Source: Nanobdellota archaeon
Lineage (GTDB): Archaea > Nanobdellota > Nanobdellia > SCGC-AAA011-G17 > GW2011-AR17
DNA length: 37,638 bases
Direction: 5' to 3'
NCBI GenBank assembly: GCA_018830945.1
Contig: JAHJRD010000056.1
Span: forward strand, 1-37,638
Made by a program: the position numbers and the translations under genes. Below the pieces are notes generated by a model. It had not been told where the DNA came from. It worked only from the letters and a program-made list of their open reading frames with translations, and did not search any database. Numbering within the stretch: position 1 is the stretch's first letter; each line of letters begins with the position of its first letter. Of this stretch, positions 1-37,638 are shown in pieces.

Positions 1-116
1 AATGGATGTTCTTGAACTCAAAAAATACACCTAAAGTTATACACTACACAATATTCCTCCAATGGGGCTATCTGAAGTTTCTCCGACGAAGAAATACAAA
101 AAAGCTGAAATCTAAG

Positions 117-488
117 TTAAATAAGTGCTAAAGTAGGGTTATATTTAAATTTTTTATCATAATCTTTATGATTCATAATATCCAGTATAAAACAGATTAT
201 GTCTATTTTATCCCCTTTAATTGTATAAAGCATTCTCCAAAAATTGCATAATTCAACACGCCAGAGATTATTTGCATTATAAGAAGAGGGGATTTGCTTT
301 TTTAGGATATTATCCCCGTAAAAAGGATCCTGCCTTATGAATTCCTTTTTTTGGTTTATTGACTTAAGCAATTGTATCTCTTGCGTATTAGTTTTCCCCT
401 GCTTTGCCTGATTTTCAACAGCTATAACCAACTTATTGTAAACCTCTTTTGCATCCCCCAGGAGTATTATTCGTACTGATTTATCCAT
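117..488 (-). CDS. RelE/ParE-superfamily toxin-like protein
   Basis: C-terminal 'LWRVELCNFWRMLYTIKGDKIDIICFILDIMNHKDYDKKFKY' matches the RelE-like WR..Y.I...HK.YD pattern. The ORF track starts at TTG (527); the first ATG is at 486-488. Lies directly downstream of a small wHTH gene on the same strand. Confidence 0.65.
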   Translation of the reverse strand: MDKSVRIILLGDAKEVYNKLVIAVENQAKQGKTNTQEIQLLKSINQKKEFIRQDPFYGDNILKKQIPSSYNANNLWRVELCNFWRMLYTIKGDKIDIICFILDIMNHKDYDKKFKYNPTLALI

Positions 489-561
489 CACAGCACATTT
501 GGAATCATTGTTTAAAAGAGTTTCCAATTCAATTCTGAAAAATCTTCAATAAATCTGAAAA

Positions 562-843
562 TTATATCTCCAAGCCTTTGTTTGCCATGCTTTCCAGCTT
601 TTTTCTTTCTTCAAAAATCCACAAAATACCCTTTGTGCCTATCATAATTTTGCCGCTTGCCTGTAAATAGTCTAGTATCTCAAGTACTGTCTGGTGCATT
701 ACTTTCCTTGGGAGCATCCTTTTCAGTTCTGCAACACTCACAAGCTGGCCTGCTTTTTTCAGTGAATTTTCCACCATTACAATTGTTTTTAATGTTGGAG
801 AATGCAGTGCTTTTTCAGCCTGAATCTGTATTTGTCTTGCCAT
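562..843 (-). CDS. Small winged-helix protein, probable antitoxin/regulator of the downstream RelE-like gene
   Basis: Internal ATG at 841-843 gives MARQIQIQAEKALHSPTLKTIVMVENSLKKAGQLVSVAELKRMLPRKV..., which reads as a wHTH. The longer ORF (to 936) would run through the promoter repeats. Confidence 0.6.
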   Translation of the reverse strand: MARQIQIQAEKALHSPTLKTIVMVENSLKKAGQLVSVAELKRMLPRKVMHQTVLEILDYLQASGKIMIGTKGILWIFEERKKLESMANKGLEI

Positions 844-847
844 TTTA

Positions 848-881
848 TATATACTTATATCTATCAGGTATATACTTATAT
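848..881. promoter_or_regulatory. Candidate operator: two copies of TATATACTTATAT (848-860 and 869-881), 21 bp apart, between divergent genes
   Basis: Identical 13-mers read directly in the sequence, next to the TATA-like tract upstream of the wHTH start (843) and of trxB (931). Confidence 0.5.
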
Positions 882-930
882 ATAAAGGTTTCGCAAAAGC
901 ATTATAAAGAACAAAGGTGTCTTCTAACAC

Positions 931-1809
931 ATGCACGACGTAATCATAATAGGAGCAGGGCCTGCGGGCTGCACAGCGGCAATCTACGCAGCAAGGTACA
1001 AGCTTAAAACACTAGTCTTATACGCTGATTTAGGCCAGATGTCTTATGCGCATGAGGTATGGAATTATCCTGGCATTGAAAAAATAGCAGGAACAGAGCT
1101 TTCAGGAAAAATGATGCAGCAGGCAGTAAAACAGGGAGCTGAATTAAAAAATGAGGATGTTGTGCAAATAAAAAAGCAAAAAAGCGGCTTTTTAATTAGC
1201 ACAAATGCCAATAAATATGAATCAAAAGCAGTAATCCTTGCGTCTGGCTTAAAGCACAAAAAGCTAAACCTAAAAGGCGAAAAAGAATACACAGGAAAAG
1301 GAGTAAGCTACTGCGTTACCTGCGACGGCCCTTTATTCGCAGATAAAGATGTTGTTGTAATAGGCGCGTCAAACTCAGCAGTTATGGCAGCATTAATGCT
1401 AAAAGAGTATGCAAAAAGCGTTACAATATTATGCAGGAGCGAAGTAAAGGCAGACGCAGCTTCAATGGAAATAATAAAGAAAAGCAATAAGATAAAAATC
1501 ATAAATGGAGAGCCATTGGAAATAAAAGGCGAAAGGTTTGTGAAAGCAATAAAATTAAAAGACAACAAGGAGATAAAAGCAGAAGGCGTATTCGTTGAAA
1601 TTGGATTAGAGCCTTCCTTGGAGCTTGCAAAGCAGCTAAAATTAAAGCTTGAAAAGGGATACATAAAAGTTAATGCCGAACAAAACACAAATATTAAAAA
1701 TGTATTCGCAGCAGGCAACATAACAAATAGAACTTCATTAAAGCAAATAATCACAGCTGCTGCCGAAGGCGCAATAGCTGCCCAAACAGCATACAGGCAG
1801 GCAAAATGA
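931..1809 (+). CDS. trxB: Thioredoxin reductase (NAD(P)/FAD-dependent)
   Basis: GAGPAGCTAAIYAARY FAD motif, redox motif CVTCDG, and C-terminal 'VFAAGNITN...QIITAAAEGAIAA'. Confidence 0.93.
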   Translation: MHDVIIIGAGPAGCTAAIYAARYKLKTLVLYADLGQMSYAHEVWNYPGIEKIAGTELSGKMMQQAVKQGAELKNEDVVQIKKQKSGFLISTNANKYESKAVILASGLKHKKLNLKGEKEYTGKGVSYCVTCDGPLFADKDVVVIGASNSAVMAALMLKEYAKSVTILCRSEVKADAASMEIIKKSNKIKIINGEPLEIKGERFVKAIKLKDNKEIKAEGVFVEIGLEPSLELAKQLKLKLEKGYIKVNAEQNTNIKNVFAAGNITNRTSLKQIITAAAEGAIAAQTAYRQAK

Positions 1810-2126
1810 GAAACACATACTGGATGCTGGGAGTGTATGCATTTCTCATAATCTCACTTGTCTGCTTTATTATATACCCTGCAACAGCAATACTAGCAGG
1901 ATTCCTTATGGGATTTATCTCAATCTACAGGGGATTGCCTCCAGATGCAGGAACCCTTGCAATAGACTGGAGCAATTTAACATGGCAGTACTGGCAGTAT
2001 ACTTTGTTCGGAATATTCTTGCTTTCCATTCTTTTTGTAATCATAACAAGGGCTGTGCAGCGCTCAAGCAAGTTCCGCTGGATAAAGCCAAAGAATAACA
2101 AAACATTTAAACACAAGCAGTCCTAA
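1806..2126 (+). CDS. Hypothetical membrane protein with about 2 TM segments
   Basis: Overlaps the trxB stop by 4 nt; hydrophobic segments YAFLIISLVCFIIYPATAILAGFLMGF and YTLFGIFLLSILFVIIT. Confidence 0.6.
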   Translation: MRNTYWMLGVYAFLIISLVCFIIYPATAILAGFLMGFISIYRGLPPDAGTLAIDWSNLTWQYWQYTLFGIFLLSILFVIITRAVQRSSKFRWIKPKNNKTFKHKQS

Positions 2127-2133
2127 ATTGGGC

Positions 2134-2751
2134 ATGCTTAAAGAGATAAATAAGATTAGAAAAGAAAAAGAGCATATAATTAAAAGCCGCCTTTCCGAGT
2201 TTAAATTAACATACAACAAAGGCAATAAAGAAATCTTTAAAGAGCTCTGCTTCTGCATTTTAACAGCAAACGCCTCTGCAAAAGGAGGGATAAAGGCAAT
2301 AGAAGCATTGGGCAATTTAATTTTCACAGGCTCTGAAAAAGAGATAAGCAATAAGTTACACAAATGCGGCTACCGCTTCTGGAGAAAGCGCGCAAATTAC
2401 ATTGTGGAGACAAGAAAGAGAATAGGGATAAATTTAAAATGCCATATTGAAAACAAGAACCATGAGGAATTGCGGAATTTCTTTGTAGAAAAAGCAAAAG
2501 GAATTGGCATGAAAGAGGCAAGCCATTTCTTAAGAAATATTGGCTTTAACCATTATGCAATCCTTGACAAGCACATTGTAAACTGCCTGCATGAAACAAA
2601 AGTCATTGAAAGCAATGAAAAGCCAAAAAACAAAAAGCATTATCTTGAGATAGAAGCAAAAATGAACGCTTACAGCAGGAAGGTAAAAATACCCATGGAT
2701 GAACTGGACTTAATACTTTGGAGCCATAAAACAGGCGAAATCCTGAAGTGA
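2134..2751 (+). CDS. ogg: Archaeal N-glycosylase/DNA lyase, Ogg2-like (HhH-GPD)
   Basis: 'KAKGIGMKEASHFLRNIGFNHYAILDKHIV' (HhH plus K...D) and 'FKELCFCILTANASAKGGIKA'. ATG at 2134 preferred over TTG at 2128. Confidence 0.85.
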   Translation: MLKEINKIRKEKEHIIKSRLSEFKLTYNKGNKEIFKELCFCILTANASAKGGIKAIEALGNLIFTGSEKEISNKLHKCGYRFWRKRANYIVETRKRIGINLKCHIENKNHEELRNFFVEKAKGIGMKEASHFLRNIGFNHYAILDKHIVNCLHETKVIESNEKPKNKKHYLEIEAKMNAYSRKVKIPMDELDLILWSHKTGEILK

Positions 2752-2785
2752 AAAGTTTATAATTCCCCCAGCCCACTATTTTCTT

Positions 2786-4009
2786 ATGTTCAGGTTCAAG
2801 CACAAGCTGCCAAAGCATTCAGGCATTATTTTCCTTGTATCAACGCTTTACACACTTGTATTCGCAGTAGCCAGCCCTGTTTTTCCCCTTTTTATAAAAC
2901 AATTAGTGGGGCAGGATATGTATGTAGGGCTTGTTGTGGCATTATCGTCAGTTGAATGGATTATTTTCACAATAATGATGAGCTATTTCCTGAAAAAGAT
3001 TAAAAAAGCCCCTTTAACAAAGATAGCTCTTGCAGGATTTGCATTGTGCTATGCAATAATCCCTTTAGTCACAACATTATGGCAGTTTCTTATACTGGAT
3101 TTGTTCAGGTCATTGTTCGCAGCAGGCGCAACAGTCACGCTGGGGCTTTTCATAAGGGATGTTGCAGGAAAAAAGAACCTTGGAAAAGTGGAAGGGCTGT
3201 ATTTCACGCTCATTAATATTGCGTGGTTTGCCGGGCCTCTTGCAGGGGGATTTGTTGCAGCTATATTTTCCAAGTCTGTAACATTTTCGCTTGCAGCAAT
3301 AATAGCAGCCATTGCCTTATGCATCCTCATGGTCAGCAATGTAAAGGAAAAATCCCAGCCTGTGCAGTCTGAAGAAAGCATGATCACAAGGATAAAAGAT
3401 TTTTTCAGCACAAGAAATCTCACAATAATCTATCTGATTGCAATTGGGCTTGCAACATGGTGGACTGTGCTTTACACATACGTGCCATTGTTTATCACAG
3501 AGCATGGCTTTACAGAAAAAGCAGTGGGCATCACGCTTGCATTGTTCACAATACCGCTTATTATTTTTGACTTCATTGCAGGATGGCTGGCAGACAAGTA
3601 TGGATACAGGAGGTTCCTTGCATCTGCATTTCTCATAATGGCAATCCTGCTCATGGTGGCGGCATTCACTCAGAATGTATACTTGTTCATAGGGCTGATA
3701 GTTACAGGCTGCCTTGGAGCTGCATTTATTGAGCCGCTGCACGAGGCATACTTTTTCCATGCAGTCTCAAAAAAGTCAGAAATGCGCTTTTATCCTGTGT
3801 TCAGGACAGGCTATGAAGTTGGATATCTTATTGCGCCGTTAATATTTTCAGGCATAATGTTCCTTTCAAGCGGAAGCTTTTATGCGCTGTTCCTTGTTGC
3901 TGCATTAATGATGTTCTTCTTCTGCCTTATGGCTGTCTTGCTCAGGAAGATAAAAAAGAAAGGGGATATATCAGTCATAGTTGAAACTTCTGAAAAAGAG
4001 ATAGGCTAG
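2786..4009 (+). CDS. Major facilitator superfamily transporter
   Basis: About 12 hydrophobic segments; 'GWLADKYGYRRFLASAFLIMA' is an MFS A-like motif. Confidence 0.85.
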   Translation: MFRFKHKLPKHSGIIFLVSTLYTLVFAVASPVFPLFIKQLVGQDMYVGLVVALSSVEWIIFTIMMSYFLKKIKKAPLTKIALAGFALCYAIIPLVTTLWQFLILDLFRSLFAAGATVTLGLFIRDVAGKKNLGKVEGLYFTLINIAWFAGPLAGGFVAAIFSKSVTFSLAAIIAAIALCILMVSNVKEKSQPVQSEESMITRIKDFFSTRNLTIIYLIAIGLATWWTVLYTYVPLFITEHGFTEKAVGITLALFTIPLIIFDFIAGWLADKYGYRRFLASAFLIMAILLMVAAFTQNVYLFIGLIVTGCLGAAFIEPLHEAYFFHAVSKKSEMRFYPVFRTGYEVGYLIAPLIFSGIMFLSSGSFYALFLVAALMMFFFCLMAVLLRKIKKKGDISVIVETSEKEIG

Positions 4010-4048
4010 AGGAAAAGCTTTAATATCAATAAGCATTACGCTAAGACC

Positions 4049-4687
4049 ATGGAGATACAGGGATTAAACATTGTGCATTTTGGGCATTCATCCTTCCTGA
4101 TAGAAGGGGATAAAAGAGTTTACATTGACCCTTATGTATTGCCTGCAGAGCCAAAAAAAGCGGATTTAATCCTTGTAACGCACGAGCACTTTGACCATTT
4201 TGACAGGGCAAAGATAAAGGAATTAATCAAGCAAGGCACTGAAGTTATCATACCGCCTGCATGCGCTTCAGGATTAGACTGCAAGTTCAGGATTATAAGG
4301 GAAGACGAGACAATTGAGCTTGATGGAATTAAAGTCACTGCAGTTCCTGCATACAATATTAACAAGTTCAGGATGGGCAATATTCCTTTTCACGCAAAAG
4401 GCGAAGGCTATGGCTATGTTATTGAGATGAATGGCGTTAAAGTGTACCATGCAGGAGACACTGATTTCATACCTGAAATGAAGAAGCTGAAAGTGGACAT
4501 TGCTTTATTGCCAATCGGAGGCACATACACAATGGGCATGAAAGAGGCTGCAGAAGCTGCAAACGCAATAAAGCCGTCTGTTGTTATCCCAATGCATTAC
4601 AATACAATGAAAGAAACAAAAGCAGAGCCTGAAGAGTTTGCAAAGCTTGTGAACAAGGCAATAAACGTGGTTATAAATCCGCAGTAA
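4049..4687 (+). CDS. UPF0173-type metallo-beta-lactamase-fold hydrolase
   Basis: 'LVTHEHFDHFD' (HxHxDH-type), 'YHAGDTDF', 'VIPMHYNT'. Confidence 0.9.
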   Translation: MEIQGLNIVHFGHSSFLIEGDKRVYIDPYVLPAEPKKADLILVTHEHFDHFDRAKIKELIKQGTEVIIPPACASGLDCKFRIIREDETIELDGIKVTAVPAYNINKFRMGNIPFHAKGEGYGYVIEMNGVKVYHAGDTDFIPEMKKLKVDIALLPIGGTYTMGMKEAAEAANAIKPSVVIPMHYNTMKETKAEPEEFAKLVNKAINVVINPQ

Positions 4688-4743
4688 GCTTATTCCTTTT
4701 TCAAAAGAAGAAAGTAACCATCAAGAAGGGATTAAAAATAGAA

Positions 4744-4755
4744 AGGTTTAAATAG
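4744..4755 (+). promoter_or_regulatory. Archaeal TATA-like element (GGTTTAAATAGG) upstream of the synthetase/MccF operon
   Basis: 'aaaggtttaaatagggggaggag' about 35 nt before the ATG at 4785; the same GGTTTAAA core occurs upstream of other genes here (15309, 35887). Confidence 0.5.
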
Positions 4756-4784
4756 GGGGAGGAGATCTCTCAAAACGAGGAAAA

Positions 4785-5924
4785 ATGAAAGGCCCTTACC
4801 ATGCGAACCCGGATAAGACTGTTTCTTTTGTTGGCAATAAGATTTTTAAGGATATAGCAGATGTAGGCGCAGGGAAATTTCCTGCCGATGAAGCTTGCAA
4901 GAGAGTTAAGAGCCTTAAGAACGACCCGGCATGGGGGGCTATTGCGCGCATTAATCACAGGATTAATATAAGCGCAAACAATTATTTCGATGCAATTGGA
5001 GCTTTATTTACTGCCTTGCCATTAACTACGAGAATGATATCGTCTCCTGGCGCAGTTTATGGAAAGGAGGCAATAAGCTATACTACAGATACTTGCCCTA
5101 TAAAGATTGATTGGTTTGATTTACCTCATAAAGCCTTCCTTTCAGAATCATCCCAGATATATCTTGAGATGGCATTAATGCAGGAAGGGGTTAACCATGT
5201 TTATTCAATTTATAATTCCTTTAGAAAAGAACCAGGGGATTCTACTCATTTATCAGAATTTCATCATATTGAATATGAAGGCAAGATAAACCAAGAAGAA
5301 AATGAAAAAGCAGCATGGCTTCTGGTGCAAAACATGATTTCTGCCATACTGGGCAATAACCTAAAAGATTTGAGCTATTTTTTAAGCAGGCAGGATATTG
5401 CAGCGCTTGAAGAAATCGCCGCAGGCAAAGGTAAGCTGGAAAAAATAAGTTTTAAGGAAGCACTAAATATGTTATACCAAGATACAGGAGATACAAGATA
5501 CAATAAGTTTACCCTGGAAAATTGTTTTGGGGCATGGGAAGAAATAAGATTAACTGAGATTGTTGGTAGCGTAGTAGCAATAAAAGAATTTCCTTTGTTA
5601 GAAGTGCCATTTTACCATGCAGCTGTAAAGGGTAAGACGCCAAAAGTGGCTGATAATGCTGACTTTATCTGGCCCGGGTATAGGGAATTCATCGGAAGCG
5701 GGCAACGCGTTAAATCAAAGGCTGAACTTGAAGAAAAAGCCCGCATTTTTCAGCTTCCGAAGGATGATTACCAACCTTACATCCAGACAAGGGAACTGCC
5801 TGGTTACGCCCCTACATCGAGATTTGGCTTGGGTTGGGAAAGATTCCTCCAGGGGTTGTTAAAAATGCCGTATATATGGAGCGCCTGCCAATTTCCGAGA
5901 GTAGACACAACGCTTAAACCCTAA
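4785..5924 (+). CDS. Class II aaRS-like catalytic core, AsnRS/archaeal asparagine-synthetase-A-like (no recognisable OB-fold anticodon domain)
   Basis: 'AFLSESSQIYLEMALMQEGVNHVYSIYNSFRKE...HLSEFHHIEYE' (motif 2 of the AspRS/AsnRS group) and 'GYAPTSRFGLGWERFLQGLLKMPYIWSACQFPR' (motif 3). The N-terminus does not resemble an AsnRS OB-fold. Confidence 0.82.
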   Translation: MKGPYHANPDKTVSFVGNKIFKDIADVGAGKFPADEACKRVKSLKNDPAWGAIARINHRINISANNYFDAIGALFTALPLTTRMISSPGAVYGKEAISYTTDTCPIKIDWFDLPHKAFLSESSQIYLEMALMQEGVNHVYSIYNSFRKEPGDSTHLSEFHHIEYEGKINQEENEKAAWLLVQNMISAILGNNLKDLSYFLSRQDIAALEEIAAGKGKLEKISFKEALNMLYQDTGDTRYNKFTLENCFGAWEEIRLTEIVGSVVAIKEFPLLEVPFYHAAVKGKTPKVADNADFIWPGYREFIGSGQRVKSKAELEEKARIFQLPKDDYQPYIQTRELPGYAPTSRFGLGWERFLQGLLKMPYIWSACQFPRVDTTLKP

Positions 5925-5927
5925 AAA

Positions 5928-6794
5928 ATGAAAAAAACAATAAACAATTACGAACAGGAAGTAAAGGACTATTTTGCAAAAAAGGCATGCTTTTATGATG
6001 ATGTTGAAAAACAGGAATATTGGCGGCTTTCGGATAAGGTTCTCTGGTCTCTTTTGAAAGAACGGCTGGATAGGTTCCCTTCTGGTTTTAGATTTTTGGA
6101 TGCTGGCGGCGGAACAGGCAGATGGTCAAAAAAGATCCTCGAGAATTATCCTTTGTGCAATGGAATCCTCATTGATTTTTCAAAAGAGATGCTTGCTCAG
6201 GCAAAAAATAAAAATCAATATGGGAAAAGATGGACTATAAAGAGGGGGAATATCTATGATCTGAAATATATCAAAGCAGAAACAGTTGATATTGTGATAA
6301 ATACGCACAACGTACTTGGGTTCGTTAAGAATACTATGCAAGCCCTCTTAGAGATGAAAAGGGTTTTAAAAAATAATGGTTTGCTGGTCTCTGTTATCCC
6401 AAATAAATATCATGGCATATATTTTAATCTCCTGCTTGGCAATTTGGAAGGGGCAGAGTCTATAAAAAATAATTCCGGAGGAAAATTTGTGGAGGATATG
6501 CCTGAGATTCATATGTTCTCTCCAGCCTCAATAAAAGCTATGTATAAGGAAGCGGGTTTCGGCAATATAGTATGTTGGGGATTTCCTATATGCATATATC
6601 CGGGTTATAATGAAACAAGAGAAAAGGGGAATAGCATTCAGGCTGAAAAAAGCATTGCGGGCAGAATGGAACAAGTATTTAATATAGAAAATAGCTTGAT
6701 AAGGGATGAAGCATTGGCTGCGCGCGGAAATAATTTATTTGTTGTGGGCTACAAGCAAATGAAACAAAAATCGATAGTAAGGGCGGGAAGATGA
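5928..6794 (+). CDS. Class I SAM-dependent methyltransferase
   Basis: 'FRFLDAGGGTGRWSKKILENYPLCNGILIDFSKEMLAQAK' (motif I), 'VDIVINTHNVLGFV'. 3 nt gap after the upstream gene. Confidence 0.88.
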   Translation: MKKTINNYEQEVKDYFAKKACFYDDVEKQEYWRLSDKVLWSLLKERLDRFPSGFRFLDAGGGTGRWSKKILENYPLCNGILIDFSKEMLAQAKNKNQYGKRWTIKRGNIYDLKYIKAETVDIVINTHNVLGFVKNTMQALLEMKRVLKNNGLLVSVIPNKYHGIYFNLLLGNLEGAESIKNNSGGKFVEDMPEIHMFSPASIKAMYKEAGFGNIVCWGFPICIYPGYNETREKGNSIQAEKSIAGRMEQVFNIENSLIRDEALAARGNNLFVVGYKQMKQKSIVRAGR

Positions 6795-7963
6795 GGCTAT
6801 CAAAACAACCACGTCAAGAAAAACTGGCAATACCTGAAAATTGGAGTTTAATGGAATCATACAAATTATTTGAAGCTATGGGATGGGTAGAATTCCCATA
6901 TTCGGGAGTCCCTTCATACCTGCCAATTGGACAGAAGATGATTCGCAACATAATGGAGGTAATAAGGCGGAGATGCAATGAAGGGGAGTTTTGTGAGGTA
7001 TATCTCCCTCTTTTACAGCATAGACGTTTTCTGGAAAGCACAGGCAGAGATAAATTGTTTGGAAACGAGTTTATGCAGCTTACTGAACCGCTTGAAGGCA
7101 TGATTCTTAGCCCTACAAATGAAGAGATATATTTAGATACAATAAATAAAGGGTCAATTTCTTACCGGCAATTACCCATTAAGCTATTCCAGATTGCGGA
7201 TAAATTTAGGAATATTAAAAAGCCAAAGGGAATCCTCAGAAGCAAGCAGTTTTTGATGTGTGACATGGTATCAATTGACCGAGATAGTAAGTCGCTTAAT
7301 GCGACTGCAACCGGATTTGAGAGAATAGTAGAGAAAGTCATGGTTGAATTAGGACTGCATGCTTATAGGATAGAAAAAGAAGGGGAATCCTACGTGGATT
7401 ATCTTGTCCCCTGCAAAGAAGGGGAAACAATTATTAAAATAGAAGGGCAGACTGCAGTTTATGCCCCTCTCGGGGAAGATACGCATAAATCATCAAGTGT
7501 TGCCATGTATTTCCTCTTTGATGCCCCCATGAGGATTAAGTTTACAGACAAAGATGGTTTAATGAAGCCAGCCCACATAGGCACTTACGGCTTTGGGATT
7601 CAAAGATGCCTGCATGCAGTTGTCGAATCACATAGAGATAGGCAAGGGATTAATTTTCCAGAAGCAATCCGCCCATTTGATTTAAGTTTAATTGCGCTTG
7701 TTCCTGGAGAAGAGTGCGCCCAATATTATCAAGAGCTGAAGGATGCTGGTTTGAGAATCGTTTTTGATGACAGGCACGGCAAAACATTAAAAGAGAAAGC
7801 GGCATTTGCTGATTTTTATGGAACTCCATGGAAAATTATAATAGGAAGAAAAGAACTAGAAAAGGGTAGTGCCATCATGAAAAATAGAGAAGGTAATTTA
7901 GAAATGCAAGTAAGCTTGGCTAATCTGCCGACAGATATAAAGGAGAAGCTAAAGCATGATTAA
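6791..7963 (+). CDS. Prolyl-tRNA synthetase-like class II paralog (no room for the large ProRS editing insertion)
   Basis: 'YLPIGQKMIRNIMEVIRRR', 'SPTNEEIYLDTI', motif 2-like 'FRNIKKPKGILRSKQFLMCDMVSIDRD', motif 3-like 'GTYGFGIQRCLHAVVESHRDRQGINFPEAIRPFDLSLIAL'. 4-nt ATGA overlap with the upstream gene. Confidence 0.85.
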   Translation: MRLSKQPRQEKLAIPENWSLMESYKLFEAMGWVEFPYSGVPSYLPIGQKMIRNIMEVIRRRCNEGEFCEVYLPLLQHRRFLESTGRDKLFGNEFMQLTEPLEGMILSPTNEEIYLDTINKGSISYRQLPIKLFQIADKFRNIKKPKGILRSKQFLMCDMVSIDRDSKSLNATATGFERIVEKVMVELGLHAYRIEKEGESYVDYLVPCKEGETIIKIEGQTAVYAPLGEDTHKSSSVAMYFLFDAPMRIKFTDKDGLMKPAHIGTYGFGIQRCLHAVVESHRDRQGINFPEAIRPFDLSLIALVPGEECAQYYQELKDAGLRIVFDDRHGKTLKEKAAFADFYGTPWKIIIGRKELEKGSAIMKNREGNLEMQVSLANLPTDIKEKLKHD

Positions 7964-8978
7964 GCCGCAACCCCTTAAGAAAGGAGATACAATAGCATTT
8001 GTTGCGCCTTCGTTTGGCCTTAGCGCCCTATTCCCCCATAGGATAGAAAGAGCAAAATCCTTTTTGGAAAGCAAGGGGTTTAAGATTAAGATATATCCAT
8101 GCGTTAATAAAATAACAGAATTTGCGTGTGCAGGCACAGCTGAAGAGCGAGTAAGTGATATTCATTCAGCGTTCAAGGATAGCCAAGTCAAGGCAATAAT
8201 CTGCACAATCGGCGGGCTTGGCGCAAATGAACTTTTACCTCTTCTAGATTATAAGCTGATTAAGGATAATCCAAAAATATTTTGCGGGTATTCTGACATA
8301 AGTTTATTGCATTATGCTATCCACAAAAAAACAGGGCTTGTTACTTTTTACGGCCCATGTGCAATGCCGGAATTTGGCGAATACCCAGAGCCTTTTGGTT
8401 ATACTTATGAGCAGTTCTTAAAATCAGTAACTGGAAAAATAGGGGCAATTGAAGCATCTAAAGAATGGACAGACGAATTTTTAGATTGGGCAAAAAAAGA
8501 AGACCTTAAACAAAAAAGGCAAACAAATGTAAATCAGGGAGTTAAATGGCTGAAGCACGGGAAGGCTGAAGGAAAAATTATGGGCGGATGTCTCTCATCA
8601 ATTTTACAGTTAAAGGGCACTGAATATGATGTGGATTATGAAAGGAAGATACTATTCATAGAAATCCCTGAAGGGCAGGATATGAGCCATGGTGAACCTA
8701 TACTTTACGTAAAAAGTCAGCTTTATGATTTAAAAAATGCCGGTATCTTTAATAAGATAAAAGGCCTTATTGTTGGGAGAGCGTTTAGGTATTCTGTTGA
8801 AGACAGGCAAAGTTTTGATAAATTACTTAAATCAGTATGCCAAGATTATGATTTTCCTGTTCTTTCGAACTTTGATATAGGGCACACAGACCCGAAAGTC
8901 ACAATCCCGCTTGGAGTGCATGTTTCTATGGATTCGGAAAAAAATAGCGTCTCTTTTGATGAACAGGGAGTAGCATAA
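7956..8978 (+). CDS. MccF/LD-carboxypeptidase family S66 serine peptidase
   Basis: 'LKKGDTIAFVAPS', nucleophile region 'FCGYSDISLLHYAI', 'IMGGCLSSILQLKGT', 'LSNFDIGHTDPKVTIPLGV' (MccF-like GHTDP motif). 8-nt overlap with the upstream gene. Confidence 0.88.
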   Translation: MIKPQPLKKGDTIAFVAPSFGLSALFPHRIERAKSFLESKGFKIKIYPCVNKITEFACAGTAEERVSDIHSAFKDSQVKAIICTIGGLGANELLPLLDYKLIKDNPKIFCGYSDISLLHYAIHKKTGLVTFYGPCAMPEFGEYPEPFGYTYEQFLKSVTGKIGAIEASKEWTDEFLDWAKKEDLKQKRQTNVNQGVKWLKHGKAEGKIMGGCLSSILQLKGTEYDVDYERKILFIEIPEGQDMSHGEPILYVKSQLYDLKNAGIFNKIKGLIVGRAFRYSVEDRQSFDKLLKSVCQDYDFPVLSNFDIGHTDPKVTIPLGVHVSMDSEKNSVSFDEQGVA

Positions 8979-9000
8979 GCACTGAAAAAATTAAGAGAAC

Positions 9001-9291
9001 TTATTCCTTAAAGGCGCTGCCGTGATTCTTTATGTTCTCAACCATTTCTTTTGTTTTTGACAATTCCACGCCATTCTTAACAAGCTTTTCCCGCATTTTA
9101 ATGACAGGGACATCCGCATTGTAAGGGCATTCCTTGTCATGCATTCCGCACAATGCGCAGAAATATGCAAGCTTGTCAGCCCGTTCCATGTTATGGAGCT
9201 TTCCTTTCATTCTAGGAGATGCTGTTTCCTTAAGCACAGCCCTAACCATAGGGCATTTTCCTTTGCATAAGCCGCATTCAACGCACTTCAT
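9001..9291 (-). CDS. 4Fe-4S ferredoxin-type protein (HdrC/GlcF N-terminal-like)
   Basis: 'CVECGLCKGKCPM' and 'CALCGMHDKECPYNADVP'. ATG at 9289-9291 is the start consistent with the upstream gene ending near 9344. Confidence 0.75.
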   Translation of the reverse strand: MKCVECGLCKGKCPMVRAVLKETASPRMKGKLHNMERADKLAYFCALCGMHDKECPYNADVPVIKMREKLVKNGVELSKTKEMVENIKNHGSAFKE

Positions 9292-9343
9292 TCTCGTTCC
9301 GCCTCCGCTACATTCGAAGATGCACTTCGCCACTGCTTGCGCA

Positions 9344-10438
9344 TCATATAAACTTCCCCCTTGACAATATATTCTTAGGATCATAATGCGCTTTAAGCTC
9401 CAAAACCCTTTTTTCTGTCTCAGGATTGCTTGTTTTTCTTTTCTTTGCATTGAACTGCCTGTAAACATAATCTGTTCTTGAAGCAAACGAGCTGTCATCC
9501 CTGAAAACAGGGCATAACACTCCCAAGCCAATTGGCCCATAGCATGGCACTTCATCCTTTCTCAGCAGATTAAGGAACCTTGTGATTGACTCCAGGGGCA
9601 TTTGCAGCTCATGCGCATTAAGATACCTTTTCTGCCCTAAAACAAAAGGCAGCTGCTTTCTTGCATCCCACGCTTCTTTTGCTTCTGCTCCTTTAAGCAT
9701 TCCTTTGTCTCCTGCATAATCAACAATAAGGTGGCTTGCCATGCCAAAACCAAGCAAGGATGATGAAATCTCATCCATGAATTCAATGTTCCGCACATCA
9801 GCATCATTCTTCAGCTCGTCAAGCTTTTCCTGCATTGCAGTGAGGGTGTTAAATTTGAGAAGCTCAGCAGTTCTCTCAACAGCATCACTAAGCCTGAGCT
9901 TTGCGCTCAGTATTATCCCTGTTGCTCCTCGCAAGCCAACAACATGCCTTAATGCGTCTCCTTTCAGGGTAAGGCATATGCCATTGCCGTCAACCATCTT
10001 TACTTCCTCAACCCATTTGCCTGTTTTTCCGAATTCCATTGCCTTTATTCCCAATGCGTTTGCCGCTATCATTCCCCCGATGCTGCATGCTTTTGCTGAT
10101 TCAGGCTGCACAGGAAAAACTTTGCCTTTTAATAATTTATTTACATCATCAAGCAGAACACCTGCCTCAGCTTCAACATAATCATTTGCAACAGTAATAA
10201 CAGAATTCATTTTTGACATGTCAACTATAATATCATTGGCAAATCTCAAGCCAACACCAGCTCCCCTTGCAGTAATAGGCACTCCTGCCCTTCTTGCAAG
10301 CATCACGATCTTGTGCACTTCCTCTGCATTTGACGGCCACACAACTGCCTTTGCATTGCCATAAGCAATCCTGTCAAGCTCTGCCTCAGACGCATTCACT
10401 TCTCCAACAATTGCTTTTAATGATTCAATCAAAGTCAT
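9344..10438 (-). CDS. FAD-linked oxidase (GlcD / D-lactate dehydrogenase-like)
   Basis: 'VVWPSNAEEVHKIVMLARRAGVPITARGAGVGLRFAND', 'YDPKNILSRGKFI'. Confidence 0.9.
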   Translation of the reverse strand: MTLIESLKAIVGEVNASEAELDRIAYGNAKAVVWPSNAEEVHKIVMLARRAGVPITARGAGVGLRFANDIIVDMSKMNSVITVANDYVEAEAGVLLDDVNKLLKGKVFPVQPESAKACSIGGMIAANALGIKAMEFGKTGKWVEEVKMVDGNGICLTLKGDALRHVVGLRGATGIILSAKLRLSDAVERTAELLKFNTLTAMQEKLDELKNDADVRNIEFMDEISSSLLGFGMASHLIVDYAGDKGMLKGAEAKEAWDARKQLPFVLGQKRYLNAHELQMPLESITRFLNLLRKDEVPCYGPIGLGVLCPVFRDDSSFASRTDYVYRQFNAKKRKTSNPETEKRVLELKAHYDPKNILSRGKFI

Positions 10439-11097
10439 AGAAGCACCTCTGACATTTCAAGCACTGCAATATCGTCTGAGTTTTCCTTCAAGTGAAGGTA
10501 GCACATTGGGCATGAAGTTACAATCTTTTTGGATTTTGCCTGCTTTAGCCTTAATTCAGCAATCCTTGAAGCAGCCCTTGGTGAATTCACTTTCAATAAT
10601 CCGCCTGCTCCGCAGCACATTGCATTTTCCTTGTTTTCATCAAACTCTTCAATCTCATAGCCTGCTTTTTTCAACACTTCCCTTGGCTCGTCAACAATGC
10701 CCATTTTTCTTCCAAGCTCACAAGGGTCGTGGTAAGATATCTTTTCTCCGTCTGATTTTTTCTTAATCTTCCTTAAGTTGTCATGCAAAACCTGTGAAAC
10801 ATGCACTGCCTTCAAATTGTATTCATCCTTGAAAATCCTTGCGCATGCAGGGCAGAGGGTTATTATCTTTTTAACATTCTTTTCCTTCAAAAGCTCTAAA
10901 AACCTTTCCTGGTGCTCAAGAAAATCCTCTTTATACCCGCCATAATGCATTGGCATCCCGCAGCACGGCAGCTCGTCGATTGTAATAAAATTAACTCCAA
11001 GCTCTTTTAACAGCTTTTCATAGTTCTCCTTAAGGTGCATTGCTTTTTGCTTTGCAACGCATCCAGGGTAAAACAGTGTATTGCCTAAAAACGCCAT
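10435..11097 (-). CDS. CCG-domain (HdrB/GlcF-like) iron-sulfur protein
   Basis: 'LFYPGCVAKQK', 'LPCCGMPMHYGG', 'YHDPCELGRKMG', 'CCGAGGLLKVN'; 4-nt overlap with the FAD oxidase gene. Confidence 0.9.
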   Translation of the reverse strand: MAFLGNTLFYPGCVAKQKAMHLKENYEKLLKELGVNFITIDELPCCGMPMHYGGYKEDFLEHQERFLELLKEKNVKKIITLCPACARIFKDEYNLKAVHVSQVLHDNLRKIKKKSDGEKISYHDPCELGRKMGIVDEPREVLKKAGYEIEEFDENKENAMCCGAGGLLKVNSPRAASRIAELRLKQAKSKKIVTSCPMCYLHLKENSDDIAVLEMSEVLL

Positions 11098-11347
11098 CTT
11101 TTATCAATGGGAGAGATATTATGCCAGTTTATAAGGATTTTGTTAAAGAATGAAAAGAGGCTTGGATTATCACTATTTTAGCGTGTATAAAAGAAAGGAG
11201 GCTGCACTTTGATTAGCTCTATTGCTTTATTGAGTATTATCCTGCTTAATCGGCAGGCGTATAGCCATTATGCACAACATAAAGTGGATAACTTCCTACT
11301 TTATGCATAACAAAAAGTTTATAAAGTAGATATGCCTTCAGAAGGTT

Positions 11348-12691
11348 ATGGATGAAATAACCCTCAGGCTGATGGAAAACCTAAATGAGCACTGGGCGCT
11401 CGGCAAAGTGCCTGAAAGGCTGAAAGAAAAGATAAAGAGGGAAAAATTCCATGATATAATAAAATATCTCGATGAAAGGCAGATAATAACTATCGTAGGG
11501 CTTAGAAGAACAGGGAAAACAACGCTCATGTTCCAGACGATAGAACACCTTATACAAAAAGGCATAATGCCAAAAAATATCCTTTATTTTTCTTTTGATG
11601 AGCTGACAAGCAAAAGCCCAGAGATTATAGATGAAATTATACAGCATTTTGCATCAAACATTTCAAAGAGCGGCATGGAAAGCAAAGAAAGGAAATACAT
11701 ACTTTTTGACGAAATACAAAAAGTAGAGAATTGGCAGGCTGTTATAAAGAGGTATTATGACCTGAAATACAGCCTGAAGTTCATAGTTTCAGGCTCTGAA
11801 AGCCTGCTGCTAAGAAAGAAAACCAAAGAAACAATGGCAGGAAGAAGTTTTGATTTTCTGCTTACCCCTCTTTCTTTCAGGGAATACCTTGAATTCAACG
11901 GCATAAAAGTTGAAAAGGGCGCATACAAGGAGATTTATGCAAAAACAATTGCGCACCATGCAAAGCTGAAAGGGATGTTTGAGGAATTTCTGCTTAGAGG
12001 CGGCTTTCCTGAAACAACAGGCATGGATATACACAGGCTTCAGGAATACCTTTACGAATCTGTGCTTCAGAAAATTATATTCAGCGACATCCCTTCGTTG
12101 TTTAATATCTCCAACCCTGAAATGCTGGTAAAGATTATGGAGCTTGTTTCAAAGAATACATCACAGCTTTTTGAAATAGGGCAGATTTGCGAGGTTTTTA
12201 ATATATCAAGAAACTCAGCTTCCGCATACCTTTCTTACCTTGAAAGCTCTTTCCTTATATCAATGTCATTCAATTACACGCAAAGCAAAGTAAAGCAGCT
12301 AAGGACAAGAAAAAAGGCATATATCAATGATACAGGGATTGCAAACAGCCTTTTAAAGCAGATGCATATTGAGTCCCGTGAATATCTCGGGCAGCTCGTT
12401 GAAACGCAGGTTTACAATGAAATCTCAAGAAGGCACCCGACATTATTTTGGCGGGATAAAATGCAGCATGAAGTTGATATAATAGCCAAGAACAAAAAAA
12501 TAATTCCAGTGGAAGTAAAATACAGGGCAACAATAAGCCAGGGAGATATTAAAAATATGGAACTTTTTATGAAAAAAAACAGCGTGGCAAAAGGGATAAT
12601 TGTTACAAAAGACCTGTTCCGGGAAGAAAAGAGCCTCCTCTATATCCCTGCATGGGTTTTTCTCTTGTCTTACGAAACATTAATGGAGTAA
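11348..12691 (+). CDS. AAA family ATPase with DUF4143-type C-terminal domain
   Basis: Walker A 'VGLRRTGKTTL', 'YILFDEIQKVENW', 'FIVSGSES', HTH-like 'IGQICEVFNISRNSASAYLSYLESSFLI', nuclease-like 'HEVDIIAKNKKIIPVEVKYR'. Confidence 0.88.
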   Translation: MDEITLRLMENLNEHWALGKVPERLKEKIKREKFHDIIKYLDERQIITIVGLRRTGKTTLMFQTIEHLIQKGIMPKNILYFSFDELTSKSPEIIDEIIQHFASNISKSGMESKERKYILFDEIQKVENWQAVIKRYYDLKYSLKFIVSGSESLLLRKKTKETMAGRSFDFLLTPLSFREYLEFNGIKVEKGAYKEIYAKTIAHHAKLKGMFEEFLLRGGFPETTGMDIHRLQEYLYESVLQKIIFSDIPSLFNISNPEMLVKIMELVSKNTSQLFEIGQICEVFNISRNSASAYLSYLESSFLISMSFNYTQSKVKQLRTRKKAYINDTGIANSLLKQMHIESREYLGQLVETQVYNEISRRHPTLFWRDKMQHEVDIIAKNKKIIPVEVKYRATISQGDIKNMELFMKKNSVAKGIIVTKDLFREEKSLLYIPAWVFLLSYETLME

Positions 12692-12700
12692 AAAAAGAAA

Positions 12701-12722
12701 ATAATGCCGAAGGCCGGCTTTC
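12701..12722 (+). repeat. Dispersed intergenic element copy 1 (ATAATGCCGAAGGCCGGCTTTC)
   Basis: Shares the core TGCCGRAGGCMGGCYTT with 31187-31210 and the reverse complement of 35250-35274. Confidence 0.5.
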
Positions 12723-12766
12723 TATATCTCAAGCACAAATAGAAGGCAAGGGTTATTCAAAGTTAT

Positions 12767-13807
12767 CTATATCACAAGCACAGCCTTTACAGCCCTGTGG
12801 TCAGAATGCACATATTCCAGAACCTTATACTCCTTTATCACAATATCCTTTGTAGGAAGTATGAAATCAATTGCCTTGTGCAGCTCATCAGTGTTTGCTG
12901 TCATAAACCTCTCGTCTTCAGGGCTTATTTCCTGCATATAAATCTCAAATAAACCAGATTCAATAAAGCTTTCCATTGTCATGTCATTCTTGAAGGATTT
13001 CAGCCTTTCAGGCTTTGCGCTCTTTGCAATAGGAAGCACTGCATTCAGGTCTCCTAAAACAACAGAAGGCGTGCCTGTTGCCCTTACATCTGTAATCAAT
13101 GCCCGTGCCTCAAGCATCTTGTTTTCAGTTGATTCAGAGTCAAGGTGCGCATCCAACACGCGCAGCTTCTTGCCGCCAATATCAACAACAGCGTCAAGGT
13201 AATGGTTTGCTCCAATTACCCATTCAATGAATGTTTTCTTCCTGTAAAGCCTGCTTTCAAAGCCAGAAGGGTATTTGCTCAATACAGCAACCCCTGCTTT
13301 CACTTTAAGAAAAGGGAAGATGTATCCTGCATTATATCTTTTATTAAAGTAAGGAACAATAACATTCCACCTGTATGCAAATGCATAATACTTGTACCCT
13401 GCTTTCTCAGCAAGGTAAGGCAGGAAGTCCACATTAAAGCTCCACGTGGCGTCCAAATCAGCTTCCTGCAGCGCAATAATGTCTGCGTTTTCTGTTTTTA
13501 GCATTTCAGCAATCTTATCAAGGCCTTCATATGCAGCTTCTTCTGACTGTATTGTAAAGTCGCGCTCAAAATCAGTAAGGTTCTTGTTGCTTGTGTTGCC
13601 CCTTGCGTGCGCAATGTTGTAAGTAATGATTGAAATCTCGTCTTTTGGGGCAGAATCAGGCAGGCTTTCAATTATGCCTGTAACAGGCTTGTCCTGATTG
13701 ACTGACAATGTGTTTGCAAGCATTAGCAAAAGCGTGAGAAGCGCAAGAGAAAAGATTATTGCGGTTGTAATGAAAAAATATTTTTTTGCCTTTTTAAGTA
13801 GAGCCAT
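12767..13807 (-). CDS. Endonuclease/exonuclease/phosphatase (EEP) family protein with N-terminal TM anchor
   Basis: 'EISIITYNIAHARG', 'ADIIALQEADLD', 'RVLDAHLDSES', 'SVVLGDLNAVL', 'VHSDHRAVKAVL'; N-terminal hydrophobic segment. Confidence 0.9.
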   Translation of the reverse strand: MALLKKAKKYFFITTAIIFSLALLTLLLMLANTLSVNQDKPVTGIIESLPDSAPKDEISIITYNIAHARGNTSNKNLTDFERDFTIQSEEAAYEGLDKIAEMLKTENADIIALQEADLDATWSFNVDFLPYLAEKAGYKYYAFAYRWNVIVPYFNKRYNAGYIFPFLKVKAGVAVLSKYPSGFESRLYRKKTFIEWVIGANHYLDAVVDIGGKKLRVLDAHLDSESTENKMLEARALITDVRATGTPSVVLGDLNAVLPIAKSAKPERLKSFKNDMTMESFIESGLFEIYMQEISPEDERFMTANTDELHKAIDFILPTKDIVIKEYKVLEYVHSDHRAVKAVLVI

Positions 13808-13842
13808 GATGTTTTAAAAGTCAAACAGGGTTAAAAAGATTG

Positions 13843-14760
13843 TTATTTCTTTTTCAGCTGCTCCAGCAGCCTGCACGCCATGCACTCCTCTGCTGAAGTC
13901 GGCTCCCTGCATTTCCTGCAAAAGCCAATATCCCCTTCCTTCATGAACTTCTCTTTCAATAAAGGCAATGTTTCAAGAAAAGCAGACAATATTCCTGTTT
14001 TTGTGCCAGGATGCTTGTTTTCAAAATCATTAAGCATTATCCTTACTTCGCCGCGGTATGCAGCGCCTGCATAAGGGCATTCTACAAACTTGCCGGAGAT
14101 TCCATTCAAAAAAGCATACGCAGTAACCTCTTTCTCAAGCAGGAAATACAATGGCTTTATTCTTCTGATAAACCTTGCATCCTTTTTCAAGCCGTTAATA
14201 ACCCCTAATCTTGCAGCAGCGTCATTATTGCTGCGAAACAAGTTCATCACAATGCTCTGCGCCTCATCATCTGCATTATGCCCAAAAGCGATTTTATCAG
14301 CTTTTAATTCCCTTGCTTTCTTGTTCAGTAAATACCTTCTGAATGTGCCGCAGACAGTGCAGGGGCCTTTTTTTAATTTCTTAAGCATCTCATCCAGGGA
14401 ATATCCTAATTCCTTTTTGAAAGAATACACATAAAGCTTTACCTTGAGTTTCTTGCATAATTTTTCAGCATCCTTCTTGGTGAAAGGTCTGTAACCTTTA
14501 ATCCCCTCGTCAATTAAAATAGCAAACAATTCAACATTCTTCATCTGCCTTGTAATTGAAGCAAGCAGTGTAAGCAAAACAGAAGAATCCTTTCCGCCTG
14601 ACAATGCAACAGCAATCCTTTCTTTCTTTCCTATTAATTCATGCTGCCTTATGCACTTCCTTGCTTTTCTTTCAAAATACAGGTTAAAGCAGTTTTTGCA
14701 TAGCTTTTCGCCTGAAGTTAATACAAATACAGGTTCTTTAGAGCCGTTTTTGCATGTCAT
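13843..14760 (-). CDS. TtuA/Ncs6-family tRNA 2-thiolation enzyme (PP-loop ATPase, zinc-binding)
   Basis: 'KERIAVALSGGKDSSVLLTLL' PP-loop, 'GPCTVCGTFRRYLLNKKARELKADKIAFGHNADDEAQSIVMNLFR', terminal 'CRKCREPTSAEECMACRLLEQL'. Confidence 0.9.
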   Translation of the reverse strand: MTCKNGSKEPVFVLTSGEKLCKNCFNLYFERKARKCIRQHELIGKKERIAVALSGGKDSSVLLTLLASITRQMKNVELFAILIDEGIKGYRPFTKKDAEKLCKKLKVKLYVYSFKKELGYSLDEMLKKLKKGPCTVCGTFRRYLLNKKARELKADKIAFGHNADDEAQSIVMNLFRSNNDAAARLGVINGLKKDARFIRRIKPLYFLLEKEVTAYAFLNGISGKFVECPYAGAAYRGEVRIMLNDFENKHPGTKTGILSAFLETLPLLKEKFMKEGDIGFCRKCREPTSAEECMACRLLEQLKKK

Positions 14761-14948
14761 CCTCCTGACACCACTGCTAATATCTTTATTTGATCCTTTT
14801 CAGACAACTTAGCATCTTCAGTAACCAATGTTCCATTCTTTACAACAAGAACAGTAACTGGATTTATGTTTAATTTCTTAAGCAAAGCATTCACAGAGGC
14901 CGCTTTCACATTCACTGTTTTCCCTGTTTTTTCAATGTAGACTTTCAT
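14757..14948 (-). CDS. ThiS/MoaD/SAMP-like small ubiquitin-fold sulfur carrier ending in -SGG
   Basis: 63 aa, beta-grasp-like 'MKVYIEKTGKTVNVKAASVNALLKKLNINPVTVLVVKNGTLVTEDAKLSEKDQIKILAVVSGG'; 4-nt overlap with the ttuA-like gene. Confidence 0.88.
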   Translation of the reverse strand: MKVYIEKTGKTVNVKAASVNALLKKLNINPVTVLVVKNGTLVTEDAKLSEKDQIKILAVVSGG

Positions 14949-15250
14949 GATTGCATCCCCTCCAAAAACTGCCTTATCTCACTGACTTTTCTTGGATTTA
15001 ATGATACATGGCTGTCAGAGCCTTTTCCTGTCTTTTTTACAGTTATGATAACCCACTCCTCATTCATCAGCTCTTTAAGCGCTCCTTCAACCGCTTTCTT
15101 TCCTTTATGTGTATTCCTGTAATGCTCGGGAACGCCTTTTATTATAAAATCAAGAGACGTATGCTTCCCTCCCCATATATTGCTTCTTATGAGCTTTTGA
15201 AGTATAAGCCTTTTAAGAGATTCTGCTTCAGCCATTCCCAAAAGTATCAT
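14945..15250 (-). CDS. Small winged-helix-like hypothetical protein
   Basis: 4-nt overlap with the thiS-like gene; 'KKAVEGALKELMNEEWVIITVKKTGKGSDSHVSLNPRK'. Confidence 0.6.
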   Translation of the reverse strand: MILLGMAEAESLKRLILQKLIRSNIWGGKHTSLDFIIKGVPEHYRNTHKGKKAVEGALKELMNEEWVIITVKKTGKGSDSHVSLNPRKVSEIRQFLEGMQS

Positions 15251-15339
15251 TCAACAGGTTTATTAAATTTCCTTTTGCTTATTATACATCAATATACAAT
15301 TACAAAAGGTTTAAATACAAGCTAAACCCTGTAAATTGT

Positions 15340-15678
15340 ATGGCAAACGAATCAATATTTTTAGAACACGTTGGAGACAGCCCAAGAATGAGGGTTCTGC
15401 AGTACCTGATAGAAGGAAGGGACTTTGATTATACATTAACAGACATGCTTAATGCATGCGTCAGCTGGGGAACGCTGAACAGCCTTATTCCCAAACTGGA
15501 GAAATTAGGCATTGTGGTGAAAGTAAGAAAAATAGGGAGGGCAACTCTTTACAAGATAAACCAGCAGAATGAGGCTGCAAAGCAGATGATTTCCTTGTAT
15601 GACAAGCTAATTCTTCAGCAGCTGGAATCAAAAGAGCAGAAAGCAGAGATTTCCGTGAGATATAAGAAGAAAGTATAA
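15340..15678 (+). CDS. Winged-helix transcriptional regulator
   Basis: 'SPRMRVLQYLIEGRDFDYTLTDMLNACVSWGTLNSLIPKLEKLGIVVKVRKIGRATLYKIN'; upstream 'aaaaggtttaaatacaa'. Confidence 0.75.
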   Translation: MANESIFLEHVGDSPRMRVLQYLIEGRDFDYTLTDMLNACVSWGTLNSLIPKLEKLGIVVKVRKIGRATLYKINQQNEAAKQMISLYDKLILQQLESKEQKAEISVRYKKKV

Positions 15679-15696
15679 ACTTCCATCAAGCCTAAA

Positions 15697-16437
15697 TCAC
15701 TTATACCCTTTGATAAAGCTAAAAGTCAATGTTGATTCTATCTCTGAAGGCGGGTCGTAAACAGCCAAATTATATTTCTTCCTGTACCCTTTCGGCAAAG
15801 ACCGGCATATATCAATTACCTGTTTTCTCTGCTCTTCACTGGCTGCTTTTGATTTGCACCAGCCGTTCAGCCATTTTTTATGCAGGCCTTCAACACGCTG
15901 CTCAATATGCCCCACATTGCATCTTTCAAAAAGCACGCGAAGCATTTCATGCGAAGGGAATTCAGGGTGGTGGGGTTCAGTGACTCTAACGATAGGCGTA
16001 ACACAAAATGTCTCATTTTTATATACGGCAGATTCAATAGCCAGAATCTTCCCGCCTCTTTTCGTTACCCTGTACATTTCAGCAAATGCCTTTGAGGGGT
16101 CCTCAAAATGCTGGAGAAGGTTCCTGCAATAAACAAAATCAAAGGACTCATTATCAAAAGGCAGGGCCTCTGCATCGCAAACATACAATTTAAAATGCGG
16201 ATGTAACCGCCTGCACTCTTCTATCATCTTTGAAGAAAGGTCTATGCCTGTAACATCTGCCAAAGAAAGGCTTGTTTCCAAATCCCCGCTGCCAATTCCC
16301 ACGTCAAGGGATTTTTCATTGCCGCTTGTGTCTGCGAATTTTACAATCCTCGCGTTGAAATCCGAAGACTGCACCCAAACCTTGCTTTTCCAGCAGCCTG
16401 CTATTTTATCATAAGTATCCCTGACTTTGTCTTTCAT
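15697..16437 (-). CDS. Class I SAM-dependent methyltransferase (UbiE-like), third gene of a HEPN/MNT operon
   Basis: 'KSLDVGIGSGDLETSLSLADVTGIDLSSKMIEECRR', 'LPFDNESFDFVYCRNLLQHFEDP'; overlaps the HEPN gene by 4 nt. Confidence 0.88.
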   Translation of the reverse strand: MKDKVRDTYDKIAGCWKSKVWVQSSDFNARIVKFADTSGNEKSLDVGIGSGDLETSLSLADVTGIDLSSKMIEECRRLHPHFKLYVCDAEALPFDNESFDFVYCRNLLQHFEDPSKAFAEMYRVTKRGGKILAIESAVYKNETFCVTPIVRVTEPHHPEFPSHEMLRVLFERCNVGHIEQRVEGLHKKWLNGWCKSKAASEEQRKQVIDICRSLPKGYRKKYNLAVYDPPSEIESTLTFSFIKGYK

Positions 16438-16907
16438 TCTTGCAAAGCCACCTCTATTTTTTCCACAATCTCTTTTGCCTTTTTAACCAAAAAATCCAGA
16501 ATTTCCTTATTTACATCTGTTTTTGCCCCGTATTGAAATTCTTCCCTTAATGATTTTGCATCCTGCGGCTTCATCTGCTCCGCTGTCCTTATAAAAGCAA
16601 TATCAGTTAATTCCAAATTCACCTTCTTCACCTTAATCAAGGATTCAACAGCGCTAATTGTGCATTCATGGTTTTGGGATTCATAGCCGTGCTTAAACAA
16701 TATTGCCAAAAGCGCATGGTACATTGCATAATATGCCTGTGAAACAGCCCAGTCACTGAAGCCGCCTTTGGCATTATAATCAGCAGCCAAAAGATTATGC
16801 TTTGCCTTTTCAATATGTTCTCTTGATCTCACAGGATTAGGCGGAATCCGCTTTAATCTGGTTTCTTTTGAAAGGCACCAATCCAATTTTGTTTTAGGCT
16901 TTTGCAT
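16434..16907 (-). CDS. HEPN-domain protein (UPF0332-like)
   Basis: 'REHIEKAKHNLLAADYNAKGGFSDWAVSQAYYAMYHALLAILFKHGYES'. Confidence 0.82.
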   Translation of the reverse strand: MQKPKTKLDWCLSKETRLKRIPPNPVRSREHIEKAKHNLLAADYNAKGGFSDWAVSQAYYAMYHALLAILFKHGYESQNHECTISAVESLIKVKKVNLELTDIAFIRTAEQMKPQDAKSLREEFQYGAKTDVNKEILDFLVKKAKEIVEKIEVALQE

Positions 16908-17478
16908 TTTTTACAATCTCAACAAATACAGATTCTCCCCTTAAAACAATGCCTTCCTTTATAATTGTTTGCATAACTTCTTTTCCTTCTTTCAATTCTC
17001 TTATTGCATCTTCCTTTTTTAATATCAAAGGAACAACGGGCTTTGCCCTTATCTTTGAGATATTAAGGCAGAATAAGCTTGCTTCTTTTGCTCTATTCGC
17101 TACAACCAGCACATCAACATCATTAAATTCCTTTTTTCTTAAGACAGAGCCAAACATGACAATCAGTTCAGCCTTATCATATTTCTGTATATCTTCTGCA
17201 TAAAGCTTTGCATGGCCTGCCAATTTTCTTTTTTCCTCAAGAAGCATAAGCTCACAGAGCTTTGCTGTTTCTTCATTCGCAAGATTAAGCGAGAAAAAAC
17301 AGGCATTGCCAAGCCTTTCGAGAACAACTATTTTATTCTTTTCAAGTTCCTTAAGTATATTGAATGCGCTGCCAACGCTCATCTTCAGAGTCTTTGCTAT
17401 TGTATTTATGTTAAATCCCGGCTTTGCGTGGCTTCTGAGCAAAAACCTGATTATCCTTGCTTTGTTGTTTTCTTTCAT
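16894..17478 (-). CDS. HTH domain fused to MNT-type nucleotidyltransferase
   Basis: N-terminal wHTH 'FNINTIAKTLKMSVGSAFNILKELEKNKIVVLERLGNACFFSLN', then NTase 'ELIVMFGSVLRKKEFNDVDVLVVA' (GSx9DVD). ATG at 17476-17478 preferred over TTG at 17499. Confidence 0.82.
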   Translation of the reverse strand: MKENNKARIIRFLLRSHAKPGFNINTIAKTLKMSVGSAFNILKELEKNKIVVLERLGNACFFSLNLANEETAKLCELMLLEEKRKLAGHAKLYAEDIQKYDKAELIVMFGSVLRKKEFNDVDVLVVANRAKEASLFCLNISKIRAKPVVPLILKKEDAIRELKEGKEVMQTIIKEGIVLRGESVFVEIVKNAKA

Positions 17479-17491
17479 TTTAAGTGAATGA

Positions 17492-17512
17492 TTATTCAAT
17501 AATAATGAATAA
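17492..17512. promoter_or_regulatory. Candidate operator palindrome TTATTCA-N7-TGAATAA next to the TATA box of the HTH-MNT/HEPN operon
   Basis: Perfect 7-bp inverted repeat between the TATA-like 'CTATATAAAGG' (17513-17523, reading CCTTTATATAG on the minus strand) and the ATG at 17478. Confidence 0.55.
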
Positions 17513-17538
17513 CTATATAAAGGTTTCTAAAGAGAAGT

Positions 17539-18168
17539 TCATATCTCCAAAACCTCTGCTTCACTCACAGCCTTTTCCGCCATCTCATCTATATTAAGCT
17601 TTTCCTCCTCTCTTTCAACAGCATTAAGCCTTGCCTTTGTCGCAGGGCTTTTTGGGACTGCAGAACAGCACATCCCTGCCTCTATTGACAAATCATATGT
17701 GCCTATCTCTCTAGCAATCTTTATTGTCTCAACCTTGTCATTGCAAAGCAATGGCCTTAAAATCGGCAATTTGACAACAGACTCTTCAACAGCCATGTTC
17801 TGCAGTGTCTGCGATGCAACCTGCGCAAGATTCTCTCCTGTAACAAGAAAATCAGCTTTTTCCTTTTCAGCTATTTTCTCAGCAACCCGGAACATCATTC
17901 TCCTGCAAATTACGCACTGGTATTTTCTTTCAGTGTTCCTTATCATCTGCACCTGGTTTCTTCCATGGTTTACAATATACAATTTAATTCTCTTGCCTGA
18001 CAGCACAGCAAGCTTTTTCGCAAGCTTTATTGTCTTCTCTTTAGGCATTTCATTCACCAATGGCTGGTTATCCATGTGCACTGCTATTAAATCAACGCCT
18101 TTCTTGAGCATCAAATACCCTGCTACAGGGCTGTCAATGCCAGATGATAGCAATAATATTCCCTTCAT
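17539..18168 (-). CDS. ThiI-type PP-loop sulfurtransferase domain (no THUMP domain in this ORF)
   Basis: 'ILLLSSGIDSPVAGYLMLKKGVDLIAVHMDN', 'CVICRRMMFRVAEKIAEKEKADFLVTGENLAQVASQTLQNM', 'CCSAVPKSPATKARL'. Confidence 0.85.
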   Translation of the reverse strand: MKGILLLSSGIDSPVAGYLMLKKGVDLIAVHMDNQPLVNEMPKEKTIKLAKKLAVLSGKRIKLYIVNHGRNQVQMIRNTERKYQCVICRRMMFRVAEKIAEKEKADFLVTGENLAQVASQTLQNMAVEESVVKLPILRPLLCNDKVETIKIAREIGTYDLSIEAGMCCSAVPKSPATKARLNAVEREEEKLNIDEMAEKAVSEAEVLEI

Positions 18169-18419
18169 TGCAATCCCGCCTTATACACTTTTTCAGCAAC
18201 CTTCCGCATCTTCTCCATATCCCCCGGGTTCTTAAACATCAATTCACCATGCTTATGCACTATTATCTCAAATCCATCCTCTTCTATTAAAAGCAGTATT
18301 GGCGTGTCTTCAAGCACTTTAAACGCCTTTCTTATGCCTGTAAAATCAAGGTGTACAGTCTTAACAGGCTTTGCAGAATAAGCCCCTTTGTCCTTGCATT
18401 TCTCCAGATTGAACTCCAT
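18165..18419 (-). CDS. Hypothetical protein coupled to the ThiI-like gene
   Basis: 84-aa ORF, 4-nt overlap with the ThiI-like start. Confidence 0.5.
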   Translation of the reverse strand: MEFNLEKCKDKGAYSAKPVKTVHLDFTGIRKAFKVLEDTPILLLIEEDGFEIIVHKHGELMFKNPGDMEKMRKVAEKVYKAGLQ

Positions 18420-18506
18420 AAAGGACTATAAAACCGAAAAATATATAAAGCATTTGCCTCTTATATCCTATTAACTGGTTCTGAAGAGAATTACAAGAGG
18501 TATAAA

Positions 18507-19154
18507 ATGAACAAAGACATAAAAGACATGGTTGCGCACGGGACAACCACAGTAGGCCTTGTCTGCAAGGAAGGCATTATACTGGCTGCAGACAGAAGGG
18601 CTAGCGCAGGCTATTTTGTGGCTGACAAGAAAGCTCAAAAAATACAAAGAATAACAGATTACATGGCAATTACAACAGCAGGATTAGTCAGTGACACGCA
18701 ATTATTCACAAGAATCATAAGGGCGCAATTAAAGCTCTTAAAGATAAGAAAAGGCAAGGAGCCTACTGTTGAGGAAGCGTCAAACCTGTTAGCAAGCCTT
18801 GCGTATGTCAACATAAGAAGACCCAGCATGGTGCCTGGAATAGTGGGATTTTTACTGGGCGGCATGGATAAGACAGGATTCGGATTGTATGAGATAGGTG
18901 TTGACGGCTCAACATCAAAGGCAGATGATTATAAGACAGACGGCTCAGGAAGCTATGTTGCAGTGGGAGTCTTGGAAACATTGTATAAGAAAGACATGAC
19001 AATGCAGGAAGGGATTGAGCTTGCTGTTAAAGCATTAAACGCAGCAATGCAGAGAGACATAGCAACAGGCAACGGCATTGACGTACTAACAATCACCAAA
19101 GATGGAGTTAAAAACGTTATAAGCAGGCAATTCGACACAACATTCAAAGCCTGA
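18507..19154 (+). CDS. psmB: Proteasome beta subunit (catalytic Thr after a short propeptide)
   Basis: 'MNKDIKDMVAHG|TTTVGLVCKEGIILAADRRASAGYFVADKKAQKIQRI', 'TDGSGSYVAVGVLE'. Confidence 0.95.
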   Translation: MNKDIKDMVAHGTTTVGLVCKEGIILAADRRASAGYFVADKKAQKIQRITDYMAITTAGLVSDTQLFTRIIRAQLKLLKIRKGKEPTVEEASNLLASLAYVNIRRPSMVPGIVGFLLGGMDKTGFGLYEIGVDGSTSKADDYKTDGSGSYVAVGVLETLYKKDMTMQEGIELAVKALNAAMQRDIATGNGIDVLTITKDGVKNVISRQFDTTFKA

Positions 19155-19199
19155 TGGTTTTTTCTCCAGTTCTATGTGGAGTATTATAAGGAAAGTAAG

Positions 19200-21101
19200 A
19201 TGGCAGACATAATATCAGAAGTAATGGCGCACCTGCCAAAGGATGCAAACGTAAGCAGCTGCAGCTTTGAAGGCGCGAACATCATAGTTTACACTAAAAG
19301 CAAGGATTTCTTTTTAGAGCCAGGCACTGCAATAAAAGACATAGTCAACATAATCAAGAAAAGAATTGAATTAAGGCCGGATCCATCAATCACAGAAGAC
19401 ATGGAGTTGGCTGAGAAGAAAATCAAGAAAATAGTCCCTGAAGAGGCAATGCTTACAAACACCCTCTTTGACCCCCAGAGAAGCCAGGTAATTCTTGAGG
19501 TTGAAAAGCCAGGCGTTGCAATTGGCAAGACAGGGGAAATACTGAGAGACATAAAAAAAGAGACAATGTGGGTGCCTTTGATAAGAAGGACACCAAGCAT
19601 AAGGTCAAAGCTCATTGAAAATATCAGGCATGTTCTTTATGAAAATAATGATTTCAGGAGAAAGTTTTTGGATAAAGTTGGCAAGAGGGTTTACAGCGGC
19701 TGGACAAAAGGCAGAAAAGAGGAATGGGTAAGGGTTTCTGTAATGGGCGCAGGCAGGCAGGTTGGAAGATCCTGCTTTTTACTGCAGACACCTGAATCAA
19801 GGGTTCTTCTTGACTGCGGGCTTGACGTTGCAGGCCAGGATTCTAACATGTTCCCTTACTTTGACACGCCTGAATTCAAGATTGGCGAGATAGATGCAGT
19901 GGTTGTAAGCCACGCTCACCTGGACCACTGCGGCATGATTCCATTGCTTTTTAAGTACGGCTATGACGGGCCAATCTATTGCACAGAGCCCACAAGGGAT
20001 GTAATGGCTTTATTGGCTTTGGATTACATCAATGTCGGCTGGAAAGAAGTCAAGAAGCCATTGTTTACAAGCTCTGATGTCAAGGAGATGGTAAAAAGGT
20101 GCATCTGCCTTAATTATGAGGAAGTCAGTGACATCACGCCTGATATCAGGTTAACATTCTACAACGCAGGGCACACGCTGGGAAGTTCTTTGGTGCACCT
20201 GCACATAGGAAATGGATTGCACAACTTCCTGTATACTGGTGACTTGAATTATGAAACATCCAATCTTTTGGCAGCTGCAAACACCTACTTTCCAAGGCTT
20301 GAGACAGTAATGATTGAAAGCACTTACGGAGGGAAAGATGATAATCCTCCTCCGAGAAGGGAAAGCGAGAGGCAGCTTTTGGAAGTTATTAATAAGACAG
20401 CTGTAAAAAAAGGAAAAGTGCTTATGCCTGTTTTAGGCGTTGGAAGGTCGCAGGAAGTAATGCTTATACTGGAAAGAGCAATGCGCGAGGGCACAATCCC
20501 TAAAATGCCCATATATGTGCAAGGACTGGTATGGGATGTTACTGCAATACACACTGCTTACCCTGACTTCTTTAATTCAAAGGTCAGAAAGTCAATATTC
20601 CATGACGGCAATAACCCTTTCTTGTCAGAAGTGTTCAAGCAGGTTGGAAGCCGCAAGGAGATGGAGCAGGTTATTGAGTCAGGCGAGCCCTGCATAATTG
20701 TTGCAACATCCGGCATGATGACAGGCGGCGCTTCTGTTGATTATTTCAAGGCATTTGCAGACAACCCAAAGCACAGTTTGATTTTGACTTGCTACCAGGG
20801 CGAAGGCTCATTGGGAAGAAGGATTTTGAATGGCGAGAAAGAAATGAGCTTTGGAGTTGGAGAAGGAAGGTCTGAGGTGCTTAAGGTAAAGATGGAAGTG
20901 TATAATATCTCAGGCTTCAGCGGGCATTCATCAAGGAATCAATTGATTAATTACATGTATCGCTTGGATCCAAAGCCAAAAAGGATTTTGATAGTACATG
21001 GTGAGAGCTCAAAGTGCCTGGATTTGGCAAGCTCATTGCATAAAATGCAGAAAGTTGAGACAACTGCTCCGAGGAATCTGGATTCTATTAGGTTGAGGTA
21101 G
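19200..21101 (+). CDS. aCPSF1-type KH / metallo-beta-lactamase / beta-CASP ribonuclease
   Basis: KH-like N-terminus 'VGIAIGKTGEILRDIKKETMW'-type region, 'VVVSHAHLDHCGMIP', 'TGDLNYE', beta-CASP 'VLMPVLGVGRSQEVMLILE', 'ISGFSGHSSRNQLINYM', 'RILIVHGESSKC'. Internal ATG at 19200 preferred over 19176. Confidence 0.93.
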   Translation: MADIISEVMAHLPKDANVSSCSFEGANIIVYTKSKDFFLEPGTAIKDIVNIIKKRIELRPDPSITEDMELAEKKIKKIVPEEAMLTNTLFDPQRSQVILEVEKPGVAIGKTGEILRDIKKETMWVPLIRRTPSIRSKLIENIRHVLYENNDFRRKFLDKVGKRVYSGWTKGRKEEWVRVSVMGAGRQVGRSCFLLQTPESRVLLDCGLDVAGQDSNMFPYFDTPEFKIGEIDAVVVSHAHLDHCGMIPLLFKYGYDGPIYCTEPTRDVMALLALDYINVGWKEVKKPLFTSSDVKEMVKRCICLNYEEVSDITPDIRLTFYNAGHTLGSSLVHLHIGNGLHNFLYTGDLNYETSNLLAAANTYFPRLETVMIESTYGGKDDNPPPRRESERQLLEVINKTAVKKGKVLMPVLGVGRSQEVMLILERAMREGTIPKMPIYVQGLVWDVTAIHTAYPDFFNSKVRKSIFHDGNNPFLSEVFKQVGSRKEMEQVIESGEPCIIVATSGMMTGGASVDYFKAFADNPKHSLILTCYQGEGSLGRRILNGEKEMSFGVGEGRSEVLKVKMEVYNISGFSGHSSRNQLINYMYRLDPKPKRILIVHGESSKCLDLASSLHKMQKVETTAPRNLDSIRLR

Positions 21102-21155
21102 TTTTGCCAGCAGCTTGTAATCCCTAAGATAGACGTTTATTTATTATTGTAGTCC

Positions 21156-21845
21156 CTAAAGGCGGCTTAAGTAACTCAAAAAATTCTTTCTTTCCAAAGA
21201 CCCCTTTTTATTTTTTAACAAATCCCTAAATTTAATAGCATATTCCCAATATTTCTTTTCCATTGGATACTTTTCATTCTTCATATGCTTCTCAAGATTA
21301 GCCAGATCATTGTCTAAAAAAGAAGCCATATACTCATTAAGCCCTTCATCATAAGGCCAATACTTTCTCCCTTTTTTCTGGAAATATATATTATTCTTTT
21401 TAAGCAATATATGAATCCACTCGTGCCTTAAGATATATTTCATAAGATAACCTTTTTCTTTTTTCTTATTTGTCATTGTCAGCAAGGCTATTGCATCCTT
21501 CTTCTTAAATTTGTTATATAATTTAAGCAGTTTGCTGTTATCCCCAAACCGCCTTTTATTCCACTCCTTTTTGTAAACAACCTGCCCGCCATATCTTTTA
21601 AGGCATTTCCTGAATTCAGCGGAAGCAAGGAATTTCGAGATGTTTTTTGCCCTTTGTTTCTCAGTTAGCCCATATTTTGAATAAACAGGGTCAGGACAGC
21701 CCATTATGTATTCTAAAAGCACATTCTCCCTTTTTGAGACCCATGCATAAACAAACCATTCACCCTTATATTTTAAGGCAAACTCTTTGGCAAGCTTTTT
21801 CAGCTGTGATTTAATCGAGTCTGCTGCAAGAGGCATGCGTTTCAT
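21156..21845 (-). CDS. Hypothetical protein with HExxH putative zinc-metalloprotease motif
   Basis: 'MKYILRHEWIHILLKKNNIYF' contains HEWIH; 'YDEGLNEYMASFLDND' could supply a downstream Glu ligand. Confidence 0.6.
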   Translation of the reverse strand: MKRMPLAADSIKSQLKKLAKEFALKYKGEWFVYAWVSKRENVLLEYIMGCPDPVYSKYGLTEKQRAKNISKFLASAEFRKCLKRYGGQVVYKKEWNKRRFGDNSKLLKLYNKFKKKDAIALLTMTNKKKEKGYLMKYILRHEWIHILLKKNNIYFQKKGRKYWPYDEGLNEYMASFLDNDLANLEKHMKNEKYPMEKKYWEYAIKFRDLLKNKKGSLERKNFLSYLSRL

Positions 21846-21876
21846 ATGTAGAATAAAGAGTTAGAAGTATAAAAGA

Positions 21877-22527
21877 TTATTTCTTCATGACCTTTTCCAA
21901 TTTATTATAATATCCCTCAACCATTTCCGCAACTTCTGCCATTATTGGGATTATCAGCCCTCTTTCCTGCAGCAATTCCAGCCTTTCAGCAACCCAAGTA
22001 ATCCATATGTCATTTCCTGAAACCTGATGCTTAAGCTCTGCTAATATTGCATTCCAGTCAAGCCCCATTCTCGCGAGTGCAATGCAGTCAGACAAATCCC
22101 CTTCCCTTTCTGTCATTGTCTTAAACAGGAATATATCTTCCATAGAGCATAAAAATAATGTAATGTTTGCCATGGAAACTTCCTTTAATGCCCTTTTAGC
22201 CATGGAAGATGACAAGGAAAAGCCCTTGCAAACCTTTTTGCTGAATAAGTCAATCCTGAAATCTTCCCTTATGAAGATCTGGCTGAGATTAAAATGATTA
22301 TAATCAGAACCAGGGAGCTTTGTTTCAAACCCTATCTTTTTCAGCGCCTTTTCGCATTCAACAAATTCTGCTTCTGTTTTAACAACCAAGTCTATATCCT
22401 TTGTTGCGGGTTTCAAGCCATGAAAAAGCAGGACTCCGCCGCCTATCATGAAAAAATGGACTTTTCCTGATACTGCGAAATCCATTTCTTCAAAAAGCCG
22501 CTTTATTTCCTCAAACCTTGATATCAT
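21877..22527 (-). CDS. Nucleotidyltransferase (AbiEii/DUF6036-like)
   Basis: 'FFMIGGGVLLFHGLKPATKDIDLVVKTEAEF', 'DFRIDLFSKKV'; 17-nt overlap with the upstream HTH gene. Confidence 0.75.
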   Translation of the reverse strand: MISRFEEIKRLFEEMDFAVSGKVHFFMIGGGVLLFHGLKPATKDIDLVVKTEAEFVECEKALKKIGFETKLPGSDYNHFNLSQIFIREDFRIDLFSKKVCKGFSLSSSMAKRALKEVSMANITLFLCSMEDIFLFKTMTEREGDLSDCIALARMGLDWNAILAELKHQVSGNDIWITWVAERLELLQERGLIIPIMAEVAEMVEGYYNKLEKVMKK

Positions 22528-23377
22528 ATAGTTCAGCTTTCTCCTTTATTTCAGCTAACGAAGGATACCCCTCCACTTTCTGCCCTTTAAGCACCTTATT
22601 TATATTTTCAATAATAGGGTGCCTTACAGAAGATAACAATTGCTTATGTTGTATATAAAGCAGGGCTATATAAATTATATAATATATATAATTCTCTTTT
22701 TCCGCTATGTATAAGGAATGCAGAAATATTTGTTTTAATGAAAGCTTTTTCTTTGGCAGATAATAAAAATTTGTATGCAAAAGCAGTTTTATGCCATACT
22801 CTTCATATCTCGAAAAAGCAGTAAGGGGCGCGTCAATATCAGCCTTATTTGAGAATATTATTTCTTTATTGTTCTTGAAGTATATAATAGAGCCCAAAGG
22901 GACCCTTGTATCTATTGTTTCTTCCTGCATTTTAATTGCATACATAATCTCTTTCAGCTTTGGCCATACTTTGTTGTTTATAGCATATTTACTGTTTTCT
23001 TTTCTTACAGCACTTATATTCACTGCCTGCTTTATCTTCCTGTAAATAATGCTCTTTTTCAGACCAGTTTCATTTGCGATTTCTGCTGTGCTCTTGGGTG
23101 TTAAAAGCGATATAAGTATAAGAATGCCTGAATCTGCAAGCAAAGGTATTGTATTGGGAGTTTCTGAAATGAGATTTGACAGCATTACAGATATCGGCGC
23201 TTTTGAAAGCATTACTGCCTTTCTTTTGCGCTCCAAAAGCCCCTTTTGCTCCAGCCCTTTGCAAACCCTGTATGCCTGCTTTAAGCTTATTCCAAGCCTT
23301 GCAGCTATTTGGCCTGTATTAGCTTCCCCTCCTGCTGTTATTTGCAGGGCTTTCAGCTCGGTCTGCGAAAGTTCCAT
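22511..23377 (-). CDS. Two-HTH regulator paired with the nucleotidyltransferase (AbiEi-like role suggested)
   Basis: Two HTH-like segments: 'ANTGQIAARLGISLKQAYRVCKGLEQKGLLERK' and 'KSTAEIANETGLKKSIIYRKIKQ'. ATG at 23375-23377 lies about 25 nt after the TATA-like 'ACTATATAAATAA' (minus strand), suggesting leaderless initiation. Confidence 0.7.
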   Translation of the reverse strand: MELSQTELKALQITAGGEANTGQIAARLGISLKQAYRVCKGLEQKGLLERKRKAVMLSKAPISVMLSNLISETPNTIPLLADSGILILISLLTPKSTAEIANETGLKKSIIYRKIKQAVNISAVRKENSKYAINNKVWPKLKEIMYAIKMQEETIDTRVPLGSIIYFKNNKEIIFSNKADIDAPLTAFSRYEEYGIKLLLHTNFYYLPKKKLSLKQIFLHSLYIAEKENYIYYIIYIALLYIQHKQLLSSVRHPIIENINKVLKGQKVEGYPSLAEIKEKAELYDIKV

Positions 23378-23442
23378 ATTTCCATTTAAATGTCTTTTAT
23401 TTATATAGTTTTCGCTTTTAGGTGGAAATAATGAGGGGGAAG

Positions 23443-24180
23443 CTATTTCTTCGCCATTTTCCAAAGAAGCTTAAAATATTGCCGGAAAGAATCCGCCGTT
23501 TCCGGGCTATTTATTGAAAAAACCATTATATCAGGATTATAAATTACCAATAGTACCCGGTTTTGAATAATTTCTATTGATGCTGGAGTCATATATTCCT
23601 TAGGCATAACTCTTACCTCTGTCAATGGCTGCTGTCTTCTGGCGGATATCAGCTCTTCTGCATCTTGATTATAGATAATTTGCATCAACACTCCTTTCTT
23701 TGCTCTTCTTTTGTTAAAATCCTGAAAATAGCCGCCAAGTATTTTCGCACTTTTTGGAGCACCTAATACTAGCCATACATCGCCTTTTTTGCATTCGTCT
23801 AAAGTCGCTTCCCAAATGGCTTTTGCTCCCTTTATGCCCTGAAAAATATTTGCAGTAACCAGCTTTTTTGTTGAATGGAACAGCTTTTCCAAATCAGGGA
23901 GCTGCTCTTTTATTTTCTTTAGGGCTGTTTCTTTCTCATTTAGAAGCCTGCCAAGTGCCTTTGGGTCTGCAGCTTCAAACTCACGCCTGTTAGCCTTAAG
24001 CACGTAAGAAACTAACCCCTTTCTAATCAAAGAGTCAAGCGCCTTGTAAACAGACATCCTGTTCAGCCTCGTATCGCTGGCTATCTTCCCGGCAGGGCTC
24101 GGTCCCAAATTCAAAAGGGAGACATAAACCCTCGACTCGCTATCAAGAAGCCCTAAGCTCTTCAACACGTCCTGCTCCAT
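23443..24180 (-). CDS. TrmB-family transcriptional regulator
   Basis: 'MEQDVLKSLGLLDSESRVYVSLLNLGPSPAGKIASDTRLNRMSVYKALDSLIRKGLVSYVLKANRREFEAADPKAL' plus a C-terminal PLD-like sensor domain. Confidence 0.85.
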   Translation of the reverse strand: MEQDVLKSLGLLDSESRVYVSLLNLGPSPAGKIASDTRLNRMSVYKALDSLIRKGLVSYVLKANRREFEAADPKALGRLLNEKETALKKIKEQLPDLEKLFHSTKKLVTANIFQGIKGAKAIWEATLDECKKGDVWLVLGAPKSAKILGGYFQDFNKRRAKKGVLMQIIYNQDAEELISARRQQPLTEVRVMPKEYMTPASIEIIQNRVLLVIYNPDIMVFSINSPETADSFRQYFKLLWKMAKK

Positions 24181-24278
24181 AGATACCTGTATGTATAGGG
24201 CATTTTATAAATCTTACTATTGTAATCTATTGGTATACGACAAGTATTATTATAGGGCTATATTCTGCAAAAGAGAAT

Positions 24279-24755
24279 ATGGAATGCCGTGATAAGTGTA
24301 TTGGAAGGAGAATCGGAAAAATCATTGGTTTAGGTCTGATAGGGGCTTATGCCGCAGTTATGGGCTATGTTGGCTATAAAGTTGCCCACCAGGAACCCTA
24401 CGATTATACACATTATAAAATAGAGCCCTTGCCCTGCATCAGCCCAATCTCATGCTACAAAGATGCAAGCGGCACTTTTTTTGAACGTTGCTATCCAGAT
24501 GGGACAAGAATTAAGTTTGAAGACTATAACTCTGACGGGAAATTGGATGTAATCACAGATGGTTATGGCGGATGGTTTATGGCAGCAGAGCCAAAATATA
24601 ACTTTGAAAAAGGTGCATGGGAATATATAGAACCACACTTTCCTGAAGGATACCTGCACATGTTTGAAGAACTGCGCACTTCAGTGAAAGAAGAGGATAT
24701 GCCTGATAACTTTTACAGGTCCTGCGATTGCCCACCGTATCACTGCCCTTATTAG
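24279..24755 (+). CDS. Hypothetical single-TM exported protein with one EF-hand-like loop
   Basis: N-terminal TM 'IIGLGLIGAYAAVMGYVGYKV', Ca-binding-like 'DYNSDGKLDVI'; 4-nt convergent overlap with the lhr stop. Confidence 0.55.
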   Translation: MECRDKCIGRRIGKIIGLGLIGAYAAVMGYVGYKVAHQEPYDYTHYKIEPLPCISPISCYKDASGTFFERCYPDGTRIKFEDYNSDGKLDVITDGYGGWFMAAEPKYNFEKGAWEYIEPHFPEGYLHMFEELRTSVKEEDMPDNFYRSCDCPPYHCPY

Positions 24756-27700
24756 AGTTTCTTCTCTTTTCCCTGCTTCAACGACACTTTCGCAAGAACC
24801 ATCTGGTGCATTCTCTTCAGAAACTCCGCCTTGTCTTCCATTTTCATGATGTCTGAATAGCCCTGCGCAACCAGGTTAAAAGCAAAAGGCGAAGGCACAT
24901 CTGTCTGCACTTCACGAACTTTTATTTTCTCTTCCTCAACTGCTTTTAAAATCAGTTCAGCGCTTGCAATATCCATCTGGTCCTCAAGCACTTCTCTCCG
25001 CGCTTCTTTTAAAATTACAAAATCCTCTGAAATCCTGCGAACAGCAGCCAACAATATCATTGAAGCTGTCTGCTGCCTTCCAACATGCTTCCTGTGCCCT
25101 TTATACTCGCGCAAAATCATCATTGCCCTTCCTGCGCAGTGCCTGAACTTCCTTTTCAATGCCTCTGACTGCTCAATCGCATACTTTGCAACCTTGCGAA
25201 TCTCATTTGATTTTAACAATTTAAACGCCTTCATTGCATCAAAACCCTTTGAAGAAGACAATACAAACCCATTGTCGCTTATCCTAATGTCAACATCAAT
25301 ATGATATAATCTCCGCACTGCATACGCAACCACCCTTGAAAGCACATCATTAACGCGCCTCCCATACAATGTATGAAACACATCAAACCTGTTATTGCCG
25401 TCCTTGTAATGCTCAACAAGAATCTCTGTTTTATGCGGAATGCCCACATACCTGTGCTGCTCATTCAGGTAATTGTAAATAGCCCAGGCTGTTATATCTC
25501 CCACATAAAGGTTTGACTTGATAAAATCAACTATATTCTCTTTTTTATCCTTTCTTTTCAGCCTATCACTTACATTCTTCCTGAACTTTTGTATGCCCAT
25601 TGCCAAATCAAATGATAATGGCAATGACTCAGAGAACCAGGAAGGTATTGTCGGCTTTTGTCCTGAAGCAGACATTACCTGCGCAACAGTGCCCCGAGCA
25701 AACTTGAACTGGTAAACATTGCCGCCTAAAACAAACCTGTCCCCTGGCTTTAGTTTCTCAAGAAACCCCTCGTCAATTGTTCCAATCCTCTGGTTTCCAA
25801 TCTTGACAGTAACGCCTGATGAATCAGGAATTGTCCCAATGTTTGTCATGTAAATAACCCTTGTTGCCTTTCCTTTTCTTCCAATCATTCCTGTTTCCCT
25901 ATCATACCATATCTTTGCATAAACATGCCTGTCTTCCAAAGCAGCATACTCTCCAGCCAGATAAGAAAGAATCTCATCATAATCCTTCCATTCCAATGAT
26001 TGGTAGCAGTAGCTTTTCTTAATCATCTCATAAAGCTCTTTAACATTCCACTGGCTTTCCAATGCAATCCCAATTATCTGCTGGCCAAGCACATCACCGC
26101 AGTTTGTTGGTATTGAAACCCTGTCAATCTTTTTTTCCTTTGCATACTTCAGCAAGACAGAGCATTCAATCAAGTCATCCCTGTCCATTACTATTAATCT
26201 TCCATTCACTGTCTCGTGCATTTTGTGGCCTGCGCGGCCCGCCCTCTGAAGAAACCTTGCAACTGACTTCGGGCTTCCCAGGCATAGCACTAAATCAATA
26301 TAACCAATGTCAATGCCTAATTCCAATGATGTTGAAGAGACAACTGCTTTCAGCTTTCCTTCCCTTAATGAATCCTCTATCTGAAACCTGTGCTCTCTTG
26401 ACAATGAGCCGTGGTGCGCTCCAATCAGGCTTGCCACTGTCTTTGGAGGGCCTTCATGAATTTCATAGTAATTTCCCGGAAACTTTGCCTTCAAATGATG
26501 CACAACCCTTTCTGTGCCGCTTCTTGTGTTTGTGAATATCAGGGAAGTTTTGTGCGCTTGTATAAACGCGTCAATCATCTTGTATAAGTTGTTGTTTAAA
26601 GTGTCATAGCTTGTGTTGATTAAGTCATCTGCAGGAGAAAGAACATCCAGGTTTAATTTCTTTACAAACTGCACATCAATAAGCTTGCAATTCCTTCCAA
26701 TGCCGACTAAATACTTTGCAATCTCTTCCAAAGGGGCGATTGTTGCTGACAAGCCAACTCTTGCCATGCTTATGGAAAGCAGATTTAATCTTTCCATTGA
26801 AATTGACAAATGAACCCCCCTCTTATTCTCAGCCAGCGCATGCACTTCATCAATAATGCACCAGTCAATATTTCTCATGCATTCCTTGAATTTTATTGTT
26901 GAAAGGAGAATAGCTAAAGATTCAGGCGTTGTTATCAGTATATGGGGCGGCTTCTTCAGCATCTTTGCCTTTTCAGCCTGTGTTGTGTCAGATGTCCTTA
27001 CTCCAACTCTAATGCCTAAATCCTTTCCAGCCAGTTTTTCCATTTCTTTCAATGGCTCTAGCAGGTTTCTTTCAATGTCTCTTGATAATGCCCTTAAGGG
27101 GCTGATGTAAATGCAATATACTTTGTCCTGCAATATTCCTTTTTGGGCAGAGTCCACTAATTCATTAAGGACTGATAAAAAGGCAGTAAGTGTATTATGC
27201 AATATAATCCCCCCAAAGCCCCCCACAAAATTATGTATATTCGGCACTGTCAAATCAAAAACATTCCCTTCATAATCAAAAGAGGTTATGCTTTTTACCT
27301 TGAGCCATAGAATTGGAAGGCTAAGCAACTCATCTACCTCTTTAAGAAGCGGCTCTGAAGGCCATTTGTGCTTTAGTTTATTAGCAAGATTAGAGAGAGC
27401 AGTATAAGTGATAAATCCCGTTCGCCTGACAACTTCGTATATTTGCCCAATATCTTTCCTGAAATGCTCATCGTTTTTGTAATGCCTTGATAAAGCCCTT
27501 ATCTTTTTGTAATCAAAAGTAAACTTATTGACATAATTACCTGAAGGTTTAGATTTAATATGATTAATAATACGGCTCTTATGCCTGTGCTCTATGCCAA
27601 TAACATCAATAAACCCATTTAGGTTTGATACCTGCCTTATTGTCAGTGTATAATACTCTCTTTTTATTTTCTCTGCTGTGTTTGTTGCGCAGCCCATTTC

Positions 27701-29062
27701 TTTCCCAATTGAGCTGAAAATGCCGTTTGAAAGCAACAAATAGTTTATTACTTCTATCTTCTGCTTGTTCGCCTGAGAAATCTTAATCCCAGTATTTGTA
27801 AATGTTGCCTCAAGAGCGAAAAAAACATTCAAAAAATTGTTCTTAATCTCCCTTTTGCAATTCAATAGCCATTGCGGAAATTCTACATACCTGCCCCTTC
27901 CCCGATTAAATGAAAATAATTCGTTTAAGAAATAGCAAAATAAAGTGGAATAAACAACATAATCCCTCTCATTCTTTTTTACAAAGGATATATTGAAATA
28001 TTCTTTAGACATTTGCAGAAATTCATTTAAAAGCCCCATCTGGCTTTTTTGCGAAACTGCCAAATATGTACCCTTTTCATAATCTCCTATTAATCCCTCT
28101 GCCAAAACAAATGCAAGCCATCTCGCCAGCTTAATATCCAAAATCTTAGGGTAAGTGAAGGAGAAAGAATGCGTGCCGTATGTTTTGTATATGACCCTAT
28201 TTTTTTCAAAGCTTAACCCGGATAGTTTATCGTTCAAAAGCAATTCAAAAGCAGCCTTTCCATACTTAGTCTTGCAATGGACGATACGATAAATTTGGGA
28301 AAGCGATAATCCTGTTTCCTTCATAACTGCGCTGTAAGAAAGCCCTGCTAAAAGCAGCAGCTCTTTTGTTTCTTTAGGATTGATGCCGGAAAAATGCTTA
28401 AATCTCTTGGTTTTTTCCTTTAGGCGCAGAAAGTCATTGTAAGTCAAGCATATTTCTGCTTTTGCTTTAACAGAAGATATTGCTTTCTCCCATTCTAATT
28501 GTATCTCCTGTTCAGGAAGAATTATTTTCTTTGGGGCTGCGATCTTATCTCCCGCCATTAAGTCCTTTGCCTTTACCCAACCCTTGCCTTCAACCAGCAG
28601 GGGATGCTCCCTTGAAATCTTAACTTCCCTGCCATACTCTGTTTTTATCTTTAGAAGCTTATCTCTTGTTTTTTCAGAATAAACAAGCGCTTTTGCCTGC
28701 TTTATAGTATTGGCTTCATCAAAAGAAAATGAGCTTAAACCGGAAACTTCAAATAATTCGCCTGTTTTATCCACCTTTTTAAGTAATTTTCCCGCTTTTG
28801 CTTTTTCTATCAGCTCATGCCCGCTTACAAGCTTTGCAATGCCGTTTTCTGTAATAAGCACTGTTTCATCGGGAGTAAGGCATTTTGTAGAGCCTGTTGG
28901 AGCCGAGATTAGTATGTTGCTCCTTGAATGCACTTCCATGACGCCAAACAGCTGAGGAAGGCTGAATTCCTTGAATCTCGTAAAGAACCACTTCTGAACA
29001 AGAGGATTAAGCACATTCCTCAGTTCAGCTTCAGTGTTCGGCTTGTCTTTAATAGTTATCAT
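24752..29062 (-). CDS. lhr: Lhr-family DEAD/DEAH helicase interrupted in frame by an intein
   Basis: Extein halves 'ILISAPTGSTK' and 'TLTAFLSVLNEL', 'WCIIDEVHALAENKRGVHLSISMERL', 'VGLSATIAPLEEIAKYL', 'LELGIDIGYIDLVLCLGSPKSVARFLQRAGRAGH'. Confidence 0.93.
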   Translation of the reverse strand: MITIKDKPNTEAELRNVLNPLVQKWFFTRFKEFSLPQLFGVMEVHSRSNILISAPTGSTKCLTPDETVLITENGIAKLVSGHELIEKAKAGKLLKKVDKTGELFEVSGLSSFSFDEANTIKQAKALVYSEKTRDKLLKIKTEYGREVKISREHPLLVEGKGWVKAKDLMAGDKIAAPKKIILPEQEIQLEWEKAISSVKAKAEICLTYNDFLRLKEKTKRFKHFSGINPKETKELLLLAGLSYSAVMKETGLSLSQIYRIVHCKTKYGKAAFELLLNDKLSGLSFEKNRVIYKTYGTHSFSFTYPKILDIKLARWLAFVLAEGLIGDYEKGTYLAVSQKSQMGLLNEFLQMSKEYFNISFVKKNERDYVVYSTLFCYFLNELFSFNRGRGRYVEFPQWLLNCKREIKNNFLNVFFALEATFTNTGIKISQANKQKIEVINYLLLSNGIFSSIGKEMGCATNTAEKIKREYYTLTIRQVSNLNGFIDVIGIEHRHKSRIINHIKSKPSGNYVNKFTFDYKKIRALSRHYKNDEHFRKDIGQIYEVVRRTGFITYTALSNLANKLKHKWPSEPLLKEVDELLSLPILWLKVKSITSFDYEGNVFDLTVPNIHNFVGGFGGIILHNTLTAFLSVLNELVDSAQKGILQDKVYCIYISPLRALSRDIERNLLEPLKEMEKLAGKDLGIRVGVRTSDTTQAEKAKMLKKPPHILITTPESLAILLSTIKFKECMRNIDWCIIDEVHALAENKRGVHLSISMERLNLLSISMARVGLSATIAPLEEIAKYLVGIGRNCKLIDVQFVKKLNLDVLSPADDLINTSYDTLNNNLYKMIDAFIQAHKTSLIFTNTRSGTERVVHHLKAKFPGNYYEIHEGPPKTVASLIGAHHGSLSREHRFQIEDSLREGKLKAVVSSTSLELGIDIGYIDLVLCLGSPKSVARFLQRAGRAGHKMHETVNGRLIVMDRDDLIECSVLLKYAKEKKIDRVSIPTNCGDVLGQQIIGIALESQWNVKELYEMIKKSYCYQSLEWKDYDEILSYLAGEYAALEDRHVYAKIWYDRETGMIGRKGKATRVIYMTNIGTIPDSSGVTVKIGNQRIGTIDEGFLEKLKPGDRFVLGGNVYQFKFARGTVAQVMSASGQKPTIPSWFSESLPLSFDLAMGIQKFRKNVSDRLKRKDKKENIVDFIKSNLYVGDITAWAIYNYLNEQHRYVGIPHKTEILVEHYKDGNNRFDVFHTLYGRRVNDVLSRVVAYAVRRLYHIDVDIRISDNGFVLSSSKGFDAMKAFKLLKSNEIRKVAKYAIEQSEALKRKFRHCAGRAMMILREYKGHRKHVGRQQTASMILLAAVRRISEDFVILKEARREVLEDQMDIASAELILKAVEEEKIKVREVQTDVPSPFAFNLVAQGYSDIMKMEDKAEFLKRMHQMVLAKVSLKQGKEKKL
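27194..28882 (-). mobile_element. Intein in lhr (563 aa) with LAGLIDADG-like homing endonuclease region
   Basis: Starts Cys61 'CLTPDETVLITENG', block B 'REVKISREHPLLVEGKGWVKAKDLMAGDKI', DOD-like 'LAFVLAEGLIGD', ends 'VFDLTVPNIHNFVGGFGGIILHN' followed by Thr. Splice restores APTGSTK^TLTAF. Confidence 0.92.
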
Positions 29063-29237
29063 CTGCTGTTTTGCTTGGAAAGAGGTTTATAAAGCTGATG
29101 GAAAAGAAGAAAGCCAAGAAAGGCAGGGCTCTTTCATTCCGCTGCGCTTCATTCTGAGGTCCACTTCGCTGATGCTCACAGACCCAGCCGTGAATTCAAT
29201 GGTGTGAAGCAATTAAAGAATATTTCCACTCAAAGAA

Positions 29238-29858
29238 TCAGAGGTATATTCTTCTTTTAGGAGGAGGATTAATCAGGATATTTTCAATCACAACCGCCAA
29301 GAAATCAATTAATTCTGGTTTGTAGAGCATAGATTTAGTAGTCGGATGCTGTAAAGTTGAAGCAAGTATATAGCGAGAGTCATATTCTGACCTTTGGACA
29401 ATAAATTCTGAAAGTTGGGGCTGTATCGCTCCTGTTATAGATTTTTCAAATCTTGTATGAGGCAATGCAGCCAAATTTCCGTCGCTTAAGGCAAGAAGAA
29501 TGGAATTATTAAAAAATCGGCTCACTGCTATTTCGTTCCTTACAATCTGACAGAGACCCTTATCTTCTTGTGAGGAAGGCAAATCAAGCGCGAGAATATC
29601 AGCTCGGCACCTTTCTGTGAGATAATAACCATCATTTTCTCCCTGCGCTAGAATCCAATCATGCCCATTAATGGTGCAAATTGTTGCAGAGTTATATATC
29701 ATACATCCATACCTGTCGGGATAATCTTCCGCAACAACTGGCGAAGGCGGGTGTTCTGGAAAATCGATCTTTTCATGCGGGAGCTTGCTAATAAGTTGGG
29801 CTAATGCTCTGTTTAAAATCTGCTCAGCTTTCAATCCTGTTTGGCTCTTTTTAGTCAT
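29238..29858 (-). CDS. Hypothetical protein
   Basis: 206-aa ORF, divergent from the AAA ATPase; no recognised motif. Confidence 0.6.
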   Translation of the reverse strand: MTKKSQTGLKAEQILNRALAQLISKLPHEKIDFPEHPPSPVVAEDYPDRYGCMIYNSATICTINGHDWILAQGENDGYYLTERCRADILALDLPSSQEDKGLCQIVRNEIAVSRFFNNSILLALSDGNLAALPHTRFEKSITGAIQPQLSEFIVQRSEYDSRYILASTLQHPTTKSMLYKPELIDFLAVVIENILINPPPKRRIYL

Positions 29859-29882
29859 TTCACTGAATAAATGCAGGTGCGT

Positions 29883-29927
29883 TTATAATGCTTTTGGCGA
29901 ACTTCCCGCACCATTGCCTTCCAGCAT
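29883..29927 (-). CDS. Putative 14-aa mini-ORF (MLEGNGAGSSPKAL) upstream of the 206-aa gene
   Basis: Its 5' sequence and promoter side mirror the start of the divergent AAA ATPase gene; it ends 24 nt before the ATG at 29858. Confidence 0.3.
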   Translation of the reverse strand: MLEGNGAGSSPKAL

Positions 29928-29990
29928 ACTATAGAAATATTTATATACTATAACAAATCCATAATAGTATGAAAAATGGCAATGGTGCGG
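29906..29990. repeat. Imperfect inverted repeat (arms 29906-29932 and 29964-29990) spanning the bidirectional promoter and the ATPase start codon
   Basis: CCGCACCATTGCC-TTCCAG-CATACTAT versus the reverse-complemented right arm CCGCACCATTGCC-ATTTTT-CATACTAT. Confidence 0.75.
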
Positions 29991-31165
29991 CAATACCGCC
30001 AAACCCGTTTAATCCAGGCACGCCGGTTGACCCTAATGACTTTGTAGGAAGGGTGCAGGAGCTGGAAAGCTTTCGCCAAAAATTAAGGCAGACTGCAAGC
30101 GGCTCACTTGCAAACATGGCTGTTGCAGGGGGTTATGGCGTTGGAAAAACATCTTTTTTGCATAAATGCAAGGCTATTGCAGCTGAGCAGAACAGCCTTA
30201 CCATATATTTCTCTTTAAATGAAGTGGGAGAATTAACCCGCGAAACCCTTGCAAGAGCGCTTATACAAAGAGCGCAGGAAAAAGTAAGGGAGGAAGTAAT
30301 TCTCCAGCGCGTTTCAGATAAGGTGCTTAATGCTCTTAAGCGGATAAAAATTAAAATCAAGGATGTTGAAATAAGCCTATCTCCGGAAACTGACGAGGCA
30401 TTTCCTAATCTTCATTCAGCGCTTTCAGCAATGTGGCAGATTCTTAAGGAATACAAGTCTTCTATAGTATTCCTGATAGATGAGGCAAGAATCTTAGAAA
30501 AAAACAGGGCTGATTTAATATTATATCTCAGGGCTGTTCTTGAACAGCTTCAAATTGGGCATACGCCTGTTATGATTGTGCCTGCGGGAAAATTAACGAT
30601 AACAGGGCCTTCTGGCAGCGGATTCTCGCCGCTTGTAAGGACATTTCCGCCAGTAGTATTGGAAAATTTTACTATCGAGGAGGCAAAAGCATTTGCCAAT
30701 AAAAAATTGAAAAGCGTAGGCATTGCTATAAAAGACGAAATAATTCATAAAATTTACTCTGTCACAGAAGGGCACCCTTTTGTATTGACAGCTTACCTTA
30801 ATTCTGCCTATTCCCGCATTCAAGCAGGAGAAAAAGAATTAAAACAGGCGCATTTTGAGGCTGCAGATGTGGAATTTGTTTCACGCACGCTTGCGCCATT
30901 TTTTGCAAGATTCTATGACCAAGCAGGGAATATAAGCAAACAGATATTAGCGAGGATGGCTTATGCCGACAACTATGAGGCATCGCTCTCGCAATTATCA
31001 GAAGCGCTTGGAAAAGAATACAATGAGCTTTCGCCGCATTTGGCAAAGCTTGTGCAGGATGGGGCTATACTTAGGATAGAGCGCGGCAAATATAAGCTGT
31101 TTCATCATTTGTTAGGCAAATACATAAATGAAAAAAGCAAGCAGCAGAATATTAATTCTTTTTAA
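29969..31165 (+). CDS. AAA family ATPase (ORC/STAND-like P-loop)
   Basis: 'DFVGRVQELESFRQKLRQTASGSLANMAVAGGYGVGKTSFLHKCKAIA', 'SSIVFLIDEARIL', 'VTEGHPFVLTAYL'. Confidence 0.85.
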   Translation: MKNGNGAAIPPNPFNPGTPVDPNDFVGRVQELESFRQKLRQTASGSLANMAVAGGYGVGKTSFLHKCKAIAAEQNSLTIYFSLNEVGELTRETLARALIQRAQEKVREEVILQRVSDKVLNALKRIKIKIKDVEISLSPETDEAFPNLHSALSAMWQILKEYKSSIVFLIDEARILEKNRADLILYLRAVLEQLQIGHTPVMIVPAGKLTITGPSGSGFSPLVRTFPPVVLENFTIEEAKAFANKKLKSVGIAIKDEIIHKIYSVTEGHPFVLTAYLNSAYSRIQAGEKELKQAHFEAADVEFVSRTLAPFFARFYDQAGNISKQILARMAYADNYEASLSQLSEALGKEYNELSPHLAKLVQDGAILRIERGKYKLFHHLLGKYINEKSKQQNINSF

Positions 31166-31186
31166 GCCATATGCGAACAAGGATAA

Positions 31187-31210
31187 AATTGTGCCGAAGG
31201 CCGGCCTTTT
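31187..31210 (+). repeat. Dispersed intergenic element copy 2 (AATTGTGCCGAAGGCCGGCCTTTT)
   Basis: Contains palindrome AAGGCCGGCCTT; matches copies at 12701 and 35250 (reverse). Confidence 0.5.
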
Positions 31211-31265
31211 CAGACGATTTTAAATCACAATAAACTTTATATCCCCTTAAACCTACTATATATGC

Positions 31266-33911
31266 ATGCCTTTTGACATAATTATAGGAAGGGACGCTGA
31301 AGACACAAAGATGTTAGGCAATAAAGGCGTTGTATTAATAGGAAAATCCTATGTAAAGATGGGAAGAAACACTTCTTTGTCAAACCCATTGCATATGGAC
31401 ATTGCAAGGGGCCACGTTATCTATATTGTAGGCAAGAGAGGAAGTGGAAAGTGCCTTACAGGAGATACTTTAATACAATTAGATGATGGTACGCAAATAC
31501 CTATACAGGAATTGAAAAATAATCAAAATAAAATATTTGGCATTAATGACAAGCTGAAAATAGATGCAATGGGAAAAGAAGATTTCTTTGAAAGGGAAGT
31601 TGATTCTATCGTAAAGATGAAAATGAGAAGCGGCAGGGAAATCAAGCTTACGCCCGAACACCCTTTATTAACAATACAAGGATGGATACCTGCAAACCAG
31701 CTTACATTAGGAGACAGGATTGCTGTTCCAAGGAATATCCCTGCATTTGGCAAAGAAGACTTGCCTGAACACGAGGCAAAGCTGATGGCTTATTTGATTG
31801 CAGAAGGCCATACAAAAGGGAGAGTAATATTGTTTAGCAATACCGATGAAAAGCTTGTTTCAGATTTCAAAGATGCCCTAAACAAATTTGATACAAATAT
31901 GGAACTTGTAGAAGACAACCAGGGATGCTACAGGGTAAGATCAAGAGAGCTAAGGCAGGGCGTGCTAAGCTATAATATAAAAAGAGATTTGCTTGGAAGG
32001 TTTGGCAAGGGGACAAGCATAGAGCATAAGAAAAAGAGCATAAGGGTATTTTCTGAAAAAGCAGGCATGCATAACCTCCTTTCTGCGCAGAAGGTTATTC
32101 CGGATATCATCTTCAAGACAAAAAAAGATACCCTTAAAATATTCCTTAACCGCCTTTTTAGCTGCGATGGAAGCATTTACAGGCTTAAGACAGAAAGCTC
32201 ATGGGAAGTTTCATATGCTTCAAGCTCTGAAAAGCTTACAAGGCAGGTTCAAAGCCTTTTGTTAAGGTTTGGAATACTTTCAAAGAAGAGAAACAAAAAA
32301 ATAAAATGCAACGGAAAGCTGTTCAATACATTTGAGCTTGCGATTGACGGTGCCAATGTTCAGAAATTTATAGAAGAAATAGGATTTTTCGGTGAGAAAG
32401 AATCTAAGCAGGAGCAGGCTCTGAAGGAATCAGTTAAAATTACCAGAAACCCCAATGTTGATACAATACCCAAAGAGATATGGGATATATACAGACCAAA
32501 GAATTGGGCTAATGTTGGAACGCAAATGGGTTATTCGTCTGGAAAAGCATTAAGGTCAAGCATTGCATATGCACCTTCAAGGCAGAAATTATTGCAGATA
32601 GCAGAATATGACAATGCAGAGCAGATGAAACTTCTTGCAACATCAGACATATTTTGGGATGAGATTACAAGCCTTGAAGTAATGGAAGGAAAATTTAAAG
32701 TCTATGACATCTGCGTGCCTGAATTTCATAATTTTGTTGCAAATGACATAATTGTCCACAACTCATACACTATGGGCGCAATAGCCGAAGGAGTGATGGA
32801 CCTGCCTGATGAAATAAGAAACAACCTTTCAATGATTATGATGGACACAATGGGCATTTACTGGACAATGAAATACCCCAACCAGAAGGATGAGGATTTA
32901 TTAGAACTGTGGGGATTGGAAGGCAAGGGAATGGATGTGAAAATATACACGCCTGCTGGTTTTTTCGAGCAATACAAAGAGCAGGGAATACCAACTGATG
33001 AGCCTTTCTCCATTAACCCCTCTGACCTGACATCACAGGACTGGATACTGGGCTTTGAGCTTGACAACAGCAACCCGGTAGCAATACTCATAGAAAAGAC
33101 TTTAGGGGACATGGCTGATGAAGGCATTAATGATTACAGCATTGCAGACATAATGGAGAGGGTAAACTCAGACACAAGCTTTTCGCAGGACACAAAGAAT
33201 GAGGCAGTAAACAGGTTCAGGGCAGCTGAAAGATGGGGCTTGTTTAGTGAAAAAGGAATGGACTTGATGGAACTTGTGCAGCCAGGCCAGATTACAATAT
33301 TGGATTTATCTCCTTATGTTGCAACTCCAGGCGGATGGGGTGTTAAGGCTTTGGTTTTAGGGCTTGTAAGCATGAGAGTATTTACGCAAAGAATGATGGC
33401 AAGAAAAGCAGAAGAATTAGAAGCAATCAAAGTAGGGTACAGTTATTTTCAGGCTGCTGAGGAATTAGGAAAGAAAGAGCCTTTGCCTTTGGTTTGGCTG
33501 GTAATAGATGAAGCGCATGAGTTTTTGCCAAAAGAGGGAAAAACAGCTGCGTCTGACGCACTAATCACAATCATGAGGGAAGGAAGGCAGCCAGGTGTTT
33601 GCTTAATCCTTGCTTCACAACAGCCTGGCAAGATTCATTCTGATGTAATGAGCCAGTCAGACATTGTCATAGCGCACAGGTTAACTGCAAAGCCTGATGT
33701 TGATGCATTGGCTTCAATGTCACAGAGCTATCTTGCAAAATCACTCCCAAGGTTATTGGATGAATTGCCGAGAGTGAAGGGCGCTGCAATCATATTAGAT
33801 GATAATTCAGAAAGGTTCTATCCAATGAGAGTAAGGCCGCGTTTAACATGGCACGGAGGGGCTGCTCCATCTGCAGTGAAATACAAGAGAAAGGTTCAGT
33901 TTGAGCTGTAA
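31266..33911 (+). CDS. HerA/DUF87-like hexameric ATPase interrupted in frame by an intein
   Basis: Extein halves 'HVIYIVGKRGSGK' and 'SYTMGAIAEGV', 'LPLVWLVIDEAHEFLPKEGKTAASDALITIMREGRQPGVCLILASQQPGKI'. Confidence 0.92.
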   Translation: MPFDIIIGRDAEDTKMLGNKGVVLIGKSYVKMGRNTSLSNPLHMDIARGHVIYIVGKRGSGKCLTGDTLIQLDDGTQIPIQELKNNQNKIFGINDKLKIDAMGKEDFFEREVDSIVKMKMRSGREIKLTPEHPLLTIQGWIPANQLTLGDRIAVPRNIPAFGKEDLPEHEAKLMAYLIAEGHTKGRVILFSNTDEKLVSDFKDALNKFDTNMELVEDNQGCYRVRSRELRQGVLSYNIKRDLLGRFGKGTSIEHKKKSIRVFSEKAGMHNLLSAQKVIPDIIFKTKKDTLKIFLNRLFSCDGSIYRLKTESSWEVSYASSSEKLTRQVQSLLLRFGILSKKRNKKIKCNGKLFNTFELAIDGANVQKFIEEIGFFGEKESKQEQALKESVKITRNPNVDTIPKEIWDIYRPKNWANVGTQMGYSSGKALRSSIAYAPSRQKLLQIAEYDNAEQMKLLATSDIFWDEITSLEVMEGKFKVYDICVPEFHNFVANDIIVHNSYTMGAIAEGVMDLPDEIRNNLSMIMMDTMGIYWTMKYPNQKDEDLLELWGLEGKGMDVKIYTPAGFFEQYKEQGIPTDEPFSINPSDLTSQDWILGFELDNSNPVAILIEKTLGDMADEGINDYSIADIMERVNSDTSFSQDTKNEAVNRFRAAERWGLFSEKGMDLMELVQPGQITILDLSPYVATPGGWGVKALVLGLVSMRVFTQRMMARKAEELEAIKVGYSYFQAAEELGKKEPLPLVWLVIDEAHEFLPKEGKTAASDALITIMREGRQPGVCLILASQQPGKIHSDVMSQSDIVIAHRLTAKPDVDALASMSQSYLAKSLPRLLDELPRVKGAAIILDDNSERFYPMRVRPRLTWHGGAAPSAVKYKRKVQFEL
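31452..32762 (+). mobile_element. Intein in the HerA-like ATPase (437 aa) with LAGLIDADG homing endonuclease region
   Basis: Starts 'CLTGDTLIQLDDGTQIPIQEL', block B 'REIKLTPEHPLLTIQGWIPANQLTLGDRIAVP', DOD motifs 'LMAYLIAEGH' and 'FLNRLFSCDGSI', ends 'VYDICVPEFHNFVANDIIVHN' followed by Ser. Splice restores GKRGSGK^SYTMG. Confidence 0.94.
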
Positions 33912-33955
33912 TTTTTCCCAAAACACTTATAAGCACATGATAATTCTCTCCTCTC

Positions 33956-34777
33956 ATGTATAAAGCATTAACTGGCTTGGCATTAATCGCGGCAATCGGA
34001 TGTACGCAGCCCCCTTCTCATCCAGTACAACAAAGGGGATACACTGCAATGCAGCTTGATGAAAACAGCCCTGGTGTTAAATATGTAATGGATAAGCTTG
34101 ACAATAACCAGACTTTAATCATGGGAGACACTCATGATATCAATTGCAAGTCTGATGAGATATTTGTTGCAGGGCTTTTACCGCATTTCAAGCAGCACGG
34201 TGTTGAAAATATAGGCCTTGAAATACCAAGAACACACCAGCCTGAGATGGATGACTATCTTGCAACAGGAGTTCTTCCTGCCGACCCGAACCATTTTATT
34301 AATTGGGTTTATAATAAGGAAAAAGGAGCCATAATGAAATCTGCACGGGAAAGCAATATGAAATTATGGTGCATTGACTCAGGAGGAATTGATGAAGAAC
34401 TCAATCCTTTTGCAGAATATACAAGGGATATTGACATGTTTGAGTTTGTGAAAGAGAATTTTATAAGCAAAGGCAAAAAGATTGCAATTTTTGTAGGCTG
34501 GTGGCATATAGCGGAAACCCCATATTCAGACGGCAGGCTGCTTATAGAACCGCTCGGAGCCCTCCTTGAAGAGGAAACAGGCTCATTTTCAATAATCTTT
34601 GACAGCCCTATCTGGAGCATATCCCAGCCGTTGTATGAGATAAGGCAGAATTATACTGGCTTGGATTTTGACGGCACTGAGATAGGAAAGCTGCCTGCGC
34701 CTGCCGACAGCTGCGGCGAGAATACAACATTGGAAGAATGCCTTGACGGAGTAATTTTTGTGCCGCATTTGTATTAA
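33956..34777 (+). CDS. Predicted lipoprotein with a ChaN/Tiki-EreA-like fold
   Basis: Lipobox-like 'LIAAIGC'; 'TLIMGDTHDINCKSDEIFVAGLLPHFKQHGVENIGLEIPRTHQPEMDDYL'; 'AIFVGWWHIAETP'. Confidence 0.55.
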   Translation: MYKALTGLALIAAIGCTQPPSHPVQQRGYTAMQLDENSPGVKYVMDKLDNNQTLIMGDTHDINCKSDEIFVAGLLPHFKQHGVENIGLEIPRTHQPEMDDYLATGVLPADPNHFINWVYNKEKGAIMKSARESNMKLWCIDSGGIDEELNPFAEYTRDIDMFEFVKENFISKGKKIAIFVGWWHIAETPYSDGRLLIEPLGALLEEETGSFSIIFDSPIWSISQPLYEIRQNYTGLDFDGTEIGKLPAPADSCGENTTLEECLDGVIFVPHLY

Positions 34778-34840
34778 GGCTAAACATGAGAGAATCTGCT
34801 CAGATATCTTTATAAATAGAGAAAATATCATTCGTAATCG

Positions 34841-35245
34841 ATGGTTGACGTTAAAATATCCTGCAGAACATGCGGAAAAAAGGCTTCTATGGACAACATG
34901 AAGTATGACCCTGAAAACAGGAAGCTTCTCGTGTGCCCTGAATGCTTTAACGCAAAAGCGGCAAAGCTTGAGAAAGGCTCAAAGGTAAAGCAGGCTCTGC
35001 AGGGCATGCATGGAAAAAAAGAAGCCAGGCCTGTAAAGCCTGAAACAAAAGGAGAAAAAATGGCAAGAGACATAGGCGTAAAAGACATAACAAGCGAAAA
35101 AGTAGAGTACAAGTGCAATAACTGCAAATATTCATTCTCAAGGGCAAAAGGCTTTCTTGTGGATGGGTGCCCGTACTGCGGGCAGAACAAGATTGAAAAG
35201 CGAAAGCATGTCCAGCACGACTGGGTTAAGGATATTGAGAGTTAA
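34841..35245 (+). CDS. Small protein with two zinc ribbons
   Basis: 'CRTCGKKA...VCPECFN' and 'YKCNNCKYSFSRAKGFLVDGCPYCGQNKIE'; TATA-like 'TTTATAAATAG' upstream. Confidence 0.8.
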   Translation: MVDVKISCRTCGKKASMDNMKYDPENRKLLVCPECFNAKAAKLEKGSKVKQALQGMHGKKEARPVKPETKGEKMARDIGVKDITSEKVEYKCNNCKYSFSRAKGFLVDGCPYCGQNKIEKRKHVQHDWVKDIES

Positions 35246-35249
35246 ATTA

Positions 35250-35274
35250 TAAAGGCCTGCCTCCGGCATAATTG
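35250..35274 (-). repeat. Dispersed intergenic element copy 3 (inverted orientation; AATTATGCCGGAGGCAGGCCTTTA)
   Basis: Reverse complement aligns to copies 1 and 2. Confidence 0.45.
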
Positions 35275-35355
35275 TTATTCATTTTAGCATTCTAAAGAAG
35301 ATAATCGTAGATTAAATGAAAAGATTAATAAAGATAAGTTATATCCTATCCCTAT

Positions 35356-35835
35356 ATGGGTACAAAATGTCTAACATGGGATATAAGAGAGCTTGCAAAA
35401 GCTCTGAAAATAAAAGAAGGAGATGTTAAGTTATATTTTACTGATGGAAGAAGAGTTTCTTTCTTGATTGAGCGAAGAATAGCGTATGAGATTATGAGAG
35501 GCACTATTGCTGGGAGTGAAGGTGCAGGCTATGATGTTATAGATAAAGAAGGAAACAAATGGGAAGTAAGAAGTATTAGTAAAGATGGAGTCTATTTCTG
35601 CCCAAGCTATATGGTTGGCTCAGGAAGAGCATTTGAGGAAGTTGGATTCTTAAATAAGATGGAAAAAATCAAAGGATATATTTTATCCGATATAACACAG
35701 TTCCCTGATATCCCTTTCTGGATCGTTCCTAAAGAACTAGTGCAGGGATGGTGGAATGAAGAAAAGTTAGGGAAAAACTGCAAAATTAGTAGAACTAAAG
35801 CGCTACAATTATTAGAACAAATAAAATCAAGGTAG
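35356..35835 (+). CDS. Hypothetical protein; possible degenerate PD-(D/E)XK-like fold
   Basis: 'GSEGAGYDVIDKEGNKWEVRSIS' resembles a GxD...EVK nuclease core with R in place of K; lies upstream of a DNA methyltransferase on the same strand. Confidence 0.45.
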   Translation: MGTKCLTWDIRELAKALKIKEGDVKLYFTDGRRVSFLIERRIAYEIMRGTIAGSEGAGYDVIDKEGNKWEVRSISKDGVYFCPSYMVGSGRAFEEVGFLNKMEKIKGYILSDITQFPDIPFWIVPKELVQGWWNEEKLGKNCKISRTKALQLLEQIKSR

Positions 35836-35937
35836 CATAGGATGCACATAGCCTCATTCTTTCAATCTTTTTGTGAATAAACGATAGGTTTAAAAGACAG
35901 AGGAGAATCTACTAATAGAGGAAAGAGGGGTGAAAGA

Positions 35938-37155
35938 GTGTACCACGAGGTAGAATCTGTTCGGAATTATTTAAAAAATTTCAATTTAGATAATAATAGT
36001 AATGGGACTATTGTAAAAAATATTAGAATAGGAGATAAAGAAATATTACAGTTTATTAATGAATTTTGGACGTCTAAACAAAGGAAGGCATCTAGCCTAC
36101 ATGAGGTTTCATATCGGGCGTGCTTTAAACCACAATTGCCTAAATTTTTTATAGAATTATTAACAAAAGAAGGAGACATAGTTTATGATCCATTTAGTGG
36201 CAGAGGCACAACTATTATTGAAGCTGCACTTTTAGGAAGGAAGATTATTGCGAATGATATCAGCCCATTAAGCCAGATATTCTCAAAACCGAGATTATTT
36301 GTTCCTTCATTAGAAATGGTAAGAAGCAGGTTGGATACAATTAAAGTCGATGAAAAGAACAAAGCAGATATTGATTTGTCTATGTTTTATGAAGACAAGA
36401 CTGAAACAGAAATAATAGCACTCAAAAAGTTATTAGATAATGAGAAGGATATTGATATGTGGATTAGAATGGTAGCTACAAATCGATTGACAGGGCATTC
36501 TTCCGGGTTTTTTTCTGTTTATACATTACCGCCCAACCAAGCTGTAAGTGCTAAGAACCAAATTAAGATTAATCAGAAACGCCAACAAATTCCGCCTTAT
36601 AGAAATACAAAAGAGATAATTCTTAAAAAAACAAAAGGACTAACAAGAAATATAACAGAAGAAGATAGGATAAATTTAGCAAACGCCGGAAAAACAGCTT
36701 TATTTTTACAAAATGATGCAAGGTCGGTTCCTGAAGTTGAAAATGGGAGTGTACAGCTCACTGTCACATCACCCCCTTTCTTAGATATAGTTCATTACTC
36801 AAAGGATAACTGGCTGCGATGCTGGTTTAATAATATTGATTCTAAAGAGATAGAGCACAAGATTACAATGTCCCGAACCGTAGAGCAATGGTCTAGTGTT
36901 ATGGCAGATGTTTTTAAAGAGCTATACCGCATTACAAAAAATGAGGGGTGGGTTGCTTTTGAAGTCGGCGAAATAAGAAAAGGCACAATAAAGTTGGATG
37001 AGGTTGTTGTACCTTTAGGGTTAAATGCAGGGTTTACATGCGCAGGTATAATAATAAATCAACAAATATTCACAAAAACCGCAAATATATGGGGTATAAC
37101 AAATAATAATCTTGGTACTAATTCAAATAGGATCGTAATCTTTTATAAGGCATAG
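35938..37155 (+). CDS. DNA (N4-cytosine/N6-adenine) methyltransferase
   Basis: 'IVYDPFSGRGTTIIEAALLGRKIIANDISPL' and 'VQLTVTSPPFLDIVHYSKDNWLRCWF'; GTG start. Confidence 0.88.
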   Translation: MYHEVESVRNYLKNFNLDNNSNGTIVKNIRIGDKEILQFINEFWTSKQRKASSLHEVSYRACFKPQLPKFFIELLTKEGDIVYDPFSGRGTTIIEAALLGRKIIANDISPLSQIFSKPRLFVPSLEMVRSRLDTIKVDEKNKADIDLSMFYEDKTETEIIALKKLLDNEKDIDMWIRMVATNRLTGHSSGFFSVYTLPPNQAVSAKNQIKINQKRQQIPPYRNTKEIILKKTKGLTRNITEEDRINLANAGKTALFLQNDARSVPEVENGSVQLTVTSPPFLDIVHYSKDNWLRCWFNNIDSKEIEHKITMSRTVEQWSSVMADVFKELYRITKNEGWVAFEVGEIRKGTIKLDEVVVPLGLNAGFTCAGIIINQQIFTKTANIWGITNNNLGTNSNRIVIFYKA

Positions 37156-37156
37156 G

Positions 37157-37638
37157 CTATGTTTGGAAAATAATTGTATTTTTATTATATACGCCTAAAT
37201 TATCTGTATTGAATTCTGGTTTTAAGGAAACTTTTATTTTAGAAACATCCACTATTTTAAATCCCGTCAGATTAAATTGTTCTTTTCCCTTTTGTTTAGT
37301 AACAAATCCTAGAAGCAAATGTGGAGCATTAGAATTTATTTTTTTATCTGAGTTACTACTAGGCGTATAATAAAAATCTCTTGGTGAACCAATTTCTGGT
37401 TTTGATGTTGCTTTTATTTCAATAAAGATGGTTCCAACAGATTGTGCAATTAATTTCAAATCAGGATAACCAGAACCCCCTAATGCGATGATTTCTTTAA
37501 TAACTTATGTTTGACAAAGTTTTCTTAGCCCCTCGAAGAATTTGCCAAGAAGGGGATTTTCATTTATAAAGAGCAAACACGCCCCAATACTCTCCCTGAT
37601 TTTTCTCACTATTTTGCTGATAGATTTTTTCTTCTGTA
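37157..37638 (-). pseudogene. PD-(D/E)XK restriction endonuclease, C-terminal part, interrupted by in-frame TAA (37505-37507); continues past window edge
   Basis: Same-frame translation '...ENPLLGKFFEGLRKLCQT*VIKEIIALGGSGYPDLKLIAQSVGTIFIEIKATSKPEIGSPRDFYYT' gives PD-x13-E-I-K. Tail-to-tail with the methyltransferase, 1 nt apart. Confidence 0.65.

What the first reader, a model, noticed from the sequence alone, without database searches (positions are those of the whole stretch)
4785..8978. Candidate new system: AsnRS/AsnA-like core + methyltransferase + ProRS-like paralog + MccF-like peptidase in one coupled operon
Four genes run head to tail with a 3-nt gap, a 4-nt overlap and an 8-nt overlap behind one TATA-like promoter. 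Two are free-standing class II synthetase-type amino-acid-activating enzymes, one is a SAM methyltransferase, and the last resembles MccF. Established knowledge: MccF-type S66 peptidases cleave microcin C and its processed aminoacyl-nucleotides to give self-immunity, and duplicated aaRSs serve as resistance or activation enzymes in several antibiotic pathways. Inference: the operon makes, modifies or detoxifies an aminoacyl/peptidyl-adenylate-like metabolite, or forms aa-AMP-derived amides without tRNA. I know of no described archaeal pathway with this gene set.
Basis: partly seen in the sequence, partly recalled or inferred. Interest (0 to 1): 0.87.

Follow-up and report, generated by a model that had tools for sequence, protein, structure and literature searches.

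The report
Agrocin-84-like gene cassette in archaea
A four-gene operon in a small archaeon belongs to a widely scattered family of gene cassettes related to the one that makes the antibiotic agrocin 84, and it probably makes, and protects the cell from, a fake activated proline that would jam protein synthesis; no such pathway turned up for archaea in the papers searched.

Summary
In detail: four head-to-tail genes (4785-8978; 3-nt gap, 4- and 8-nt overlaps) behind a TTTAAATA box. They encode an AsnRS catalytic core without an anticodon domain, a SAM methyltransferase, a divergent bacterial-type ProRS paralog and an MccF-type S66 peptidase. Both refutation tests fail. Housekeeping AsnRS, AspRS and ProRS lie elsewhere in the genome, and the gene set recurs: of 30 core loci with usable flanks, 24 have a methyltransferase, 24 an extra aaRS-like gene, 20 an S66 gene and 17 all three. 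The loci come from many DPANN archaea, Natrinema and CPR bacteria. Some carry other microcin C immunity types: S51 (MccG) in one locus, and HIT proteins with the MccH-specific HxHxK motif in 7 of 7 cases. Best reading: a minimal AgnA-type operon whose amino-acid-specific part is prolyl instead of leucyl, making and detoxifying a stable aminoacyl-AMP mimic, probably a phosphoramidate. The product and each enzymatic step are inferred. New variant of a known kind; the held literature reports none in archaea.

The parts
4747..4754 (+). TATA-like box TTTAAATA, about 31 nt before the first start codon (short or no leader)
   Evidence: direct reading; consensus match only, not functional evidence
4785..5924 (+). 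AgnA-type core: AsnRS catalytic domain without the N-terminal anticodon-binding domain, plus a family-specific N-terminus (GPY...GN). Predicted adenylating enzyme
   Evidence: PF00152; AF2 model pLDDT 90.5, best PDB matches AsnRS 9sh8/1x54; class II motif 2 (F146 R147 E149) and motif 3 (G348 G350 E352 R353), E163 and R308 invariant in 32 homologs; related to AgnA of pAgK84, E=5e-24
5928..6794 (+). class I SAM-dependent methyltransferase (type B of the two methyltransferase types in these clusters)
   Evidence: PF08241/PF13649; relatives next to the core in 8 loci; 46% identical to the one in L044/L066
6791..7963 (+). divergent ProRS paralog (bacterial type, no INS insertion, anticodon-domain fold kept). 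TxE proline-binding residues kept, motif-2 Glu of FRDE lost
   Evidence: AF2 pLDDT 89.6, best PDB match R. palustris ProRS 2i4n
7956..8978 (+). S66 peptidase of the MccF type, predicted immunity (or processing) hydrolase
   Evidence: PF02016/PF17676; best PDB matches MccF, E=3e-56; Ser-Glu-His residues and W..W loop as in MccF; 33% identical to the S66 protein of pAgK84, E=4e-62
2786..4009 (+). MFS transporter on the same strand 0.8 kb upstream; possible exporter, membership uncertain
   Evidence: PF07690; MFS genes also lie in the Xenorhabdus, Exiguobacterium and Peribacillus clusters, but no MFS group recurs in the archaeal clusters

Best explanation
The operon is a minimal AgnA-type (agrocin-84-like) cassette that makes a stable mimic of prolyl-AMP and protects its producer. 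Proposed steps, all inferred from homology: (1) the AgnA-type core activates asparagine or aspartate with ATP and, instead of charging a tRNA, forms the nucleotide-amide (P-N) group; (2) the divergent ProRS paralog adds proline (or a proline analog) to that nucleotide, from prolyl-tRNA as AcmF does with alanine in ascamycin, or from its own adenylate; (3) the methyltransferase decorates the product; (4) the MccF-type peptidase cuts the acyl-nucleotide amide bond, as immunity or as a trimming step. Relatives swap the proline module for leucine, alanine, lysine or aspartate/asparagine modules, so the family would be a set of aaRS-directed Trojan-horse-like nucleotides of differing specificity. 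Shown: the genes, their families, the recurring linkage, the sharing of families with pAgK84. Inferred: every reaction, the P-N bond, proline, and the antibiotic role. Sub-estimates: AgnA-related aminoacyl-nucleotide cassette 0.8; phosphoramidate chemistry 0.6; prolyl product 0.5; secreted toxin rather than an internal metabolite 0.5.
For: Recurrence: 38 loci from one profile scan of species genomes, sporadic (11 of 380 genomes of the phylum; not found in three same-genus genomes). Linkage: 30 of 30 usable loci carry partner genes, 17 with methyltransferase, S66 and an extra aaRS together. pAgK84 holds AgnA, methyltransferase, LeuRS AgnB2, S66 and amidohydrolase genes; its methyltransferase is 47-49% identical to the archaeal type A; AgnA is described as a truncated AsnRS without the anticodon domain, and AgnB2 as the immunity LeuRS (PMC4392301; PMC5059758); TM84 has an N-acyl phosphoramidate bond. 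Immunity types: S66/MccF; S51/MccG in L062; all 7 cluster HIT proteins have the HxHxK triad that marks MccH (PMC7157772). MccF and MccG split the amide of aminoacyl-phosphoramidate nucleotides, MccH the P-N bond. Module pairs (near-canonical aaRS + divergent paralog of the same specificity) in L056, L060, L086 (Pro) and L085, L087 (Ala) match the AcmD/AcmF logic of ascamycin. Xenorhabdus carries core, methyltransferase, S66, LeuRS and a protein of the P0003 clade in one stretch. The core keeps all class II ATP motifs.
Against: No product, activity or expression data. AgnA's own reaction is a prediction in the sources read. The AgnA-core sister grouping is only moderately supported (96/91 in the careful tree; a core+AsnRS clade is not rejected, p-AU 0.39), with long branches. 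The window's methyltransferase is not the agrocin type (P0002 to agn_MT1 only E=0.005). No dedicated exporter or peptide/sugar carrier is conserved in the archaeal loci. In Natrinema the LeuRS near the core is the only one in the genome, so not every aaRS neighbour is a dedicated paralog. S66 genes also occur alone in DPANN genomes.
Confidence: 0.68

Rival explanations
1. The cassette is mainly defensive: it detoxifies or resists foreign aminoacyl-nucleotide antibiotics (S66 destroys them, the extra ProRS is a resistant spare target as AgnB2 is for LeuRS, the methyltransferase inactivates).
For: Duplicated resistant aaRSs are an established immunity device (PMC9437257; AgnB2). MccF, MccG and MccH types are immunity enzymes. 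Bacterial-type ProRS paralogs sit in archaeal genomes that have their own archaeal ProRS (shown for the window's genome).
Against: The AgnA-type core and the methyltransferase have no role in plain resistance. P0003 and its clade lost the motif-2 Glu and score far below the ProRS cut-off, which fits a spare translation enzyme poorly. Near-canonical partners exist beside the divergent copy in some loci.
Confidence: 0.15
2. The cassette makes a non-toxic intracellular metabolite (a modified dipeptide, osmolyte or cofactor) by tRNA-independent amide ligation, and the S66, S51 and asparaginase-type enzymes are its processing hydrolases.
For: Tiny, probably host-attached cells; no conserved exporter in the archaeal loci; Asp-X hydrolases (S66, S51, Asparaginase_2, amidohydrolase) interchange; aaRS-like ligases such as the mycothiol enzyme make protective metabolites.
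Against: The shared genes with agrocin 84, MccH-type HIT proteins, duplicated aaRSs of the same specificity, and a sporadic distribution all fit antagonism better.
Confidence: 0.13
3. Ordinary housekeeping or gene decay: stray aaRS fragments and an S66 gene brought together by chance.
For: G040/L045 shows a copy of the core broken by stops.
Against: Housekeeping copies are elsewhere; conserved motifs and linkage in 30 loci across archaea and bacteria.
Confidence: 0.02

Closest known systems
Agrocin 84 biosynthesis and immunity (agn genes, plasmid pAgK84, Agrobacterium radiobacter K84)
   Same: AgnA = AsnRS core without anticodon domain; adjacent methyltransferase and an aaRS homolog; S66 peptidase and amidohydrolase in the same region. 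agn methyltransferase 47-49% identical to the archaeal type A; agn S66 33% identical to P0004.
   Different: LeuRS module instead of ProRS; agn has about 17 genes, and the region also holds NUDIX, ABC transporter and SDR genes; P0001 is only 27% identical to AgnA; the window carries the other methyltransferase type; archaeal host.
Ascamycin AcmD/AcmF (Streptomyces)
   Same: Pair of canonical aaRS plus truncated divergent paralog that acylates a nucleotide; the same pairing is seen for ProRS and AlaRS in L056, L060, L085-L087.
   Different: Sulfamate nucleoside, no AgnA-type core or S66 described in the text read; the window has only the divergent half of the pair.
Microcin C (mcc) clusters, immunity enzymes MccF (S66), MccG (S51), MccH (HIT)
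   Same: The same three immunity families occur in these loci, with MccF-like residues and MccH-like HxHxK.
   Different: No MccB (ThiF-type) found among the recurrent partner families, and no ribosomal precursor peptide gene identified.
Phosmidosine (Streptomyces prolyl phosphoramidate nucleotide)
   Same: From memory, an O-methylated prolyl phosphoramidate of 8-oxoadenosine: the kind of product a core + methyltransferase + ProRS module would make.
   Different: Its gene cluster was not found or compared here; a lead only (the review read lists it as a phosphoramidate nucleotide).
Archaeal asparagine synthetase A (3p8t)
   Same: AsnRS-derived core without anticodon domain.
   Different: Profile matches are far stronger to AsnRS (1x54 E=2e-42) than to 3p8t (E=2e-12), and the linked genes are those of the cassette.

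Membership tests
AgnA-type (agrocin-84-like) clusters | AsnRS-derived catalytic core lacking the anticodon-binding domain, with intact class II motifs | tested here: met
AgnA-type (agrocin-84-like) clusters | core closer to AgnA than to AsnRS by phylogeny | tested here: inconclusive
   sister with support 96/91, alternative not rejected, p-AU 0.39
AgnA-type (agrocin-84-like) clusters | linked SAM methyltransferase homologous to the agn one | tested here: inconclusive
   met in relatives (47-49% identity); the window has the second methyltransferase type, barely similar to agn_MT1
AgnA-type (agrocin-84-like) clusters | linked extra aaRS homolog besides the housekeeping copy | tested here: met
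   P0003 plus housekeeping ProRS at C63; specificity differs (Pro, not Leu)
AgnA-type (agrocin-84-like) clusters | linked S66 peptidase | tested here: met
AgnA-type (agrocin-84-like) clusters | product is a nucleotide aminoacyl-adenylate mimic with a phosphoramidate bond that inhibits an aaRS | not testable with these tools
   needs biochemistry
MccF-type S66 peptidases | S66 fold with Ser-Glu-His catalytic residues and the tryptophan loop of MccF | tested here: met
   that the tryptophan loop contacts the nucleobase is from memory
MccF-type S66 peptidases | cleaves microcin C or aminoacyl-nucleotide amides | not testable with these tools
   needs an enzyme or protection assay
AcmF-like aminoacyl-tRNA-dependent transferases | truncated aaRS-like protein that has lost key ATP-binding residues | tested here: inconclusive
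   motif-2 Glu lost, but motif-2 Arg (R140), motif-3 Arg (R272) and the anticodon-domain fold are kept
Microcin C clusters | ThiF-type MccB and a precursor peptide | tested here: not met
   No such gene among the recurrent neighbour families or the neighbours annotated; short peptide genes were not searched for
Housekeeping AsnRS / ProRS | only copy in the genome and score over the equivalog cut-off | tested here: not met

The most novel reading that the evidence does not exclude
Archaea, including tiny DPANN cells, run a whole family of modular agrocin-like pathways in which freestanding aaRS-derived enzymes assemble different aminoacyl phosphoramidate nucleotides (Pro, Leu, Ala, Lys, Asp/Asn versions) used as weapons against neighbours or hosts: the first nucleotide Trojan-horse antibiotics of archaea, with specificity readable from the aaRS paralog present.
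Probability: 0.35. Interest if true: 0.92.

Novelty: new variant of a known kind. Interest (0 to 1): 0.76.

Why it matters
If right, it extends a famous but nearly solitary antibiotic pathway (agrocin 84) into a broad, modular, cross-domain family, and predicts each product's target from the aaRS paralog in its operon. It gives DPANN archaea a plausible chemical weapon and offers a route to dissect how an AsnRS-derived enzyme could build a P-N bond. Related loci in cultivated Natrinema strains, and plasmid-borne ones in Xenorhabdus, Exiguobacterium, Peribacillus and Bradyrhizobium, make it testable. Some MccH, MccG and MccF homologs described as standalone resistance genes may prove to belong to such cassettes.

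Tried and rejected
(1) Housekeeping role: rejected, the genome has separate AsnRS, AspRS, LysRS-II and ProRS. (2) Asparagine synthetase A: not supported; no gene over that cut-off in 60 genomes and weak match to 3p8t. (3) Microcin C proper: no MccB among recurrent partners. (4) Virus-borne cassette: one scan of viral contigs gave only one distant 25% match and the phage records only 22-29% matches. (5) Foreign island by composition: GC of the operon (0.38-0.41) equals its surroundings. (6) Tree placement of the core with AgnA: favoured but not decisive. (7) LeuRS duplication in Natrinema: not found; in L081's genome it is found. (8) The agn amidohydrolase has no BLAST match among the archaeal amidohydrolases, so that shared partner is only a shared annotation. 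(9) The 2006 agrocin sequence paper was not held, so AgnA is cited through a review.
Full report
What is there. Four genes lie on the + strand of an archaeal MAG contig (G000:C44) at 4785-5924, 5928-6794, 6791-7963 and 7956-8978, with a 3-nt gap, a 4-nt overlap and an 8-nt overlap, behind a TTTAAATA box about 31 nt before the first ATG. The contig carries archaeal genes: proteasome subunit and the KH/beta-CASP termination factor FttA. Gene 1 is an AsnRS catalytic core (PF00152) with no anticodon domain. Gene 2 is a class I methyltransferase. Gene 3 is a ProRS-like protein with an HGTP anticodon domain. Gene 4 is an S66 peptidase whose best solved relatives are MccF.

Not housekeeping. The same genome has AsnRS (C74), bacterial-type AspRS (C33), LysRS-II (C81) and archaeal-type ProRS (C63). 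The operon copies score far below the equivalog cut-offs.

Not unique. Searching 147 relatives with gene 1 gave true orthologs (42-66% identity) in 7, sporadically and outside the window's own family; in a wider draw 11 of 380 genomes of the phylum had one, including the window's own. A profile scan of the species-genome collection gave 38 loci: Woesearchaeota, Pacearchaeota, Nanoarchaeota, Micrarchaeota, Marsarchaeota, Aenigmatarchaeota, the haloarchaea Natrinema and Halomicroarcula, several CPR bacteria, and MAGs labelled Zixibacteria and Microcoleus. Among 30 loci with usable flanks, 24 carry a methyltransferase, 24 an additional aaRS-like gene, 20 an S66 gene, 6 a HIT gene and 4 an amidohydrolase; 17 have methyltransferase, S66 and aaRS together, and none has no partner. 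Upstream flanks serve as an internal control: S66 is downstream in 20 loci and upstream in 1, methyltransferase 24 versus 2. In the relatives, S66 occurs in 6 of 8 genomes with a core ortholog if the window's own is counted, and 22 of about 140 without one (my Fisher test entered 6 of 7 and 22 of 140, p=2e-4, and changes little with the corrected count). The second refutation test is not triggered either.

The variable module. The extra aaRS differs between loci: ProRS-like (window, L056, L058-L060, L062, L065, L070, L077, L082, L086), AlaRS-like (L057, L085, L087), LysRS-like (L054, L055), AspRS-like (L066), LeuRS-like (L081, L082). In L056, L060 and L086 two ProRS-like genes stand together, and in L085 and L087 two AlaRS-like genes; where scored (L056, L085) one is near-canonical and one divergent. 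Ascamycin uses just such a pair: AcmD, a canonical AlaRS that charges tRNA and resists the product, and AcmF, a truncated AlaRS-like enzyme that acylates the nucleoside sulfamate from Ala-tRNA (PMC12945691). P0003 falls in the divergent clade: the proline-binding TxE residues and the motif-2 and motif-3 arginines are kept, but the motif-2 Glu of FRDE is lost; its model resembles ProRS without the INS domain.

The tie to agrocin 84. tblastn of gene 1 against plasmids hits pAgK84, the agrocin 84 plasmid. There the core (AgnA) is followed by a methyltransferase and the LeuRS AgnB2, and the other arm of the same region holds an S66 peptidase, an amidohydrolase and another methyltransferase. The agn methyltransferase is 47-49% identical to the type A methyltransferase of the archaeal loci, and the agn S66 protein is 33% identical to P0004 over its length. 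A review describes AgnA as a truncated AsnRS homolog without the anticodon domain and AgnB2 as the immunity LeuRS (PMC4392301); the toxic part, TM84, contains an N-acyl phosphoramidate in place of the mixed anhydride of Leu-AMP (PMC5059758). Similar sets sit on plasmids of Xenorhabdus, Exiguobacterium, Peribacillus, Bradyrhizobium and Bacillus pseudomycoides. In the careful tree the archaeal cores (97/96) and the bacterial AgnA-type cores (100/100) are sisters (96/91) apart from AsnRS, but an alternative with AsnRS is not rejected (p-AU 0.39), so this point is favoured, not settled.

Immunity fingerprints. Three enzyme types are known to defuse microcin C-like aminoacyl phosphoramidates: MccF (an L,D-carboxypeptidase, S66), MccG (S51) and MccH (HIT with Lys in place of the third triad His) (PMC7157772, PMC9239234). 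All three types occur at these loci: S66 in 20 of 30, an S51 protein in L062 in place of S66, and HIT proteins in 7 loci, every one with HxHxK and without the N-terminal His. P0004 keeps the Ser-Glu-His residues and the W..W loop aligned with MccF. This is the strongest hint that the compound contains an aminoacyl-nucleotide amide, probably P-N linked.

How it likely works. The core retains every class II ATP-binding motif, and the positions matching P. horikoshii AsnRS E228 and R364 (side-chain amide recognition in AsnRS, from memory) are invariant as E163 and R308. It should therefore adenylate Asn or Asp; lacking the anticodon domain, it probably passes or rearranges the product rather than charging tRNA. 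The ProRS paralog would then add proline, the methyltransferase decorate, and the S66 peptidase defuse or trim. Phosmidosine, which from memory is an O-methylated prolyl phosphoramidate, shows that such a compound exists in nature. All chemical steps are inference.

Novelty. The kind (AgnA-type clusters) is known from one experimentally studied antibiotic. Searches of the held literature returned no report of it in archaea, nor of the modular aaRS swapping described here. I therefore file it as a new variant of a known kind, with high interest because specificity, target and immunity can be read from the genes and tested.

Noticed in passing
L122:2543-4529; L123:3580-7999: A related cluster type without the AgnA core in genomes close to the window's (one of the same genus): methyltransferase (NVLPG type), S66 peptidase and, in L123, a short AlaRS-like protein and what looks like a class I LysRS, next to dCTP-deaminase-like genes.
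   Followed up: partly
L055, L056, L061, L082, L089, just upstream of the core: A divergently transcribed Lrp-like regulator about 1 kb upstream start-to-start of the core in five loci; probably a dedicated regulator.
   Followed up: no
L045:2063-3200 (G040, same as L078): Core gene broken by in-frame stops: a decaying copy.
   Followed up: no
window 24752-29062 (-) and 31266-33911 (+): A superfamily 2 (Lhr-like) helicase and a HerA-like ATPase, each apparently interrupted by an intein (read from the translations).
   Followed up: no
L073 and L075 (Natrinema): Core followed by an ABC ATPase and permease and an S66 gene, with a type A methyltransferase and the single LeuRS gene about 3-4 kb upstream; a candidate for work in a cultivated archaeon.
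   Followed up: partly
L105:4198-6469: S66 gene directly behind an apparently full-length AsnRS in another DPANN genome, perhaps a resistance pair or a second cluster type.
   Followed up: no
L056:9245-10153, L080:2151-3038: DUF34/NIF3 proteins sit inside two clusters next to the methyltransferase.
   Followed up: no
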